From Mucilaginibacter sp. (GTDB taxonomy: Bacteria > Bacteroidota > Bacteroidia > Sphingobacteriales > Sphingobacteriaceae), in NCBI RefSeq assembly GCF_028288205.1, contig NZ_JAQBOD010000057.1, forward strand, positions 1 through 64,000: a stretch of DNA of 64,000 bases, written 5' to 3'. The translations under genes were made by a program, and so were the position numbers. Each line of letters opens with the position of its first letter. Positions within the stretch are counted from its first letter, which is position 1. This document shows positions 1 through 64,000 of this stretch, piece after piece. The notes beneath the pieces are model-generated. The model worked only from the letters and a program-made list of their open reading frames with translations. It was not told the origin of the DNA and did no database searches.

Positions 1-1
1 T

Positions 2-328
2 ATCGGTGTGCTGACATTAGCCTTTTCGGAAAAGGAAAATTATGTGAGGTTTCCCGAAGGCGGGGAAGCTTATTACCCTGCGGAGCAGGTAATGATGCTC
101 AAAGATAAACAGGAGGTCTTCAACGACTTGACCAGCAATGGCTCATCAATGCCGCTCGATGATTTCAAGGCGATGTACAAGATCATGCTATTGCAGGACA
201 GGGGAACTTCCCAGGCCTTGTATTCTGCGCTGGCCATAGCGAATGATAACCCCGGTGTGCAGGAAAAGGTATTACAATCAATTACACCAACACAAAAACA
301 GGAGCTATCCAAAACGTACAGCCGATGA
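2..328 (+). CDS. Partial hypothetical protein of the mobile element (C-terminal end)
   Basis: The reading frame is open to the left edge of the window, so only the C-terminal 108 or so residues are visible and the true start lies outside. The visible part is soluble and mostly helical, without a membrane segment. I recognise no family. Its stop codon overlaps the start of the next gene (ATGA), which indicates translational coupling with the peptidase gene downstream. Position in a run of ICE-type genes suggests a conjugation or mobilisation role, but that is inference only. Confidence 0.6.
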   Translation: MGVLTLAFSEKENYVRFPEGGEAYYPAEQVMMLKDKQEVFNDLTSNGSSMPLDDFKAMYKIMLLQDRGTSQALYSALAIANDNPGVQEKVLQSITPTQKQELSKTYSR

Positions 329-801
329 AGCTACTGATCAGCTTCTGCCTGGTCTGCCTGCCCCTCAAACACCTTAAAATAAATTCTGAATACGGTTACC
401 GTATCCACCCGCTTACCGGCAAATACGCCATACATGCAGGTGTTGACCTCAAAGCCCGGCACGATACCGTTTATGCGATCCTTAATGGGTTTGTCAGATC
501 CACCGGCTACGATAATGGACTTGGCATCAACATCCGGCTGGATCATGGAGCGGTGGAATCCATATACGGTCACCTCAGCCAAATTTTTGTAATACCCACC
601 GATAGCGTAACCGCCGGTGAGCCTATCGGTATCACCGGCGCTACCGGACACGTGACCGGCGGGCACCTGCACTTCAGCATCTGCTACAGGCATCAATACA
701 TCAATCCAATTAAATTTTTATACGAACTGCTAAAAAAACAAGAAAATGAGCAAAACTTTCAAAGCACTACCGATCCAGCTTTCAGACAAGCTGATCGGTG
801 A
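325..801 (+). CDS. M23-family metallopeptidase (LytM-type)
   Basis: A 158-residue protein with the M23 endopeptidase signature: an H-x-G-x-D motif near residues 37-41 (HAGVDL) and the zinc ligand motif HLHF near residues 114-117. A YGH motif precedes it near residue 92. Known members cut peptide cross-links in peptidoglycan. The first 15 residues are hydrophobic (MKLLISFCLVCLP) and may be a short signal or anchor, so periplasmic action is likely. It overlaps the genes on both sides (4 bp upstream, 56 bp downstream), so it belongs to one operon. In conjugative elements such an enzyme usually opens the cell wall locally for the transfer apparatus. Confidence 0.85.
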   Translation: MKLLISFCLVCLPLKHLKINSEYGYRIHPLTGKYAIHAGVDLKARHDTVYAILNGFVRSTGYDNGLGINIRLDHGAVESIYGHLSQIFVIPTDSVTAGEPIGITGATGHVTGGHLHFSICYRHQYINPIKFLYELLKKQENEQNFQSTTDPAFRQADR

Positions 802-1921
802 AATCAAAGAGGGTAATTCCCTTTTTCAAAAACCGGTTAAAGAAAACGGCATGCCTGCCTTTGTGAAACCGATCAATCCAACTACCGGTAAAGGCTACAG
901 CGCCATGAATGCGCTGATCCTGGGTATGCAACGCCATGAAGACCCACGCTGGATGTCGGCAGATGCCGCCCGTTATGCCGGCAATTGGGTGAAAAAGGAC
1001 GAAAAAGGCACCCTGATCGAGTTTCCAAAGACCAGCGACATTCAAGCTATCCGAACCGCTGAAGGCAAGCCTATTAAGGACGATGCAGGTGTAACGCAAA
1101 CCAAAACCGTGGAATTTGAAAAGCCACAGCGTGGCCAGGCATTTTTATTCAACGGCACCCAGCTAAAGGATATGCAGCCCCTGGAAGAATTTCTGGCCAA
1201 ACAAAATGAAGGACAAACAATGTCCCCAGTTGAACGGGCTACTAAATTGATCGAAGACAGTAAAGCGGTGATCATCCACGGCGGTCAGGAAGCTTACTAT
1301 GACAAGCACCGGGACGCTATCATCATGCCCGAGCCGGAACATTTTGAAAACGAAACCAAATATCTGCAGGCCGCCATTCATCAGCTGGCGCATTGGACTG
1401 GTCATGAAAACCGTCTGAACCGCCCCATGGAGGGAAAGTTCGGATCATTGGATTATGCCCGCGAGGAAATGCGGGCCGCAATTGCCGGGATACTGATCGG
1501 CGGAGAACTAAAGACCGGCCATAACTTCGGTCAGCAGGCAGCCTACATGAGCACCTTTGCCAAGATCTTAAAGGATGAGCCATTTGAAATTGCCAAAGCG
1601 ACCAGGGATGCGCAAAAGATCGCCAACCTGCTATTAGGCATTTCACAGAAGCGGGAACAAAAGCAAGGCGCGGAAGTGGGTTTCAAACAGGGTGATGAGA
1701 TCGCTTATATGGATACCACCTATAAGGTACTCGAAACCTATAAAACCAAAAGCATCAAGGTGGAGGATGCCGCAGGTGCCCGTAAGGTTTTAAAGCCGGA
1801 CTACGGCCTTTATAAATCCCTGTTAGAGGCTAAAACCAACCCCCGCGAACCGGAAATGGTACTGGAGGAAGAACAGGGCCAGTCCGAGGAACAGGGGCAA
1901 ACTCAAAAAATCGGCCGTTAA
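746..1921 (+). CDS. ArdC-like protein: N-terminal ssDNA-binding domain plus zincin-like domain
   Basis: A 391-residue protein of the ArdC/DUF1738 type found on plasmids and ICEs. Residues 1-135 fit the N-terminal ssDNA-binding domain, including the segment GKGYSAMNALIL. Residues about 155-300 fit the metallopeptidase-like domain. The family zincin motif HExxHWTGH appears here as HQLAHWTGH, so the usual catalytic glutamate is glutamine (codon CAG near 1381). The zinc histidines and the RLNR segment after them are kept. The C-terminal 70 residues are an added KOW-like or acidic tail. Relatives protect incoming single-stranded DNA from restriction. If the Glu-to-Gln change is real, peptidase activity may be lost while DNA binding remains. 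Confidence 0.85.
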   Translation: MSKTFKALPIQLSDKLIGEIKEGNSLFQKPVKENGMPAFVKPINPTTGKGYSAMNALILGMQRHEDPRWMSADAARYAGNWVKKDEKGTLIEFPKTSDIQAIRTAEGKPIKDDAGVTQTKTVEFEKPQRGQAFLFNGTQLKDMQPLEEFLAKQNEGQTMSPVERATKLIEDSKAVIIHGGQEAYYDKHRDAIIMPEPEHFENETKYLQAAIHQLAHWTGHENRLNRPMEGKFGSLDYAREEMRAAIAGILIGGELKTGHNFGQQAAYMSTFAKILKDEPFEIAKATRDAQKIANLLLGISQKREQKQGAEVGFKQGDEIAYMDTTYKVLETYKTKSIKVEDAAGARKVLKPDYGLYKSLLEAKTNPREPEMVLEEEQGQSEEQGQTQKIGR

Positions 1922-1922
1922 C

Positions 1923-2693
1923 ATGAACCCGATAAAGTTTCACGAAGATGATCTCCCGATCAAGGATCTGGAGACTATAGGGCTGGCAACAGGCGGTCAG
2001 CTCCTGTTAAACGTCGATGACCTGAAAGCCTTGCTTTCAGGTCGCCGCACAAGCTTAATGGAATTGCATGATCTGGAAGCCGAAAATATCAAGATCAAAT
2101 CTATCAATGCCAAGGTATCACTGAAACCAAATGAAAAGGGACAGCTTGACCTTTTGATCCACCCGATTTACCGGGATGCGGAAATACCTGATCTGCTGAC
2201 CAATGACGAAGCCCTGCAACTGCAAAAAGGTGAAGTAGGCAGCGTGCTGCGTATTGCCCTCGATAACCATGGCAATAAAAAGGAAATGCTGGTCGAATAC
2301 GATCCGGAAACAAAAGAGTTTATCGTTTCGGATACGGAGAAGATCTTAGCTCCTGATATGGTCAATAATGAATTCCTGACCCAGGGTCAAAAAGAGAACT
2401 ACCGGAAGGGCAAGGAAGTGCAGATACCGGACGGCACCCGCTTCAGCTATTCGGCAACAGACAAGCATGGCATCCGCTCCAATAAACTGGCGCTGGTTGC
2501 TTCCATCCTGATGGACGGCGGTTTATCCTATATGGTATTTAAAGGGCTGAATGCCTTATTCAACCAGAAACGTGACCAAAAGGCTGCTGAGAAATTAAGT
2601 CCCGGTTATTACCAGGCGATTAAGGATATCGAGAACCAGCATGGATTTAAGCCGCACGAATTTGACCGGTCCCAATCCCGCAAAGCAAGGTAA
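1923..2693 (+). CDS. DUF4099/DUF3945 domain protein of Bacteroidota mobile elements
   Basis: A 256-residue protein. The N-terminal part (IKDLETIGLATGGQLLLNVDDLKALLSG) fits DUF4099, and the middle (about residues 60-200) fits DUF3945, with paired blocks ending in an LTNDEA or LTQGQKENYRKGK segment. These domains occur together on Bacteroidota conjugative elements; their biochemical role is unknown. The gene follows ardC by one base and precedes the Toprim-like gene by five bases, so it is operonic. The C-terminus is basic and helical (KPHEFDRSQSRKAR), which could touch nucleic acid, but that is inference. Confidence 0.75.
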   Translation: MNPIKFHEDDLPIKDLETIGLATGGQLLLNVDDLKALLSGRRTSLMELHDLEAENIKIKSINAKVSLKPNEKGQLDLLIHPIYRDAEIPDLLTNDEALQLQKGEVGSVLRIALDNHGNKKEMLVEYDPETKEFIVSDTEKILAPDMVNNEFLTQGQKENYRKGKEVQIPDGTRFSYSATDKHGIRSNKLALVASILMDGGLSYMVFKGLNALFNQKRDQKAAEKLSPGYYQAIKDIENQHGFKPHEFDRSQSRKAR

Positions 2694-2698
2694 AGCTG

Positions 2699-3295
2699 AT
2701 GAACCGCATATTAACAGGCCTTGGAATTCCGTTGGAAATCCAGGCCTTTTTTAATGCAACTGCCGACCTTTCCTTTTACTATGGCGACCAATCCGAACTT
2801 TATGGCGAAAGTTTTCACATCGTCCCGTCCACAAAAAACCTTTGGTTTGCAGGAACTCAAAACGCAACACATCTGATCATTACCTATTCGGTGATGGAAG
2901 CGATGGCCTTTATTACTTTCAACCGGCATCGCTATCCACGGCTGGAACAACTGGCATTTATCGCCATAGGTAACAAACTGCATGCGGAACAGGGCGATTG
3001 GATCAGGCAAAGCTTTCCGGGCCGTAAGGTGATCCTGGTATTCGGGAAAGACCTGGTAGGGCATGTCACCGATATCAAGATAGCAGCCGCTATCAAGAAC
3101 ATCCCAATCCGGATTCTCTATAAGGACAATGAAATTCATATTTATCGCAATGACAGCTTAAAGGTTTTCGATCAGGAGCTGGTGTCCTTGCATGCTTTCC
3201 AGGAGGCCTTTGCCATTCGTCCCCGTTTCCGAACCGGCAAGCCGGTTCTATCATTAACATTTTTAGATCAATTAAAACATGACGCAGAACGATGA
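2699..3295 (+). CDS. Toprim-like mobile-element protein
   Basis: A 198-residue soluble protein. The arrangement of a glutamate in an ITYSVMEAMAF segment, a middle strand (LAFIAIGNK) and a later FGKDLVGHVTDIK segment resembles the E, D-x-D layout of Toprim-like domains (DUF3991/Toprim family) seen beside DUF3945 genes on Bacteroidota elements. I see no full D-x-D motif, so activity is uncertain. Toprim proteins cut, join or prime DNA. It starts five bases after the preceding gene and overlaps the next by 17 bases. The family call rests on context plus weak motif resemblance. Confidence 0.55.
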   Translation: MNRILTGLGIPLEIQAFFNATADLSFYYGDQSELYGESFHIVPSTKNLWFAGTQNATHLIITYSVMEAMAFITFNRHRYPRLEQLAFIAIGNKLHAEQGDWIRQSFPGRKVILVFGKDLVGHVTDIKIAAAIKNIPIRILYKDNEIHIYRNDSLKVFDQELVSLHAFQEAFAIRPRFRTGKPVLSLTFLDQLKHDAER

Positions 3296-3737
3296 AATTC
3301 TTTTAAGGCCGGCAATGCTGTTCGCATTCCTGAAAGCCTTGCCGCTCCTTACGCTGGCCATTACTTTTCTTTTGCTGGCCTGGTGCCTGTCCCTTTATTT
3401 TATTTTATTCAGCCTGGTAGTATGCGGTTTTGCCTGGTATCGCTTGTTATATATCCGTAGTTTTAAATATCAGATAACCGCTGAATATATCCTTTTGACC
3501 CAGGGTATTTTCTTTAAGCGTATCGATCAGTTGGAATTGTTCAGGGTTAAAGATTACATTATAACGCAGTCGTTTATCATGCAAATTTGCAAGCTGATGT
3601 ATCTGACCTTGAAAAGCACGGACGCTGAAAACGCTATTATTCGGTTTCAGGGAATACCTGAATCCAACATAATAGAAACTATAAGGGAACGGGTTTTAGA
3701 AGCACGGAAAAGCAATAATATTTATGAATTAAATTAG
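3279..3737 (+). CDS. PH-domain (bPH2-like) membrane protein
   Basis: A 152-residue protein with two closely spaced transmembrane helices (about residues 15-60) followed by a soluble domain. The phrase YQITAEYILLTQGIFFKRIDQLELFRVKDYIITQ is characteristic of bacterial PH-like domains (DUF304 group), with the typical strand-turn pattern and a VKD motif. The role is unknown; relatives sit in the inner membrane. The start overlaps the preceding gene by 17 bases, so it is probably the last gene of the ICE operon. Confidence 0.7.
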   Translation: MTQNDEILLRPAMLFAFLKALPLLTLAITFLLLAWCLSLYFILFSLVVCGFAWYRLLYIRSFKYQITAEYILLTQGIFFKRIDQLELFRVKDYIITQSFIMQICKLMYLTLKSTDAENAIIRFQGIPESNIIETIRERVLEARKSNNIYELN

Positions 3738-3791
3738 AAAGTGCTTGGAAATTGCTAATATAATTAGTAATTTTAATTAATAATAATCATC

Positions 3792-4070
3792 ATGAAAGCG
3801 ATAGTACGAAACATATTACTGGCCTGTTTAATTTCAATGTTCGCCTTTTTTGGTGCCGTTGGAAGGAAACATACAAAGGATAAAATGACTGAAGCTCAAA
3901 AGGCTGAGGCGAGGAAGGAAACATTAACTTGTTTATCGGTAGCCATCTTAGCCTGTGGACTATGTGCCTGGAGATGTTTCGTGCTCAATCGAAGGTTAAA
4001 CGAAGAAAGGGAATACCAGCGCAGGTTTAATGATTATATGCGCAGTTCTGCATTTAACCGTCATTATTGA
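3792..4070 (+). CDS. Small membrane protein, unknown
   Basis: A 92-residue protein with a hydrophobic N-terminal helix (residues 5-22), a charged stretch rich in Lys and Glu, and a second hydrophobic helix (about residues 46-65) with several cysteines, followed by a basic tail. I recognise no family. It is separated from the PH-domain gene by 54 bases and is probably a separate or loosely linked unit. Two membrane segments and small size are all that can be supported. Confidence 0.5.
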   Translation: MKAIVRNILLACLISMFAFFGAVGRKHTKDKMTEAQKAEARKETLTCLSVAILACGLCAWRCFVLNRRLNEEREYQRRFNDYMRSSAFNRHY

Positions 4071-4145
4071 TAGTTAATCAGACAAATTCTATAAATTAAG
4101 CTAAATACCAATGAATACAACGACCCTTAAATGACTTGTTAGGGT

Positions 4146-4565
4146 TTATTCAAACCTGAACCTTTCTTCCACTTTTTTCTTCAGGTCCTGCAACGCTTTA
4201 TTCCTGTTCTTTTTTAACGGCTCTACAATGTCCGCCGGCGCGCCGGCAGGATTGTATTTTTCTGCCCAAAGCGTGATCTCAGTAAGTACCGGGATTAATT
4301 CAATCGCTTTTTCAGTAGGGCGATATAAGAATTTCGATTTATTTGTTGGCGCGTTGTGCTTTGTAACGAACCCTTTCTGAAGCAGCACGTTGAGCCTGTC
4401 GGTTAAAATATTTGTAGCGATCTTTTCATCCGAACATAAGAATTCACTAAAGGAATCTTTACCATAAAAGAGTAGATCCCTCATGATCAACATCGTCCAT
4501 TTGTCCCCGAATATATCCATGGTATAGCTTATAGGGCACCCCGACCTTCTGCTTATTGTCCTCAT
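4146..4565 (-). CDS. HxlR-family transcriptional regulator
   Basis: A winged-helix regulator of about 139 residues (start chosen at the ATG at 4565; an upstream start at 4610 would add 15 residues). It has the HxlR pattern CPISYTMDIFGDKWTMLIMRDLL near the N-terminus and a wing region FLYRPTEKA. The conserved cysteine before PI is the redox-sensing residue in quinone- or disulfide-sensing relatives such as YodB. It is divergent from two MDR oxidoreductase genes. Two copies of a dyad, ATTGCA-N3-TGCAAT, lie in the shared intergenic region and are the likely operators. The same dyad pair occurs upstream of the AhpD-like gene near 14,358-14,406. Confidence 0.88.
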   Translation of the reverse strand: MRTISRRSGCPISYTMDIFGDKWTMLIMRDLLFYGKDSFSEFLCSDEKIATNILTDRLNVLLQKGFVTKHNAPTNKSKFLYRPTEKAIELIPVLTEITLWAEKYNPAGAPADIVEPLKKNRNKALQDLKKKVEERFRFE

Positions 4566-4583
4566 AAAAAATAAAAAATAGCT

Positions 4584-4630
4584 ATTGCATTTTACAATTA
4601 CTTTGTACATTTGTTATTGCATTTTGCAAT
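4584..4630. promoter_or_regulatory. Paired HxlR operators overlapping a divergent promoter
   Basis: Two dyads: ATTGCATTTTACAAT (4584-4598, one mismatch) and ATTGCATTTTGCAAT (4616-4630, perfect). On the plus strand a TTTG box at 4623-4626 lies 17 bases before TAAATTTG at 4644-4651, a Bacteroidota-type -33/-7 pair for the MDR genes. The second dyad covers the -33 box, so binding should repress. Assignment to the adjacent HxlR regulator is inferred. Confidence 0.6.
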
Positions 4631-4664
4631 TTCAAATGTAATATAAATTTGAAAAATTATTCAA

Positions 4665-5633
4665 ATGAAAGCAATTCGGTTAAAAGCATACGGCGATCCA
4701 TTAGAAAACATCAGCGTCGTAGAAATCAATGATATCGGCACAATTAATAATGATGAAGTTGTTATTGAGGTTTTGTATAGCCCTGTGAATCCAAGCGATT
4801 TATTATTGATGCAGGGTACTTACCCTATACAACCCGAATTGCCTGCCGTTATTGGAGGTGAGGGTGTAGGCAGAGTGGTTTCGGTTGGTGCTTCTGTTAC
4901 AACTGTTAAACCAGGCGATATAGTGACCATTCCGTTCGGCACATTTGCCTGGAGTGAAAAGGTTGTGGCCAAAGCTGCGGCGCTGATTGTGCTGCCAGCG
5001 AACGTAGATTTACAGCAAGCGGCGATGCTTTCCATAAACCCGCCTACAGCGGTGTTATTGCTGGAAGAATTTGTTTCGTTAAATTCAGGTGATTGGGTAG
5101 TATTGAACGCAGCCAATGCTTCTGTAAGCCATGCTATCATTGCGGTCGCAAAGTCAAAAGGTTTAAAAACGTTAGGAATAGTCAGGAGAAAAGAGGCTGT
5201 GGATATTGCGCTAAAAGCAGGTGCAGACGTTGTTTTAATTGAGGATGAAAACATCGTTGACGAAGCGAAAAAAGCTACCAACAATGCAGAAATAAAGTTG
5301 GGACTTGATGCCGTTGGCGGTAAAGCAACAAATACCCTTGCCGAAATTCTTGGTAACGAAGGCCGCCTGGTTTCTTATGCCATGATGAGCCGCGAACCCA
5401 TGACTGTTAACCAAATTGGTCTCATTTTTAGAAGGATACAGATTCACGGGTTCTTTATGTATTTACCCTATTACATCCCTAAGTTAAAAAATGCCATACT
5501 CCAATCGGTGCAATTGCTGGAGCAAGGGAAATTAAACGTTCCGGTTGCAAAAATATATCCTCCAGAAAGTGTGAAAGAGGCAATACAACATACGATAGAC
5601 GGGGGCAAAGTTTTATTACAATTTAAATCTTAA
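4665..5633 (+). CDS. MDR-family NADPH-dependent oxidoreductase (quinone / enoyl reductase type)
   Basis: A 322-residue medium-chain dehydrogenase/reductase without structural zinc cysteines. The N-terminal GroES-like domain carries the SPVNPSDLLLMQGTYP segment and GGEGVGRVVSVG typical of quinone oxidoreductases and mitochondrial-type 2-enoyl thioester reductases. The Rossmann domain begins near residue 140, where the usual glycine-rich loop is replaced by LNAANASVSHAII, as in enoyl-reductase relatives. It probably reduces quinones or enones with NADPH in the cytosol. It is divergent from the HxlR regulator and four bases upstream of a second MDR gene, so the pair looks like an electrophile-detoxification operon. 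Confidence 0.82.
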   Translation: MKAIRLKAYGDPLENISVVEINDIGTINNDEVVIEVLYSPVNPSDLLLMQGTYPIQPELPAVIGGEGVGRVVSVGASVTTVKPGDIVTIPFGTFAWSEKVVAKAAALIVLPANVDLQQAAMLSINPPTAVLLLEEFVSLNSGDWVVLNAANASVSHAIIAVAKSKGLKTLGIVRRKEAVDIALKAGADVVLIEDENIVDEAKKATNNAEIKLGLDAVGGKATNTLAEILGNEGRLVSYAMMSREPMTVNQIGLIFRRIQIHGFFMYLPYYIPKLKNAILQSVQLLEQGKLNVPVAKIYPPESVKEAIQHTIDGGKVLLQFKS

Positions 5634-5637
5634 AAAA

Positions 5638-6645
5638 ATGAAAGCCTTAGTGTACAGACAGAAAAATACGTTGGACAATTTCCAGATAAAGCTGGAAGAA
5701 GTGCCGGAACCTACCTTGAACGAAAATGATGTGCTGGTATCCGTCAAGGCCTTTGCAGTCAATCCGGGTGATGCCTATTTTCGCCGGACCCAAAATCCTG
5801 AAGAAGGTGGGTACCGGATCTTAGGCTATGATTTTGGCGGTGTAATACAAAAGTTAGGCGAAAAGGTAAAAGGATTTTCGGTTGGTGACCGGGTCTACGG
5901 AGTGGGCGATGCGGCAAGGCAGGGATGTTATGCAGAAAGCGTGGCGGTAGATTATCATTCGATAGCGAAAATTCCGCATACATCTCCTTTTGACCATGTC
6001 GCCGCTGCGCCGATGGTCACAATGACTGCCTGGGAATCACTTTTTCGTGACCACGATAAACTGCCTGAAGGAGTAAAAAATGTTTTAGTGCTGGGCGCAG
6101 CGGGCGGTGTTGGAACAATGGCTGTTCAGCTTTTAAAAGCACGGACCGGTGTTCGAGTGATTGCAACTGCTTCGAGGGATGAATCTGTTGAATGGCTTCA
6201 ACAATTCAATCCGGACATAATTATTGATCACAGTAAAAATGTGCCCGAGCAACTAAGAGAACATGGAATTTCAGAAGTCGACTTTGTTTTTGCTGTTAAT
6301 GGGCTAAAAAAGGCGATAACATGGTTACCCAAAGTAATTCGTCCTTACGGGCATTTATCGATAATCGAAGCAGGCACAGAGTTTGATTTGTGGCAATTCA
6401 TGGGTAAGTCAATATCAATCCACTTAGAATATGTTTTTTCAAAAAGCGCATTCGATTATAAAAAAGAAAGCCACGGTCAAATATTGGAGGAAGTTGTCTC
6501 GTTAATCGGCGCTAAGAAATTGAAATCTCTTGTAAAAACAGTTTTAAAGGGACTCACTGAACAAAATATTTTCCTGGCGCACTCTATGCTGGAACAAGGG
6601 CATACGATAGGAAAAATTGTAATTGAACTTGAAGAAAGCCATTAG
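5638..6645 (+). CDS. Zinc-binding alcohol dehydrogenase family protein (MDR)
   Basis: A 335-residue MDR protein of the zinc-binding alcohol dehydrogenase family group resembling TIGR02817. The N-terminus has AVNPGDAYFRR and LGYDFGGVI. The Rossmann loop is VLGAAGGVGTMAVQLLKA (about residues 151-168), and YFRR/DHVAAAPMVTMTAWESLF matches the group. Catalytic zinc ligands are not evident despite the family name, so a reductase role on carbonyl or quinone substrates is likely. It is co-transcribed with the preceding MDR gene and probably under HxlR control. Confidence 0.82.
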   Translation: MKALVYRQKNTLDNFQIKLEEVPEPTLNENDVLVSVKAFAVNPGDAYFRRTQNPEEGGYRILGYDFGGVIQKLGEKVKGFSVGDRVYGVGDAARQGCYAESVAVDYHSIAKIPHTSPFDHVAAAPMVTMTAWESLFRDHDKLPEGVKNVLVLGAAGGVGTMAVQLLKARTGVRVIATASRDESVEWLQQFNPDIIIDHSKNVPEQLREHGISEVDFVFAVNGLKKAITWLPKVIRPYGHLSIIEAGTEFDLWQFMGKSISIHLEYVFSKSAFDYKKESHGQILEEVVSLIGAKKLKSLVKTVLKGLTEQNIFLAHSMLEQGHTIGKIVIELEESH

Positions 6646-6751
6646 ATCCTACGTATTTCTTTTATGATGGTTACAGCAACAATGATATTAATAGGCGCCC
6701 TTTAGCTTGCATCAAGATTCGTCAACGGATTTTTAAATAATAAACATTAAA

Positions 6752-7066
6752 ATGGCAAACCGACAAAGAAAACGTGCCCAGAACATTATAAGATGTTTTA
6801 AGAAAGCCGCTAAGTTACATCTGATCTATTTAGTGGAACAAAAAATTAGTAAGATCAGGAAAAGCATTGAAAATACGCAGGCCCCCAGCTTTCTTACCTA
6901 TGAAAAAGGTAAGCTTAAAGTATTGGATAGCATTTCAAAAAATCAGTTATTAAAGATTGAATTTGAACAGTTAATGTTAAGTATTAACACTGCCCAAATC
7001 TCCTTTCATGATTATAATAATCATTTAGACCGATTGCTTAACCAAATTCACGTCATTAGCATTTAA
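6752..7066 (+). CDS. Small basic hypothetical protein
   Basis: A 104-residue, highly basic, helix-rich protein with no membrane segment and no cysteine-rich motif. The N-terminus (MANRQRKRAQNIIRCFKKAAK) is strongly positive and could touch nucleic acid. I do not recognise it. It is isolated by about 106 bases upstream and 236 bases downstream. Codon use looks like that of its neighbours, so it is probably real. Confidence 0.5.
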   Translation: MANRQRKRAQNIIRCFKKAAKLHLIYLVEQKISKIRKSIENTQAPSFLTYEKGKLKVLDSISKNQLLKIEFEQLMLSINTAQISFHDYNNHLDRLLNQIHVISI

Positions 7067-7302
7067 TGGCTGAAAAAACGTTACGCTAAATAGTACAGTA
7101 CTCTCACGTTCTCTCTTACTTGCCATCACCTGGCTGTAATGAAGCCCGGCTGGCCTTCTCAGCGTATTTCATAGGCGTAATCCGGCGGGCAACAGGAAAT
7201 GAAAGTTAATAAAGAATATTCTAAGTGAGAATAAATCCACAAGGCTTAATAACAGTGTGATATTCTACTGAGTTGAAACAGCGAAATTTAAATTTTTAAA
7301 TT
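7067..7302. other. Intergenic stretch without a recognisable gene
   Basis: I find no open frame with family signatures here, no tRNA and no strong hairpin with a T run. The last 40 bases before 7303 are very AT-rich and could hold the promoter of the truncated dehydrogenase and the TetR gene. Confidence 0.4.
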
Positions 7303-7464
7303 ATGGAAAACAATTCTTGGATAATAACAGGATGTTCATCCGGGTTCGGAAAGGCAATTGCGGCGGCGATCAATGCTGGCTATGCCGTAACTGTGACCGC
7401 GAGAGATGTTAACAGTCCTGGTGCAATCCATCCAGTCACAGGCGGATTATTTTTTTTTAAATAA
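7303..7464 (+). pseudogene. Truncated short-chain dehydrogenase (N-terminal fragment)
   Basis: An ATG-started 53-residue frame begins WIITGCSSGFGKAIAAAINAG, the TGxxxGxG cofactor loop of short-chain dehydrogenases, and continues to VTVTARD as expected for the second Rossmann strand. It then runs into unrelated sequence and a nine-T stretch before stopping at 7464. A normal enzyme has about 250-290 residues, so the catalytic YxxxK part is gone. The fragment sits ten bases upstream of a TetR gene. An intact relative lies at 15,208-16,062 beside another TetR gene. This fragment is probably the residue of a deletion. Confidence 0.75.
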
Positions 7465-7473
7465 ATCAAGAAT

Positions 7474-8082
7474 ATGAAAAAAAGTTTAAGTGCTACAGAC
7501 AATATAATATTGGATGGACGAGCTAAACTTTTATACGAGGCTGAACAACTATTTGCGGAATTTGGATATGAGTTAACAAGCACCCGGCTGATCGCAGCAC
7601 GATCAGGCCTCAACCTGTCTTTGATTAATTATTATTTTGGATCGAAGATGGGTCTATATGAAGAAATATTTAAAATCCAGTTGCAGGAGATAAATTCAAC
7701 CTTACAGGCTATTTTTGCAAGTTCTACGCCGGCAAGCGAAAAGCTAAACACTTTTTTAAATAGATATATTGACCTTTATAGCCTAAACAGCAGCTTCCTA
7801 CGACTACTTTTTAACGAGTATTTGATACATTCAAAACCGATAATTATAGAACTGATAGATGGCTATCATGATGAAAATATGAGAATTCTGGGCGAAATCA
7901 TGGAAGAAGGAACCAAATCCGATAATTTTAAGATGATAAATGCCTCGCTTTTTTACTTTACCATCATGGGTGTATTGTCCGCAAATCAATATATGTTAGT
8001 GAAATGCGACACAGACCATATTAAAAAATATTTATTCCAAATTATAAGAAGTGAAAGAACTTCATTATCTAATCATACTTGA
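7474..8082 (+). CDS. TetR/AcrR-family regulator
   Basis: A 202-residue TetR-type repressor. The N-terminal helix-turn-helix spans about residues 19-62, with AEQLFAEFGYELTSTRLIAARSGLNLSLINYYFGSKMGLYEEIF showing the typical FGxxxTS, IA..AG, YY.F.sK pattern. The C-terminal ligand domain is not recognised. It lies upstream of a tripartite efflux operon in the same direction, so it probably controls that operon. A 16-bp palindrome at 8316-8331 before the efflux genes is a candidate operator. Confidence 0.88.
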   Translation: MKKSLSATDNIILDGRAKLLYEAEQLFAEFGYELTSTRLIAARSGLNLSLINYYFGSKMGLYEEIFKIQLQEINSTLQAIFASSTPASEKLNTFLNRYIDLYSLNSSFLRLLFNEYLIHSKPIIIELIDGYHDENMRILGEIMEEGTKSDNFKMINASLFYFTIMGVLSANQYMLVKCDTDHIKKYLFQIIRSERTSLSNHT

Positions 8083-8315
8083 TGTTTATTTGCTGAGCTT
8101 GATTTCGATTTTAACGCGAAGTGAGAATGGGCAGATACTTTAAGAAATCATCATTCGGGGAGGAGTGAGATGCTGTGCAGTTAAACGATCAGGTATAAAA
8201 GTTTTTGACATCAATTGGAAGACGCACCAATATGCTTTCCGGCATCTTCAACTGAAATACTTTTAAACCCTTCAGATGTTTGAGGACCAAAGTTTAATAT
8301 CTATCTATTTCATTT

Positions 8316-8331
8316 ATTCACAAATGTGAAT
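8316..8331. promoter_or_regulatory. Palindromic operator ATTCAC-N4-GTGAAT upstream of the efflux operon
   Basis: The sequence ATTCACAAATGTGAAT is a 16-bp palindrome 80 bases before the TolC-like gene. An exactly complementary copy occurs at 13,078-13,093, before the DUF302 gene at the other end of the efflux cluster. The 328-base gap 8083-8410 holds no other recognisable feature. The TetR protein (7474) or the Crp-like protein (13,135) could bind it. Confidence 0.55.
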
Positions 8332-8410
8332 GCTTTCAGTTTTCGGTTCCCTGACCTTTGGTTTATTAAATTATTAATAAACAGAAGATTAATTACAGGA
8401 ACCGGAAGTC

Positions 8411-9730
8411 ATGAAAATCTCGATCACCCAATTATTAATTGCCGCAGTATTCCTTTACAACGGCAGTTGTATGGCCCAGGGCGACACATCAAAAGTCATA
8501 ACCTTAAAGCAAGCGTTTGATTTAGCGCTTAAAAACAGCATACAATTAAAAATTACCAAGCGTTCATCAGAACTTGCTAAACAAAGAATAGAGATCGTCA
8601 AATTAGGCGAGCTTCCTAATTTATCAAGCTCGTTAAATTATGGATATGTCAGTAATAGTGAAATTTGGACGCCATCATTTTCTGAACACCAAACCGCGCA
8701 TATACCCCATAACCTAACACAACTTTCGGTAGTTGCCTCAGAATCCATATTTAAAGGCGGCGAAGTTAAAACCAATCTTCAAAAAGCAACGCTGGAAAAT
8801 CAGATCGCTAACCTCAGCGAGGATAAAGACTTTGTGGATATAAAGTTTTTGGTTGCTGCCAGGTACCTTGACATCTACCGACTGATCAACCAGCGACAGG
8901 TATTCATCAACAACACCAACCTGTCAAAAGAAAGATACAAGAACATCCTCATTATGAAAAAGCAGGGAATGGTTACTAATAATGATGTGTTGAGGACTAA
9001 GATTACCATTTCCGACCTTGAACTGGCCACCCGGAAAGCAGACAACAGTATAGCCATTCTAAATCAACAGTTGAATATCGTTCTTGGACTCGACTCTTCC
9101 TACAGGCTAAGGCCCGACACAGCCCTGTTAAAAGCTAAGTTGGAAAGCAGGGATATCCATACCATTTTGGCTGAAGCTTATCACGAGAACCAGGATTTAA
9201 AAATTGCAAGCACTGGTGTTAAGGTTGCAGAAACCAACCTGAAGTTATTGGGCACCGACCGATATCCTGAAATTAGCCTTTTTGCGGTTAACAACTTTCA
9301 AAGGCCATATACCAACACGATACCGGCACTTGACATTTATTATAATGTCTATCAGGCGGGTATCAGCATAAAATATAACATATCCTCTGTTTACCAATCT
9401 CCCCGAAAACGGGCATCCGGAAAAATACAATTGCAGCAGTCCATCGAAAAAGAAATACTTCAGAAACAAAATATGGAGGTTGCAGTGAACACAGCTTATA
9501 TCAAATACAAGGAAGCCCAGGATGAATTGGCCACTTTCCAGAGAGACCTTACCTCGGCTGAAGAGAATTACAGGATCGTCGAAAAAAAATACTTCAACCA
9601 ACTGGCATTGTTAACTGATATGATCGATGCGACCAATACCAAGCTGGAAGCTGAACTCAATGTGAGTAACGCAGCGATCAATGTCATCTTCACCAATTAT
9701 CAAATTTTAAAATCAACCGGTACTTTATAA
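8411..9730 (+). CDS. TolC-family outer-membrane efflux protein
   Basis: A 439-residue outer-membrane factor. The signal peptide is residues 1-22 (MKISITQLLIAAVFLYNGSCMA). The mature protein begins with the family phrase ITLKQAFDLALKNSIQLKI and has two repeated halves of long helices and strands (NAEL/QR-type coiled coils), ending with LEAELNVSNAAINVIFTNYQIL. It forms the trimeric outer-membrane channel of a drug exporter. It is followed after 17 bases by an HlyD-type adaptor and then an MFS pump, so the three make one EmrAB-TolC-like complex. Confidence 0.9.
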   Translation: MKISITQLLIAAVFLYNGSCMAQGDTSKVITLKQAFDLALKNSIQLKITKRSSELAKQRIEIVKLGELPNLSSSLNYGYVSNSEIWTPSFSEHQTAHIPHNLTQLSVVASESIFKGGEVKTNLQKATLENQIANLSEDKDFVDIKFLVAARYLDIYRLINQRQVFINNTNLSKERYKNILIMKKQGMVTNNDVLRTKITISDLELATRKADNSIAILNQQLNIVLGLDSSYRLRPDTALLKAKLESRDIHTILAEAYHENQDLKIASTGVKVAETNLKLLGTDRYPEISLFAVNNFQRPYTNTIPALDIYYNVYQAGISIKYNISSVYQSPRKRASGKIQLQQSIEKEILQKQNMEVAVNTAYIKYKEAQDELATFQRDLTSAEENYRIVEKKYFNQLALLTDMIDATNTKLEAELNVSNAAINVIFTNYQILKSTGTL

Positions 9731-9747
9731 ATCAATCAACAATCGTC

Positions 9748-10797
9748 ATGGAAAATAATAGCAAAAAAAACAAAAAGTCGATCATACTGAATACGCTGAT
9801 CATTATTGTCGCAGCAGGGTTCATCATATGGGGGGGCAAAACTTATTTCGATCTTGGAAATGACCTATATACTAACGATGCCCAAATCGAGGAATACATC
9901 AATCCGGTCAACACACGTATATCTGGTTATATTAAAGAAGTTCGTTTTAACGAGCATCAACAGGTGAAAAAAGGAGACACACTGGTGATCATCGATAACA
10001 GTGAGTATAAGATCCAACTTGAACAGACGGAAGCCGCGTATTTGTCCTCGATGGCCTCAAAAAATGTAACGGCATCATCGGTCAATACCGTTGAAAGCGG
10101 TCTCAATGTAACTGACGCAAATATTAAAGCCGCAAGAGCACGATTATGGAACGCGGAGCAGAACTATCATCGTTATGAAAATCTATTAAAAGAAGGCGCT
10201 GCCACCCAGCAACAGTTCGACCAGGTTAAAACTGATTATGACGCACTTGTTGCACAAACTAATGCTTTGCAGGATCAGCGCGTAACTACTGGTTTGTCCA
10301 CCAGGGAAACTTCAAGAAAGATGACGGTCAATGATGCCGATATCAAACGGGCTCATGCATCACTTGATATGGCTCAGCTCAATCTTTCCTATACAATCAT
10401 AACTGCGCCATATGATGGATACACCGGTCGCCGCATAATACAGGAAGGTCAACTCGTTCAAGCCGGTCAAACGCTGCTGTCGTTCATCAGGAATGACAAT
10501 AAGTGGGTAGTAGCAAACTACAAAGAAACTCAAATTGGAAAACTGCATATCGGGCAAAAGGTATCCTTAACCATGGACGGTTTTGAAAGCCAAAAGTTTG
10601 TCGGAGTGGTAAGTGCGATTTCACAGGCAACGGGTTCACGTTTTTCAGCCATTCCTACGGACAATTCGACTGGAAATTTCATAAAGGTGCAGCAACGGAT
10701 ACCGGTAAAAATTGACTTTACGAACGAAAATAGCACTGCCGATTATGTTAAATTGTTAAGGGCTGGGATGAATGTAGAAGTACGGGACATTAATTAA
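9748..10797 (+). CDS. HlyD/EmrA-family membrane-fusion protein
   Basis: A 349-residue adaptor with one N-terminal transmembrane helix (about residues 11-30), a biotinyl-lipoyl-like domain (NPVNTRISGYIKEVRFNEHQQVKKGDTLVIID, about residues 52-84), a long alpha-hairpin (about residues 90-210), and a beta-barrel that starts with ITAPYDGYTGRR. It links the inner-membrane pump to the TolC-like channel across the periplasm. It lies between those two genes with spacings of 17 and 10 bases. Confidence 0.92.
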   Translation: MENNSKKNKKSIILNTLIIIVAAGFIIWGGKTYFDLGNDLYTNDAQIEEYINPVNTRISGYIKEVRFNEHQQVKKGDTLVIIDNSEYKIQLEQTEAAYLSSMASKNVTASSVNTVESGLNVTDANIKAARARLWNAEQNYHRYENLLKEGAATQQQFDQVKTDYDALVAQTNALQDQRVTTGLSTRETSRKMTVNDADIKRAHASLDMAQLNLSYTIITAPYDGYTGRRIIQEGQLVQAGQTLLSFIRNDNKWVVANYKETQIGKLHIGQKVSLTMDGFESQKFVGVVSAISQATGSRFSAIPTDNSTGNFIKVQQRIPVKIDFTNENSTADYVKLLRAGMNVEVRDIN

Positions 10798-10807
10798 ATA
10801 TAAAGAA

Positions 10808-12331
10808 ATGCAAGTCACCGATCTCTTTTCCCCATCACTACCCAAGTATGCGCGGTACAGCATTTTATTTTTGCTGGCCTTGACCACGTTATGTGCCAAT
10901 GGAATTTATCAGGGGATAACCATAGATATGTACAGTGGGTCAGGTGAATACACTGAACCCTATACCATGGCCTATAACGCGGTGTATATCGGCATGGGTG
11001 TAGGTATGATCATTTACGTTAGGCTGGCCGAGCGATTTTCAAATAAAGCCCTTGTTCTTACAGGTTTATTTACAATGCTGTTAATGAATATAATTTGTGC
11101 AACCGTAGAAAATCCCATATTAGCAATTGCGGCGACCTTATTATTAGGGTTTGGCAAAATACTTGCATTGGGTGAAATTTATTTAGCCTGGTTAAATATC
11201 TGGAGTAAAAAAATGGAAACCGCTAAACTTTATCCGTTCTTTTATTTCATAGCGCTTGCTGGTCTTTACTTTATGACCTGGCTAACCGCATTTTTTACTA
11301 AAATTTTTGATTGGCATTATGCTTATATCATAATTCTAATACTGATCCTCGTTTGTATCATTTTGACCATAGTGTTTGTAGAGAATCATAAATTAAAAAA
11401 GAAAATTCCCTTATATCAACTTGATGCGATTGGTGTTTTACTTTTTGTAAGTATGTTAATGCTGATTAATTATGTGGCTACCTATGGTAAGGTTGAAGAT
11501 TGGTTTGCTTCAAATAGAATTTGGGCTGGTTCTTTCGGCATAGTTCTCACCGGCCTTTTGTTTATCAAAAGGGAAACTTTGGTCAAGCGCCCGTTTTTCG
11601 ATTTGAGCTTATGTAAAACTCCGCAATTCAGTTCCGGACTTCTGTATCTTATTTTTTTAGGTATGCTTTTGCCGGCGACATTTCAGTCATCGCTTTCCGG
11701 CGCAGTACTTCACTTCGAATCCATCAGGAACTCGGAATTAAGTCTTTACCTGGTACCAGGAATTATCACCGGCTGTATAGGATCTTATTTTTGGTACAAA
11801 ATGAATTATGATGGCCAATTATTAATGATCATTGGATTCATAACTTTTGTGATCTATTATTTGATGTTATACAACAGCTATATCAATGATTTGAATATTA
11901 ACGCGTTTTGGTTACCATCATTATTTAAGGGATTTGCCCTTGCGTTACTTTACATCTCTATTGGTCTGTATGCTACGGCCAAGCTCCCATTTCCAACCGT
12001 TTTAAAAGCTAATGGCATTGTGGTGGTAACCCGTTCATTTGTAGCCTCAGGCGTTTTCTCCGGCTTGTACAATTATTTTTTATATGCTTCAAGAATTAAG
12101 CATTTATCCAGGCTCGCTTCGGTTATTGATGCAAATGATCCTCTTATTTTACAATATGGGACCAATAGTGCCTATGCTAACAATATCCAGCAACAAGCCA
12201 CCCTAACCGCCTTAAAAGAGTTGTCCGGATATATTCTCATTATCAGTTTAGCTTTTACTATTTTTCTTATCGGTCTATATCTTTATAAGCGTGTTAAGCA
12301 CGCAAATCAACCTATTATTGTTGCCTCTTAA
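10808..12331 (+). CDS. MFS efflux transporter (DHA2/EmrB-like)
   Basis: A 507-residue inner-membrane protein with about 14 hydrophobic helices, as expected for the DHA2 group of the major facilitator superfamily. It follows the adaptor gene by 10 bases. It probably uses the proton gradient to push drugs or toxic organics through the HlyD-type adaptor and TolC-like channel. The usual motif A between helices 2 and 3 is weak (VRLAERFSNKALVLTG), so the sub-family is inferred mainly from length and context. Confidence 0.88.
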   Translation: MQVTDLFSPSLPKYARYSILFLLALTTLCANGIYQGITIDMYSGSGEYTEPYTMAYNAVYIGMGVGMIIYVRLAERFSNKALVLTGLFTMLLMNIICATVENPILAIAATLLLGFGKILALGEIYLAWLNIWSKKMETAKLYPFFYFIALAGLYFMTWLTAFFTKIFDWHYAYIIILILILVCIILTIVFVENHKLKKKIPLYQLDAIGVLLFVSMLMLINYVATYGKVEDWFASNRIWAGSFGIVLTGLLFIKRETLVKRPFFDLSLCKTPQFSSGLLYLIFLGMLLPATFQSSLSGAVLHFESIRNSELSLYLVPGIITGCIGSYFWYKMNYDGQLLMIIGFITFVIYYLMLYNSYINDLNINAFWLPSLFKGFALALLYISIGLYATAKLPFPTVLKANGIVVVTRSFVASGVFSGLYNYFLYASRIKHLSRLASVIDANDPLILQYGTNSAYANNIQQQATLTALKELSGYILIISLAFTIFLIGLYLYKRVKHANQPIIVAS

Positions 12332-12535
12332 ATTAGTATAATTATATTCCTCGCCTTGCAAATCGAATATGAAACCGAGCAACGGTTGAAAGAAAGCAGT
12401 CATTAGATTGAGACGTTCTATAGAATGGGTGCGGCACGCAACGCGGCCTTTCACTAAAGAAGAATTATAGCAGCTCTTACCCTGGACAAATGAAGAAAAT
12501 GTTGCATGAGACAAAGCCTAATCGTTTAATCGGCC
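12332..12535. other. Intergenic stretch between convergent units
   Basis: This gap separates the rightward efflux operon from the leftward DUF302 gene. No clear gene, tRNA or strong terminator hairpin is visible. Confidence 0.35.
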
Positions 12536-13027
12536 TTATAAGTTTTTACGATCTGCCTGATCAATCAACATTTGCAGCCGTTTGTCAAGTATGATTGACT
12601 CCCTATCAATCTCCATATTATTTAACCGTTCCAAAAGAGAAAACGGTAAATCATATTCTACGATCACCTGTTGCCTGGGATTTTCATAGACCAACAATCG
12701 TATGGGTAGATACAGTCCGGTGCTGCTATTGATTCCCGTCATTTTTGAAATCATTTTGGGATTTCCAATGTGGTACTGTTTGGCCTTAATTTTCTTTTTT
12801 TGAAACTGATCCAAAGTAATACTCTGATCAAATATATTATATAAAACAAGGCTTTCGTTTGTGGACGTTTCAGATAAATAGGTTTCCATAGAGGCCGGGT
12901 CAGCCCCTAAGTGTCTAATCTTTTCCGGTGCCATTATGCCGAGGCCTTCTTCCAGTCTATTGGTAAATTCTTCAAAATTGCGGGAAACTTTCAAATAGCG
13001 ATGATCTATTATAATGAGCTCATTCAT
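12536..13027 (-). CDS. DUF302-like protein
   Basis: About 163 residues when started at the ATG at 13,027 (a start at 13,051 would add eight). The C-terminal half has LYLPIRLLVYENPRQQVIVEYDLP, which matches the DUF302 pattern of a strand leading to a P-x-R-ll-vye segment and a final beta strand before a proline. The function of DUF302 is unknown; the fold is small alpha/beta. It is preceded by the palindrome ATTCAC-N4-GTGAAT that also precedes the efflux operon, so it is probably co-regulated with drug export. Confidence 0.6.
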   Translation of the reverse strand: MNELIIIDHRYLKVSRNFEEFTNRLEEGLGIMAPEKIRHLGADPASMETYLSETSTNESLVLYNIFDQSITLDQFQKKKIKAKQYHIGNPKMISKMTGINSSTGLYLPIRLLVYENPRQQVIVEYDLPFSLLERLNNMEIDRESIILDKRLQMLIDQADRKNL

Positions 13028-13077
13028 GTTTTTTCCTAATGATTGGATCAAATTTCCTCTTTAAAGAAGCCGAAAAC

Positions 13078-13093
13078 ATTCACATTTGTGAAT
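13078..13093. promoter_or_regulatory. Second copy of the ATTCAC-N4-GTGAAT palindrome
   Basis: ATTCACATTTGTGAAT is the exact reverse complement of the copy at 8316-8331. It lies 51 bases upstream of the DUF302 start, between that gene and the Crp-like regulator gene. Identical palindromes on both sides of the efflux cluster suggest one regulator for both. Confidence 0.55.
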
Positions 13094-13134
13094 AAAACAA
13101 TAAGATCGGAAGGTAACAGCAGGAATAGTTAGAG

Positions 13135-13740
13135 CTAAACAATTCCCCTGATCCTACTTAGTGATTGGGGCGCAATGCCTAGGTAGGAGGCAATATAATA
13201 ATTGGAAAACATTTGCAGCAAGTGAGGCTCGTCCTTCAACATTTTATTATACCTGTCAACAGCTGAAAGGGTGAGCAGGTTTAAGGCACGGTCATACATA
13301 TGCACAAAAGTACTTTCATTAATTTTATGCAGCCAGTCAGCATAAACTGAAGAATTTTGAACTAAAAAATTAACCTGGTCTTTTGTAAACGAAAGGGCTT
13401 TTATTTGACTTAATGTTTCTATGGAAATCGTCGAAAGCTGGCCGGTTAAAAAAGCGCGGTGGTCATCTATGAACAAATTACGGGGAATGCTTACTTCGCT
13501 GTTAAAATGAAATGTCCACGTCATAGTTTTCCCCGTAAAGTCACTGTAATAAGACCTGGCTGTTCCTGAAACGATGAAATAAATTTTATCGCAGGGATTG
13601 CCTTCTAACAGGAGGGTGTGTTTCTTGGGATATATAACTTCTTTGGTATGTGCAGCTATTAATTGCATGGTTTCATCATCCAGATCGACGTATCGCCGCA
13701 TGTACTGAAAGAAAGGTTCGCAGGCTGTTAAGGATGTCAT
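13135..13740 (-). CDS. Crp/Fnr-family transcriptional regulator
   Basis: A 201-residue protein with a cyclic-nucleotide-binding-type beta-roll (about residues 20-125; LLLEGNPCDKIYFIVSGTARSYY) and a C-terminal helix-turn-helix (IASYLGIAPQSLSRIR). The sensing domain lacks the RxAxV phosphate cassette needed for cAMP, as is usual in this Bacteroidota group, so the ligand is unknown. It is nine bases downstream of an AhpD-like gene on the same strand, so the two are probably co-transcribed. Confidence 0.88.
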   Translation of the reverse strand: MTSLTACEPFFQYMRRYVDLDDETMQLIAAHTKEVIYPKKHTLLLEGNPCDKIYFIVSGTARSYYSDFTGKTMTWTFHFNSEVSIPRNLFIDDHRAFLTGQLSTISIETLSQIKALSFTKDQVNFLVQNSSVYADWLHKINESTFVHMYDRALNLLTLSAVDRYNKMLKDEPHLLQMFSNYYIASYLGIAPQSLSRIRGIV

Positions 13741-13748
13741 ATTTTAAG

Positions 13749-14288
13749 TCAATCTAATGAAGGCCCCCGCGCCTTAAAATCAAACGAGAATTTAAATTCG
13801 GAATACATATAACTGGCCATCGTAATTTCACCAATTGTTAAGATGCAGTCCGTAAGATGCTCGACAGTATAACCTGCGGCAAAATAATTTTCAAGTCTTA
13901 ACGGGTCCGCAACTCCTTTGTACACAGGAATTTCTTTAACCGGTTTGACAAGAGGATCGATGTTTGGATCAAATGAAGCAGAACGGTTCCTTATTTCAAG
14001 GATTTGTTCAGGGATAAAATCATACACGCCCCCGATTTGAATATTTGCGGCTAAGGAATATTGATTTTGGTTTACCTGGCGAATGATTAAGTTAATCACT
14101 GTTTTTTGCCTGGAATTAAGCAGTTCCTGTCCATATTGGAATGCCAGAAGGCAGTTAAATGAATCCCTGAAAAAGGTGAGCGCTTTATAGAAAATAGGTA
14201 CCCTGCCATTGTTCTCCGGTAACTTCTTAAATATCGCCTTGCCGGCAATACTGATATTCTTCTTGTGGAGCAATGAACTGTTTTTCAT
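13749..14288 (-). CDS. AhpD/carboxymuconolactone-decarboxylase-like protein lacking CxxC
   Basis: A 179-residue helical protein. From residue 55 it follows the CMD/AhpD pattern: LLNSRQKTVINLIIRQVNQNQYSLAAN, then IPEQILEIRN, then PLRLENYFAAGYTVEHLTDCILTIGEITMASYM. Where active AhpD proteins have C-x-x-C-x-x-x-H, this protein has NQYSLAAN, so the redox cysteines are absent. It may bind a small molecule instead of reducing peroxide. It is followed by the Crp-like gene. Two HxlR-type dyads lie 70-118 bases upstream, linking it to the regulator at 4146. Confidence 0.65.
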   Translation of the reverse strand: MKNSSLLHKKNISIAGKAIFKKLPENNGRVPIFYKALTFFRDSFNCLLAFQYGQELLNSRQKTVINLIIRQVNQNQYSLAANIQIGGVYDFIPEQILEIRNRSASFDPNIDPLVKPVKEIPVYKGVADPLRLENYFAAGYTVEHLTDCILTIGEITMASYMYSEFKFSFDFKARGPSLD

Positions 14289-14357
14289 GGTAGTTGAATA
14301 ATCACTAAATACCGGTCAGGAATTTCTTTCCGGCAATCGTTTAATGCTTAACCTTGT

Positions 14358-14406
14358 ATTGCAGAATGCAATATCAAAGCTAATTAAGTTTATTGCTTTT
14401 TGCAAT
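14358..14406. promoter_or_regulatory. Second pair of ATTGCA-N3-TGCAAT dyads, upstream of the AhpD-like gene
   Basis: ATTGCAGAATGCAAT (14,358-14,372, perfect) and ATTGCTTTTTGCAAT (14,392-14,406, one mismatch), starts 34 bases apart. The pair before the MDR genes has the same dyad and a spacing of 32. This supports a shared regulator 10 kb away. No clear TAnnTTTG box is seen for the leftward gene. Confidence 0.55.
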
Positions 14407-14490
14407 ATCCATTTTTATGAAAACAGAGAAAAATGTCTACGGAAGCCCGTCCTGAATATCATTTTTGCGTCATCAATAAATAATTATTAG

Positions 14491-14512
14491 TAAATGACCG
14501 AAAGGTCATTTA
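14491..14512. promoter_or_regulatory. TetR operator TAAATGACC-N4-GGTCATTTA (autoregulatory)
   Basis: Perfect 9-bp arms around GAAA, immediately before TATATTTG (14,511-14,518), a TAnnTTTG -7 box, and 29 bases before the TetR start. It would block the TetR promoter. A near copy lies before the dehydrogenase gene downstream. Confidence 0.7.
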
Positions 14513-14540
14513 TATTTGTTCTGTCAAATAAATAAAAACA

Positions 14541-15128
14541 ATGACAAAGGCAGAAAGAACAAGACAATTTATTATTGAACAAGCAGCACCGTTATTCATG
14601 AAAAAAGGAGTTGCCGGAACAGCGATGAGTGATATTATGGAGGCCACTAAATTAGCTAAAGGCAGTTTATATGTTCACTTTGAAAATAAGGAAGAACTTT
14701 CTTATGCCGTTGTGGATTATAACTTAGGCCTGTTCGGTAAGAAAATGTCCGAAGGGAGTAACAAACAGCCAACAGCAAAAGGAAAGATACTTTTGTTGCT
14801 GAAAATTCTGGGCGACCCGCTGAATACTCCTTTAGAGGGAGGCTGCCCAATGTTAAACTTTGGAACAGAAGCTGATGATACTAATCCGGTTATACTTGAA
14901 AAAGTCAGCCAATTTATTACTGGAAGGAAACAACATATTACTGACCTGGTAGAAAAAGGAATTAAAGACGGCGAGTTTAAAAATACCTGGGATGCGAAGG
15001 ACTTTTCAATCAAAATGCTTGCTCTGCTGGAGGGTGGAATTTTGTTGTGCCGGGTAGCCAATAATAATGATGCAATGAAAGCGATTGTAAGGATGCTTAA
15101 AAAAGAAATTAACGAACAGGGAATATAA
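14541..15128 (+). CDS. TetR-family regulator controlling an adjacent dehydrogenase
   Basis: A 195-residue TetR repressor. The helix-turn-helix (about residues 6-52) reads IIEQAAPLFMKKGVAGTAMSDIMEATKLAKGSLYVHFENKEEL. The C-terminal domain contains GGCPMLNFGTEADD, typical of the TetR group that controls stress dehydrogenases. A perfect operator lies in its own promoter and a near-identical one lies between it and the dehydrogenase gene. Autoregulation and control of the neighbour are therefore well supported by sequence. The ligand is unknown. Confidence 0.9.
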   Translation: MTKAERTRQFIIEQAAPLFMKKGVAGTAMSDIMEATKLAKGSLYVHFENKEELSYAVVDYNLGLFGKKMSEGSNKQPTAKGKILLLLKILGDPLNTPLEGGCPMLNFGTEADDTNPVILEKVSQFITGRKQHITDLVEKGIKDGEFKNTWDAKDFSIKMLALLEGGILLCRVANNNDAMKAIVRMLKKEINEQGI

Positions 15129-15141
15129 TTTTTTTATCATA

Positions 15142-15163
15142 AAAATAACCGTTGGGTCATTTT
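15142..15163. promoter_or_regulatory. TetR operator copy before the short-chain dehydrogenase
   Basis: AAAATAACC-GTTG-GGTCATTTT: the same 9-4-9 layout as the operator at 14,491-14,512, with one mismatch between arms. It lies 45 bases before the dehydrogenase start and 14 bases after the TetR stop. Confidence 0.65.
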
Positions 15164-15207
15164 ATACAGAATTAATCAAATAACAAATCACAATAAAAAT
15201 TAAAAGC

Positions 15208-16062
15208 ATGAAAACTCAAAAAGTATGGTTCGTAACTGGAACCTCAAAAGGTTTCGGCCTTGAAATAACAAAAGCAGTATTGGCTTCAGGCGATAAAGTA
15301 ATTGCAACTGTTCGCAGCAAAGTAGCAGAACTAACAAGTAAATTCAACAACAACCCTGATTTATTGGTAGTAACAATGGATACTACTATTGAGAGCCAGG
15401 TAAAAGAGGCCGTACAACAAGGTGTGGCGCACTTTGGCAAAATTGATGTTGTGGTTAATAACGCCGGTTATGGCATCGTCACCGCAATTGAAGAAGCAAC
15501 TGACGAAGAAACCAGGAAACAATATGATACCAACGTATTTGGTTTGCTTAATGTAACACGTGCTGTACTGCCTTACCTGCGTAAACAACGTTCCGGGCAC
15601 ATCATTAATATTTCTTCATTATTCGGTTTTGATGCTATTCCGGGCTGGGCCTTGTATGGCTCTACAAAATTTGCGGTTGAAGGAATATCTAAAGGTCTTG
15701 CTGCAGAACTTGAACCTTTTAATATTAAAGTTACAGCCGTTGAACCCGGTCTTTTTACAACTGATTTTTTAAGCAAGGAATCGTACGCAATTGCGGATAA
15801 TGCAATTGATGATTATGCTGATACTACTGTTGGGCAGATGAGGGCGCACTCCGGAAGTTTACACGGCAAACAGCCAGGCGATCCCGTGAAATTGGCCAAA
15901 GTAATTGTGGAATTAGCTGATACCAAAGAACCTCCATTGCAATTGCCACTCGGGACCGACGCCATTCAAACGTATAGAACAAGTGCCGAAAACACCGCCA
16001 AAAGCGTTGAAAAATGGCTTGCGCTTTCAACAAGTACCGACCATGTTGTTAAAGAAGCGTAA
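15208..16062 (+). CDS. Short-chain dehydrogenase/reductase (SDR)
   Basis: A 284-residue classical SDR. It has the cofactor loop TGTSKGFG (about residues 11-18), NNAG near residue 90, and the catalytic Ser with YGSTK (Tyr and Lys) near residues 154-158. The N-terminal loop with no acidic residue early favours NADP(H), but this is not certain. It is a cytosolic oxidoreductase for an unknown alcohol or carbonyl. It is controlled by the TetR gene just upstream, to judge from the shared operator. A truncated relative lies at 7303-7464. Confidence 0.9.
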   Translation: MKTQKVWFVTGTSKGFGLEITKAVLASGDKVIATVRSKVAELTSKFNNNPDLLVVTMDTTIESQVKEAVQQGVAHFGKIDVVVNNAGYGIVTAIEEATDEETRKQYDTNVFGLLNVTRAVLPYLRKQRSGHIINISSLFGFDAIPGWALYGSTKFAVEGISKGLAAELEPFNIKVTAVEPGLFTTDFLSKESYAIADNAIDDYADTTVGQMRAHSGSLHGKQPGDPVKLAKVIVELADTKEPPLQLPLGTDAIQTYRTSAENTAKSVEKWLALSTSTDHVVKEA

Positions 16063-16102
16063 AATAACCGGCTTACGGGCTACTTGAAAAAATACCAAAA
16101 CA

Positions 16103-16332
16103 AAAAAGAGGCTGTGTTATAAATCAGAGGGCACTGAAAAAGGAGTTCTTAATCAACAGAGGCAGTTTTCTATAGTGAAAACAGCCTCTTCTTCTTTGGC
16201 GTATCCGGATAGGTGGTGGAGAGCACTTTCGTATAGACGATTCTCTGTGCCTCAATTTTTAGTTGTACAACAATCCCTTTAATTCTAAAGGACTTTTTCA
16301 GTGCACTCATAAATCATGAACAGCCTCTTTTA
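16103..16332. mobile_element. MITE-like element or IS remnant with terminal inverted repeats
   Basis: About 230 bases bounded by AAAAGAGGCTGT on the left and its complement ACAGCCTCTTTT-like end on the right. A second matching block, GCACTGAAAAAG, lies 15 bases inside each end, so the ends match over 24 of 39 positions in two solid 12-bp blocks. An internal hairpin at 16,158-16,189 repeats the GAGGCTGTTTTC end motif. GAGGCTGTT ends resemble IS1182-type elements. It is too small for a transposase. No target duplication could be read with certainty. Confidence 0.5.
16170..16310 (-). CDS. Possible 46-residue peptide inside the MITE-like element
   Basis: A short ATG-started frame whose start lies in the right-hand inverted repeat. 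It is basic (ends PKKKRLFSL) and not recognised. It could be a leftover N-terminal piece of a transposase or chance. There is no visible ribosome binding site. Confidence 0.25.
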   Translation of the reverse strand: MSALKKSFRIKGIVVQLKIEAQRIVYTKVLSTTYPDTPKKKRLFSL

Positions 16333-16425
16333 TTATTGCTTAATATTTCCAATTTAAAATTATTATTAAATTGCAAACTCAAAATACCGGCGATCCGCCG
16401 GTTAATTGTGATAAGGTTTAGGTTG

Positions 16426-16457
16426 AAAGTCCCCGGCAGCGAGTGTTTGGGGACTTT
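16426..16457 (+). terminator. Hairpin with T-rich tail before the 16,512 gene
   Basis: AAAGTCCCC pairs with GGGGACTTT across a 14-base loop and is followed by a T-rich stretch. It ends 54 bases before the next start codon, so it may end upstream transcription or act in the leader of that gene. Confidence 0.45.
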
Positions 16458-16511
16458 TATTTTACACACTTATCTCATCATGGCTACAAAAAAGCCCCAA
16501 TCATACAATTT

Positions 16512-17315
16512 ATGGATACGACCCAAAATCCCCTGTTCAGATCTACAGGGACGATCACCAGGGAAGAACTTGAAACGCTTTACGGCCCTCTGCTTCGCGG
16601 AGAAGTTGTGATCAAATTTGCTGAACACAAAAACTTCGCCGCCGCACGGGAAGAGTTTAAAACCTGGAACCAACACGAAATTATTCAAACGGATAATTTG
16701 ATCATCCAGAATAATCGGCTTTCTCCACAATCCCATAAAAGTTGGGAGGAGTATATCGCTTTCACCTTTCTTAAAGGCCTGATCATTGAATACGAAGAGG
16801 CCAGGCTTGAAAAAATCAGGGTTCGCATGGAAGACCCGTTAGAGCAGCAGAAGGCTGCTGAACTGTTAAAAATTCGGCATTCAGGAAAATTACCTCACAT
16901 CGATCTTGCCGGGACTGATTTTACCGTAGACTGGCGATTGAGGCAAATGAGAGAAACAGAACAACCCTGGAAAAATATCAGCTTTGATGATTTTGAGATG
17001 GACGATTATGGTGATAAATACTTATGCTTTTTTAATACCCAAACACATGAACTATATATGCCTCCGGAAGACTTAATGCAGTTACCGGAAAATGTCGTGG
17101 TTCTTGAGATACCAAATGAACTCGATCTTGATCCTATTGCAGTATCCCGGGAATACGGATCGGATTTATCAGAACTGCTCAGAGAATATCCCATTACGGA
17201 AAATTTAGCTGCAAAGGTTAGCCCATTGTCGGAAACGGGATTACCCGCAATAATTGAAAATAATATTCGTCAGCAGCAGAGCACTTCAACAGAGCGCCCC
17301 AAACGGGGCAGATAG
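16512..17315 (+). CDS. Hypothetical mobile-element protein
   Basis: About 267 residues from the ATG at 16,512 (MDTTQNPLF); an earlier start at 16,443 would add 23 residues that read like noise from the leader hairpin. It is acidic, soluble and helix-rich, with no motif that I recognise. It ends in a polar tail (TERPKRGR). It precedes an excisionase-like HTH gene by 86 bases, as such unnamed genes often do in Bacteroidota elements. Confidence 0.6.
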   Translation: MDTTQNPLFRSTGTITREELETLYGPLLRGEVVIKFAEHKNFAAAREEFKTWNQHEIIQTDNLIIQNNRLSPQSHKSWEEYIAFTFLKGLIIEYEEARLEKIRVRMEDPLEQQKAAELLKIRHSGKLPHIDLAGTDFTVDWRLRQMRETEQPWKNISFDDFEMDDYGDKYLCFFNTQTHELYMPPEDLMQLPENVVVLEIPNELDLDPIAVSREYGSDLSELLREYPITENLAAKVSPLSETGLPAIIENNIRQQQSTSTERPKRGR

Positions 17316-17401
17316 GGAGCTACACGCTCCATTGGCTTCCAATAAAATATACCCTGCCCGATGGCCGTATAAGGAAAGCCCAAAATCCTTAATTTTTTAT
17401 T

Positions 17402-17689
17402 ATGCCAACCGACCCACAAAATCAGCTGGTAACCGTGGCCGACCTGGAAGAGTTTAAAAAGACTATCCTGGACTCGATCAGGCAGATCGTAAAGCAAACT
17501 GCCGGCCCTAAGAAATGGCTGAAATCATCGGAAGTCAGGAAAATGATCGGTATATCCCCAGGTAAATTGCAAGCCATCCGTGAATCCGGTTTATTAGCCT
17601 TTACACGTATTGGGGGTAATATTTATTACGACCCCAATGACCTGTTCAAGCTTTTTGAAGAAAATAAAGTAACAAAAAATGAAAAATGA
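17402..17689 (+). CDS. Excisionase-like helix-turn-helix protein
   Basis: A 95-residue protein with an N-terminal coiled-coil-like segment (ADLEEFKKTILDSIRQIVKQ) and a MerR/excisionase-type winged helix (KKWLKSSEVRKMIGISPGKLQAIRESGLLAFTRIGGNIYYDPNDLFKLFEEN). This pattern is very common in Bacteroidota conjugative and mobilisable elements, beside the integrase. It probably bends DNA for excision or controls transfer genes. It overlaps the next gene by 11 bases. Confidence 0.8.
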   Translation: MPTDPQNQLVTVADLEEFKKTILDSIRQIVKQTAGPKKWLKSSEVRKMIGISPGKLQAIRESGLLAFTRIGGNIYYDPNDLFKLFEENKVTKNEK

Positions 17690-17885
17690 ATCTGTAGGAA
17701 TGGGAACATCTGTTCCCCCTACAAAAAATCATGTGCTGATTTACTTTTCGCAAAAAGGTGCACCGGATTCGGCTGCAATTGATTTCTATAATTTTTTCAA
17801 TGCCCGAAAATGGCAGAACCAGCGGCGTAAAAAAGTTTCGAATTGGAAATTTGCCGCCTGGATATGGATCATAAACATTTCTTAA
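17679..17885 (+). CDS. Short protein resembling the C-terminal motif of DnaD-like replication proteins
   Basis: A 68-residue protein. The segment AIDFYNFFNARKWQNQRRKKVSNWKFAAWIWI resembles the F-y-n-y-f...W...k..nWk.a...Wi tail of phage replisome-organiser or DnaD-like proteins. The rest of such a protein is missing, so this may be a stand-alone tail module or a remnant. It overlaps the HTH gene by 11 bases and is probably translated with it. Confidence 0.5.
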   Translation: MKNESVGMGTSVPPTKNHVLIYFSQKGAPDSAAIDFYNFFNARKWQNQRRKKVSNWKFAAWIWIINIS

Positions 17886-17918
17886 TATTGTTAACCTTAA
17901 TACCAAAAACTAAAGAAG

Positions 17919-18317
17919 ATGAATGAACAACTTAAACCCCATTTTATAGATCTATTATTCGAAGAATATAAGCTCTCGTCCTTTATATGGAAGATGATGT
18001 CTTTTGGTGTCAATATGGAGCGGGTGGATGTAAAAAATTACGATATAGTCCTGGACATGATTGGCTTTCCCGCAGACAATACCTTGGAATTTAATATGAG
18101 GGATGTGGATTACGACAATCCTCCGGAGAACTTTTTTTGCAGGGATTGGTTAGACAATACCTTTGCCGATATGGCCATGGAGCTTAACGACAACCGCGAA
18201 ATTGTTTTGTCTGAAAACGGTTTGCAAATAAAAGAGGGAGATGATGAGGCCATTGTTAAGCAAGCGATTTCCGACCATATAGATTGGTTATTTGCAGAGT
18301 ATAAGAATTTAGGATAA
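17919..18317 (+). CDS. Acidic hypothetical protein
   Basis: A 132-residue, strongly acidic soluble protein (for example YDIVLDMIGFPADNTLEF). No recognisable family. It follows the excisionase-like pair by 33 bases and converges on the hipBST locus. Acidic DNA-mimic function is possible on context only and cannot be supported further. Confidence 0.5.
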   Translation: MNEQLKPHFIDLLFEEYKLSSFIWKMMSFGVNMERVDVKNYDIVLDMIGFPADNTLEFNMRDVDYDNPPENFFCRDWLDNTFADMAMELNDNREIVLSENGLQIKEGDDEAIVKQAISDHIDWLFAEYKNLG

Positions 18318-18401
18318 TAGCTCGTTGATTACTTTAGAATATTAATTGAAAGTCAGGTAAACGGTACCCTAATTTATACTTCTGATGGGAATCGAAAATA
18401 T

Positions 18402-19349
18402 TTATGCAATTAAATTAAGTTTCCTGGCATTTCTAAGTATCAATTGATGGTAATCTTCCTTCAATTCATCAGGCAAAAAACTGATAGTAATCCAATTCTC
18501 CCACGTCGGTAATATTTTGCTAAACCTGGAAAATATTCTTCCCTTCGTTTTAGGGTCAATTTTTAATGAATTGGCAAGTGCCTCGAAGTCACGCATAACA
18601 ATTTTGTTTTTTCTTGCATTTAACGTTAATGCCATTTCCTCGGTATCTTCAGGTAGGAGTAATTTAGAGGAGATCAAGTCATAAGCAGCGCTAAATACAT
18701 ATCCCTGGCCTGGTTGATTTATCAGGGAGAAGTTTTTGAGGTGCATATCGGAATTGCCTGTAAGAAAAGAAAATACGACTTCTTCAAAAAATATGATTAC
18801 GTCAAGTCCGGGATTTACCGAGTACTTTCTAATGGTCTTTCCTATCTGTTCATACGACCCTTTATATTTGTCTTCTGTTAACCGCTCGGTAAGCTGGCAC
18901 ATATCTTCCATATGTATCTTGCCATTTTTATCACGGTCAATTCTTCGCGTAATGTATGCCAGGCTACCGGTTTTGAGGCGTATTAATGAAAATGGTACCA
19001 CATTAAGCCCATAACCTTCAGCCAGAAACATAGTTAAACTCTCTGTTTCAGGCATCGCGAGATAATCATTATTTGGAGGTTTGAGAATGTAATCTCCCCA
19101 AAGCCCCACAATCGCAAATTTGGGAATGGCTCGCTTCTCGGTTTTTTCAAGTTCAAGCGAAACTTTAGGTTGAACGCCGGTAACTGTCCTTTGACTTTTT
19201 ATAAGATCTTCAGCAAGTTCCAATAAATCCCCTTCGGTATATGGGAGTTCCGGTAAGGTTTCTGTTTGAAAGAATTTCTTAACGCACCTTTTATGGAAAT
19301 CAGTTTCATTCTCATTAAGCGGTTGGTAGCAATATAAACAACGTTTCAT
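18402..19349 (-). CDS. hipT: HipA-like kinase toxin (HipT)
   Basis: A 315-residue HipA-type serine/threonine kinase without the N-terminal HipA subdomain, as in three-part HipBST systems. It begins with a small Cys pair (CLYCYQPL, and a later HKRC) typical of Bacteroidota members. The phosphate-loop segment is SQRTVTGVQPKVSL. The catalytic loop is GNSDMHLKNFS, and the metal-binding aspartate is in AAYDLISS. Relatives phosphorylate aminoacyl-tRNA synthetases and halt growth. The gene directly abuts the hipS stop codon. Confidence 0.85.
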   Translation of the reverse strand: MKRCLYCYQPLNENETDFHKRCVKKFFQTETLPELPYTEGDLLELAEDLIKSQRTVTGVQPKVSLELEKTEKRAIPKFAIVGLWGDYILKPPNNDYLAMPETESLTMFLAEGYGLNVVPFSLIRLKTGSLAYITRRIDRDKNGKIHMEDMCQLTERLTEDKYKGSYEQIGKTIRKYSVNPGLDVIIFFEEVVFSFLTGNSDMHLKNFSLINQPGQGYVFSAAYDLISSKLLLPEDTEEMALTLNARKNKIVMRDFEALANSLKIDPKTKGRIFSRFSKILPTWENWITISFLPDELKEDYHQLILRNARKLNLIA

Positions 19350-19679
19350 TTATTCTTCTCCTATAACAGCCACGGCGCCGATGCAGTCCTTGCAACATAC
19401 CATTAACAGCCCCATTCTATCTCTTTGGTTTAATTTCCAGTTTTTTTGAGCAACCTGAAGCAACCATCCCTCCGGTATAAGGCCATCGAAAAATGGAAAC
19501 ATGGTGTTGCTTTTAAACGATTTCGCTGTAAGGGGTAGGGTCAGGCTAACGGATTCAGCAGATTTATCGTTTATATAATCCTCAATATACTCAAACAGAT
19601 ACCCTTCATCTGTTTCGGTAAGGTATCCTGCAAATTTATTTTTCATTAATATTTTAGCTTTCCTCATTTTCGCTTTCAA
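19350..19679 (-). CDS. hipS: HipA N-terminal-domain protein (HipS antitoxin)
   Basis: A 109-residue protein corresponding to the N-subdomain of HipA: NKFAGYLTETDEGYLFEYIEDY..., SVSLTLPLT and MFPFFDGLIPEGWLLQ. In the E. coli HipBST system this small protein is the main antitoxin that blocks the kinase. The order hipB-hipS-hipT is the same. The start lies inside hipB (26-base overlap). An internal start at 19,667 is also possible. Confidence 0.85.
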   Translation of the reverse strand: MKAKMRKAKILMKNKFAGYLTETDEGYLFEYIEDYINDKSAESVSLTLPLTAKSFKSNTMFPFFDGLIPEGWLLQVAQKNWKLNQRDRMGLLMVCCKDCIGAVAVIGEE

Positions 19680-19887
19680 TTAATTTATCTGACACAGGGG
19701 CCATTTTATGGCCGAATAAATCTAATACCTGGTTTACTTTATCTAATCTCAACGTTGTTTTACCCTGCTCGAGCTCCCGGATAAATCTTAATCCCACGCC
19801 AGCCTTTTCCGCCAGATCTACCTGTGTCATGTTTACGGATTTTCGCTTCTGTTTTAAAAACTCCTTTAAATTTAAATGCTTTTCCAT
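19654..19887 (-). CDS. hipB: HipB-like Xre-family DNA-binding protein
   Basis: A 77-residue Xre-type helix-turn-helix (LKQKRKSVNMTQVDLAEKAGVGLRFIRELEQGKTTLRLDKVNQVLDLFG), the HipB component. It probably binds the three to four dyads of the type TATACC-N6-GGTATA just upstream and represses the locus. The closest operator ends two bases from the start codon. It is the first gene of the hipBST operon. Confidence 0.88.
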   Translation of the reverse strand: MEKHLNLKEFLKQKRKSVNMTQVDLAEKAGVGLRFIRELEQGKTTLRLDKVNQVLDLFGHKMAPVSDKLIESENEES

Positions 19888-19889
19888 AT

Positions 19890-20028
19890 TATACCCTTTC
19901 AGGTATAAAGATATGTAAAATAATTTAATTATACCCTAAAGGGTATGAATATTTATATATTGTGATTTTTATACCCTTTGGGGTATAAAAAGTATAGATT
20001 TCATCCAAAATGGTACCTATAGGGTATA
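19890..20028. promoter_or_regulatory. Phased array of hip operators
   Basis: Three dyads TATACC-N6-GGTATA: 19,890-19,907, 19,930-19,947 (last base differs) and 19,970-19,987. Their starts are exactly 40 bases apart. A weaker fourth (GGTACC...GGTATA) ends at 20,028, about 41 bases further on. HipB is the obvious binder. Confidence 0.7.
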
Positions 20029-20071
20029 ATTGCTTTCTCTAAATATAGAGTTACAGACTTAGAATAAAAAG

Positions 20072-20109
20072 ATCAGATAGGTGTTCACATGCGTGAACTC
20101 CTATCTGAT
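20072..20109 (-). terminator. Integrase terminator: long hairpin with T run
   Basis: ATCAGATAGG-T-GTTCAC is mirrored by GTGAAC-T-CCTATCTGAT around a four-base loop, giving a 17-position stem with one mismatch. Read leftwards it is followed by CTTTTT, so it would end integrase transcription 21 bases after the stop codon. Confidence 0.75.
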
Positions 20110-20129
20110 ACAGTTAGTTACATCAAAAC

Positions 20130-21428
20130 TTAATTGGCAACTTTTCTCAGTTGACCATCATCAGTGAACACTATCCCTTTTACCCGTGCCAGGGTCTTAC
20201 TGATCTTATTTTTTTTCACTTTCGCATATCGCTGGGTAGTCCTGGTGGTATTATGCCCGAGCATCTTGCTTACTTCCTCCAACGAAAATTCCATAATATT
20301 CAACATTATATCGGCAAACGTATGCCTTGCCAAATGCGTGTTTAACTCCCGGTTTATTCCACAAATTACCGCAAGCTCCTTAAGGAACCCGTTGTACTTT
20401 GCATTTGTATTTACAGGTATCAGCAGCCCGTTTTCCTTCCGGCAAGGATGATCTTTGTACTTCTTAATAAGCTCATTTATAATAGGGAGTATTGGAACCA
20501 TTTCACTTACTCCTGTTTTTCCCCTGTCCTTGACCAGCCAGCATTCTCCGGTTATACCCACTTTAACAATATTTTCAGTTGTTAAAGCATAAACATCTTG
20601 AAAGGCGAAACCAGTAAAGCATTGAAATATAAATGCATCACGGACCTCTACTAATCTTTGGATTCTTATTTCCTTAGACCAGATCTGCTCTACCTCAAAG
20701 TATTCTAATGGCGGTACGTCCTTCTCATCACCACCACATTTAAATTTAATGATAGGATTCTTTATTATCCAATTATTCGTTTCTGCGACAGTCAGAATCT
20801 CTTTTAAATTTTTAACCTGCTTTTTTGCCGCTGCCTCCCCAAGTACCTTCTCACGGTCTACGGTCAGATAATTATAAAATTGGACTGCAAACGAATATTC
20901 TATTGAAGCAAGATCAATATCCTTTAATTTAAACTTGATATTCAAAAATTCTTCGATCTTTTTCCTGGTGGCCTTCCATTGTCTTAAGGTTTCCGGAGAG
21001 CGAAGCTTTTTCTCAACCATCTTTTTAAAGTTTGCGACGTGCAAATCGGAAACTTGTAGTAGGGAAGGAACGACTTTGAATACCGGTTTTAGTGCGCCTT
21101 TAATTAAGTTAGGTGGTAGTCCATTGTATACATTTTTGATCATAAGCGGTGTTATGTGCTCGTAACCTGCTTGTAATACAACAAACTCTCTAAAGAGATC
21201 AACAGTAATCTCACTAATTTTGAGGTTTACTTTTTTGCCATGGCTGCCGCCTTTAGCCTTTTTGTTTTCGCCGTCCCAATCGTTGAGATGGACTTTCATA
21301 CCGATGGCAAGTTCCTCTGAAACTTCGCCTTCAATACTGATTCTGCAAATTACAGGCGCATTTCCTTTAGCGTCTGCTTTTGATTTACGGTGCCAAAATA
21401 ACACCGACATTTTTTGATGATTTCTCAT
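20130..21428 (-). CDS. Tyrosine recombinase (site-specific integrase)
   Basis: A 432-residue Bacteroidota-type phage/ICE integrase. The N-terminal arm-binding domain (VLFWHRKSKADAKGNAPVICRI) is followed by a SAM-like core-binding domain (about residues 130-225) and the catalytic domain. Visible catalytic parts are HLARHTFA (H-x-x-R) and LGHNTTRTTQRYAKV with the tyrosine. The first arginine region reads TGFAFQDVY, as in many Bacteroidota relatives. It lies 278 bases from the 3' end of tRNA-Lys, which is the probable attachment site. A strong terminator follows it. Confidence 0.93.
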   Translation of the reverse strand: MRNHQKMSVLFWHRKSKADAKGNAPVICRISIEGEVSEELAIGMKVHLNDWDGENKKAKGGSHGKKVNLKISEITVDLFREFVVLQAGYEHITPLMIKNVYNGLPPNLIKGALKPVFKVVPSLLQVSDLHVANFKKMVEKKLRSPETLRQWKATRKKIEEFLNIKFKLKDIDLASIEYSFAVQFYNYLTVDREKVLGEAAAKKQVKNLKEILTVAETNNWIIKNPIIKFKCGGDEKDVPPLEYFEVEQIWSKEIRIQRLVEVRDAFIFQCFTGFAFQDVYALTTENIVKVGITGECWLVKDRGKTGVSEMVPILPIINELIKKYKDHPCRKENGLLIPVNTNAKYNGFLKELAVICGINRELNTHLARHTFADIMLNIMEFSLEEVSKMLGHNTTRTTQRYAKVKKNKISKTLARVKGIVFTDDGQLRKVAN

Positions 21429-21543
21429 TTTAATGAACTTTGGTGAACAATCTGTTTTGCGGAACTCCGAAACTTAAATTGTCGCACTAAACCATTGTCA
21501 TGCAGCCTAATAACTGCCAAAATGGTGCCCCAAAGATAATCTG

Positions 21544-21573
21544 ACTGGTGCCCAATTGAAATAGGGCACCAGT
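21544..21573. repeat. Inverted repeat between integrase and tRNA-Lys
   Basis: ACTGGTGCCC and GGGCACCAGT (10-bp arms, 10-base spacer). A third TGGTGCCCC lies at about 21,523. The position, between the integrase promoter and the attachment tRNA, fits recombinase or excisionase binding sites. Confidence 0.45.
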
Positions 21574-21647
21574 TAGAATGAAATGCTTTGATTTGAAATG
21601 ATCTGCTTATTTTTTGAGAGAATTGCTAAAAAAGCCATTTTAAGCAG

Positions 21648-21672
21648 AAAAGGCGCATTTTCATGCGCCTTT
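21648..21672. terminator. Bidirectional hairpin downstream of tRNA-Lys
   Basis: AAAAGGCGCA pairs with TGCGCCTTTT across a short loop. It has A and T runs on both sides, so it could end tRNA-Lys transcription leftwards. It is 35 bases past the tRNA 3' end. Confidence 0.6.
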
Positions 21673-21706
21673 TAGCTTTAAACGTCGACCTGTTGGGAGG
21701 TCTTTG

Positions 21707-21779
21707 TGATCCCGCTGGGATTCGAACCCAGGACCCCAACATTAAAAGTGTTATGCTCTACCAGCTGAGCTACGAAATC
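21707..21779 (-). tRNA. tRNA-Lys (anticodon TTT)
   Basis: A 73-base cloverleaf on the minus strand. The acceptor stem is GATTTCG with CGGGATC, the anticodon loop holds CTTTTAA, and the T arm carries GGTTCGAATCC. The CCA end is not encoded. The 3' end faces the integrase, so it is the likely attachment site of the element. Confidence 0.95.
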
Positions 21780-21889
21780 ATTTAAGCGTTTCCGTTTAAA
21801 GTGGTGCAAATATAGGAGTATTTGACTATGCACGCAAGCCTTATTTAAATTTATTTTTCAGCATTATTAATTGCTTCATTGCCAATATC

Positions 21890-22912
21890 CTACAATTTTA
21901 AAATGCCGATTTTTCCGCCATTTCCGGCTAATAAAACCAATTTTCCATGTTTTGCCTTGCGGCATGCGTTATAGCTGGTTGCGTCTATTTTGGTCCATGT
22001 TTTACCGCCATTGGTGGTCATATTAGTTCCGGATGTTCCTGTGGATATGAAAGTATCTTCCTTAAGATACTCTACAGCTGATTGAAAACCTGCCGGAAAG
22101 GTGTTCGCTAAATGCCAGGTTAATCCTTTGTCGGTTGAGTAGCATGCTGTGGAATCTTGTCGCTTATCTTTCTGATAGTCGCCACCAACCACAACATATT
22201 GGCGGGGTCCTGTTGAAATGGAAAATGCCCCCTGAGCACTTTGACCATGGATAATAGGAACGCGTGAATGCTTCCAGCCGCCTTTTGTTTTAAATGTAAT
22301 CACCTCTGCAACACTGCCACCGGTTATTATAGCAAATAGGCCATCAGTTCTTAAACAAGTGCCACTTGCTGCAAACGCAGCCTGTGAAGGTAAAGCATCA
22401 GGGCCATTAAAGGTATTCCAGTTATTGCCGCCGTCTTTGGTTTCCATTAGCAGAAATTTTCCTTTAATTGGATCGCCCATAACAAAGCCATGTTGCCGAC
22501 TATCAAAATCCATCGCATCTAAAAAGTAAGCTGTATCGGTATTGCGATAATTGATTTTCCAGTTTGCTCCCCCATCAATGGTTTTTAATATTAATGCCGG
22601 TGTGCCAGAGCTCATTATCACTGCTTCTTTATCAGAAAAAGCTTCAATGTCTCTGAACTCAGCTTTTTCGAAACCTTTTACCTGCTGCCAATTCCAGTTT
22701 TTACCGCCATCGGATGTTTTAGCTACATAGCCTTTGCTGCCAGTTATCCAAGCTACATTATCGTCAACAACTGATAAACCGCGTATGCTGGTTGGTTTAT
22801 CCTGCTGCAATACGTCAACATGCTGGGCTATTACGCCCGAGGTAATAAACAATAGTAAAATTGTATGCCCAATAAACAATAGTGGTTTGTTCTTTATTTT
22901 ACACGAGTCCAT
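21890..22912 (-). CDS. Secreted YCF48/BNR-repeat beta-propeller protein
   Basis: A 340-residue protein with a signal peptide (residues 1-29, ending GVIAQ). It contains repeated BNR/Asp-box-like blocks: KTSDGGKNW, KTIDGGANW, ETKDGGNNW, YSTDKGLTW and MTTNGGKTW, about 45-60 residues apart. This makes a beta-propeller of the YCF48-like type common in Bacteroidota exports. The function is unknown. Its start overlaps the DUF2147 gene by 19 bases, so both are translated from one message. Confidence 0.85.
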   Translation of the reverse strand: MDSCKIKNKPLLFIGHTILLLFITSGVIAQHVDVLQQDKPTSIRGLSVVDDNVAWITGSKGYVAKTSDGGKNWNWQQVKGFEKAEFRDIEAFSDKEAVIMSSGTPALILKTIDGGANWKINYRNTDTAYFLDAMDFDSRQHGFVMGDPIKGKFLLMETKDGGNNWNTFNGPDALPSQAAFAASGTCLRTDGLFAIITGGSVAEVITFKTKGGWKHSRVPIIHGQSAQGAFSISTGPRQYVVVGGDYQKDKRQDSTACYSTDKGLTWHLANTFPAGFQSAVEYLKEDTFISTGTSGTNMTTNGGKTWTKIDATSYNACRKAKHGKLVLLAGNGGKIGILKL

Positions 22913-23331
22913 ATTTCTGATCTGCCTAATAATGAGATGCCAATATAACCACGTATTTTCAACTTATTACTATCTATGGTCATTTTGCAGCTATACGTCT
23001 TTCCGCTTTTAGGATCATATATAGTGCCGTCAATATATACCTTATCCCCATCAAAAATAAAATCCTTTAGCAGTTCCAAGCCAAGCTCCGGACGTGATTT
23101 TAATGCATCATCCGGATTTTTTTTATCAGTTTTGGGTTTACCATTTTCATCATTAGGATATTTTATCCAATCAAGCTTACCGAAATATTTATTGCCTATT
23201 TTATAAATAAGTATATGGTCCTCCCCGCTCGGGTTAACCCAAGTGCCTAATATGGCATCAGCCTTTTGGGCAGATGCGGCAAAATTAAAAATTGATAAAA
23301 ACAGTAAAATCAATCTGGCTTTTTTGTACAT
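22894..23331 (-). CDS. DUF2147 secreted protein
   Basis: A 145-residue protein with signal peptide (residues 1-21, ending ASAQ). The core follows DUF2147: ILGTWVNPSGEDHILIYKIGNKYFGKLDWI, then a charged linker DPDDALKSRPELGLELLKDF, then IYDPKSGKTYSCKMTIDSNKLKIRGYIG and a C-terminal SEIWTRV. It probably adopts a lipocalin-like barrel in the periplasm. It is upstream of the YCF48-like gene with a short overlap. Confidence 0.9.
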   Translation of the reverse strand: MYKKARLILLFLSIFNFAASAQKADAILGTWVNPSGEDHILIYKIGNKYFGKLDWIKYPNDENGKPKTDKKNPDDALKSRPELGLELLKDFIFDGDKVYIDGTIYDPKSGKTYSCKMTIDSNKLKIRGYIGISLLGRSEIWTRVK

Positions 23332-23443
23332 GATTTTTATAATTGGTTATCCGAAGTTAATCTTTTTATAAGGGTTCTTATCAAGAGTATATATTTTATA
23401 TTTATTTTAAGCAATATGAGCGAAAGACTTATATTTGCCCCCT

Positions 23444-23527
23444 GCCCGGATGGCGAAATTGGTAAACGTTGCGGTCTCAGAAGCCGTTGAGAATTGTCTC
23501 TTGAGAGTTCGAGTCTCTCTTCGGGCA
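23444..23527 (+). tRNA. tRNA-Leu (anticodon CAG)
   Basis: An 84-base class II tRNA. The acceptor stem is GCCCGGA with TTCGGGC plus A73. The anticodon stem-loop is GCGGT-CTCAGAA-GCCGT, with a long variable arm and GTTCGAGTC in the T arm. The CCA end is not encoded. Confidence 0.9.
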
Positions 23528-23534
23528 CATCCTT

Positions 23535-23600
23535 TTAGATGTTAGAATTGAGATATGAAATACAAATAATATTTTGTGTCATATCTCAATTAACATCTAA
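23535..23600. repeat. Long imperfect palindrome between the tRNA-Leu genes
   Basis: The left arm TTAGATGTTA-GA-ATTGAGATATGA is mirrored by TCATATCTCAATTAACATCTAA, differing by a two-base insertion, with a 20-base loop. It fills the spacer between the two tRNAs. It could be a processing or termination structure, or a dispersed palindromic repeat, since the GAATTGAGAT word recurs near 35,840. Confidence 0.6.
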
Positions 23601-23610
23601 TCTCTCTAAT

Positions 23611-23694
23611 GCCCGGGTGGCGAAATTGGTAGACGCACCATCTTGAGGGGGTGGCATTCGCAAGGATGTACGAGTTCGAATCTCGTTCCGGGCA
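23611..23694 (+). tRNA. tRNA-Leu (anticodon GAG)
   Basis: An 84-base class II tRNA. The acceptor stem is GCCCGGG with TCCGGGC plus A73. The anticodon stem-loop is CCATC-TTGAGGG-GGTGG. The 3' end lies five bases from the stop codon of the first prophage gene, so it is a candidate prophage junction. Confidence 0.92.
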
Positions 23695-23699
23695 CTTTT

Positions 23700-24152
23700 T
23701 TAGGCAGCAGATTTATATTCATGCTGATAATACCATTCCAATAAATAAACCCCATCACCCCAGGTTAACTTACCATCCGAAGCTGTTTCGGCAATGAAAA
23801 TTGCAAGGTTATGTAGGAATGCACTTTTTATATCAGCGTCTAATCCCTGCAATACTTTAACAGCACAGTTGGTTATTTCAATAGGGTCAGTTAATTCACC
23901 GCAGCTATCAGCCAGTTTGAGTTCAGTTAAAATTACCGGCAATTTTGATCGGAGCAAACTTTTTAGTTCATTATCAATATCGCCGGGTATAAGTGAGGTC
24001 AATATATCCGCAGCCGGTGAATCAACGAAATTCTTAATGTTTTCTGTAACAGCTACTCCTAAGTGAATAGCTATTTTTAATTCAGCAGGAATGCCTGCAA
24101 ATAAGTTTTTAATCTCATTCCAAATTTTGGATAGAAAGGTTTGTAGGCTCAT
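23700..24152 (-). CDS. Prophage protein of the lysis cassette, unknown
   Basis: A 150-residue protein. The N-terminal region is amphipathic (FLSKIWNEIKNLFAGIPAELKIAIHLG), and a CGELTDPIEITNCAVKV segment has two cysteines. The family is unnamed; similar proteins seem to accompany lysozyme genes in Bacteroidota phages. It is the last gene of the leftward late operon and ends five bases from tRNA-Leu(GAG). Confidence 0.5.
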   Translation of the reverse strand: MSLQTFLSKIWNEIKNLFAGIPAELKIAIHLGVAVTENIKNFVDSPAADILTSLIPGDIDNELKSLLRSKLPVILTELKLADSCGELTDPIEITNCAVKVLQGLDADIKSAFLHNLAIFIAETASDGKLTWGDGVYLLEWYYQHEYKSAA

Positions 24153-24155
24153 ATA

Positions 24156-24416
24156 TTAGAGATGTTTAATTTGATTTTGGTTTTTAATTTGGTTCACTTG
24201 TTGTTGTAGCACAGCCACATTATTCTCAAGAATTTTCAGTCGGATCTCGTTAACTCGCGATTGAGTATCCTGAATGCTCTTTACATCATGTATATCACTT
24301 CTTAATTGATAGTATGAAGTCATTACAGATACAACAATACTTGCGGTACTTACTACTGTCACCACCAGGTTTTTAATAGTAATGCCTTTAAGCTCTTTGT
24401 GTTCGATAGCTGTCAT
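24156..24416 (-). CDS. Small membrane protein with coiled coil (holin- or spanin-like)
   Basis: An 86-residue protein with one hydrophobic helix (about residues 16-34) followed by a heptad-rich segment (LRSDIHDVKSIQDTQSRVNEIRLKILENNVAVLQQQVNQIKNQ). This shape fits an inner-membrane spanin or a holin accessory. It overlaps the lysozyme gene by four bases (ATGA-type), so it is part of the lysis cassette. The precise role is inferred from layout. Confidence 0.55.
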   Translation of the reverse strand: MTAIEHKELKGITIKNLVVTVVSTASIVVSVMTSYYQLRSDIHDVKSIQDTQSRVNEIRLKILENNVAVLQQQVNQIKNQNQIKHL

Positions 24417-24895
24417 GTTATGGTTTTAAAGTCGGTTAAAAATAATTCACGTTCTTTTTTGCGACGTTTTACTAATGCATCGAGTACTACTTTTTCGCCC
24501 GTTATCGGATTGGTTATTTTGTTCCATACCAAAAATTGACTTGCTGCTCCTTCATAATCGCTCAAGTTTAGTTTGTACAACAATGTCGATTTCCCCAGAG
24601 CACCTGTTCCTTCGTTATAGGTAAATGATACCAGGGCATCAAACTGTTGTTGTGATAGTAAAACCTCTACAAATTTGTTTACAGCAGCTTCATATTGGCC
24701 AAGGGTATTTTCAAAAAGCGCGTCGGCCTGTGCTTCGCTAGCTAACTTATCACCAGGTTTTACAGTATACCCATCGTGGTAGCGTGTAGAACCATAGCCG
24801 ATGGTCCATACACCGGCACTATCGCGGTAAGCGTTCAATCTTAAGCCCTCAAAGCTCTTGATTAATTTTTCGCCTTCTTTACTTAATGTCATCAT
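24413..24895 (-). CDS. Phage lysozyme (GH24, T4-type endolysin)
   Basis: A 160-residue muramidase of glycoside hydrolase family 24. The catalytic motif is visible: E in KSFEGLRLNAY, then D and T in RDSAGVWTIGYGSTRY (the E-x8-D-x5-T arrangement), followed by DALVSFTYNEGTGALGKSTLLYKLN. It has no signal peptide, so release needs a holin. It cuts peptidoglycan at the end of the phage cycle. It overlaps genes on both sides. Confidence 0.93.
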   Translation of the reverse strand: MMTLSKEGEKLIKSFEGLRLNAYRDSAGVWTIGYGSTRYHDGYTVKPGDKLASEAQADALFENTLGQYEAAVNKFVEVLLSQQQFDALVSFTYNEGTGALGKSTLLYKLNLSDYEGAASQFLVWNKITNPITGEKVVLDALVKRRKKERELFLTDFKTIT

Positions 24896-25121
24896 AGGTG
24901 GATGGGTTTATTGGTTCGGTTTGCTTTACAGCAAATTGTGATATAATAGTAATAGTTGTGCCTATTGAAATTAAGGCAGTAGTAACTTTTACAGGTACGC
25001 CTGCAACTTGAGTTAATGAAGTGCCTAAACCGGCTAAGCCCATACCAAGAGCCTGCAGTCTTTTAAAAAATGGGGGCGTAGCAGTGATAATACGCTGCCA
25101 TAGCGTGTAATTGGTTTGCAT
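24879..25121 (-). CDS. Putative holin-like membrane protein
   Basis: An 80-residue protein with two hydrophobic segments (about residues 24-42 and 46-64) and a polar tail, located immediately upstream of the lysozyme with a 17-base overlap. Size, topology and position fit a class II holin that makes pores for the endolysin. There is no sequence motif to confirm this. Confidence 0.5.
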   Translation of the reverse strand: MQTNYTLWQRIITATPPFFKRLQALGMGLAGLGTSLTQVAGVPVKVTTALISIGTTITIISQFAVKQTEPINPSTYDDIK

Positions 25122-25266
25122 TTTAATTATTTTGTAGCTATTTGTAAAAGGATTTTAATCTGATCACTCTGGCTGACAGAATATCATAATATGATCTGCT
25201 TAATCGGGTCAAAGATGTAAGCCGACAGGTTGCGTAGAATTATTTATATTTTTTGTTTATTTGATT

Positions 25267-26208
25267 ATGTTAAAAGACAATAAGATTGTAAGTATTCAAT
25301 ATTTAAGAGGATTAGCTGCATTGGGTGTTGTTTTCTGTCATTATGGATTGTTTAACGCAGGTCAATTAGGTGTATTCGTTTTCTTTTTTATAAGTGGTTT
25401 TATTATTGTTTATTCCTTAGCTAAATCCGATTACAAGCCCCGACAATTTTTAAAATTCTTACTGAAAAGGTCGATAAGAATTGACCCTGCATATTTTGGC
25501 GCTATTTTATTAACCTGCCTTTTTTTCATAACTCTTTCGTATATTCCATCATTCAGGGGCAAACCATTTGTTTTCATACCTAATCAACTCATAGCTCATG
25601 TGTTTTACATTGTCCCTTTTACAAAATATCAGTTCTACAACAGTGTGTTTTGGACGCTTTGTGTAGAGTTTCAATTCTATCTCATCATTGGTATTCTATA
25701 TTTTATTTCAAATAGTCCTTTATATAAAATCATCTTTCTTTTAGCTTTTAGCTCGACTTGTTTTATTCCATTTTCAAATTCATACTTCCTTGTTTTTACC
25801 TATGCTCCTATATTCGCTTTAGGAATTTCACTTATTGATTTTTATCAAGTCAGGCGTCCTGTCTACATTGTATTACCAATTTTACTAATCGGCCTAGTGC
25901 TATACAAATTCGGGTTAACCATTTCTATTTTACTCGTCATTAGCAGTTTAATAGTTTTGTATTTTAAACTGGTAATTAAACAGCTATCCTTTTTAGGAGA
26001 TATATCATATTCACTTTATTTAATCCATCCATTAGTCCTTTTTACTATTTTAGGCATACTCAAAAAGCTTCATATTAATATCACTACAAACCGATATTTA
26101 TGGGTGTTCTGTGAAATTGTTATAGCCATATGCGTTGCTTATCTTTTTTATATTTTAATTGAAAAACCATCTCAAAAGTTATCTAAGCGCATTAATATCA
26201 AGGGTTAG
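25267..26208 (+). CDS. Acyltransferase family 3 (O-antigen/surface acetylase type) carried by the prophage
   Basis: About 313 residues from the ATG at 25,267. It has around ten transmembrane helices and the family start IQYLRGLAALGVVFCHYG with the key histidine. LKRSIRIDPAYF matches the R-x-x-R-I-x-P segment, and FWTLCVEFQFYLI and SYSLYLIHPL follow. It acetylates surface polysaccharide from the cytoplasmic membrane. It is on the opposite strand to the late operon and converges on the receptor-type tail gene with an 11-base overlap. This is the classic position and type of a seroconversion gene that blocks superinfection. Confidence 0.88.
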   Translation: MLKDNKIVSIQYLRGLAALGVVFCHYGLFNAGQLGVFVFFFISGFIIVYSLAKSDYKPRQFLKFLLKRSIRIDPAYFGAILLTCLFFITLSYIPSFRGKPFVFIPNQLIAHVFYIVPFTKYQFYNSVFWTLCVEFQFYLIIGILYFISNSPLYKIIFLLAFSSTCFIPFSNSYFLVFTYAPIFALGISLIDFYQVRRPVYIVLPILLIGLVLYKFGLTISILLVISSLIVLYFKLVIKQLSFLGDISYSLYLIHPLVLFTILGILKKLHINITTNRYLWVFCEIVIAICVAYLFYILIEKPSQKLSKRINIKG

Positions 26209-28015
26209 TTAAAGCAAAGCCATTTGAATCAAGTGTTGTTGGGGCTGTTAAAGTGTAGGTATTTATAACCGAAACATTACCCAAAATCTTTTTAGCCCCT
26301 GATCCAACAAGGGTAAGGTTTCTATAAATACCCGGCGTTACATCTTGGTTTCCTGAAAGGTTGTATCTAAATGTATTTAAACCTGCGTTACAATCTAACA
26401 CGCCTGTTTGCATTGGCTGTTGTGCGTTCCGGTAATTACAAATACTCCTATTATCTAATTTACTTGTGCTGCTTGCACCATTAAGGGTACCTGTAAAGTC
26501 AATACCCCCAGTTGTTGAGCCACTGCCTGTGTTGGTTAGAGTTTTACCTGCTGCTATAAGTATATTTGTGCCACAATTCCAAGGCTGACTAGCCCCACTA
26601 TCCAGGGCTATGTTGATTGATTGAAGTATATTTATTATGTTATTTCCAAAATTTATACCCGAACGGGGATCACCCGATATGTTCCCGGATATATTAACTA
26701 TTGGATTACCCCCAGTAAAATCTATAATGGACGTTGCGTTATTTAATATCAAAGAGCTAAAGCTAACATTTCCACTACCGGTTTTTGTTATAGACCCCAA
26801 TAGGGTTGTTGCGGCTGTAACTGAAAAATCATAATTACCCAGCCTTAAGGTACTGTTATTTACTGTAAGATTATTTACACTCGTGCTACCCAATAGGTCA
26901 ATAGTAATTCCACTATCAATAACTAACCCATAATAAGACGTATTAGGTAGTGTTGTACTTACTCTGTACAAAATTGTTGAAGTGCCGCTAAAGTTATAAT
27001 TAAATACACCCGTTGCCATAACTGTATTTAAGTTACCATAACAATACCCGGTAGATATATTTAATGTACTTGCCCCATCTATACCATTAACCGTTCCATT
27101 ATTTTGCCAAGGGGCAATACCTGAATAAGTCAATGTTTTACCTGCCGCTATTAAAACATTAAGTCCAGTACTGAGGCTAAACGGAACATTGCCACCCGAA
27201 GAAAACGTCCATGTTGAATTTTGCAAAACATTTAAAGTCCCTGTACCAAAATTAAACACACCCGTTGCTCTGGAAAGGCCGTTAAAGCTACCCGATAGGT
27301 TTATAGTTGGATTTCCAGTAAATGAAATATTGCCACTCATTGAATGGTTAGGTCCGGTAAATGATACTGTGCCGGAGCCAGTTTTACTTAATGTACAATT
27401 ACTAACCCCATCATTAGCGTAATTAAATACATTTAGATCATAATTACCCAATTCAAAAGTAACTGATGCACTTCCCAGGGTTAATGCCCCGGGTATAGTT
27501 AAGTTATTAGTTATCCATTTAGTACCAGCACCTCTTACATTCAAATTATAGTAAGGTATGTCGGGTATAGCAAAACTATTGGGAGAGTCATAGACCACGG
27601 TTATGGAACTTGTGCTGTTACCTTGAACGAAATTATTGAAAAAACTCTTATCCCCATTGATATTTAGCCTAAAGCCTCCACCCCCATTACTTCCAGATAA
27701 ATCTAAAGTACCACTGCAAAATACATTATTTACAATTAAATTAGTTTGGTTTAAAGACGGGTTACAGATAAGTTTATTGAAGATATATAAATTCCTAATG
27801 GTATTATTATAAATATTACCTGGTGAATTATAATTCCAAGCCACAACATGCCCTATATAAACATCATCCCCCGGTTGTGGTAATGAATGCCTTTTAGAGC
27901 CGTTACTTCTCCAAACCGTCGAGTCATCCCAATTACCATCCTTTACACTATACCACACATTAAAACGTCGGGCCATAGATAAATGAAAAGGCGAAGTGTT
28001 AACAGCTGTAATCAT
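26198..28015 (-). CDS. Large beta-rich tail/receptor-binding protein
   Basis: A 605-residue protein rich in Asn, Gly, Thr and Ser. The N-terminus has WYSVKDGNWDDSTVWRSNG...LPQPGDDVYIG, a G8-like opening. Two internal repeats of about 90 residues (about 210-300 and 415-505) each run from GSG-V-SF through NFG...LNVLQ or INILQ to NVLIAAGKTLT or NILIAAGKTLT. This pattern suggests a beta-solenoid. Position after the tail fibre gene suggests a receptor-binding or baseplate decoration protein. A later start at 27,976 is possible. Confidence 0.6.
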   Translation of the reverse strand: MITAVNTSPFHLSMARRFNVWYSVKDGNWDDSTVWRSNGSKRHSLPQPGDDVYIGHVVAWNYNSPGNIYNNTIRNLYIFNKLICNPSLNQTNLIVNNVFCSGTLDLSGSNGGGGFRLNINGDKSFFNNFVQGNSTSSITVVYDSPNSFAIPDIPYYNLNVRGAGTKWITNNLTIPGALTLGSASVTFELGNYDLNVFNYANDGVSNCTLSKTGSGTVSFTGPNHSMSGNISFTGNPTINLSGSFNGLSRATGVFNFGTGTLNVLQNSTWTFSSGGNVPFSLSTGLNVLIAAGKTLTYSGIAPWQNNGTVNGIDGASTLNISTGYCYGNLNTVMATGVFNYNFSGTSTILYRVSTTLPNTSYYGLVIDSGITIDLLGSTSVNNLTVNNSTLRLGNYDFSVTAATTLLGSITKTGSGNVSFSSLILNNATSIIDFTGGNPIVNISGNISGDPRSGINFGNNIINILQSINIALDSGASQPWNCGTNILIAAGKTLTNTGSGSTTGGIDFTGTLNGASSTSKLDNRSICNYRNAQQPMQTGVLDCNAGLNTFRYNLSGNQDVTPGIYRNLTLVGSGAKKILGNVSVINTYTLTAPTTLDSNGFALTNP

Positions 28016-28016
28016 T

Positions 28017-28448
28017 TTAGAAGCTCCTCAATTTAACTGTTACATAAATATCAGCTGTTAATGCAGCCAGGTTTCGTACATAGATAGATATTCCGCTTTC
28101 AAGCGTTAATACCTTATTGCCGGCTAAATCCAGATCAAATAATGATGGTGCTAAAGCAGCTAATGAGCAAAGTGCCACACTGCCATTATTGCCTGAGTTA
28201 GCCGGTATCATAATTTGTGCCCTGTTATTTTCGACGGTAGAGTTTGATCCGGTGGCGCATATTATGATATCAAAATTCCTAGTTACTGTTTCTTTGCTTC
28301 TAAAAAGCACATCCATTACAATACTTGCGTGGCTTGCGCCGGTAGCAATTAAAGTATCTGTATTTGTGGATAGGCCGGAAGCTAATTTGGTTGCCGGATA
28401 GGTGCCGGTAAGTGTGGCGAATGATAGTTGATTTGATGAACTGTCCAT
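28017..28448 (-). CDS. Small beta-rich tail protein
   Basis: A 143-residue protein from the ATG at 28,448, one base after the fibre stop codon (a start at 28,511 would overlap the fibre gene). It is beta-rich (FATLTGTYPATKLASGLSTNTDTLIATGASHASIVMDVLFRSK) and ends ADIYVTVKLRSF. It is not recognised. Tight coupling to the fibre gene suggests a fibre chaperone or head-fibre-like knob. That is inference. Confidence 0.5.
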   Translation of the reverse strand: MDSSSNQLSFATLTGTYPATKLASGLSTNTDTLIATGASHASIVMDVLFRSKETVTRNFDIIICATGSNSTVENNRAQIMIPANSGNNGSVALCSLAALAPSLFDLDLAGNKVLTLESGISIYVRNLAALTADIYVTVKLRSF

Positions 28449-28449
28449 G

Positions 28450-30384
28450 TTATAAAACTGATTGATAAAAATTATAAGATATTTTACTTGCAGAACCGCT
28501 ACCACTGCCACCTATATCGCTTGCCACCTCGGCAACGGTTCTGGATATTAATGCTTTTGTAGCAGGGTCGTAGGTTAGGTATACCGTAGCCGGAGAACTG
28601 GAAGCATCTATTATTCCCGGTGAAATCCTGCCTGCAAAGACGGCTCCATTATCACCGCCTGATAAACGAAACATAATAGTCTCTGCTCCATAATTATCGA
28701 CTTTAATAAATTGAAATCCACCCACTGAGCCCGCAACCGTTCCGCCATTGTTAAGAAAGTCTGTTTCTCCTTGCCCGGCTGTTCTATTCCATCCTATAGC
28801 CATTTGCCCATAAGTATTACCATAAAAACTGCTTGGGATACCTGATGCTCCTAAATTTTTACGTCCGCCTATAAACATACCGGTAGTGGTTAAATCAACA
28901 AATTGCGGTGAATTTGATGTGCTTAAGCCCTGGTCTTCTTTAGCTTGAAAGATGGATGACAAACCATTTAGTTGAGCCTGTAGCTTTCCCATTGCTGCCA
29001 AAACTGTATCGGTTGATACAACCGGGGTGCCTGTTAAAAAGCTTATGCCCGAAAGTACTGTAGCTAATACCCTTGCAACTGTAAAATATAAATTAATACT
29101 TCCCTCGGGTACGGCATCTGTACTGCCCGGCGACGCTACTAACTGGATATAGGTAGAGCCACTCCATCTATATTCTTTGTTAGTGTCCAGCGTTATGTAA
29201 ATTTTACCGGTTTCTCCTGTGTTTGGCAAAGCAGCAAAATTGGCAACCTCTAAAACATCATCAACATACGACGGCAGTAAAGACGATGGTATTTTTGTAG
29301 TACCGTCTAATCCGGCATAGCCATTTGCTATGTTTTTGCTGGCAATATTTTCAGGCGTAAAACCCAAAGTATCTTGCTTACCATTAATATTGGTTTGTAA
29401 GGTAACATCAGCTGCTGCCCGGGTTGTTGCCTCTGCATTAATATTATTTTGTAATGTAGTATCTGCGCTTCCGCGACTGATAGCCTCTGCATTAATATTA
29501 TTTTGTAAGATTGTATCCGCGCTTCCGCGATTTGTAGCCTCTGCATTGATGTTGGTTTGCAGCGTTATATCTGCTGATGACCTTATAGAAGCTTCTCCGG
29601 TAATTAAATCAGCCGTTTTATTACTGCTATACACCTTAGTGGTTGAGGTGGAAGCGTCATTAATAACAAGCGGATCAACCCAGGCGGTATCATAATCATT
29701 ATTGCTGTTTTTTGCAAGCACCTGACCTGTTGTGCCACCTGTTTCCAAGCCAATACCTACTAATGATGTTCCTGCTCCCCAGTCACCGGCTATTTTGGGG
29801 CCGAAGAAAGTAAAGTTTGTGGTATTAATATAAAAATCGCCATTTACCCCTGTACTTATATTGGATGGATTGGAGTTGCCATGCAATATGCTGAAACCGT
29901 TAGTTCCATTATTGCCATTTGTACCGGCCATACCTTGTGGTCCTTGCGGACCTGTTTGCATAGAAAACACCTGGCTCCACGAACCTGCTGTTTTTTTGTA
30001 AAAAATACCTGTGCCAGTATTAATATAGGTGTCATTATTATTACCAGTTCCTGAACTTGGTACACCTATCCCATATAAAACGGTGCCATCAGTTAAATTA
30101 CCCGTTGATGGCAGGGTGTAAACCACCGCCCATGTTCCGGATGTTTTTTGTGCGAATGATCCCGCGTTTGTATTTATAAATATATCGCCATTTTTACCTG
30201 TAGTATTTTGAGGCAGCGTAATGCCAAATGAAATATTTGCCCCAACAGTTAAACTTGAACCAATAAGCTGTAATAAGGTAGTAAATGCAAATTGGTAATC
30301 ACTCCCATTACTTACCAATATAGAAATATCGGTTGGGTTAATGGCTGATGCTAAAGGTAATTCGCTTATTTTTTTGTCAGACAT
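28450..30384 (-). CDS. Tail fibre with collagen-like segment and 18-residue repeats
   Basis: A 644-residue fibre. The N-terminus (MSDKKISELPLASAINPTDISILVSNG) is typical of Bacteroidota phage fibres. A short collagen-like run (GPQGPQGMAGTNGNNGTNG) lies near residue 148. Four 18-residue repeats of the type AD-x-x-LQxNINAEAxxRGS (about residues 270-340) should form a trimeric coiled coil. After them come ETGKIYITLDTNKEYRWSGSTYIQL and a long knob region. It is late-expressed, starts seven bases after the connector gene, and probably sets host range. Confidence 0.85.
   Translation of the reverse strand: MSDKKISELPLASAINPTDISILVSNGSDYQFAFTTLLQLIGSSLTVGANISFGITLPQNTTGKNGDIFINTNAGSFAQKTSGTWAVVYTLPSTGNLTDGTVLYGIGVPSSGTGNNNDTYINTGTGIFYKKTAGSWSQVFSMQTGPQGPQGMAGTNGNNGTNGFSILHGNSNPSNISTGVNGDFYINTTNFTFFGPKIAGDWGAGTSLVGIGLETGGTTGQVLAKNSNNDYDTAWVDPLVINDASTSTTKVYSSNKTADLITGEASIRSSADITLQTNINAEATNRGSADTILQNNINAEAISRGSADTTLQNNINAEATTRAAADVTLQTNINGKQDTLGFTPENIASKNIANGYAGLDGTTKIPSSLLPSYVDDVLEVANFAALPNTGETGKIYITLDTNKEYRWSGSTYIQLVASPGSTDAVPEGSINLYFTVARVLATVLSGISFLTGTPVVSTDTVLAAMGKLQAQLNGLSSIFQAKEDQGLSTSNSPQFVDLTTTGMFIGGRKNLGASGIPSSFYGNTYGQMAIGWNRTAGQGETDFLNNGGTVAGSVGGFQFIKVDNYGAETIMFRLSGGDNGAVFAGRISPGIIDASSSPATVYLTYDPATKALISRTVAEVASDIGGSGSGSASKISYNFYQSVL
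29388..29585 (-). repeat. 54-bp tandem repeats coding the fibre coiled coil
   Basis: The word GCCTCTGCATT recurs at 29,429, 29,483 and 29,537, exactly 54 bases apart, matching the 18-residue protein repeats. Such arrays can expand or contract by slippage or recombination and change fibre length. Confidence 0.8.
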
Positions 30385-30390
30385 TGCTTG

Positions 30391-31008
30391 TTATATTTCA
30401 GTAATTGGTAAATAATTGGTTTGTACATAACTGCCAACGGGATAGTTAAAATTGGTTTTATCAATGCTGCGTATACGCGGTCCGGCTTGCCGAGCGCTCC
30501 TGTTTTTATAACTAAAGCGCCATAACGGGAAGTCGGCCCGGTGATCCCATAAAAATTTCTCAACTTCGTTAGCATGCGCGTTTGCTACACTTCGCTGCTG
30601 TTGCACCAGCTTTGTGAGGTATTGCGGGGCAACAGCATCACCATTATCATGATGCTTAATTATTGGCCCGGTTGCCGTATAATGAATAGCATCAGCCTCA
30701 ATAAACCGGGCAAAAGAAAAATATAACAGGGTAGGGAGCAAGCCTTCATACAAAACAATATGCCCCTCGCGGTCAAGGTATTCACTGCCATTTAACAGGT
30801 CTTTATAAAGCTGTGGCGCATCATCTTTTATAGTGCCGTCTTCATTAAAGTGTTTAATAAAATCGTAATAAAGGGCATAGCCTAAAAAAGGTTTGAGATC
30901 AAGGTCCTGCGCTTTATTAACAAATACTTTAAGGCGTTCGGGCTTCACATTTACCGAGATATCCTCGTATCGCTGAAATGTATTTTGGTCAATTAAAATT
31001 GGATTCAT
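30391..31008 (-). CDS. Head-tail connector / DUF6712-like protein
   Basis: A 205-residue helical protein next to the portal gene. It has LYKDLLNG-type and LLPTLLYFSFARFIEADAIHYTATGPIIKHHDNGDAV segments seen in Bacteroidota phage proteins annotated as DUF6712, thought to be head-completion proteins. It starts nine bases after the portal stop. It probably sits on the portal ring. The family call is by resemblance and position. Confidence 0.6.
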   Translation of the reverse strand: MNPILIDQNTFQRYEDISVNVKPERLKVFVNKAQDLDLKPFLGYALYYDFIKHFNEDGTIKDDAPQLYKDLLNGSEYLDREGHIVLYEGLLPTLLYFSFARFIEADAIHYTATGPIIKHHDNGDAVAPQYLTKLVQQQRSVANAHANEVEKFLWDHRADFPLWRFSYKNRSARQAGPRIRSIDKTNFNYPVGSYVQTNYLPITEI

Positions 31009-31017
31009 AATAAAGAG

Positions 31018-32313
31018 TTAGTTTAATGTTTCAGCCGAAGCCATTTCTTCCGCCTCTTGCTGTTTAAATCCGTAGGCATAAACAAGTATGGCTATTTTGT
31101 TTGCTGCAGGCAGGTTTGATAATAACAACTGGTTAATGCTTGATCCTGCTGCTATCCCGGCATTGTCGTCGGCAATTGTAGCTGGTACCGGTATAATGTT
31201 CCAGTTGACTGACGGGTTGATGTCCTGGTAAAAATGACTGAAAATCTCAGCAAAAGCTTCAGCTATTTCCAATCTATCGGGTGCTGTATTATCATTAAAT
31301 TCGCGTATCGCTTCTTTCTTTTCACTGCCATTACTTAAGCCTGATGATTTTTCAACATTGATCAGTTCCTTTGGTACTGAAAAACCTTTGATGATACGTG
31401 CTTCCACAGATCGTTCGGTGGTTTCAAACAACTTGTCGTTATTCTGAATAGAGTAGGGCTGAAACTCAGGTTTCTGATTTTCATCTTCATACTCTATCAC
31501 AATAATTTTTTGAGCGCTTTTAGCACCCTGGAACGCGCCAAGATCTTTCTCTAATTGCGACGGCTGATTAGTGTATTTTTCGTCACTTTCTGGCTTACTA
31601 TTGTCTGCTTCTTCACGCCTTGATTGCATAAAAAGCATTGTTGATGGTAAAAATCCAGTAGTAACTTCCCGGTTATTAAAAATTTTAATACCGGCTTCCG
31701 TTTCAAAATCCTCCCAAACGCTATCAGCTTCAATAAGGGGATAATCATCAACTTGAGGATTGAAGTAATAGAGCTGTCCTTTGTAGTTTTCCCATCCACC
31801 TGCAGTAGCTGCCTGTTGCTTTATCACTTCAGGATCAGGATTATACTTATCAATGAAAGTGATTTTGCTGCGCATGATGTTTTTCCAGGTCTTACGTCCC
31901 CAGTCGCTGTAAAGAGCAAACTTATCTGCTGTATCCGGGCAATCCGTATCACCCATGCGTATATCCTCGAACTTTACATAGTTTACCGAGGCTATTTTAT
32001 AATTGGCATTATAATTTACATGGATGCCAAAACCTGTGAATAAGGCCTTATCGGTAGCTATAGCTTTTAAAAGCTTTGCCAATGTAAGTCCTTTTGAATT
32101 GATAATTTGCTTGCCCAGATCTTGTTCTTCGAAACCATTGCCGGCAATAAATTTTGCCCGTTTATTCCAGCAATCTTTTGCTGTTGGCGATGCTGCAACT
32201 AACTCAAGCATCCGTTGCGGATAGGCGTTATCCAAATCAAAATTAAGTATACCAAATGTTTGATTGGGCCTTACTAATATTCTGCGTTCAATTTGTGGTA
32301 AATAGGTTTTCAT
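31018..32313 (-). CDS. Phage portal protein
   Basis: A 431-residue protein with the usual portal features: an N-terminal LVAASPTAKDCWNKRAKFIAGNGFEE segment, a beta region near 100-150, and a long helical part with EARIIKGFSVPKELINVEKSSGLSNGSEKKEAIREFNDNTAPDR, the pattern of a portal stem and wing. It forms the ring through which DNA is packaged by the terminase. It is placed after the capsid and tube genes, not beside the terminase, which is unusual. It overlaps the upstream small gene by four bases. Confidence 0.85.
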   Translation of the reverse strand: MKTYLPQIERRILVRPNQTFGILNFDLDNAYPQRMLELVAASPTAKDCWNKRAKFIAGNGFEEQDLGKQIINSKGLTLAKLLKAIATDKALFTGFGIHVNYNANYKIASVNYVKFEDIRMGDTDCPDTADKFALYSDWGRKTWKNIMRSKITFIDKYNPDPEVIKQQAATAGGWENYKGQLYYFNPQVDDYPLIEADSVWEDFETEAGIKIFNNREVTTGFLPSTMLFMQSRREEADNSKPESDEKYTNQPSQLEKDLGAFQGAKSAQKIIVIEYEDENQKPEFQPYSIQNNDKLFETTERSVEARIIKGFSVPKELINVEKSSGLSNGSEKKEAIREFNDNTAPDRLEIAEAFAEIFSHFYQDINPSVNWNIIPVPATIADDNAGIAAGSSINQLLLSNLPAANKIAILVYAYGFKQQEAEEMASAETLN

Positions 32314-32537
32314 ATGCCCCCCTCACTTGTATTTAATTTTTGCTTTGATGCGGTTGATTCAGAAGGTAATGGCATGAACAGTGATTTTATATGTGGGTAT
32401 TTTTTTAAATACCATTCGGCTTCCTTATCAGTTAAATTATCATTGTCATGAATGGCTGCAGATCCGGGTGCAAATTGATGCTTGCCTGGTTTTAAAATGT
32501 ATTTTTTAGTCATTTGGTCATTAGTATTAGTGGTCAA
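32310..32537 (-). CDS. Small prophage protein upstream of portal
   Basis: A 75-residue protein, translationally coupled to the portal gene by a four-base overlap. The segment KYILKPGKHQFAPGSAAIHDNDNLTDKEAEWYLKKYPHIKSLF resembles short phage proteins with an H-x-F-x-P-G motif that recur beside head genes. The role is not known. Confidence 0.55.
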   Translation of the reverse strand: MTTNTNDQMTKKYILKPGKHQFAPGSAAIHDNDNLTDKEAEWYLKKYPHIKSLFMPLPSESTASKQKLNTSEGGI

Positions 32538-32552
32538 TTCTGTTGATTAATA

Positions 32553-32583
32553 TTGGTCATTAGCCTAAGCGACTAATGACCAA
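32553..32583. terminator. Stem-loop between tail-tube-like and portal-linked genes
   Basis: TTGGTCATTAG pairs with CTAATGACCAA around a nine-base loop. It lies 12 bases after the tube gene. No T run follows, so it may protect or process the transcript instead of ending it. Confidence 0.45.
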
Positions 32584-32594
32584 ATGACGCATGA

Positions 32595-33179
32595 TTATGC
32601 AACCAATGCTTCAATAGCCGCAAGTGTGCTTGCATAAGTAGCGCTACCTGAGGTTGGTGCAATAGATATTGCTCTTGGAGGGTATGGCTCCTTTAATTTA
32701 TCAGGATTGGTTAGTTTTAGTTTGTAACCGCCTTCAACAGTTTCATCAGCGGCATTACGCTCTGCATCGGTTAATATTAAACCATTAATCGCGCCGAATA
32801 ATTCGATTGATGAATCACCTGCTTTATAATTGTTTATAGCGATGGCGCGTACACGGCCATATCCCATAGCCATTAATTGCGTTTTAACATCAGTTGATAA
32901 GCCGGCAATATTGAAATCAATCTCTTCGGTATAGCGCGGGCCCACCTGGGTCTTAGCAAGTTTTGATACGGTGTTAAAGCTATTGTTAGTGCCTTCAAAC
33001 TTATGCAGCTTACCTGTGCTAACTGCTGTAAGGCCGGTAATGATAAGCGGGTTCGTGGTATCATAGGTAAGTGTGATATCATCTGCATTAAACAGATAGA
33101 TAACATCTTCTATACCCGATGTAACAGGCTGGCTGGTACCCAGGCTAAAGCCTGCATTTATTTTATTGTAAATTGACAT
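32595..33179 (-). CDS. Tail-tube-like protein
   Basis: A 194-residue protein. The composition (beta-rich N-terminal two thirds, NADDITLTYDTTNPLIITGLTAVSTGKLHKFEGTNNSF) and the order after the capsid gene fit a tail tube or head-tail joining protein. No sharp motif. The C-terminal 20 residues are Ala/Ser-rich. Assigned by position and beta character. Confidence 0.5.
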   Translation of the reverse strand: MSIYNKINAGFSLGTSQPVTSGIEDVIYLFNADDITLTYDTTNPLIITGLTAVSTGKLHKFEGTNNSFNTVSKLAKTQVGPRYTEEIDFNIAGLSTDVKTQLMAMGYGRVRAIAINNYKAGDSSIELFGAINGLILTDAERNAADETVEGGYKLKLTNPDKLKEPYPPRAISIAPTSGSATYASTLAAIEALVA

Positions 33180-33306
33180 GTGTGATTAATAATTAGTGAA
33201 TTATTGAATTAGTGAGTGAGTGAATGGTTAGTAGATGAGCGATTAGTGGAGCTGGCGAAATGGAGTTATTCACTAATTCGCTCAATCACTAATTCACTCA
33301 TTAATT

Positions 33307-34515
33307 TTAGGCTGAAAGGTAAAATAATTCGTTAGCAAACTTGAAGTTCACAGCAGCTTTCATACGGGCCTTCATGCGTACAATGTTATCGTTGGTATAA
33401 GGTTTCATGTAAACAGTTGAAAGCTCTGAAGCATCACCTAACAAATCGACTCCTAAAAATAAATTCGATGAACGGGCGCCTAATATGGTATTTGCCTGCC
33501 AGTGATTCATTAGTTGTAGCGGTACACCCAGGTAGTCCATTTTTTTGGTGTCTGTAAACGCGTTAAGTACATTAACTGCTTTGTTAGCTTGTGCCTGCGC
33601 ATATGCATAGCCTACATGAAAAGGGATTTGCAGGTTAAAATCTTCCTGACTTCTGTCTGCAGGGTCAAGTTGTGCGTAAACTCCTGTTAATACATCAAGC
33701 ACGTTGCTGGCGTTAATATAACTTACAGTTGCCGCAGTTGATGTGCTTGAAAAAGTTGCCGGTTTACGCGTATTAACCTCATTATAGTTACGTACCAGTT
33801 TAAATGTTGTCGCGCTTAATACTTGAATAAAGTAAGACTGCCCTTGTACATCAATTCCGGGGGGGCCATTGGTGGTATCCTTACTGGTACCGGTTACGCC
33901 GGTAATTGTAACTACATCGCCATCAGATAAAGTCGCGGTGCTTGATACAGTTACAACTCCTAATGCACTAATAGCTGTTGCTGCCATAGAGGTTGCAGCT
34001 TTACCCAAGCCTACTTTGTAAACTCCGGATGCTGCTGAAATAGTTGGCAATAAACCCGGGAAGGCTGCTGTAAATGTTGCTTCTTTAGTTGATGCTTTAC
34101 CTAACCAATACAAGCGTTCGTTAGCTATTTGTATTTTTGTCAGATAGCGTTGCACCATAAAATCTGATAGGTCCACAATGCCTTCATAATCCATAAATGC
34201 GCCTGGTTTAAGGCTTTGTGCTTCCCACGACTGGGCCAGCTTATCCCATTGTTCCTGCTTCATGAACTCGTAAATTACCGGGTCTAAGTAACTTTCGGTT
34301 TGTGAGGCGGTTGTGCCTTGGTCATTGAACAGGCCGGATGGGTCTTGTAATATAACGTCGTCGTCCACATCAAGGATAACCTTGCGCGACTTTACGTCAT
34401 TAATAACGGTCAATAATCCACGCTTTACCGAATCGGCTTCCAAAAGCGTGCTGGCCATAAATCCTGCCAGCGCTTCGCCGGCATAAGTGTTGTTTGTAAA
34501 TGTAAATTGAGCCAT
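33307..34515 (-). CDS. Major capsid protein with inserted FCCH-like domain
   Basis: A 402-residue HK97-fold-type capsid candidate. Its N-terminal ~170 residues and C-terminal ~130 residues are shell-like, and KTVNVLN-type helices and a final AAVNFKFANELFYLSA fit. Residues about 185-270 (VTVSSTATLSDGDVVTITGVTG...YFIQVLSATTFKLV) form a complete small beta domain of the FCCH/ubiquitin-activating-enzyme-like type used as surface insertions. It follows the head protease, as capsid genes usually do. Confidence 0.78.
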   Translation of the reverse strand: MAQFTFTNNTYAGEALAGFMASTLLEADSVKRGLLTVINDVKSRKVILDVDDDVILQDPSGLFNDQGTTASQTESYLDPVIYEFMKQEQWDKLAQSWEAQSLKPGAFMDYEGIVDLSDFMVQRYLTKIQIANERLYWLGKASTKEATFTAAFPGLLPTISAASGVYKVGLGKAATSMAATAISALGVVTVSSTATLSDGDVVTITGVTGTSKDTTNGPPGIDVQGQSYFIQVLSATTFKLVRNYNEVNTRKPATFSSTSTAATVSYINASNVLDVLTGVYAQLDPADRSQEDFNLQIPFHVGYAYAQAQANKAVNVLNAFTDTKKMDYLGVPLQLMNHWQANTILGARSSNLFLGVDLLGDASELSTVYMKPYTNDNIVRMKARMKAAVNFKFANELFYLSA

Positions 34516-34524
34516 AAAAATGTT

Positions 34525-34645
34525 TGCCCCCCAGCCCCCTAAAGGGGGAGCTTTTTGATTAATTTAGTTTACTTATATAGGGATGAGGTGTGTTAATAAG
34601 ATTGATTACGGGTAATTGTTCCACTTTAGGGGGTTAGGGGGCTAC
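34525..34645. repeat. Pair of G/C-run palindromic repeats flanking the capsid leader
   Basis: CCCCCAGCCCCCTAAAGGGGG (split around 34,527-34,550) and its inverted relative TTTAGGGGGTTAGGGGGCT at 34,625-34,643. The second copy supplies the last codons and stop of the protease gene. Words like CCCCCTAAAGGGGG recur between genes in many Bacteroidota genomes, so this looks like a dispersed element. Confidence 0.55.
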
Positions 34646-35812
34646 CGCACGTTTAACCGCGTTTTGGGCTAAAGTTGTTTGCGGCGCAAAGAAGGGTAGT
34701 GTTTCGGTTTTGGCTTTGTTGCTGCGTTTGGAGCCATCTGGAGTAAAGTCTGATTTAATCTCATTTTTCACTTCTTCCCTTGTTTTTTTCAGGCGGTCAT
34801 TTGCAGTTTCAAGGGCAGCTTTGGCTTCATTAAGTAGCTGGTTTTGTGCGTGTAGTTTAGCTTTAATTTCTAAAACTTTGTTTTGCACGTCACCGGCTTT
34901 TGTGCCTTTAAATTTGTTATCCGGAAGGTCATCATCATCCGCATCATCAGTTGCAGGAATTACTTTTTCAACCAAGCCGCCTTTAACATCAATTTTTTTA
35001 CCGGCTGATGTAGTGTAAGTGTCGGCAGGGGCGGGGGTGGTCATGTCCTCGTCTTGGTAAACCTCGGTGCCTTCTTCCATTTCGCCGGCATGGTGCAGGG
35101 TGCCCTTGTCGGTAACGGTTTGTTTGTTAATCACCTTCTTAAAGAAGTTCATAATCTTATCTAAAACCGATGTGGTTTTTTCAATAAGTTCCTTGTTTTC
35201 GATGTTCATATTGCTGTTTTTGTTTAAGATTTTATTTATGTAGCGTTGATAAAATACAGGAGCGGTACTGGTGTAATTTTTAATGATGGCGCTGTTGGTG
35301 ATGTCTGTTTGGTAATCCTCTACCTCGTCAACAAATCCCAGGTCAAGTGCTTGGTCTGCAGATAACCAGGTGACGGCGTTAATTAAACTATTAACCGTAA
35401 CGCCGTCCAACCCGGTCTTGTCCATGTAGATCTGCGCCAGGCGCGATTGCACTACATTCAACATCTGCACATCCTTTAGCAGTTCGTCGGCGTTACCGCC
35501 GCTGCCTACCATTGGTTTGTGAATCATGAGCAGGGCGTATTTGCTCATTACTACTTTTTTACCGCCCATTGCCACTATAGAGGCAGCCGAGGCGGCCAGC
35601 GCATCAATGTAGGTAATTACATTACCGGTGTACTTTTTCAGCAGGTCATATATGGCTATGGCGTCGAACGCGCTGCCACCTACCGAACTAATGTGAACTT
35701 CTACATCCTGGCCGGCCGCTGCTTCCAGCTGATATTGTAAGTAGGATGATGATAAACTGCCCGAACCTATGCAGTCGGTATCCGTATCATATAAATAGAT
35801 TTTGTAACTCAT
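34634..35812 (-). CDS. ClpP-type head maturation protease with C-terminal scaffold-like tail
   Basis: A 392-residue protein from the ATG at 35,812 (an earlier start at 35,893 would translate dispersed-repeat noise). Residues 1-190 are ClpP/S14-like: HISSVGGSAFDAIAIYDLL, the nucleophile serine in ALAASAASIVAMGG, the histidine in LLMIHKPM, and ITWLSADQALDLGFVDEV. Residues 200-390 are charged and coiled-coil-forming, as in scaffold fusions. It cleaves scaffold and capsid during head assembly. The last codons lie inside a G-rich dispersed repeat. Confidence 0.88.
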   Translation of the reverse strand: MSYKIYLYDTDTDCIGSGSLSSSYLQYQLEAAAGQDVEVHISSVGGSAFDAIAIYDLLKKYTGNVITYIDALAASAASIVAMGGKKVVMSKYALLMIHKPMVGSGGNADELLKDVQMLNVVQSRLAQIYMDKTGLDGVTVNSLINAVTWLSADQALDLGFVDEVEDYQTDITNSAIIKNYTSTAPVFYQRYINKILNKNSNMNIENKELIEKTTSVLDKIMNFFKKVINKQTVTDKGTLHHAGEMEEGTEVYQDEDMTTPAPADTYTTSAGKKIDVKGGLVEKVIPATDDADDDDLPDNKFKGTKAGDVQNKVLEIKAKLHAQNQLLNEAKAALETANDRLKKTREEVKNEIKSDFTPDGSKRSNKAKTETLPFFAPQTTLAQNAVKRAVAP

Positions 35813-35916
35813 GCTTTTTGAGATGTGAGATTTTAGATTATGAGAATTGAGATCGATTTTTGCCAGAGCTAATTCCGGCGATTGGATATACAAATATCCG
35901 GGTTATTCTTTAATTG

Positions 35917-36000
35917 GATGGTGACAGTAGTTTGTCAGTGGTCTGAACCGCTGATTGAGCTGATTTATGGATTTCGCTGATTAATCCTATAATCTTTAAA
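35917..36000. repeat. Dispersed repeat with duplicated end of the 98-residue gene
   Basis: GGATGGTGACA-TAGTTTGTCAGT here closely matches 36,072-36,095 inside the next gene's 3' end. It is followed by three GCTGATT words spaced 10-21 bases apart (35,951-35,983), a type of AATCAGC repeat common between Bacteroidota genes. It suggests a partial duplication of the 98-residue gene's tail. Confidence 0.5.
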
Positions 36001-36026
36001 TCTTTTATGAATCTTACCCATGTTTA

Positions 36027-36323
36027 TTATGCTGATTGGCATATATCAAAGGTCGGAAAACTATTTTGAATGGATGGTGACACTACTTTGTCAGTATCAC
36101 AAAAACTGTTCATCGCCCGCCAAATGGTGCGTTCATCTTTTTCAAATTTTAATTCGGCTTCCAGTACCGCCTGGTTCTTGCTAATGCCGCGTGTTTTAAT
36201 TTGCGCTTGTACCCATAAATAGATCTCACGATAAATAAAAACCTTGGTAGTAATAAACCCGGCCTTATACATTGCCGAAAATATGCCCTCGTCAAAGAGC
36301 GTGTTTGCAATTTTTATATTCAT
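36027..36323 (-). CDS. 98-residue hypothetical protein between tape measure and protease
   Basis: A 98-residue protein with a basic helical centre (YREIYLWVQAQIKTRGISKNQAVLEAELKFEKDERTIWRAMNSF), which could be a helix-turn-helix. The last 24 residues are encoded by sequence shared with the dispersed repeat at 35,917 and with 47,765-47,785, so the C-terminus may be repeat-derived. It is not a typical structural phage protein, so it may be cargo or a regulator. Confidence 0.5.
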   Translation of the reverse strand: MNIKIANTLFDEGIFSAMYKAGFITTKVFIYREIYLWVQAQIKTRGISKNQAVLEAELKFEKDERTIWRAMNSFCDTDKVVSPSIQNSFPTFDICQSA

Positions 36324-36384
36324 AGTGGTTTGTGGGTGGAGAATAGTGAATATTTAAGAAAGAAAAACTTTTTATCTTTTTACC

Positions 36385-38643
36385 TTAAAGATTAACCCTA
36401 TTAACCGTCTGCGCCAATATATTTTGCTGACTGTTAATGTCTTTCACATCAACATAAACAGGGGGGAAGTTATTAATCATCTGGTAAGCTATGGTATTGG
36501 CCAGGTCCTTTTGGTCATTCATGGGTTGGTTGTAGTAGCGGTTAGAGTTACCGCCGTCTGTAAATATACCGCCGATGGCATAACCACGACCGGGATTAGT
36601 TATCGAAAAATCCCGACCGCCATGTGCCACATTAATGGCACTAACCAAATTACGCGCCCAGGGGTTACGCATTGCTTCTGATACTACTACGGCCTCGCCC
36701 GAACGCAGATAAGCATTGGTATTATCCGTACGGCTATAACCTGATAGGAGCGTGCCTTTACCATCCGATTGGTAATGCAAACCACCTTTAGCATACTGTG
36801 GTGTTTTCTGCGCGGCTATGGTAGCTACTTGTATAGCGGTTTCGGCAATAATTGCCGGGATGGTGAAAGCAGCAAAGACACCTGTTTGAGCGGTAACTTT
36901 AGTAACTGCCAGTGCGCCGTTTATAACAGCCTGCAATATAGATGCCTTTTGCTCTGCCTTAAATGCTTTTACTTTTTCGGCGGCTTCCTTTTTTTTGTAT
37001 TTATCCTCTATAGCCTGTTTTTGCGATGCGGTTAAGCTGCTGTTATTCAGCTCGGCCTGTTTTTGGGTTTCCAGCTGTTTTATTTTGGCATCGCTTTGCG
37101 ATTTGATGTTGTTTTGCAGGATGGAGAATGCCGCGTTTGAAACTTGCTGGGCAGTTTGCAGTTCGAAATCTTTGCGTTGCTGTGCAAATTGTTTATCGGC
37201 AGCGGCCATTTCCTGCTGGTATTTTTGCCTGATATCCGCGGTATCTTTGCCAGCCTCGGCAGCTTTTTGTATTTCGAAGTTGTATTTATCGGTTATAAGT
37301 TGCTTTTCGGTAGCGAGCTTGTTAGCAGGTAAAATAGCTTTATCAACATCATGCTGATCTTTGCTTAATTGTTGTGTTTCAACCAGGTCTTTTTGATGCT
37401 GTAATGCCTGAGCCAGGTCCTGATCATTAAATATTTTTATTGCCGTCTTAATACCTTCGTGGTATTTGTCTTGCCGTTCTGTGCTAAACACTTCATATTC
37501 GGCCTGTGTAATTTGTTTTTTGGCTAATTGATCTTTAAAGTCTTTAAGTTCTGCTTCGTGATAGTTTTTAGCAATGGCAGCTTGTTTTGCAAATTTGTCG
37601 GCCATATCCTGTAATGCCGTGGAGTTTCCTCTGGACGATGCCCCATTATTGTTTGTAACAATTTTCCCATTAAAAAAATCATATCCGCTTTTATTGCTTA
37701 TTTCAGCTGCGTCCGACTCAAATTTTGTTGCAATAGTTATTAAAGCGTTCTTTTGGTTAGTGGCATCCGTTATTGCCTCTTCACGTCTTTTTTTCGCTGT
37801 ATTTATCTTATCCACCTCCGCGTTGGCATCCATGAAGCCGGCGGGACTGTTAACTACAGAGAGCGCCCCGCGTCTCATAAAATCTTTTGTCTTGTCCCAA
37901 AATGTTAAAACATCATCGTCAGATTTTAATTTAGTTTGTTCGGCTTCATAGGCTTTCTTTGCCGCATCCTGTAGGGCTAACTGCGCAGATGCTTTTAATA
38001 ATGTCATTTTTATATACGACGCCCCGTTTTTAGTAACTTTACTTTCAAGGTCATTAAAATTTGATACCTGGCCCATTGTTTTACCCACAGTAGTATTGTA
38101 CTGCTCTAACACTTCCTTTTTGTCTAAAAATCCTTTTCGGGTCAAGCCAATATTTATTTTTAATTCATTGATCTGTTTTACTGCATTAGAATAATCGCTG
38201 CTTTGTAAAGCGCCATTCATGGCATTGATGCTTAGTTTGGCTTTATCAACAGCCTCTTTGCCATTTGTTAACGATTTTATAAATTCAAGAGCTTGCGGCC
38301 CGAAAGCCAGTAATACCGTTAACCCACCTGTTAAAGCTGCTTCTAATGATATAGTTCCTTTGGTTAAAAATTCTATAGCCGTGGTGAAAGCCTTTACTAT
38401 AGGTGCAGCATCTTCGGAAGTTTTTTTAATTTTTGTCAAAGTATCATTAACCGGGTCACTTTCTGACTTAAGCTTACCAACAGATTCGCTAAGCTTTGAT
38501 ACATCATCGTCAAGCTTCGTTATAGGCAAAGAAAGGTTTGTTATTGATGCCCGTAAACCGTCAAAGGCAGCTTTATACTGATTTATTTGTTGTTGACCAT
38601 TTGCATTAATGTCAACATTAATTGAAAAATTATTATCTGCCAT
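36385..38643 (-). CDS. Tail tape measure protein (intact copy)
   Basis: A 752-residue protein. Start MADNNFSINVDINANGQQQINQYKAAFDGL, long coiled-coil stretches rich in Ala, Lys and Gln (about residues 100-560), a hydrophobic segment near 590-620 (KASILQAVINGALAVTKVTAQTGVFAAFTIPAIIAETAIQVA) and a C-terminal segment YAKGGLHYQSDGKGTLLSGYSRTDNTNAYLRSGEAVVVSE seen in other Bacteroidota tape measures. It sets tail length and helps DNA injection. Decayed copies of its two ends lie upstream at 39,927-40,076 and 40,388-40,533. Confidence 0.9.
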   Translation of the reverse strand: MADNNFSINVDINANGQQQINQYKAAFDGLRASITNLSLPITKLDDDVSKLSESVGKLKSESDPVNDTLTKIKKTSEDAAPIVKAFTTAIEFLTKGTISLEAALTGGLTVLLAFGPQALEFIKSLTNGKEAVDKAKLSINAMNGALQSSDYSNAVKQINELKINIGLTRKGFLDKKEVLEQYNTTVGKTMGQVSNFNDLESKVTKNGASYIKMTLLKASAQLALQDAAKKAYEAEQTKLKSDDDVLTFWDKTKDFMRRGALSVVNSPAGFMDANAEVDKINTAKKRREEAITDATNQKNALITIATKFESDAAEISNKSGYDFFNGKIVTNNNGASSRGNSTALQDMADKFAKQAAIAKNYHEAELKDFKDQLAKKQITQAEYEVFSTERQDKYHEGIKTAIKIFNDQDLAQALQHQKDLVETQQLSKDQHDVDKAILPANKLATEKQLITDKYNFEIQKAAEAGKDTADIRQKYQQEMAAADKQFAQQRKDFELQTAQQVSNAAFSILQNNIKSQSDAKIKQLETQKQAELNNSSLTASQKQAIEDKYKKKEAAEKVKAFKAEQKASILQAVINGALAVTKVTAQTGVFAAFTIPAIIAETAIQVATIAAQKTPQYAKGGLHYQSDGKGTLLSGYSRTDNTNAYLRSGEAVVVSEAMRNPWARNLVSAINVAHGGRDFSITNPGRGYAIGGIFTDGGNSNRYYNQPMNDQKDLANTIAYQMINNFPPVYVDVKDINSQQNILAQTVNRVNL

Positions 38644-38736
38644 TTTTTTGATTTATTAAGTTATTTGTTAATATTTATGTTAATTCTAAAACTGATCTAT
38701 TGCGTTAAACAATTTTAAAAATATTCTACACTTCCT

Positions 38737-39102
38737 ATGAAAGCATTTTTCTTCTCAATTTTATTATTTGCTTCCTTTAATTGTTTTGCACAAAATCCAA
38801 TAAATCAGGATTCTCTTAAAAAAGCCTATTTAATTAAGGCCCATGAAACACCTGAATACAAGGAAGCAGTGGATGATATAAACCAAGTAAAAAAAAATAT
38901 AGAATTGCAAAAAACAGGTATTTTAACAGCTGCAGATGTTGTTAAAGATTATAATATCAGATTGGGTAGCCATTTGGGTAAAAAACAAACATTAAAAGAC
39001 GTTGAATTACGAATTAATAGTGAAGGTGAAAAATATCCTCAATACGTACTCTTACTTGCGGCTGCCAGATTAGCTAAAGAAGACGCAAATAAACAAGAGT
39101 AG
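38737..39102 (+). CDS. Small secreted protein inserted in the tail operon
   Basis: A 121-residue protein with a clear signal peptide (residues 1-18, ending NCFAQ). The mature part is helical and charged (EYKEAVDDINQVKKNIELQKTGILTAADVVKDYNIRLG). No recognised family. It is on the strand opposite to the late operon, just upstream of the tape measure start, so it is cargo (a moron) likely expressed from its own promoter in the lysogen. Confidence 0.55.
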   Translation: MKAFFFSILLFASFNCFAQNPINQDSLKKAYLIKAHETPEYKEAVDDINQVKKNIELQKTGILTAADVVKDYNIRLGSHLGKKQTLKDVELRINSEGEKYPQYVLLLAAARLAKEDANKQE

Positions 39103-39166
39103 GTATGCACTATCAGACAATAGTCTGTGCTACTAAAGATTTGTTATAGTGTACTGATATAAAAAA

Positions 39167-39754
39167 TCAAATCGTTTTTGTCTTTTTTATATCAGTTATA
39201 TTAAAATCAAATACTGGATTATTGAGTGTTTCTTCCTTGTCAATAGAACCGATATTAAACGACTCAAATTTGATATTATCTTCAGCGTCCTTCTCTGTTG
39301 AAAATTTGCCATTAACCAATACTTTATCACCAGCCTGCAACGGTTTTAACATATTTTTGATCTTGTCGTTATCAAAAATATGCGCCTTCAAAATTATAGC
39401 ATTGTATTGCGGGTATTTTTCGTCAAACTGCATTCCCTTTGATATTCTTAGCGTGACATCAATCGCGCCATCTAAAGCATCAACATCAAGTGCATGAATT
39501 ACTGCCTGCCAATTTTCAGCTTTTGCATTTTTATTAATGAAATGAGTTATTTTAACCATGCTGGTATCAAAAACATCCTTCTTATTTATTTCATTATGTT
39601 GAGCCTTGTATACAGAATCAGCATCAACTAAAACCTTTATAAATGTCAGTTCTTGCGCAGGTCTATTGTCTTTTTGTTCAGAAGATGGTTGTCGATCGCA
39701 GCTATATAGCGTAATCATTATAATCGGGAAAAAAAAATAAGATAATTTTTTCAT
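39167..39754 (-). CDS. Putative lipoprotein with OB-fold-like core
   Basis: A 195-residue protein. The signal with lipobox is KLSYFFFPIIMITLYSC (Cys near residue 19). The core (WQAVIHALDVDALDGAIDVTLRISKGMQF... LKPLQAGDKVLVNGKF) resembles the tRNA_anti-like OB-fold proteins of Bacteroidota, but only weakly. Cargo gene between the tail operon and the tape measure. Function unknown; envelope location is the only firm point. Confidence 0.55.
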   Translation of the reverse strand: MKKLSYFFFPIIMITLYSCDRQPSSEQKDNRPAQELTFIKVLVDADSVYKAQHNEINKKDVFDTSMVKITHFINKNAKAENWQAVIHALDVDALDGAIDVTLRISKGMQFDEKYPQYNAIILKAHIFDNDKIKNMLKPLQAGDKVLVNGKFSTEKDAEDNIKFESFNIGSIDKEETLNNPVFDFNITDIKKTKTI

Positions 39755-39926
39755 AATGACAAGTTAGGTTTTGCTAATTTTATTGGTAAATATAATTGTA
39801 TTTTAATTAAGCTGCAAGAGGTTTTTTTTAAATCAAAATTTAAATATCGAATCTGATAATTGTCATTTAATAATTTATTTTCTACCTCAGTTATTTTACT
39901 AAGCGCTGCTTTTGCTTTTGTAGTAT

Positions 39927-40076
39927 CTATTCACTATTAAGCGTGTTTATCGGGATTGACAAATTAGATATACTTGTCCTTAAACCATCAAAGGCACTTT
40001 TATATTGATTGAGTTGTTGTTGCCCATCGGCATTGATTTCCACATTTATGGAGATATTTTCATTATTATTTGCCAT
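39927..40076 (-). pseudogene. Tape measure 5' fragment (first 49 residues, decayed)
   Basis: An ATG-started 49-residue frame that aligns to the N-terminus of the intact tape measure: MANNNENISINVEINADGQQQ against MADNNFSINVDINANGQQQ, then LNQYKSAFDGLRTSISNLSIPI, about two thirds identical by eye. It ends in TAG after TLNSE. Further coiled-coil-like sequence in another frame follows leftwards, so it is the start of a lost second tape measure. Confidence 0.8.
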
Positions 40077-40118
40077 TTTTATTTATTAATAAATCTTATT
40101 AAATTTTACTTATTATAT

Positions 40119-40382
40119 ATGAAAATCTTAAAATCAAAAAGTGGAATTGGTCATTCGAGGTTGACAGAGTATGTGATTGATAACCAGATTGCAAGAGAGG
40201 ATATTTTTACGATCACATTAGATGGACAAGGCCCCCTGGAAAAGTTTACAATTTTTTACTATGCAGAGCCAAAACCAGAATCAGAAAAAAAGGTTTTTGG
40301 GGTTAAAGTCATATTTTATAATTGTGACAAGTTGAAAACTTATCACAATTATGGACTAAGTTACGCTGCCGCTAAACTTTAA
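40119..40382 (+). CDS. 87-residue hypothetical cargo protein
   Basis: Translation from the ATG at 40,119 gives an 87-residue protein (MKILKSKSGIGHSRLTEYVIDN...). An upstream in-frame start at 40,005 would run antisense through the tape-measure fragment and is rejected. It is alpha/beta-like with no known motif. It lies between two tape-measure fragments on the opposite strand, so it is probably inserted cargo. Confidence 0.5.
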   Translation: MKILKSKSGIGHSRLTEYVIDNQIAREDIFTITLDGQGPLEKFTIFYYAEPKPESEKKVFGVKVIFYNCDKLKTYHNYGLSYAAAKL

Positions 40383-40387
40383 TCAGT

Positions 40388-40533
40388 GCGGTTACGCGCC
40401 AACGGGTTACACATAGCCTCTGATACACCACAGCCTCGCTCGAGCGCAGGTAGGCATTGGTATTATCGGTACGGCTATAACCGGATAGCAGCGCGCCTTT
40501 ACCGTCAGAATGATAATGCAAACCGCCTTTGAG
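40388..40533 (-). pseudogene. Tape measure 3' fragment with frameshift
   Basis: Directly after the stop codon of the tail gene. Reading leftwards it codes KGGLHYHSDGKGALLSGYS and RTDNTNAYLRSSEAVV, nearly identical to the C-terminal part of the intact tape measure. A one-base shift follows, after which VSEAMCNPLARN can be read in another frame. It is a decayed end of a third tape-measure copy. Confidence 0.82.
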
Positions 40534-42573
40534 TTACCCCAACTTTACCAACTCCACCTTAGTAGGCTGTCCTTTGCGCCATGCATCAATTTTATTAATA
40601 TAATAATAGGCGCTATCCTGCTCCAGGTAAACGGGTATTAACAGGTCAAGCTCCAGTATATCTCGCGGGGCGAGTAGAAAATAACGTACCACCTTTTTGG
40701 TTTGCTTTAATATTTTCTCCAGTTCGGGGTAATATTTTGTTTTTAAGCCAGCCAGGGGCTTGCCCGAAATAGTGCCTGGCATATCGCCAAAACAAAGATT
40801 ATAATCACCATTGGGCTTGTAAAAATAGGGCGCGCTTATAATGTCATTCACTGCTATATTGGTACTGCCATCTGTAAATATTACGGTTTTGCCCAGGTTA
40901 TTTATATTAAGTTTATGGTCTATCAAAATCCGTGGTGAAACACCAACGCTAAAATCCGTACTGCTGCTACTGCCATCAATCATTTTTATTTGAGCAACAG
41001 TGCCGCCAATATAGGGCCGGTTAAGAGTGGGCGCAAATTGGCTCTCAAATAAGTCGGCAGCTGTGGCAGATAAGGTGGCATCGGCCACATTAATTACCGC
41101 ATCGGCAAAACCTGCAGGTAAAATAGCGTCGTCCGGCTTATATTTCATGTTATTTACTTGTGCATATCCGCCTAATTGAAAGTTAATGGTTTTACCCTGG
41201 TCCAAACATTTTTTGGTCCATTTTTTAGCTATGGGGATATTATTCACAATGTCATGAAAGGAGGTGAATGATATTGTTTTGTTTGCATTATCTGTTTGGC
41301 ATACTATTCCAAATCTTTGCAGTGTATCTTTCAACAGGTCCTTTTGCGAAATATTAGGGAAAATACGCTCGCATTGCACGGTTTGGCTATATTTAACAGC
41401 CTGGTTTTGTGCCTGTATATTAAATGTAGCACCCGGATAAATTCTGAAATTTGATGGATTATCGCCAAACCAGGTGTAATTTATTTCAACGCTTTGCCCG
41501 GCTGCCAGTTCGGTTTGACAGGATAACGTTTGCTTGAAAATATCAATATTACCGGTAATACTGCCGCCACTCGTTCCGTTGTCCCTCGTCCATGTGCCCA
41601 TATCCCAGGTAAAATCTATTTCTGCCGGGTAAATGTCAGGCAAACCAGGTGTATGAATAGTTATTGTAACATGTAAATAGGTGGGGTGTTTACCCGTAAT
41701 TTTACCATGCATATAAACGTGTGGGAAGCTAACAGTTATATTATAATCACTTCTTTGCTTAGCCGTAAATATTCCTGCGCTTATTTGGTTCGACAGATCA
41801 GAAATAGGATCTAAAACAAACCTGCCTGCCGGGTTATTATTATTGGGGTGATTGAGTTGTATGGTTGTTCCATTAGATGCTGTACTACTTAAAATATCCG
41901 GCTGGTTTTGATAGTCGCTGCCATGTTCCCATGAACCATTACTAAATTGTGCGATAAGCAATGGATACAAAGGATCTTTAAGTAAAGATCCGGTTGCTTT
42001 ATAGCCGGTGCTTTTTACCAACAGGTCAATAGCCGTTTTTATAAAAAAGCCGGGCCGCATAGTTGTTACATTAATAGATTGCGAATAGTCTTCGGTAAAA
42101 TTGCCATAATCTATTACCGGGTATATCCATCCTTCGGTTTTGGTTTGTGAGTGTGCAACATTATCTATATTCCAGGCGTGGTCGTAAGGCTTCCAAACCA
42201 GGCTTTTTCCGAAATTGCTCCATTGGCTTTTGGTATCGCCCATATCATATAGTTTACCATCAATAGCATCAAAAAAATCAACATTGCCTGATAGAATGGT
42301 TATGCTGGCTGTATCCTGCTCAATGCTGTTTAACTCGCCGATGCCATAAGGGATTATCTCCAAGCCATCCTGCACCAGCTTTGCATCATATTTGGTATAA
42401 GGCGAATCTGTACAAAAAGCGATATCATCCGGAAAACCAAGTATCCGCCTGTTGCGCTGTGTTAGCGGCAGTTTAAACTGGTTGGATGTATTTCCCTGCT
42501 GATTTTGCACCTCGGCCAGATTATTGATCTGGAAGGTTAAGGCAATTGGGCTGTCATCACTCAAATCCACCAA
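40534..42573 (-). CDS. Tail/baseplate protein (679 residues)
   Basis: A large structural protein. The first part (LVDLSDDSPIALTFQINNLAEVQNQQGNTSNQFKLP) matches the N-terminus of Bacteroidota phage tail proteins, where a strand runs into a P-L-T-x-R-N-R-R motif. It ends LIPVYLEQDSAYYYINKIDAWRKGQPTKVELVKLG. The only in-frame start visible is TTG at 42,573, but homology-like sequence (EQYSIIYNDQ) continues upstream. The better ATG at 42,605, seven bases after the previous stop, is one base out of frame. A lost base near 42,600 is likely. Confidence 0.72.
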   Translation of the reverse strand: MVDLSDDSPIALTFQINNLAEVQNQQGNTSNQFKLPLTQRNRRILGFPDDIAFCTDSPYTKYDAKLVQDGLEIIPYGIGELNSIEQDTASITILSGNVDFFDAIDGKLYDMGDTKSQWSNFGKSLVWKPYDHAWNIDNVAHSQTKTEGWIYPVIDYGNFTEDYSQSINVTTMRPGFFIKTAIDLLVKSTGYKATGSLLKDPLYPLLIAQFSNGSWEHGSDYQNQPDILSSTASNGTTIQLNHPNNNNPAGRFVLDPISDLSNQISAGIFTAKQRSDYNITVSFPHVYMHGKITGKHPTYLHVTITIHTPGLPDIYPAEIDFTWDMGTWTRDNGTSGGSITGNIDIFKQTLSCQTELAAGQSVEINYTWFGDNPSNFRIYPGATFNIQAQNQAVKYSQTVQCERIFPNISQKDLLKDTLQRFGIVCQTDNANKTISFTSFHDIVNNIPIAKKWTKKCLDQGKTINFQLGGYAQVNNMKYKPDDAILPAGFADAVINVADATLSATAADLFESQFAPTLNRPYIGGTVAQIKMIDGSSSSTDFSVGVSPRILIDHKLNINNLGKTVIFTDGSTNIAVNDIISAPYFYKPNGDYNLCFGDMPGTISGKPLAGLKTKYYPELEKILKQTKKVVRYFLLAPRDILELDLLIPVYLEQDSAYYYINKIDAWRKGQPTKVELVKLG

Positions 42574-42611
42574 CTGGTCGTTATAAATAATTGAATATTG
42601 TTCATGGTCCT

Positions 42612-44684
42612 TTATTGCGTTTGAATATTTATGCTGGGCAGGTTAAATGTTACACTAAAAGGAGCCTGGCCATTAAGGGTTTCGTACTCGCTAAATGTTG
42701 CCGTATTTAACACAACTGTTTGCCATTTAACCGGATTTTTATTAACCAGCATTTGCACCTTAGGCGAATATTTGATGGATTGCAAACCTTTAATATCAGC
42801 TACAGACAGGTCCTCGGCCATTACTTTCATTTTTTGGCCTGCGGTTTTGCTTATCACTTCTTCTATGCTATCCTGGTTTTCCCAATCTGATACATAATTT
42901 TTGATGATGATTGCATTTTGCACATCTAAAGAAACTTCTTGGTTATAAACAAAACGGTAGTAGTTCCATGAGCCGCTTAAACCTATCCAACGCAAGTATA
43001 CCGACCGTTCATCTACCGCGTCATCAATACGGATGGTTTGTGTCTGTGTAACAGTATTGGGGCCATTTTCATTATCATATTTTAAAGTGATTGTAAAATA
43101 ATAAGCAACAGCCGGAAAATTACTGTTGATTAATAATCGGTTTAATCCAAGTTGGTCTGATAATGGTCCGTTGGATATAGTTTGATTAGCGATAATTAAT
43201 TTGCTGCCATCTTCATTAAACAGCCATGTGCCATTGTCATTCAATAGCGCGTTGGTGAGCGGTTGGCCCGATAACGGGTTTCGGTTAATATCTAATAATG
43301 TAAGCTCATAGTATAAATTCAAACCCAATAAACTCTCGCTATAAATAAATCCAATATCAAACGGATAACCGTTTGAATAAACGGGCTCTGCAAAATCTGT
43401 TATCCAGCGGGCCAGCGGAATCCCGGTAATTACCGATGCAAAAGGCACATAAGCAGCCAGGTTACCACCGTACCTTTCGGCTAATTGTTTGGCGGCATAA
43501 ACCACATAATACGGATCGGCTATTGTTACCCAATTATCTGGCTGTGGATTGTTATCCCAATCTTCTGCATAAGCTATTTGGTAGCTGGCGCTTAGGTTAT
43601 CATCACGAAAGTTAAGTTTTGTAAAATCGCTTTCATCTTTTACTCTAACTATGCTTTGCAAAAAGTTTGACAGATCTGCTTTTATTAACCCGGTGTTATC
43701 TGGCCTGTTGGTAGAGCGGATGGTTTTTTCCTGGTTAGTTTCCGGGTCCTGGTAGGTAATGTCGGTTAGTAATTTATAATATGGGCGCAGGCGATTTATA
43801 TTGATATAACCTGTTGCTGTGGTAGTATAAGGCGTGTTTAAAATAAGTGAATTAACCGTGTCTGTTTTAATCTTATATGTTCCCTTATAGCTCCCTGTAT
43901 TTATATATACCAGGTCATCATTTAAAACACCTGTTAAATTTGCATTGACTATGAATTTGGCATTGCCGGTCAAGCTATCTGATATAACGGAAATTACCTC
44001 AAAATCTTTACGCTGATAAGTAAATACAACCGGGTTAAACGCGGCATTCCAACGGCTTATATTATCGCCAATTGTTGCTGACGGATCACTTATTAAAAGC
44101 CTGCTAAGCACTGGTATGTTAACCTGCAGGTTTGCCGCGCAGCCAACACTATTAGCATCGGTAACGTAAACAGTTTTTAATCCGCCTGTTATACCGGTAA
44201 AAATATTTGATGATTGAAAAGTTATATTGTCTAAACTAAACTGTAAAGGCAAATAGCTTGATGTTGCATGAACCGTTATTTGTGCATCGCCCGCTCCCGG
44301 TGCCGATTCTGATCTATCTATATCAACATTGGTAATTAACAGATCGCAGGAGTTTACCGGGGGGGCCGGATCCGGCGCATTACTAATGTTGATAATTGTA
44401 TAAGTTTTTGAATAGGTTGTTGTAAAACCACCAACCCCGTCTGGTGTCCGCTGCGTTATTATCCCGGCATCTATAGTTGCTGATCGTTGCCCGGCAATGG
44501 TTATATCACGTGTTGTGTTTACTCCATTTTCGTTGATCAAGTAAGTTATAACTACGTTGTTTCCGTCGGTAGGTAGCCCGGTAGCTGCATCAATTATATT
44601 TATATAAACATCATCTGCATAGTCGGTAGCTCCGTCTGGGCTGGTATGCGTATTTGCAAAGGCTATATTAGCTATTAATCCCAT
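42612..44684 (-). CDS. Tail protein with SprB-like repeat module
   Basis: A 690-residue tail-region protein. Residues about 110-195 form a SprB-repeat-like module: CDLLITNVDI...APGAGDAQITVHATSSYLPLQFSLDNITFQSSNIFTGITGGLKTVYVTDANSVGCAANLQV, the pattern of gliding adhesin repeats. The rest is beta-rich, with a repeated RWI-Y-x-R/YYRFVYNQEVSL segment near the C-terminus. It starts 19 bases after the neck-type gene stop and ends 7 bases before the expected start of the next. Probably tail-tip or baseplate, possibly host-binding. Confidence 0.62.
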   Translation of the reverse strand: MGLIANIAFANTHTSPDGATDYADDVYINIIDAATGLPTDGNNVVITYLINENGVNTTRDITIAGQRSATIDAGIITQRTPDGVGGFTTTYSKTYTIINISNAPDPAPPVNSCDLLITNVDIDRSESAPGAGDAQITVHATSSYLPLQFSLDNITFQSSNIFTGITGGLKTVYVTDANSVGCAANLQVNIPVLSRLLISDPSATIGDNISRWNAAFNPVVFTYQRKDFEVISVISDSLTGNAKFIVNANLTGVLNDDLVYINTGSYKGTYKIKTDTVNSLILNTPYTTTATGYININRLRPYYKLLTDITYQDPETNQEKTIRSTNRPDNTGLIKADLSNFLQSIVRVKDESDFTKLNFRDDNLSASYQIAYAEDWDNNPQPDNWVTIADPYYVVYAAKQLAERYGGNLAAYVPFASVITGIPLARWITDFAEPVYSNGYPFDIGFIYSESLLGLNLYYELTLLDINRNPLSGQPLTNALLNDNGTWLFNEDGSKLIIANQTISNGPLSDQLGLNRLLINSNFPAVAYYFTITLKYDNENGPNTVTQTQTIRIDDAVDERSVYLRWIGLSGSWNYYRFVYNQEVSLDVQNAIIIKNYVSDWENQDSIEEVISKTAGQKMKVMAEDLSVADIKGLQSIKYSPKVQMLVNKNPVKWQTVVLNTATFSEYETLNGQAPFSVTFNLPSINIQTQ

Positions 44685-44703
44685 TTTTTAGTGTTTGTAT
44701 AGG

Positions 44704-45153
44704 TTAGTAATTATCAAAATACATAGTTGCCAAAGTGATGGTTAAATTAACCCCCGTTGTATTAGCATCGAACTTATTGTATACCGGGGTGCATTTGGCT
44801 TTGTCGCCGGCTTTTATTTTAAAATAGCGCCCGTCGCCTTCGCGGTATTTAGAGGCCTTTACAATAAATTCGTTAGCCATACGTAAAGCCTGGCTAACGT
44901 AGGTCTCATTGGTCGAGGTATACATATCAAAATCGGTCTTAAAAAGAAAGTCAATCGAGATTGAAAATGTATTATCAACCGAGCCGTTAATTTGCGGCGA
45001 TAGGTTAATGGGTTGTAACGAATAGAGAAACACACAAGGGAACGAGGTAACATCATCTGCAAGTGTATTTAGTTCGTTAGCGGTGCCATATACAAAGGTT
45101 GGGTTTGTTGTTAAAGCTTGTACAACGGCTTCAATTTGATTACGTATGGGCAT
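44704..45153 (-). CDS. Tail completion / neck-type protein
   Basis: A 149-residue alpha/beta protein. PIRNQIEAVVQALTTNPTFVYGTANELNTLADDVTSFPCVFLYSLQPINLS resembles small phage tail-terminator or neck proteins, and EGDGRYFKIKAGDKAKCTPVYNKFD continues. Assignment is by size and position after the chaperone gene. It is followed by an AATTGGT-rich spacer at 45,154-45,194. Confidence 0.45.
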   Translation of the reverse strand: MPIRNQIEAVVQALTTNPTFVYGTANELNTLADDVTSFPCVFLYSLQPINLSPQINGSVDNTFSISIDFLFKTDFDMYTSTNETYVSQALRMANEFIVKASKYREGDGRYFKIKAGDKAKCTPVYNKFDANTTGVNLTITLATMYFDNY

Positions 45154-45194
45154 GGTTGGTCATTGGTTAATTGGTCATCAGTTAATTGGTTATT

Positions 45195-45454
45195 TTAGCG
45201 TTGTGCTTGCAATAGCTCAGCGTATTTTCGCTGATATTCTGCTTCGGTTTTATTTAGCAGGAGCTTGGTTAGTACGCGATCATAGGGAGTGTTTAGGATT
45301 TCATCCCATTTGGTAATGTCGCCCCCTGAAAGCGCATTGATCGTGTTTATATACTTGAATTTTTCAAACGATTGAATGCCCGCTTTCTTTTCCAAAACAG
45401 ATGAAGCTGCCGAAAGCAATTTGTTTTCCGCTTCAATAAGTTTGGATAACTCAT
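45195..45454 (-). CDS. Frameshift extension of the tail chaperone (-1 frame)
   Basis: This frame has no upstream ATG but flows without a stop from a slippery T run at 45,455-45,461. It adds YELSKLIEAENK, then LLSAASSVLEKKAGIQSFEKFKYINTINALSGGDITKWDEILNTPYDRVLTKLL and an Arg-rich end, 86 residues in all. The fused protein would have 281 residues, and the helical join is much more protein-like than the zero-frame tail. Confidence 0.6.
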
Positions 45455-46039
45455 AAAAAAATATTTGGCGATGGGCAGCGCCTCCGTTACCCTAAGTTTT
45501 TTTATGGTTTCGCAAAACTCCTCTATTTTATACTCATTATATTTCTTGCCGGTCACTCTGCAATAAAAATATTGGGCAAGCACCTGGCAACTGGCTTTTA
45601 ATGACGGATTAAAACGTTCCTGCCAATCTTCTTCACCATATAAGCTAATGTGTTCATTTATTTCCTCGGCAATAACGTCCCTGGCTGCCATAAACGCACC
45701 TGCGGGTTCAACAGATAAATTGCGGATAACGTTTACATTTATTGTTTTACCATCAAAATCAAAGGCTACTTTTGACGGGATGTCATCGCTATTATACAAG
45801 TGTTTTATCTGATTTGACAAGGATACAACCGCTTCGCCGAACATGTCAAAATCTCTAAAATCTAATACATTTTGCAGCTCTTCTACCGGTATATCAGAAA
45901 GTATACTTATAGCATCGAGGTCATTCAATACGGGCTTGGTCTGCATAGCCATTATTTGCCCTAAGGTAACTTCCTTAATGTCTGTTGGTATTTTAACCAG
46001 TAGCTTGTCTTTAATAGTTTTAAGTGTGGTTTCTATCAT
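45347..46039 (-). CDS. Probable tail assembly chaperone (zero-frame product)
   Basis: A 230-residue protein. IPTDIKEVTLGQIMAMQ and later VLNDLDAISILSDIPVEEL match the Bacteroidota tail-chaperone pattern of a P-x-x-x-x-E-V-T segment. After residue 195 (AKYFF) the zero frame turns into a low-quality basic tail (KRKTNCFRQLHLFWKRKR). At that point a T-TTT-TTT heptamer lies in the correct frame. A ribosomal -1 slip would give the 281-residue fusion, as for lambda gpG/GT. It overlaps the terminase stop by four bases. Confidence 0.65.
   Translation of the reverse strand: MIETTLKTIKDKLLVKIPTDIKEVTLGQIMAMQTKPVLNDLDAISILSDIPVEELQNVLDFRDFDMFGEAVVSLSNQIKHLYNSDDIPSKVAFDFDGKTINVNVIRNLSVEPAGAFMAARDVIAEEINEHISLYGEEDWQERFNPSLKASCQVLAQYFYCRVTGKKYNEYKIEEFCETIKKLRVTEALPIAKYFFMSYPNLLKRKTNCFRQLHLFWKRKRAFNRLKNSSI
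45455..45461 (-). other. Slippery heptamer for programmed -1 frameshift
   Basis: Seven T residues read as TAT-TTT-TTT in the zero frame, so the heptamer is T-TTT-TTT. A slip back by one base enters the open extension frame. No obvious pseudoknot was drawn by hand. Confidence 0.6.
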
Positions 46040-47262
46040 ATAGTAATCAGGTCTTTAAATGCATTGTTCCAGTTGTTATCTCTGTAAGGCAGGCGCGATT
46101 TAGGCATAACCAGCGTATTAATTTTTAATTTATTTAAAGCCACATAGCGCAATGGATCAATTAAATGGTTCCAGGTATCCACCGGCTCATTCATGGTTTT
46201 GCCTGATCGGTCCGTTTTCCATTTATAACGCCCCAGTTCTTTGTGCAGGTTAATGCTTCGCCGGCTGATGTTTATCTTGTAGCGCTTTAATATATCAATA
46301 GAGTGGTTAATGCTGTCTGCGCCCTTTTTTGCGCTTTTTACGTGCCAGCCCAATCGCTTTAATTCTTCTATAGATTTTGGTTCGGCACTGTCGGCTATAA
46401 TTTCTGTGCTTTTGCTTATATTGGAATTTGTTAATTTGACAGCTATATCTTTATTGGTTAGGCCGGTCTCATAAAACAATTCATCAATCCAAAGTTCTCC
46501 GTTTTGCAGGTACACATCCACACAGCCCGTTTGGTCATTTGTAAATCCAAAATCAAGGCCTACCGCTATCCGTTTGGCATCCTGCGGAATATTATCACAA
46601 ACATACCAGTTGTTAAATATCAGGCCGTTTATTTTCCCGGTAAGGCCACGTGCATATACCTTCCATTGCTCCGGGTCAACATCTTTAATATTCTCTATTT
46701 TATCACGCATATTTTGCTCCAGGAATGGATTGTGCCTGTGGTCGGATATGATCAGTTGTACCCCTAATTTTCCTATTAAATTAGTATGTACCCAAAACTC
46801 CGTATTGGGGTTATAATCAATAAATATCCTGATCTTTGTACGCAGTGCCAATTCGGTATAAATATTCCATTCAATACCATTAGCCTCATTAATAAAAAGA
46901 TAATCGCGCTTACCCGATTTTGCATCCTGCCCATCTTTATAGCTTTTAAATTCGATGATTGAATCATTATAAAATTCAAATATCCTGTCTGTTTTATTAA
47001 AATTTTTTACCAGTTTTTTTAGTTGGATCGAACCATTGTATATGCCTAAAGCATCGCGTAAGGCCCCTGCTTTTAGATTAGGAATATCTTGCCCAACAAC
47101 AGTAATTACCTGTTTCTCCTTTTCGCAAGCCAGGCAAAACAGTACCTGTATTATAGCGTAAGTTTTCCCCGAACTTGTGCCTCCCTGGTTAATAACTATG
47201 TGGGCGGTTGACGCATAGTTTTGCTTAAACAAAACAGAAGCTTCGTATTCATTAGCAGTCAT
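46036..47262 (-). CDS. Phage terminase large subunit
   Basis: A 408-residue PBSX-type terminase. The Walker A loop is GGTSSGKT (residues 27-34), Walker B is YLFINEAN, and the nuclease domain shows GLDFGFTND, ADSAEP and DPLRY acidic residues. It translocates DNA into the prohead and cuts concatemers. It is four bases overlapping the chaperone gene and 28 bases after the small subunit. Confidence 0.95.
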   Translation of the reverse strand: MTANEYEASVLFKQNYASTAHIVINQGGTSSGKTYAIIQVLFCLACEKEKQVITVVGQDIPNLKAGALRDALGIYNGSIQLKKLVKNFNKTDRIFEFYNDSIIEFKSYKDGQDAKSGKRDYLFINEANGIEWNIYTELALRTKIRIFIDYNPNTEFWVHTNLIGKLGVQLIISDHRHNPFLEQNMRDKIENIKDVDPEQWKVYARGLTGKINGLIFNNWYVCDNIPQDAKRIAVGLDFGFTNDQTGCVDVYLQNGELWIDELFYETGLTNKDIAVKLTNSNISKSTEIIADSAEPKSIEELKRLGWHVKSAKKGADSINHSIDILKRYKINISRRSINLHKELGRYKWKTDRSGKTMNEPVDTWNHLIDPLRYVALNKLKINTLVMPKSRLPYRDNNWNNAFKDLITI

Positions 47263-47290
47263 TTTATTAAGTGTATTAAAGTGTTTGACG

Positions 47291-47758
47291 TTATATAACT
47301 ACTTCTTTTTCGTTGGATACAGGTTGCGGACCAGATTCGATAATCTTTACTTTTATTGATTTTATGCTATCGGTGGCTTTTGTTTTTTCAACCTTTTCAT
47401 TCCACCCCATGCTTTTTAGAACAAATATTGCTCCGGTAGGCGAGGGGCGATGTAGCAGCCTTTCATAAGTGGCTTCTACACGCAGTCGGGCGCGCTTAAC
47501 TATAGGGGCATACTTACCTGTGTTTTCGTACTCGTCAAATTCATCGCGGCTGTTAAATCCCAGGAAGAGGGCCAGCCCCGTAATTGTTGCAACTTCAGAA
47601 TCCCGATCATATACTTTTTCCTCAATGGGATCAGTTTGCGAGGGTTTTTTTGACGATACTTTTTCGAGGTGATATTCGCCTTCGATATATTTAAAGTATG
47701 CATCAACAAGATCACGCAATGTGCGCTTGTCAGAAAAAAATGGTTTGAAATCTCTCAT
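47291..47758 (-). CDS. Phage terminase small subunit
   Basis: A 155-residue DNA-packaging protein. VATITGLALFLGFNSRDEFDEYENTGKYAPIVKRARLRVEATYERLLHRPSPTGAIFVLKSMGWNEK is the small-terminase pattern (helix-turn-helix, then TGAIFxLKNxGW). It recognises the pac or cos site. It heads the structural operon. A word ATGCTGATTGGCAT in its leader is repeated at about 36,030. Confidence 0.92.
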   Translation of the reverse strand: MRDFKPFFSDKRTLRDLVDAYFKYIEGEYHLEKVSSKKPSQTDPIEEKVYDRDSEVATITGLALFLGFNSRDEFDEYENTGKYAPIVKRARLRVEATYERLLHRPSPTGAIFVLKSMGWNEKVEKTKATDSIKSIKVKIIESGPQPVSNEKEVVI

Positions 47759-47995
47759 TATGATTTAAATGCTGATTGGCATAAATCTATTCAAATGTAA
47801 GAAAAATAACTGGCATTTGAAAGTATTTAGCCCGAATTTTTTATTTAATTTTGTAGTCATACTTCTTTCATTAATAGTTGTTGTAGTAATAGCATTATTA
47901 TGCAATAATTAAAAAGTTAAATTGAGTTAAATGGTAATTAACGCAACTGTTTGCTATTTATATTCGTATTATAATAAGTATAACTAAACGGGCCT

Positions 47996-48547
47996 ATGAA
48001 TTTTTTAAGGTTTACCTTATTTATCTTGCTTCTTTCGGGGGTAATTATCTCCTGCCAGAAAGATCAGGCTGTTGATCTAAATCTTAAATCAAAAAGTAAA
48101 ACTGATTCTGTTAACGCTTCAGGTAACATATTGGCCACCCGAGGTACGCTGCAAGTTTCTGTAAATGATTCTATATATACTTTTGATGCCACTAAAGACT
48201 CTATCGCTTTTATTAATTTAAACATCGACAGCAATAAATATTTTGGCATTACTGCTATTAATAAGGCACATACCATGAGTTTTGGTATTAGTTCATCAGG
48301 CTCTGCAGCTTCTGATTTGACAAGACCTATTGCCGGCGGCCAATTATTATTTAGTGCCGATAATAAAAGCGGGATGCAATACACACTGACTAAAAATTCT
48401 GAAACGCAAAATAAAATAGACTTGTTGCAATACATGCAAGACAGTGTACTAACTAAAGGTTCTTTCTTTATACTTATGGCTAAAGATGGAAAGCCAAATT
48501 CACCTACTTATAAAGTCCGCGGTAATTTTGATCTTCGTATAAAATAA
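47996..48547 (+). CDS. Lipoprotein inserted at the head of the late operon
   Basis: A 183-residue protein with a lipoprotein signal (LFILLLSGVIISC, Cys about residue 20). The rest is beta-rich and Ser/Thr-rich (RGTLQVSVNDSIYTFDATKDSIAFINLNIDSNKYFGITAIN). It reads in the opposite direction to the structural genes and is bounded by 238- and 83-base gaps. Probable lysogenic cargo at the cell surface. No family recognised. Confidence 0.65.
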   Translation: MNFLRFTLFILLLSGVIISCQKDQAVDLNLKSKSKTDSVNASGNILATRGTLQVSVNDSIYTFDATKDSIAFINLNIDSNKYFGITAINKAHTMSFGISSSGSAASDLTRPIAGGQLLFSADNKSGMQYTLTKNSETQNKIDLLQYMQDSVLTKGSFFILMAKDGKPNSPTYKVRGNFDLRIK

Positions 48548-48629
48548 ATTTTGTAAGCAATATAAAGTATAATAGCTATAGATACTGAATGTTCAATAGC
48601 TATGTTTTATATGTTAATTGGCATAGTAA

Positions 48630-49046
48630 TTACCAAACTTCAATATCTGCAACCTCATTTTCTACCAACTCGGTAAGCAGTAATTTTACTACTGCTTCGC
48701 GCGCCCATTGCTGCTCAATAAGCGATGCATCTTCTTTATACCATTTTATTGGCTCATTTATTTCTATGCGGGCCTTATAAATAAAATTCTTCTTCGGGTG
48801 CAGTTTGGTTCCTTCATAACTGTTCATGTTTTCGGCTCTTACTATCCTGGCAAATTGTTTGGTTGTTATATCAACCTGCAAACATTCTTCGAGCGAATTT
48901 TTAAAGTCATGTTTGTCTTCAAGCCATAAGGTGAGAACGTCTTCATTAAGTTCATGGTCTGCAACTGTAATGCGGCTATAATCATAATCTACAGATATGA
49001 TCATCCACCACAGTTTGTCTTTTAATTTTTGTGTGATCTTTATCAT
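48630..49046 (-). CDS. Hypothetical prophage protein
   Basis: A 138-residue acidic protein with no membrane segment. Helical and beta parts alternate (WWMIISVDYDYSRITVADHELNEDVLTLWLEDKHDFKNSL). Unrecognised. It is on the prophage strand in the control region, between the small early-type gene and the terminase side. Confidence 0.5.
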   Translation of the reverse strand: MIKITQKLKDKLWWMIISVDYDYSRITVADHELNEDVLTLWLEDKHDFKNSLEECLQVDITTKQFARIVRAENMNSYEGTKLHPKKNFIYKARIEINEPIKWYKEDASLIEQQWAREAVVKLLLTELVENEVADIEVW

Positions 49047-49119
49047 TTTGAAAGAGTTAAAAGCTATCGGTGTTTATGATAGCCGGGGACATAAAATTGT
49101 TATTCAGAATAAAACTTAC

Positions 49120-49305
49120 TTATCCATGATTAGGGCAGGCGGGTAACCATCCGGGTATATATTTTTGTATTGCTGCAATTTCTTTGGTGTATTTATTGCA
49201 GGTTGCCTGGTAGGCTTTAAAGCGGATAATTAATTGTTCTTCGGTTATTTTGTCTGCGGCTATTGGCCGGGTTGTATTTTGTAATGCGGAGTAAGCGATA
49301 TGCAT
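49120..49305 (-). CDS. Small phage protein, divergent from the repressor
   Basis: A 61-residue protein: TEEQLIIRFKAYQATCNKYTKEIAAIQKYIPGWLPACPNHG. The short helical body and the IPGW-P end recur in small early phage proteins of this phylum. It is divergent from the S24 repressor across 276 bases of control DNA, so it may be first of the leftward operon. Confidence 0.5.
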   Translation of the reverse strand: MHIAYSALQNTTRPIAADKITEEQLIIRFKAYQATCNKYTKEIAAIQKYIPGWLPACPNHG

Positions 49306-49581
49306 TTTGTTTAGATTTAGTAGTGGCTTGATGTTTAATTAAATGGATCGGCATGTATTTCGCTTTTGGCCTTTACGTGTATTCGCGTAATTGCCATTTT
49401 AATGTTATAAAATGAGGTTCAAATCTTGATTTAATTATTTCTGTATTCATTATTCTGTATATTCTTTATTTATAATTTGGTTTATATATAATTATGTATT
49501 AGATTCGTTCCAGATTGGATTACAAATATAAAGAAAAATCTTTATTTAAATCAAGAAATTTTTAAAATAAATTTGAAGATT
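49306..49581. promoter_or_regulatory. Prophage control region between divergent genes
   Basis: AT-rich. It holds the perfect dyad ATAAAGA-AAAA-TCTTTAT at 49,528-49,545, 36 bases before the repressor start, and a related TCTTTAT half-site at 49,463-49,469 within three TATTC-type direct repeats. These are candidate repressor operators. Confidence 0.5.
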
Positions 49582-50274
49582 ATGGAATTTCCCGAAAAAA
49601 CTAATAAAATAAAAACGGTTCGCCCTGAAACGCTGGAGTTTATTATTTTATATAACCAATTAAAAGGAAAAGCTTTTAGCGGCAACGCGCAATTGGCCGA
49701 GGTACTTGGCTTTAATTCTGCCAGTTCTATTACTGAGATCATTAAAAGCCGGCAAAATATTGATCCGGAAAAATTCAATATTTTTAAAGAAAAATACAAA
49801 GATTTCCTGGATGGTAAAAAATATACAGAATTTACCCAGGTATCTAAAGTTGCAGAGGGGATACCGATGTATGAAATAACGGCTACGGCATCTGGGGTAG
49901 AGGTATACAATGATATAAATGATACTCATCCGGTTGGTCGCATGAATTTTCCGGGTATTGAGGATTGCGACTTTGCTTTGCCGGTTTGGGGGCATTCTAT
50001 GTATCCTTATTTAGAAAATGGCTGCTGGGTGGCGTTAAAAGTTATACACGATAAGAAAATTTTACCGGGCGAAGTTTATTATATTGAGTGGGGCGAATAC
50101 CGTATGTATAAAAGGCTTTTAGCCGGCGATAATAATGATGAGGTTATAGCTCATTCTGATAACACTACAGAAATGATTGGCAATCATCTTAAATATGCTC
50201 CATTTGTTATTAAAATAGCCGATATTAAAAAGCTTTGCCTGGTTAAGGATATTCATAAAAAGCATAATCATTAA
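49582..50274 (+). CDS. S24/LexA-like prophage repressor
   Basis: About 230 residues from the ATG at 49,582. The N-terminal half holds an Xre-like helix-turn-helix (SGNAQLAEVLGFNSASSITEIIKSRQNI). The C-terminal half is an S24 autoprotease: the nucleophile serine in VWGHSMYPYLENG and the lysine in YRMYKRLLAG. In relatives, DNA damage triggers self-cleavage and induction. The next gene starts on its last base. Confidence 0.88.
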   Translation: MEFPEKTNKIKTVRPETLEFIILYNQLKGKAFSGNAQLAEVLGFNSASSITEIIKSRQNIDPEKFNIFKEKYKDFLDGKKYTEFTQVSKVAEGIPMYEITATASGVEVYNDINDTHPVGRMNFPGIEDCDFALPVWGHSMYPYLENGCWVALKVIHDKKILPGEVYYIEWGEYRMYKRLLAGDNNDEVIAHSDNTTEMIGNHLKYAPFVIKIADIKKLCLVKDIHKKHNH

Positions 50275-50765
50275 TGGATACTACAACCATTTATCCTTAC
50301 AGTAAACGAAATAGTTTTGTCACAATTGGGGTGTTAACTATTTTAGGTTTGCTTTTTATATCGAATATTTATAAAGCTTATCATAATAATGATAGGATAG
50401 ATATGATTGTATTTGGTGTATTAACAGCACTACTCGTCTTCATATTGGTGATGGTTATTGCTACCAGGTTACGGCCCGCGCTTAATGGTGATTTAGCACT
50501 TGAATTTAAGGAAAAGGGTATTGTTGATTATTTGAGAAACATTACAATTGATTGGCAAGATATTAAAGCTATAGATTTTAAGCGTACCAGGAGCTCGTCA
50601 ATGATAGATATTCAATTAAAATGGGAATCAGACCATGGATCGCAAATCTACATCTCTTTAAGGTGGATTGAAGGTAATGATAGAAATATTTATAACACAG
50701 CGTTATTTTATTTTAACCGGTTTTCTGACACCGGTGTACAAACCCAAGAGCAGGGCAACACTTAA
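50274..50765 (+). CDS. Small membrane protein downstream of the repressor
   Basis: A 163-residue protein with two transmembrane helices (about residues 15-33 and 44-62) and a soluble beta domain with IDWQDIKAIDFKR, a pattern like the STM3941-type PH-fold proteins. It is coupled to the repressor gene by one base. Could be a superinfection or envelope factor, but this is unproven. Confidence 0.6.
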   Translation: MDTTTIYPYSKRNSFVTIGVLTILGLLFISNIYKAYHNNDRIDMIVFGVLTALLVFILVMVIATRLRPALNGDLALEFKEKGIVDYLRNITIDWQDIKAIDFKRTRSSSMIDIQLKWESDHGSQIYISLRWIEGNDRNIYNTALFYFNRFSDTGVQTQEQGNT

Positions 50766-50848
50766 TGCCGGTGTTTTGGATCATTATATCAGGTCAGATA
50801 AACCTGTAGTTACTTTTATAGGGCTACTTTGTTTATAATTGTAACTAA

Positions 50849-51211
50849 ATGGAAGACGAAGGTATTGTAAAGCGGTTAAAGGTAATTGTTAAGGAGCACG
50901 GCGGACAGCTGGCCCTTGCAGGCGCTATTGGTGTAGATCAGGGTTTTATAAGCAAGGTGATCAATAAAAAACAAGAGGTGAGCTATTACCTTATCCGTAA
51001 ACTTTGTTTCCAGTTAAAATATTCGCCCGAATGGCTCATCCTGGGCACCGGCGAGAAACATATAAACAAAGCCGAGTCGCCTAAATTGATTACCGAAATA
51101 CAAATGATGCGCACGGAGCTTGATATTTTACATGCACGTATGCGTGCTTTTGAAATGGAAATAAAGGAATTAAAAGACGGCCATCCAGCCGATCAACAAA
51201 AAGCAGGTTAA
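50849..51211 (+). CDS. Xre-family HTH protein with coiled-coil tail
   Basis: A 120-residue protein. The helix-turn-helix (HGGQLALAGAIGVDQGFISKVINKKQEVSYYLIRKLCFQL) is Xre-type, and the C-terminal third is a coiled coil (TELDILHARMRAFEMEIKELKDG) for dimerisation. Probably a second prophage regulator. It ends four bases into the DUF47 gene, which converges from the host side. Confidence 0.82.
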   Translation: MEDEGIVKRLKVIVKEHGGQLALAGAIGVDQGFISKVINKKQEVSYYLIRKLCFQLKYSPEWLILGTGEKHINKAESPKLITEIQMMRTELDILHARMRAFEMEIKELKDGHPADQQKAG

Positions 51212-51852
51212 TGTAACCTGTTAATTAAAATAGCCTCTAAAGCATCACTGGCATTCTTGCAACGATTTACAGTGTTTTCTAATGATGATAGTATTTCGCG
51301 GTATTTGATCAAATTTATAGCATCCGTCTCGTTCGCAAATAATTCAGCAACTGCATTATAGTAAATTTGATCAGACTGATGTTCATAAATCTTTATTTGT
51401 TTACATGCGGCGTTGCAGGTATCGTCATTATCAACTTCTCTTAATAAATTAACTGCCTTTTCAATCTCTATACCGGCTTTTTGTATTAATAATGCTATCT
51501 CTTTAATAGGTGTAACAAAATCTAATATATTATATAGATATATTCTTCCGCCTGCTTCTTGTATGGTATCGGCCACATCATCAATACACGATGCTAAAAC
51601 ATGAATGCTACTGCGATTTATCGGTGTAAACATTACCTGATCAAGAGCCAGATAAATTTTATGAGTTATATCGTCGCCGGTATTCTCTAATTTATCAATT
51701 TGCTTAAAAATTACTTCCCTTTCAATGGCTTCGCTTGTATTTACTGCTGTTACTAATAAACCGGCCATGGTAACCACGTTTTTTGCGGCCTCATCGAATA
51801 AATTGTAAAACAGTGACCTATTTGAGAAATAATTGCGGAATAAGCTGCGCAT
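51208..51852 (-). CDS. DUF47/PhoU-like phosphate-transport accessory protein
   Basis: A 214-residue all-helical protein of the DUF47 (PitA-accessory, PhoU-like) family. It has the repeated E-x-x-A-D/E-x-x pattern with metal ligands: ENTGDDITHKIY, CIDDVADTIQEAGG, and EHQSDQIYYNAV. Such proteins usually pair with a Pit-type transporter; none is in the window. Here it lies just upstream of, and divergent from, the porin-pst operon, so both flanks of the transporter have PhoU-type proteins. Confidence 0.85.
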   Translation of the reverse strand: MRSLFRNYFSNRSLFYNLFDEAAKNVVTMAGLLVTAVNTSEAIEREVIFKQIDKLENTGDDITHKIYLALDQVMFTPINRSSIHVLASCIDDVADTIQEAGGRIYLYNILDFVTPIKEIALLIQKAGIEIEKAVNLLREVDNDDTCNAACKQIKIYEHQSDQIYYNAVAELFANETDAINLIKYREILSSLENTVNRCKNASDALEAILINRLH

Positions 51853-52148
51853 TTATATAAAATATTTAGAACGTCTAAAATTAACTGCGGTATGTTAATC
51901 TAATATTAAATAAAAGTTATGCTATGTTAATTATTTGTTATGTATTAAATAGCTGATTTTTGCCGGTTTAATCAATTGAAGATGAATAGTCTAAGCAAAT
52001 AACTTGCTCTAAATCAGGCACTATTTTATTGTTTTGAAAACTTAACATGCATCCAAATAATATTATCAAATGTTAATCATTTCTTAACATTTAGATAATG
52101 CTACATGCGCACTTTTGAGTCAAAATTTATTTAACCTTGTTTGAAATC
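51853..52148. promoter_or_regulatory. Divergent regulatory region before porin-pst genes
   Basis: 296 bases with repeated ATGTTAA words: at 51,892 and 51,924 (32 apart), TTAACAT at 52,042, and an inverted pair ATGTTAA-N7-TTAACAT at 52,070-52,090. These could be binding sites of a PhoB/PhoP-type regulator. The link is inferred from position only. Confidence 0.4.
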
Positions 52149-53531
52149 ATGAAAAAATCGTTTACAAAACTTTTTAGTACAGTCTTAGTAATGGCTTCAG
52201 TGCTAACAGGCTTTACTGCTAAAGCCCAAGAAACAACATTAGCACCAGTTAACATGTTAAAAAACAAAAAAACTGATGTAAAGGCCGATTCTATTATTAC
52301 TGTTACTAAAACAGGCGCACCTGCAACTGTAAAGGTTGCGCCAAAAGCAGAAGCTGCTGCATGGGTACCTGTTAGAAGATTATGGGGATATGCTTTCGGC
52401 GATCTTTATTATAACCAACATGCTGATGCAACAAACAGAGGCCCTGAATCTATGTATAATGGTGTACCCACCAATAGAAATGCTTTCCAGTTTCGTCGTG
52501 CTTATATAGGTTATGATTATGATATTGACCAGAAATTTACTGCAGAAGTATTATTGGCATCTGAGCCAAATGCAAATACAGGCGTTAATGGTACTACAGC
52601 TATACAAAACGGTGATGACCTGGTTGATGGTAAAATGGCATTCTTTATCAAAAATTTCAATTTAAGATACAGAAACATCTGGAATGGAACCGATATAGTT
52701 GTTGGTGAAATGTCTACACCTGGTTTCGCGCTGAATGAGCCTGGTACCAATGCTCCAACATCATTATCAGAAGCTACATGGGGTAATCGTTTCATAGAAA
52801 AAACAATAACCGATGTCCATAAAAACAATTCATACGATATAGGCGCTGCCTTACAGGGAACTTTTGATCCTAAGACTAAAAACTTTGGCTATGTGTTTAT
52901 GGTTGGCAATAATACTTCAGCAAGCTTACTGCCGGCTGCTAACCCTAATACCGGTTTCTACAAAATATTTTATGGTGATTTATGGGGTAAGTTCTTCAAC
53001 AAACAATTGTATGTAGATATTTATAGTGATTATGCGCCAACTGCACCTGCTACTGCAGCTATCGGTGGCCAATCGCATAGCTTAAATAAAATATTTGCAG
53101 CTTATGTTAATCCAAAATTCACTATTGGTGTTGAAGCATATACCCAAAAAATAACCAACGGCGTGACAAACAGCGGTACCAAAAATGTTGAAGATGCAAC
53201 TGTAAACGGCCTTTCTATATGGATAAAAGGCGTAGTTGTTAAAGACAAGATCAATTTCTTTGCCCGTCGTGATGGTTACAATCCTGATACCAAATTTGAT
53301 GGTGCTAATTCGTACACAGTTAATACCAACTACGGATCATACAACCCAACCGTTAAAGAGACATTTTATACTGCCGGTTTAGATTTTACACCTGCTCCTA
53401 AAATTCACTTTTCGCCAAACGTTTGGTTAATTGAATATAAAGATCAACGTTCATCTACTACAACTGGTTATGTAGGTAATGACCATAATTTAGTTTATAG
53501 AGCTACATTCTTTTACACATTTGGTAAATAA
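52149..53531 (+). CDS. Outer-membrane porin (phosphate-selective O/P type)
   Basis: About 460 residues from the ATG at 52,149 (MKKSFTKLFSTVLVMASVLTGFTAKAQ is a signal peptide). The mature protein is rich in aromatic beta strands (YAFGDLYYNQHAD, FQFRRAYIGYDYDIDQKFTAEVLLASEP), ending in VYRATFFYTFGK with the terminal aromatic pattern of a beta-barrel. It resembles the Porin_O_P group. It precedes pstS by 35 bases in the same direction, so it probably lets phosphate cross the outer membrane. Confidence 0.85.
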   Translation: MKKSFTKLFSTVLVMASVLTGFTAKAQETTLAPVNMLKNKKTDVKADSIITVTKTGAPATVKVAPKAEAAAWVPVRRLWGYAFGDLYYNQHADATNRGPESMYNGVPTNRNAFQFRRAYIGYDYDIDQKFTAEVLLASEPNANTGVNGTTAIQNGDDLVDGKMAFFIKNFNLRYRNIWNGTDIVVGEMSTPGFALNEPGTNAPTSLSEATWGNRFIEKTITDVHKNNSYDIGAALQGTFDPKTKNFGYVFMVGNNTSASLLPAANPNTGFYKIFYGDLWGKFFNKQLYVDIYSDYAPTAPATAAIGGQSHSLNKIFAAYVNPKFTIGVEAYTQKITNGVTNSGTKNVEDATVNGLSIWIKGVVVKDKINFFARRDGYNPDTKFDGANSYTVNTNYGSYNPTVKETFYTAGLDFTPAPKIHFSPNVWLIEYKDQRSSTTTGYVGNDHNLVYRATFFYTFGK

Positions 53532-53566
53532 TCACACAAACAAACAAAACATAAAAAACAAAAATT

Positions 53567-54607
53567 ATGAAATTAAGTAAAAATTTAAGGTTAGCGGTTG
53601 TTGCATTAGCAGCATCATGTGTAACAATGGCTGCTTCGGCGCAGGATAATGTCTTATTAGGTGCCGGTAGTACATTTGTGTACCCGTTATTCTCAAAAAT
53701 GTTTTCACAGTATACAGCCTCTAAGGTTAATTACCAGCCAATTGGTTCTGGTGGCGGTATATTGCAGCTAACTAACAAAACGGTTGATTTTGGTGATTCT
53801 GACGCACCTTTAAATGACGATCAAACCAAAAAAATGAGTGCTGAAGTTCTGCATATTCCGATGGCTTCAGGTGCTGTAGTAGTAACTTACAATGTACCCG
53901 GTGTTGCCGGAGGTTTGAAATTATCAGGTAAAGATTTGGCTGATATCTACCTGGGTAAAGTAACTAAATGGAACAGCCCTGAGGTTAAAGATTCTAACCC
54001 GGGTGTTAATTTGCCTGATCTTCCTATACTTGTTATTCATCGTTCAGACGGTAGCGGTACCTCTTTTATTTTTACTGATTTTTTAACTAAAGTAAATCCT
54101 GAATGGGCTTCAAAAGTAGGTAAAGCAAGTGCGGTTAACTGGCCTGCCGGATTAGGTGGAAAAGGTAATGAAGGTGTTGCCGGTTTAGTTAAACAAACTC
54201 CGGGTGCAATTGGTTATATTGAGTTAGCTTATGCTATCCAAAATAAAATGCCTTTTGCTGACATCCAAAACAAAAGCGGTAAATTTATTACCCCAACTCT
54301 TGCGGCTACAACTTTAGCAAGCAATGTTGTAATCCCTGCTGATTCAAAAGTATCAATAACTAATACCGATAACCCTAAAGGTTACCCAATTGCCAGCTTT
54401 ACCTGGGCATTGATATATAAAGAGCAAAATTATGGTGGCCGTTCAAAAGCAAGAGCTACCGAATTGGTTAAATTATTATGGTGGAACATTCACCAGGGAC
54501 AAGCAAATTGCGCTCCTTTAAATTATGCACCGCTTTCAAAATCAGCTGTAAAAGTTGCTGAAACAATATTAAAATCAGCTACTTACGGCGGTAAAGCAAT
54601 ATTATAA
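53567..54607 (+). CDS. pstS: Phosphate-binding periplasmic protein PstS
   Basis: A 346-residue substrate-binding protein. The signal peptide ends ASAQ (residues 1-25). The phosphate pocket motifs are GAGSTFVYPLFSKM, GSGGGILQLTNKTVDFGDSDAPL and HRSDGSGTSFIFTDFL. It delivers phosphate to PstCA. It is a signal-peptidase-I type protein, not a lipoprotein. A hairpin after it (54,693-54,727) could keep its transcript level above that of pstC. Confidence 0.95.
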   Translation: MKLSKNLRLAVVALAASCVTMAASAQDNVLLGAGSTFVYPLFSKMFSQYTASKVNYQPIGSGGGILQLTNKTVDFGDSDAPLNDDQTKKMSAEVLHIPMASGAVVVTYNVPGVAGGLKLSGKDLADIYLGKVTKWNSPEVKDSNPGVNLPDLPILVIHRSDGSGTSFIFTDFLTKVNPEWASKVGKASAVNWPAGLGGKGNEGVAGLVKQTPGAIGYIELAYAIQNKMPFADIQNKSGKFITPTLAATTLASNVVIPADSKVSITNTDNPKGYPIASFTWALIYKEQNYGGRSKARATELVKLLWWNIHQGQANCAPLNYAPLSKSAVKVAETILKSATYGGKAIL

Positions 54608-54692
54608 TTAAATATGAGTCGGATAATCTAACTAAGAAACAAAACTTGTTTCAAATAGTATTATCTTGACCCCTTTATTCTTAACACTAACT

Positions 54693-54730
54693 ATTACCAG
54701 TTCCCAATAAAATTAGGGACTGGTAATTGT
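54693..54730 (+). terminator. Attenuator-like hairpin between pstS and pstC
   Basis: ATTACCAGTTCCC pairs with GGGACTGGTAAT (one bulged base) around a 10-base loop, followed by TGTTTTG. Partial termination here would explain more PstS than transporter, as is common in binding-protein operons. Confidence 0.65.
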
Positions 54731-54753
54731 TTTGTATACGAAACCCAAAATTT

Positions 54754-55656
54754 GTGGAAAATAAAAGATTACAATTATCCAACAGCCAGTTAAAATGGGA
54801 GGTCCTGTTTAAACGGATATTAATTGCTATGAGCATTTTATTAGTGCTCATTATATTAGGTGTATTAACAACGCTGATTATAGAATCCATGCCCTCAATT
54901 AAAGCGCTGGGTGTTGGATATTTATGGGGGAAAGTATGGGACCCGGTACAAAATATATACGGGGCCTATCCATTTTTAATAGGTACTTTGCTTACCTCGT
55001 TTATAGCGCTTATTATTTCGGTGCCTTTTTCATACGCCATTGCTATTTACCTGGGCGAGTATAACCCTAAAGGATGGCTGTCTGATCTGCTTAAAAATAC
55101 AATTGAACTGATTGCAGCTGTCCCATCTATTATTTATGGTTTTTGGGGTTTGTTTGTATTAATACCATTGGTACGTGAGCTCGAAATAAAATTTCATGTA
55201 TTGCCATATGGTTATGGCATTTTAACAGCATCATTAATATTAGCTATAATGATAATCCCTTATGGTGCATCATTAGGAATAAGTTTAATAAGAATGGTGC
55301 CTTCTCCTTTAAAAGAAGGCGCTTATGCATTAGGCGCAACCCGCTTTGAAGTTATTCGTAGTGTAATTATGCCTTACACACGCTCTGGCTTATTTGCGGG
55401 TGTGTTATTATCATTAGGCAGGGCTTTAGGCGAAACCATGGCAGTAACCATGCTGATAGGTAATACAACCACCATACCAACCAGCATTTTTGCAACGGGT
55501 AATACCATGGCCAGCGTAATTGCTAATGAATTTACAGAAGCCGACCATACCGAATATCTATCGGCACTTATTGAATTGGGTTTAGTACTATTCTTTGTTA
55601 CGGTTGTAATTAACCTTATAGGTAAAAGAATAATTACGCGCTTCACAAATAACTAA
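54754..55656 (+). CDS. pstC: Phosphate ABC transporter permease PstC
   Basis: About 300 residues from the GTG at 54,754 (an upstream TTG at 54,727 lies in the terminator and is less likely). Six transmembrane helices. The permease loop is EGAYALGATRFEVIRSVIMPYTRSGLFAGVLLSLGRALGETMAV, the EAA-type signature for contact with PstB. It forms the inner-membrane channel with PstA. It ends four bases before pstA. Confidence 0.93.
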   Translation: MENKRLQLSNSQLKWEVLFKRILIAMSILLVLIILGVLTTLIIESMPSIKALGVGYLWGKVWDPVQNIYGAYPFLIGTLLTSFIALIISVPFSYAIAIYLGEYNPKGWLSDLLKNTIELIAAVPSIIYGFWGLFVLIPLVRELEIKFHVLPYGYGILTASLILAIMIIPYGASLGISLIRMVPSPLKEGAYALGATRFEVIRSVIMPYTRSGLFAGVLLSLGRALGETMAVTMLIGNTTTIPTSIFATGNTMASVIANEFTEADHTEYLSALIELGLVLFFVTVVINLIGKRIITRFTNN

Positions 55657-55660
55657 TAAC

Positions 55661-56506
55661 ATGGAAGCAAGAATAGGAATGAGGAATATCAAAAGCAATA
55701 TCTTTAAAGGGATCATTGTGTTTTTTGCATTTTTAATAACCGTGCCTTTAATAATTATACTATTGTATATAATTAAACAAGGTGCGGGCCAGGTTAACTG
55801 GAAATTTTTAACCGGTGTGCCTGCGCCGGTAGGCGAAACCGGTGGTGGTATTGCCAATGCCTTAGTAGGCAGTTTTGTAATGGTACTGACGGCATCAATA
55901 GTTGCTATACCTGTGGGTATGGCGGCAGGTATTTACCTTAGCGAAAATCCGCGCACAAAACTGGCATACTATAGCAGTTTGTGTGTTGATATATTACAGG
56001 GGGTACCATCCATAGTAGTTGGTATTGTAGTTTACTTTTGGCTGGTTAAGCCTTTAGGTACATTTTCAGCACTATCAGGTAGTATAGCTTTGGCTATTAT
56101 GATGTTGCCGATTGTGATCAGATCAACAGAGCAAACGCTTAAGTTATTACCCGACTCACTAAAAGAAGCAGCATTATCATTGGGCGTGCCTTATCACCGG
56201 GTAATTTTAAAAGTAACAGTACCTTGCGGTTTCGCGGGTATTTTATCAGGCATTACGCTATCAATAGCCCGTGTTATAGGCGAAACTGCGCCATTGTTGT
56301 TTACCGCTTTTGGCAGCCCGTTTGTGTCAGCCGCTTTGGGTAAACCAATGGAGAGCTTACCCCACCTGATATTCACTTATGCCACAAGCCCCTATGAAGA
56401 CTGGCATAACCTGGCATGGGGTGCATCGTTTATACTATTAATGTTCGTTTTAACACTAAATATAATCACGAAAGTGATAACAAGAAAATGGAAAATACAA
56501 TTGTAA
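55661..56506 (+). CDS. pstA: Phosphate ABC transporter permease PstA
   Basis: A 281-residue permease with six helices. The EAA loop is [47 protein letters not shown]. It pairs with PstC. The start ATG is four bases after pstC, and its end overlaps pstB by 19 bases. A start at the internal methionine (residue 7) is also possible. Confidence 0.93.
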
Positions 56507-57246
56507 AGGCTGAGAATTACAACTCTTATTTTGGGGATAACCATGTTGTAAAAGATGTAAATATCAGCATAAACAAACATGAAGTTATAGCTGTAATGGG
56601 CCCGTCGGGCTGTGGCAAAACCACATTTTTGCGCGGCATTAACCGTATGCATGAGCTAATTCCCGGAGCAACCTCAACAGGTAAAATACTGCTTGATGGC
56701 GAAAACGTGTACGATATGAATGCCATATATGTAAGAGCAAAAATTGGCATGGTGTTTCAGCGGCCTAATCCATTTCCAAACCTAAGTATTTATGAAAATG
56801 TAGTTGCCGGTTACCTGTTAAATGGTATTAAGGTATCAAAAGCTGATAAGGATGTTATTGTAGAAAAATCATTAACCAGCGCTGCTTTATGGAAAGAGGT
56901 TAAAGATTCATTACATAAAAAAGGTACATTCCTGTCTGGCGGCCAACAGCAACGGTTGTGTATTGCGCGTGCCATTGCCATGCAACCCGAGCTGATATTG
57001 TTTGATGAGCCAACATCTGCGCTCGACCCAATATCAACCTCGAGTGTTGAAGCATTGTTTCATGAGTTGAAAGCTAATTATACGTTGATTATTGTTACAC
57101 ACAACATGCAGCAAGCTGCGCGTGTGAGCGACAGGACCGCATTCTTTTATATGGGCGAACTGGTTGAATTTGATGATACCAAGCAAATGTTTACCAATCC
57201 ATCAGACCAACGTACACAGAATTATATAACAGGCAGATTTAGTTAA
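56488..57246 (+). CDS. pstB: Phosphate ABC transporter ATPase PstB
   Basis: About 252 residues from the ATG at 56,488, inside the end of pstA. Walker A is GPSGCGKTT, the signature is [16 protein letters not shown], and Walker B with the switch glutamate is [25 protein letters not shown] is characteristic of PstB. It powers phosphate import through PstCA and also takes part in phosphate signalling with PhoU. Confidence 0.95.
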
Positions 57247-57319
57247 GCCCTTCGGGAGTGATTAGAGGTTAGTTAATCCACGTCACTTTTTGAATTTTGA
57301 CTTTTTAATTTAAAATTAT

Positions 57320-58009
57320 ATGACACCATTAGAAAATGAAATAACCGCGCTAAAAGCAGAGCTGGTTAACATGTGGATATTAGTTCAGTCGCAATTAAAT
57401 AAGGCTAAAGAGGCCATGGTACAGTTTGATAAGGACCTTGCCCGCGAGGTTCTGGTCAAAGAAAAACGAGTTAACTCTTTCGAGCTGAAGATAGACCGCG
57501 ATTGCGAGAATATATTTGCCCTGCACTGCCCGGTAGCTATCGATCTGCGGTTTTTATTAGCTGCGTTAAAGATAAATACCAACCTGGAACGTATTGGCGA
57601 TATTGCTGCCGGTATTGCACTTTATGTGGTGGAATCATCCGTAAATTTTGATGCAGCTGCTTTAGAGAAAACCTCGTTGATACGTATGTATGATGAGGCC
57701 GTAAATATCCTGATGGATACCCGCACAGCTTTTGAGAAAGAAGATACCGTGCTTGCCCGCAGTATATTTAAAAGAGATGACGTGTTGGATGCTATCAATG
57801 ATAATTCGCCAAATACGGTAGGTGATATAATAAAAGCTGATATTAATTCTTTACCCGAAGCGCTATATATTTTATCTATAATCCGCAAGTTGGAAAGGAT
57901 AGGCGATCAGTCTAAAAATATTGCAGAGGAAATAATTTTTTACGTAGAAGCCAAAATACTAAAGCACTTCGAAAGCAGTAAGAAAATTAATCCCGAAGAC
58001 GAAGAATAG
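57320..58009 (+). CDS. phoU: Phosphate-signalling protein PhoU
   Basis: A 229-residue three-helix-bundle repeat protein. It carries the metal-binding E/D-x-x-x-D patterns twice: KINTNLERIGDIAAGIA and SIIRKLERIGDQSKNIAEEIIFYVEA. It links the Pst transporter to a sensor kinase and prevents phosphate overload. It follows pstB by 73 bases in the same direction, as in many pst operons. Confidence 0.93.
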   Translation: MTPLENEITALKAELVNMWILVQSQLNKAKEAMVQFDKDLAREVLVKEKRVNSFELKIDRDCENIFALHCPVAIDLRFLLAALKINTNLERIGDIAAGIALYVVESSVNFDAAALEKTSLIRMYDEAVNILMDTRTAFEKEDTVLARSIFKRDDVLDAINDNSPNTVGDIIKADINSLPEALYILSIIRKLERIGDQSKNIAEEIIFYVEAKILKHFESSKKINPEDEE

Positions 58010-58097
58010 TAATTGATAATTGTGATTTGATAAGATAAGGTGGGTAGCAATATGCACCTTTTTGCGTTTCCGGCATAAGGTCGGTGAGTGAGGGTTG

Positions 58098-58126
58098 ATT
58101 TGTCCGTCCGCTTTGTGGGACGGGTG
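58098..58126. repeat. Dispersed intergenic palindrome, copy 1
   Basis: ATTTGTCCGTCCGCTTTG followed by TGGGACGGG: CCGTCC and GGACGG form a hairpin. A close copy is at 61,818-61,845. Both lie in intergenic gaps. The downstream part to 58,150 is unusually G/C-rich. Confidence 0.6.
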
Positions 58127-58183
58127 GCGTGCGGACGCGCTAACCCACCGGTCAGTTTGCTTAATTTTTGGATGAGTTTTCGG

Positions 58184-58924
58184 TTAATAAGCTCCGCGCA
58201 ACATATCAGCCAACTCATTCGGAAGAGGGCTTTTTTCGATATCATTTGCAGCCTGATCTACATTATATTCAAATCGAATAAATGTTACCTCAATGCTGTC
58301 TTTATTGATTAGGTCCGAGTCAACATTAATGTCTAATATAACATAACACCCCATTGGATTGCCGTCTTTAGGTTTGCCTACCGAGCCGATATTGATGACA
58401 TGTGCAAGCGTTCCGTTATCCCTCTTTATAACCCGATGATAGGGCTTGTGCGAATGACCAACGCATAGCATATCAGCATTTGCCTCCTGCAGGAGTTCTA
58501 AAATATAGGTTTCATCGGTATCAGCCAGGATATATTCATTAACGCTTCGCGGACTGCCGTGAACCAATAAAATATTTAAGAGATTTGAGTTTACCCGGAA
58601 CTCTAAACGGATATGAGCAGGAAGTGTAGATAGATAATTTCTATTGTCGGCGCTGATTATATGGTAGGCAAAATTTTTGCCCGATGCCTGTAATTGATTG
58701 TCTGTTACCGGTGCTAAACCAATTACCTTTAGATCATGATTACCGGCAATTGTGGGTATGCGGCGTTTACGTATCTCTGCAATTATTTCGTTGGGATATA
58801 CATTATAACCTACCAGGTCGCCGAGGCAATATACGGCATCAGGCTTTTGAGTTTCAATATCGGCAAAAAACGCCTCTAACGCCGGTAGGTTAGCATGTAT
58901 ATCAGAAAAAAGTGCAATTTTCAT
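58184..58924 (-). CDS. Metallophosphoesterase (YfcE/MJ0936-like)
   Basis: A 246-residue calcineurin-type phosphoesterase with every metal motif: D-x-H in FSDIHANLPAL, GDLVGY, GNHD, HGSPR and GHSHKPY. It hydrolyses a phosphodiester or monoester in the cytosol; the substrate is unknown. It starts 15 bases after the acr3 gene on the same strand, so it is probably the last gene of the arsenic operon. Confidence 0.88.
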   Translation of the reverse strand: MKIALFSDIHANLPALEAFFADIETQKPDAVYCLGDLVGYNVYPNEIIAEIRKRRIPTIAGNHDLKVIGLAPVTDNQLQASGKNFAYHIISADNRNYLSTLPAHIRLEFRVNSNLLNILLVHGSPRSVNEYILADTDETYILELLQEANADMLCVGHSHKPYHRVIKRDNGTLAHVINIGSVGKPKDGNPMGCYVILDINVDSDLINKDSIEVTFIRFEYNVDQAANDIEKSPLPNELADMLRGAY

Positions 58925-58939
58925 TATTATACGTTTATT

Positions 58940-59998
58940 TTAGAAGTATAGTTTCGTACGGAACCAAAAAGCAAGATTAACCAAAGCGATCAACGCAGGC
59001 ACTTCAACCAGCGGGCCGATAACCCCGGCAAAGGCCTCGCCGCTGTTAATGCCGAATACGCCTATGGCAACGGCTATAGCCAGCTCGAAATTATTGCCCG
59101 TGGCAGTAAACGCTATGGAAGTGCTGCGCGAATAATCGGCACCGAACCATTTGCCAATGAAAAAGCTAAGCAGAAACATTATTGTAAAGTAAATAACCAG
59201 CGGTATAGCAATACGCAATACATCAAAAGGTATCTGTACGATCAGTTTTCCTTTTAAACTGAACATTGTCACAATGGTAAATAGTAATGCTATAAGCGTT
59301 ATGGGTGAAATAACAGGTACGTATTTTTGTTGGAACCAAGCCTCGCCTTTAATTTTAATCAGCGTATAACGACTGATAATTCCGGCAGCAAATGGGATAC
59401 CCAGGTAAATGCCGACGCTTTTGGCTATCTCGCCAATAGTAATGTTAACGGCTAATCCTTTAAGTCCAAATAAAGGTGGCAAAACTGTGATGAATACATA
59501 AGCATAAACGCTGTAAAGTAACACCTGGAAGATACTGTTTAAGGCGATTAACCCTGCTGCGTATTCCCGGTTGCCCTCTGCCAGCTCGTTCCATACCACT
59601 ACCATCGCTATGCAACGGGCCAGGCCAATCAGTATCAGGCCAACCATGTAAGCCGGATGATCGCGTAAAAGCGTAATGGCTAATACAAACATGAGGATGG
59701 GGCCAACTATCCAGTTTAAAATTAAAGAGGCGCTTAATACTTTGGTATCCTTAAATACCTCGCCCATATTTTCATATTTCACTTTTGCAAGGGGCGGGTA
59801 CATCATTAATATCAGCCCTATGGCTAACGGTATATTGGTGGTTCCGCTTGACCATGAATTAATAAATCCGGAGGATGAGGGGATAAAATAACCCACGGCT
59901 ACACCTATCCCCATTGCCAGGAATATCCATAGGGTAAGGTAACGGTCCAAAAAGCTTAGCTTTTTACGCTCGGCGGGGACACAGTGATCAATAGCCAT
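58940..59998 (-). CDS. acr3: ACR3-family arsenite efflux transporter
   Basis: A 352-residue, ten-helix transporter. The essential cysteine lies in [27 protein letters not shown], and the key glutamate is in [32 protein letters not shown] ends the protein. It exports trivalent arsenite using the proton gradient. Its start shares one base with the arsC stop, so it is translationally coupled to arsC. Confidence 0.96.
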
Positions 59999-60417
59999 TA
60001 GTTGGATAAGTTTTGATTGATAAAATTGCGCGAGTAATCTTTTATCATATCCCGCACCCGCCTAAACTCGTTCATTACCTCATCAGGAGTCCCGGTAGCT
60101 TTTGCCGGATCGGGGAAATTGAAATGGAAGCGTTGCGCTTTGGTAGGGAAGTAGGGGCAATTCTCTTTGGCGTTATCGCACACAGTAATTACATAGTCGA
60201 AAGGAATATTTACATACTCATCCACATTGTTAGAGCTATGATGGCTGATGTCAATATCATCCTCGGCCATTACCTGTATAGCTTTGGGATTAACGCCATG
60301 CGTCTCTATACCGGCGCTGTAAATGGTTGCTTTATTGCCTGCAAAATGCCTTAGGTAGCCTTCGGCTATCTGGCTGCGGCAACTGTTGCCGGTGCATAGT
60401 ACTAATATATTTTTCAT
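59998..60417 (-). CDS. arsC: Arsenate reductase, thioredoxin-linked (low-MW phosphatase fold)
   Basis: About 139 residues from the ATG at 60,417. The P-loop C-x5-R is CTGNSCRS (residues 8-15), the relay cysteines are in [16 protein letters not shown], and the acid is in FPDPAKATG. It reduces arsenate to arsenite for export by ACR3. It overlaps the arsN2 gene by four bases. An upstream start would run into that gene. Confidence 0.95.
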
Positions 60418-60848
60418 GATAGGTTTAAAATTTTCTTCATTACAATTGCCGTTTGCGGGCATGCATAACTAAACTCTGATGATTGCTGCACCTCTGCAGG
60501 CACATCCGCGCGGGTTATAGTTTGGTAGTCTTTGCCAGTAAAATAATCGGGCGCTGTTTCTGTAAGCAGGTATATTTCTTTAATTGATTGGGTATTGGCA
60601 ATGGTTTCTAATTGCTGTAATAGCTCGCCAGCCACACCCTTGTTGCGATAGGGTGGTGTAACCACCATAGAACGCAGCAAAGCATAATCGCCATAAATTT
60701 CTAAACCGATAGCCCCTGTTACCTCATCGCCATCCAGGGCCACTATAAAGTTCTCCAAAGTTTCGGGCAGATCATCTACAGGCAGTTTTTCTGCGGATAG
60801 TAGCGCAATGATCTGCTCCCTGTAGTTTTCGGCTTTTTGCAGGTTCAT
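60414..60848 (-). CDS. arsN2: Arsenic-linked GNAT acetyltransferase (ArsN2-like)
   Basis: About 144 residues from the ATG at 60,848. The acetyl-CoA loop is YRNKGVAGELLQ (R/Q-x-x-G-x-G/A), and the family-typical end YFTGKDYQTITRADVPAEVQQSSEFSYACPQTAIVM is present. ArsN2-type proteins accompany ars operons; some acetylate arsenic-containing antibiotics such as arsinothricin (established for ArsN1; inference here). Overlaps arsC by four bases. Confidence 0.85.
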   Translation of the reverse strand: MNLQKAENYREQIIALLSAEKLPVDDLPETLENFIVALDGDEVTGAIGLEIYGDYALLRSMVVTPPYRNKGVAGELLQQLETIANTQSIKEIYLLTETAPDYFTGKDYQTITRADVPAEVQQSSEFSYACPQTAIVMKKILNLS

Positions 60849-60859
60849 GATTTTAATAT

Positions 60860-61393
60860 TTAGCAACAACCTCCGCCCGGCTCACAGCAAGCTGCAGCAG
60901 CAACTAAGTTCTTTAATTGGGTTACCGGTTTGGCCGCAGGTGTACCGCAATTGCCGCCGCGATCAATGGCTTTGCATTGTACCGAATCGGGGCGCAGATC
61001 TACTATCAGGCTGTCCCCATCAATAATAAGGTCATTAGGCAGCATCTGCCGGGTATCAAACTCCGAATTGCCAAACTCAATTTTAACAATGCCCAACGGA
61101 TTTAGCGGTAACGATTTTTCAACCAAATTAATGATCGATAAAGCTTTGTTAACCTTCATTGCACTTAACTCATCCTTACCTGCCGGCTCATATAGTTGTA
61201 CAATTATCTCGGTCCAGCTGTTCATCACTCCGCCGCAATCTACTGATGTAATAGGTGCCTGCTTAATTTCTGTGATATGATAAGAGGCATCAACCCACTT
61301 GTTTTCGGCATATTGAAACTGTAGCTCCAACTCAGGGTTTGCTACTAACGCTTCTTTAAATGATTTCCAGTTTATAACATCTGTTGTATTCAT
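60860..61393 (-). CDS. DUF6428-like protein with Cys-rich tail
   Basis: About 177 residues from the ATG at 61,393. The body (TSVDCGGVMNSWTEIIVQLYEP and ALSIINLVEKSLPLNPLGIVKIEFG) matches the DUF6428 group found in ars loci. It ends in AAAACCEPGGGCC and has VQCKAIDRGGNCGT before it, giving several cysteines able to bind arsenite or antimonite. The role is unknown; a chaperone for trivalent arsenic is a reasonable guess. It has its own ArsR-type operator in the leader. Confidence 0.75.
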   Translation of the reverse strand: MNTTDVINWKSFKEALVANPELELQFQYAENKWVDASYHITEIKQAPITSVDCGGVMNSWTEIIVQLYEPAGKDELSAMKVNKALSIINLVEKSLPLNPLGIVKIEFGNSEFDTRQMLPNDLIIDGDSLIVDLRPDSVQCKAIDRGGNCGTPAAKPVTQLKNLVAAAACCEPGGGCC

Positions 61394-61406
61394 GATTTCT
61401 TTATTT

Positions 61407-61424
61407 AATTGTAATATTACGATA
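61407..61424. promoter_or_regulatory. ArsR operator, copy 2
   Basis: AATTGTAATATTACGATA matches 16 of 18 bases of the operator at 61,774-61,791. It lies 14 bases before the DUF6428 start codon, in the gap after arsR, so the downstream genes may be controlled separately. Confidence 0.75.
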
Positions 61425-61441
61425 TATCGACTCAAATTTTT

Positions 61442-61771
61442 TTAACAGCAGCTTTTAGCGGCAGTATACGAGCCGAAGAAGGTGCTTAACTCTTTACTTA
61501 ATAAACTCCACGCGGCGGGCTCAATGCAATAACAAACGCTTACGCCCTCTATAGTGCCTTGTATTAGCCCGGCGTTTTTAAGCTCTTTTAAATGTTGTGA
61601 TATGGTAGCTTGCGCCAAACCTAATTCATCAACCAGGTCGCCACAAATACAGGCATTGGCATTTATAATGTACTGTAAAATAGCAATACGGGCTGGATGC
61701 GCCATTGCTTTAAGCATGGTTGCCAGCTTGTTTTGCTCCTCGGTAAATATTTCTGTTTTGGTTAAGCCCAT
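61442..61771 (-). CDS. arsR: ArsR-family arsenic-responsive repressor
   Basis: A 109-residue winged helix. AMAHPARIAILQYIINANACICGDLVDELGLAQATISQHLKELKNAGLI is the ArsR pattern, with ACICGDL in the place of the classical ELCVCDL metal site, giving two cysteines. SVCYC and a final SCC add more. It leaves DNA when As(III) binds. A perfect palindrome lies just upstream of its start and a near copy just downstream. Confidence 0.94.
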   Translation of the reverse strand: MGLTKTEIFTEEQNKLATMLKAMAHPARIAILQYIINANACICGDLVDELGLAQATISQHLKELKNAGLIQGTIEGVSVCYCIEPAAWSLLSKELSTFFGSYTAAKSCC

Positions 61772-61773
61772 TG

Positions 61774-61791
61774 AATCGTAATATTACGATT
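61774..61791. promoter_or_regulatory. ArsR operator, copy 1
   Basis: AATCGTAATATTACGATT is a perfect 18-bp palindrome ending three bases before the arsR start. On the minus strand TATATTTG (61,814-61,807) upstream is a -7-like box, so the operator covers the transcript start. Confidence 0.8.
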
Positions 61792-61817
61792 GATAGTTGA
61801 GATATGCAAATATATTT

Positions 61818-61845
61818 ATTTGTCCGTCCGGTTTGGGGACGGAGA
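61818..61845. repeat. Dispersed intergenic palindrome, copy 2
   Basis: ATTTGTCCGTCCGGTTTG followed by GGGACGGAG. It shares the CCGTCC...GGACGG hairpin with 58,098-58,126. It sits between arsR and the LytTR regulator gene. Confidence 0.6.
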
Positions 61846-61856
61846 AGAAGGGATAA

Positions 61857-62597
61857 TTATATCCCCAAAACCTGCTTTAACTTAACATACCCGGTTTTAC
61901 TTACCGGTATTTTAGCGCCTGATTTGAGGATGGCAAGGTGACTATCTTTTTCGTAAGGATCTATACGGGTAATTTCCTGCACGCTTACAATGTATGAGCG
62001 GTGTACGCGTACAAACTGACGCGCATCCAACGTTTGTTCAAAGAAGCTCATGGTTTTATTTTTAAGGTATGAGCCTTCTTGTGTAAATACACTTACATAA
62101 TCATCATCGGCTTGCAAATATTGCACATCAACAACGGGTATTATTTTTACTTTGGTGCCGGTTTTTACCACAATACGTTCATGTTGCGCGGGCGAGTGTG
62201 AGGCGGTTTCCAGTAAGTTTTCTTGCTTTGGCGCGGCGGTGTGCGGGGCCTGTGTCAGGTATTTTTCTATAGCTTTATTAAAACGGTCCTTGCTGAATGG
62301 TTTTAGCAGGTAATCTGTAGCGTGTGCCTCAAAGGCTTTTATGGCGTACTCATCAAAAGCGGTGGTAAATATAACGGCGGGCTGGTCATCAACCAGTTCC
62401 AGCATCTCGAAACCGTTTATTTTAGGCATTTGCACATCTAAAAATATCAGGTCGGGCTGATGTTGCTGAATAGCTTTAAGCCCTTCAAAGCCATCGCCAC
62501 ACTCCTGTATAACTTCTATCTGCGGATAGCCTTGCAGGTATTCTTGTACAACCATACGGGCCAAAGGCTCGTCGTCAATTAATAAAGCACGTATCAT
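61857..62597 (-). CDS. LytTR-type response regulator
   Basis: A 246-residue regulator. Receiver domain (residues 1-120): acidic DDEP near the N-terminus, phosphorylated Asp in DLIFLDVQMPKINGFEM, Thr in VIFTTAFDEYAIKAF and Lys in LLKPF. LytTR DNA-binding domain (about 145-245): GTKVKIIPVVDVQYLQADDDYV, and FVRVHRSYIVSVQEITRI. It overlaps the kinase gene by four bases (ATGA), so they form a two-component pair. Confidence 0.95.
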   Translation of the reverse strand: MIRALLIDDEPLARMVVQEYLQGYPQIEVIQECGDGFEGLKAIQQHQPDLIFLDVQMPKINGFEMLELVDDQPAVIFTTAFDEYAIKAFEAHATDYLLKPFSKDRFNKAIEKYLTQAPHTAAPKQENLLETASHSPAQHERIVVKTGTKVKIIPVVDVQYLQADDDYVSVFTQEGSYLKNKTMSFFEQTLDARQFVRVHRSYIVSVQEITRIDPYEKDSHLAILKSGAKIPVSKTGYVKLKQVLGI

Positions 62598-63628
62598 GAC
62601 TGCGGAATTTTAATAATAGTTGTAAATATATTATCATTTGTATGAGTTTCCATCAAATCATTACGGGCAAAAAGCAAATATAATCTACGCTGCACCCCGC
62701 TTAAGCCAAAACCGGTACCCTGGCGCGGCCTGGAAGTTTTAGGATCATAAGGATTTTGTATGATCAGTTCCAGATAACTGCCCTCCAATTCTGCACGAAT
62801 GCTTACTACCACATCTTCAGTAGTATCGTACAATCCAAATTTAATAGCATTCTCTACCAGTGGTTGTAAGAGCATAGCGGGCATAATACTTTCGCCGCAT
62901 TTTGCATCGCAGCTTATTTCGGTTTTAAGGCGATGGCCAAAGCGTACCTTTTCAATTTCGAGATATAGGTTAAGATGCTGTAGTTCCTCATTTAAGGTAA
63001 CCTGTAATTGATCGTCTTTTTTAAGGGTGCCCCGTAAAAAATCAGATAGCTGGTGTATCATTTTACGTGCTTCATCGGGCTTAAAGCCAATAAGCGCGTT
63101 AATAGAGTTTAAGCTGTTGAATAGAAAGTGGGGTTGTAATTGTTGCCTCAGGTTATAAAGCTCAGCATCGCGGGCCAGTTGCTCGGCTTCCAGCTTGCGT
63201 TTTTCATTTTCTTTTTGATCAAGCTGCGAGTACCATATCATACTAATCATGGCCATCCAGCCAATCGCCAAAAAATCAGTAAAAAACCTAATGACCAACG
63301 ATTGCGCCATAAAGTTGGCATATACGGTATCTGCATTTAAAAACGGAAGTATATATCTGCAGCCCGCGGTACAACTGGCAGCCAGTGCAACACACCATAT
63401 TAGTATATTAATATAACTGCCCTTACCGGGTTGATAATAGCGTAGGTTATTGTTTATGAGCCAGCAAGCTGCTGCAAGCAGTATAGCGCTTATCAGGCTA
63501 TCGGTTATAGCGGTATACCATGCAAATCCAAAACCGTGTATAATGTAGGTTTGCAGGCCCGCCCATGCAAGCCCGCAGGCTACAAATGCCACACTTATTT
63601 TTTGAAATGTTAATGATGATATCGCCAA
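62594..63628 (-). CDS. LytS-type sensor histidine kinase
   Basis: A 344-residue kinase with four hydrophobic segments in the first 140 residues and a His_kinase domain. The phosphorylated histidine lies in LRQQLQPHFLFNSLNSINALI (about residue 167), and the ATP lid has PAMLLQPLVENAIKFGL and GTGFGLSGVQRRL. It signals to the LytTR regulator. The LiaF-like gene 32 bases upstream suggests a cell-envelope stimulus. Confidence 0.94.
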   Translation of the reverse strand: MAISSLTFQKISVAFVACGLAWAGLQTYIIHGFGFAWYTAITDSLISAILLAAACWLINNNLRYYQPGKGSYINILIWCVALAASCTAGCRYILPFLNADTVYANFMAQSLVIRFFTDFLAIGWMAMISMIWYSQLDQKENEKRKLEAEQLARDAELYNLRQQLQPHFLFNSLNSINALIGFKPDEARKMIHQLSDFLRGTLKKDDQLQVTLNEELQHLNLYLEIEKVRFGHRLKTEISCDAKCGESIMPAMLLQPLVENAIKFGLYDTTEDVVVSIRAELEGSYLELIIQNPYDPKTSRPRQGTGFGLSGVQRRLYLLFARNDLMETHTNDNIFTTIIKIPQS

Positions 63629-63660
63629 AACTTATATTTTATATTAAGATTGGTTCATTA

Positions 63661-64000
63661 TTAATAACTGCGTATATCTACCCCTGCAAAAATTGATGTG
63701 CCTTTTAACACCAGTATTTTGGTATTATCTAACGGGGCGCTGGTTCTTATTCTTTTATCATCAAAACCTGCAAAGACAGCTGCCATATCTGACACTACCA
63801 TCCAGTGTGCAGGTACAATTATTTTAGTACCGCCAAATACTTGGGTAACATCAATATAAACACGGCCCTTGATATCAGCTTGTGTAAAATCCAGCTCAGA
63901 GCCACCAAAGATGTTTACTATCTCGCCGCCCTGAAAATTCTTTGAAAAGATGATCTTTTTTACACCGCCAAAGATAGATACGGCATCCAAATGGTCGTCG
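63661..64000 (-). CDS. LiaF-like envelope-stress protein (N-terminus outside window)
   Basis: The 110 or so C-terminal residues of a protein whose frame is open at the right edge. Repeated beta turns VSIFGGVKKIIFSKNFQGGEIVNIFGGSELDFTQADI and GTSIFAGVDIRSY match the LiaF C-terminal (cell wall-active antibiotic response) domain. A membrane part should lie upstream. It is 32 bases before the kinase gene on the same strand, consistent with a Lia-like envelope sensing unit. Confidence 0.82.
   Translation of the reverse strand, partial: DDHLDAVSIFGGVKKIIFSKNFQGGEIVNIFGGSELDFTQADIKGRVYIDVTQVFGGTKIIVPAHWMVVSDMAAVFAGFDDKRIRTSAPLDNTKILVLKGTSIFAGVDIRSY

Follow-up and report, generated by a model that had tools for sequence, protein, structure and literature searches.

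Stubs of probably replaced tape measure genes in a cargo hotspot of a Mucilaginibacter prophage family

Morons are extra genes with a promoter of their own that lie between other phage genes. In the orphan modules of Rhs and CdiA, an incoming module takes the place of part of a gene whose other end is conserved, and an orphan piece stays behind. Ltp of the Streptococcus thermophilus phage TP-J34 is described in passages of PMC3952083 as a prophage-encoded exported lipoprotein that blocks DNA injection via the incoming tape measure (TMP), while passages of PMC10883804 present HK97 gp15 and P22 SieA as inner-membrane exclusion proteins acting on genome entry and report that gp15 is evaded by HK97 hybrids with different tail tube and TMP genes. 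SNIPE, also an inner-membrane protein, associates with the TMP, and sensitivity depends on a region of the TMP (passages of PMC13190303). Tai proteins differ in that they target tail assembly and do not work as exclusion proteins (passages of PMC11364771). TMPs evolve through duplication and loss of pieces (abstract of PMC3271669), and TMP-related effectors of contractile injection systems can be platforms with exchangeable domains (abstract of PMC13277306). In the titles and abstract openings of the open-licence PMC papers that literature searches listed, neither stranded TMP ends nor a secreted TMP domain was reported.

The window, the 64,000-nt stretch of DNA analyzed here, belongs to contig 7 (114.7 kb) of a 3.9-Mb assembly and carries a prophage in the chromosome of a soil bacterium of the genus Mucilaginibacter. 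In addition to the genes listed in Table 1, it encodes a Clp-like protease, the large terminase, and a lysozyme. Matching prophages in named genomes were all from Mucilaginibacter (M. gossypii Gh-67 and M. lappiensis ATCC BAA-1855 among them), except for some records whose only label is Bacteroidetes MAG, and a TMP relative is present in 88 of 149 Mucilaginibacter genomes. A profile of 67 TMPs revealed that the N-terminal part of the window's TMP is variable and its C-terminal part strongly conserved; among these 67 proteins, pairwise identity is 14–33% over the first 350 residues and 79–89% over the last ~125. Elsewhere in the window, an Acyltransferase_3 gene (25267–26208, plus strand; Pfam E 2.1e-16) adjoins the tail-end genes on the other strand and is possibly surface-modifying cargo, and a gene for a 183-aa lipoprotein-like protein without a Pfam match (47996–48547, plus strand) lies beside the small terminase-side genes.

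Table 1. Features of the window and their positions
Feature	Position (nt)	Strand	Basis or remark
Integrase	20,130–21,428
S24-type repressor-like gene	49,582–50,274
Intact tape measure gene (TMP), 752 aa	36,385–38,643	-	PHROG 18891, tail length tape measure, E 1.8e-5
TMP segment homologous to the secreted-type protein of 38,737	37,954–38,247	-	Profile A5 without TMP rows, E 1.4e-22; alignment
121-aa protein with signal-peptide-like start and one TMP-like domain	38,737–39,102	+	Best read as phage-borne member of stand-alone family
Lipoprotein-type cargo of 195 aa from family F2; predicted fold OB-like (weak matches)	39,167–39,754	-	pLDDT 83.3; best Foldseek E 1.5e-3
Cargo promoter-like motif TTTACCAATAAAATTAGCAAA, perfect copy	39,770–39,790	-	Upstream of the window's lipoprotein gene
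Third TMP remnant, out of frame with the N-piece and behind the N-copy	39,850–39,930	-	Codons ~223–249 of a G353/L062-like TMP
N-terminal TMP remnant (N-piece), 49 codons, then in-frame TAG	39,927–40,076	-	Similarity to own TMP
87-aa antisense ORF, family F1	40,120–40,382	+	F1 membership
C-terminal TMP remnant (C-piece), residues ~619–665, frameshifted	40,388–40,533	-	Starts 3 nt after the tail-gene stop
679-aa tail gene, hotspot border	40,534–42,573	-	Relatives immediately precede the TMP interval in 74 of 84 TMP loci

The original prediction had read two segments between the tail gene and the TMP as decayed TMP pieces, the C-terminal one lying upstream of the N-terminal one and the intact gene following. 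Alignment to the intact gene was significant for both pieces at the DNA and the protein level, and the order along transcription on the minus strand (tail gene, C-piece, N-piece, intact TMP) confirmed two remnants in reversed order. The C-piece (40,392–40,530) shares 119 of 140 nt with the DNA of the window's own TMP (85%, E 1e-40) and matches the TMP of a related prophage, L062, at 87% over 140 nt; as protein, it corresponds to residues 619–662 of the own TMP (40,399–40,530, 75%, 69.7 bits), with a frame change of 1 nt within it. The N-piece (39,975–40,089) shares 90 of 118 nt with the own TMP (76%, E 6e-20), a match that takes in 13 nt 5' of the start codon; its protein matches residues 1–47 of the own TMP (39,930–40,076, 67.8 bits), and its amino acid identity is 74% to the TMP of L088 versus 67% to the own TMP. 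The third remnant matches the TMP of the sister prophage in genome G353 (L062) at 87.5% over 80 nt (78% at the amino acid level, tblastn E 2e-6), while a tblastn search with the window's own TMP gave no match to it. Because this piece matches a foreign TMP and not the resident one, the lost N-plus-middle copy was of a different TMP type. The predicted loss of at least two copies also fits: at least two joining events in the window most simply account for the C-piece and the N-plus-middle piece, any order of their crossovers being putative.

When the whole assembly was queried with TMP DNA (E ≤ 0.001), only the intact gene and the C-piece were found; with the TMP protein as query, the gene at 38,737 and the N-piece came up as well. 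When the interval was shuffled 200 times with dinucleotides preserved and searched with the own TMP protein, the best score was 22.7 bits, far below those of the two pieces, which rules out chance similarity. An assembly artefact is unlikely given the length of the contig and the recurrence of such stubs in many genomes.

We surveyed 94 loci, namely the window and 93 relatives (L033–L125). Left out were ten loci without a TMP by the criteria used, ten without the tail gene upstream, and L037 and L039, which repeat the prophages of L061 and L099, so that 72 loci remained; a further 48 loci, largely from the same contigs, were kept out of the 72-locus counts. Across loci, the interval between the tail gene and the TMP ranges from −8 to 4,480 nt and is −8 to 83 nt in L038, L114, L116, L119, and L103. 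Full-length TMPs were then compared with six kinds of interval by tblastn (E ≤ 1e-4). In the tail gene–TMP interval, there were 35 sense-strand matches to TMP, distributed over 17 of the 72 loci, whereas the five control kinds of interval (121.6 kb) yielded zero TMP fragments. Most of these matches (26 of 35) start within 15 residues of the TMP start, and several of the others continue one stub. The single antisense match was the window's 121-aa gene. A C-terminal piece was found only in the window among the 72 loci, an internal piece lies directly behind the tail gene in L088, and multiple separate stubs per locus are common (e.g., L050, L065, and L106). Twenty of the 26 N-terminal stubs best match the TMP of another phage and six that of their own, and only 8 of the 26 have at least 100 nt of upstream synteny to an intact TMP.

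The view of this interval as a landing site for cargo was borne out, as 61 of the 72 loci hold a cargo gene of a recurrent family there. The original prediction would have fallen if related prophages had one normal TMP and identical cargo elsewhere; 55 of the 72 loci indeed have one normal TMP and no detected fragment, but their cargo is in the same interval and not elsewhere. Stub-bearing loci are richer in cargo (2.1 versus 1.3 genes of at least 100 aa; Mann–Whitney p 0.004), which supports module exchange only weakly, because longer intervals give room for both stubs and cargo. We also considered whether the hotspot is a general scrapyard of structural genes. This was rejected: seven other structural genes, searched in like manner, gave one fragment there, the tail-gene 3' end in L056, and 13 raw matches in the other intervals.

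Junctions were compared in ten pairs of loci. In five of them (L044/L061, L045/L075, L060/L066, L066/L067, and L070/L092), identity ends no more than 30 nt from the tail-gene end and resumes at TMP residues ~360–560, which gives the boundaries of a cassette; in the first four of these pairs, the flanks are 89–96% identical. The other five pairs break deeper in the interval or show no break there (L120/L121). Between the window and L062, identity is 93% as far as the first part of the tail gene and 95% beyond p98, whereas the stretch between these points differs. Displaced modules were found in two loci. In L063, the cargo of L069 together with TMP residues 1–62 (84.7% over 939 columns) precedes a short repeat. 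Beyond it come cargo and a TMP N-terminal part that are both new, and then a TMP 3' part that is 92% identical to that of L069. L049 likewise holds the module of L050 as a stub, with 746 nt upstream of the stub matching at 79.7%. These alignments show what looks like a new module of cargo and TMP landing behind the 5' end of an old TMP.

Several repeats were observed in these loci. A G+C-rich repeat occurs in the hotspot at L041:8397, 8505, and 8893, L042:10381, L063:9148, and L069:9901 (oriented coordinates); these six copies in 4 of the 72 loci all lie inside the hotspot, one of them exactly at a stub end (L063), and the repeat may be relevant in its lineage but not in general. A long array of a 7-nt tandem repeat lies between the TMP and the next gene in L066 (12506–13160), and the contig end of L067 falls inside the same repeat.

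Local copies occur as well. In L109, a 279-nt TMP 5' end is doubled at 97% and flanks a stretch of cargo on either side. In L077 (G346), which represents a distant lineage, a ~1.1-kb unit of a TMP 3' end and a secreted gene stands in tandem, with three TMP ends in total that are 95% alike over 300 nt; such tandem copying in relatives agrees with the original prediction. In that stretch (L077:1587–5323, G346:C128), genes for ~160-aa secreted proteins alternate with near-identical TMP 3' ends downstream of the TMP, an arrangement that mirrors the hotspot; similarly, in L079 (9558–11530; G180:C8), an 89-aa ORF for a TMP C-terminus is followed by two secreted-type genes.

Taken together, these comparisons suggest that the fragments are probably stubs of replaced TMP genes in a moron hotspot of this prophage family. 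The hotspot between the 679-aa tail gene and the TMP collects genes for mostly exported proteins, and new modules of cargo and TMP would enter through recombination. At the right junction, identity would resume within the conserved 3' part of the TMP. A left junction at the tail-gene end would produce a clean swap, while one inside the resident TMP would strand its 5' end and its cargo upstream, where the stranded part would decay via deletion and frameshift. Unequal joining within one phage would give local tandem copies, and all of this could be one process, in which unequal or illegitimate joining copies a cargo gene and the adjoining TMP end within or between phages. Odd pseudogene scraps would thereby become a readable record of module exchange, the stubs logging which tape measures a phage lineage has had.

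The original prediction had instead proposed that the phage's own TMP was duplicated in tandem and that the copies then decayed and took up cargo, an interpretation that is partly supported. The copies in L109 and L077, the tail-gene 3' scrap that lies upstream of a TMP N-terminal copy in L056, and the six stubs that best match their own TMP all speak for it. However, the decay of duplicates would leave 5' and 3' pieces alike; with 26 of 35 matches starting at the TMP start, duplication is not supported as the general rule. The last ~125 residues are by far the best conserved, so 3' pieces should be the easiest to detect, yet only the window has one. Moreover, given that 20 of the 26 N-terminal stubs and the window's third piece match foreign TMPs, most stubs are better read as replaced foreign modules, and the displaced modules in L063 and L049 argue in the same direction. 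We thus consider duplication of the own TMP unlikely as the origin of the fragments.

For the window itself, a single broken extra copy whose ends were permuted by a rearrangement around the antisense gene at 40,120 would account for the fact that only a C-piece and an N-plus-middle piece are left, and the C-terminal part is too conserved to tell the TMP type. It nevertheless requires a rearrangement, of which no trace was noticed, and related loci often hold several independent stubs each, which makes this reading quite improbable. Even less probable, in our view, is that the N-terminal stubs are functional short proteins, e.g., dominant-negative exclusion factors. Some are open frames with a start codon (308 aa in L056, 244 aa in L065, 175 aa in L078, and 126 aa in L050), but they differ in length and share no end point, the stub in the window reaches a stop after 49 codons and continues out of frame, and the copy in L109 has an in-frame stop that the intact gene lacks. 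Replacement of TMP genes by incoming modules thus remains the preferred reading of the stubs.

We also asked how closely cargo and TMP travel together. Over 1,830 pairs of 61 loci, cargo was correlated with the TMP N-terminal part given the tail gene (partial r 0.21, p 0.001), with the TMP C-terminal part given the N-terminal part (partial r 0.22, p 0.001), and with the tail gene given the N-terminal part (partial r 0.14, p 0.007). In some pairs, such as L066/L068, the N-terminal part is in common and the cargo differs. A tight linkage between cargo and TMP was rejected, since the association is only modest.

The intervals contain 173 non-stub ORFs, which fall into seven families of at least two members and 23 singletons; some of the short ones are perhaps not genes. 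By a simple rule for a hydrophobic N-terminus, rather than a dedicated signal-peptide predictor, most cargo proteins with 100 aa or more (86 of 108) are of exported or membrane type, compared with 10 of 448 structural proteins. The commonest family, F0 (60 members in 34 loci), consists of proteins of ~197 aa with a hydrophobic N-terminal segment; its confident model (e.g., L141:5691–6314, plus strand; pLDDT 89) had no PDB match below E 0.2 in Foldseek, and it is possibly a new fold. F1 comprises 40 tiny ORFs in 25 of the 72 loci, all antisense; as a constant partner of TMP starts it is a weak candidate, being found at 11 of 66 TMPs and 6 of 26 N-terminal stubs. F2 has 19 members in 17 of the 72 loci. 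Its 195-aa representative in the window has only weak OB-like matches, mostly SSB-like in a viral library, and a match to PHROG 8066, to which that database assigns no function, at E 6.6e-5, which is sub-threshold or generic. F3 and F4 look secreted, and the TPR model matches of one F5 protein are likewise sub-threshold or generic. Searches of Pfam, PHROGs, PADLOC, and NCBIfam gave no clear family assignment for the cargo tested.

Many cargo genes, of families unrelated to each other, are preceded by a common motif, TTTACCAATAAAATTAGCAAA. With up to 4 mismatches allowed, the hotspots (112 kb) hold 75 copies in sense and 2 in antisense orientation, and the other 855 kb hold 12; in the window's assembly, there is one perfect copy and one further place with 2 mismatches. 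The gene after the motif belongs to F0 (44 copies), F2 (13), F3 (9), F4 (3), the TMP (4), or a singleton (2), and TTTG stands 27–28 nt upstream of the motif in 47 of the 75 copies. Motif and TTTG fit the −33/−7 promoter of Bacteroidota, and their role as a promoter is putative. The motif also lies ~600 nt upstream of the large terminase in 8 of the 72 loci, and none was seen (up to 4 mismatches) upstream of the window genes at 38,737 and 40,120.

One of the three cargo genes interposed in the window, that at 38,737, is itself a TMP relative. The 121-aa protein is homologous to TMP residues ~133–230, matching residues 145–230 of its own TMP at E 2.8e-10 and residues 137–238 of the L061 TMP at E 6e-16. 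Profile A5, built from this protein and five stand-alone homologues without any TMP row, matched in 20 of 149 Mucilaginibacter genomes. The domain lies in TMP-sized or TMP-part frames in 12 genomes (best E 3.6e-24) and in short stand-alone frames in 7, the window's genome being in both groups; G355 has a broken stand-alone copy, and a weak match in a 433-aa frame of G365 (E 5.5e-4) is in neither group. In a 300-genome sample of the order, a second profile that includes two TMP rows detected the domain in 7 genomes from other genera, in frames of 543–1,331 aa, and gave weak matches in two shorter frames. Inspection by eye of the flanks of the stand-alone copies L080–L085 revealed no obvious phage genes. 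A tree of 30 domains, with labels by frame length, has one branch that splits 8 stand-alone from 22 TMP copies (support 83/87, not starred), and by this split the gene is best taken as a member of the stand-alone family that is carried by a phage. A fresh copy of the neighboring TMP is not supported, as the gene groups with the stand-alone proteins. A stand-alone relative matched PADLOC PDC-M59C at E 0.0028, which is sub-threshold or generic. From these sequences one may speculate, with considerable doubt, that this protein and its chromosomal relatives are secreted decoys that would jam an incoming TMP in the periplasm, by co-assembly or by occupying its partner. If so, modules of TMP ends and cargo would form a self-renewing site of an arms race, in which an exclusion factor travels with the TMP of its own phage. 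The protein offers a direct test of whether an exported fragment of the injection machinery can block injection.

What the cargo does is suggested mainly by analogy. Since known exclusion and defence proteins act on the TMP or on TMP-guided entry, exclusion is our leading guess for the exported cargo, and there is nearly an even chance that at least part of it serves superinfection exclusion at this step. Such a function would explain why cargo travels beside the TMP, and escape from exclusion is a likely reason for swapping TMP N-terminal parts. It is also possible, though short of an even chance, that the cargo is unrelated to exclusion and serves lysogenic conversion for host surface or stress traits, the TMP being a tolerated insertion site. 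This alternative agrees with the lack of a clear defence family match in PADLOC, and with the TPR matches in one family and the OB-like fold in another; on the other hand, five other structural intervals are without TMP fragments, one cargo protein carries a TMP domain, and the known exclusion proteins that act on TMP-guided entry, as described in the passages cited above, are exported or membrane proteins. Relatives show that the hotspot keeps acquiring modules of a cargo gene plus a TMP gene, possibly for the exclusion of rival viruses, and the cargo between the stubs is a compact collection of candidate superinfection-exclusion genes in a genus of Bacteroidota.

Compared with the TMP-targeting exclusion proteins, the cargo shares the exported or membrane type by the simple rule given above, and it would at most work like them rather than be one of them: for the proteins tested, neither Pfam, PHROGs, PADLOC, and NCBIfam nor Foldseek gave a match to known exclusion relatives by sequence or fold. 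As with Ltp, the proteins are prophage-encoded and of exported type, their activity here being a candidate one; TMP remnants are not mentioned in the Ltp passages and gene tables of PMC3952083. HK97 gp15, SieA, and SNIPE differ in that no family relation to the cargo was found, and SNIPE is a nuclease. The units described in the abstracts of PMC3271669 and PMC13277306 lie inside one TMP or are effector domains, unlike TMP ends stranded in a cargo hotspot. The locus also resembles morons: variable cargo with a common promoter-like motif lies between conserved structural genes, its G+C content is lower (33.5% versus 43.8% in the tail gene), and it is nearly absent from the five loci with intervals below 100 nt, in which the genes that elsewhere stand up to 4,480 nt apart adjoin (−8 to 83 nt). 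The hotspot differs from morons in that its cargo is interleaved with stranded TMP ends. The locus further resembles the Rhs/CdiA orphan modules, in which a conserved part is likewise kept and a variable part displaced beside it (L063/L069, L049/L050, and the conservation profile). The arrangement is, however, a mirror image, with a conserved C-terminal part and orphan N-terminal parts upstream, and the gene is a tape measure and not a polymorphic toxin with an immunity gene, so that the locus works like such a system but is not one.
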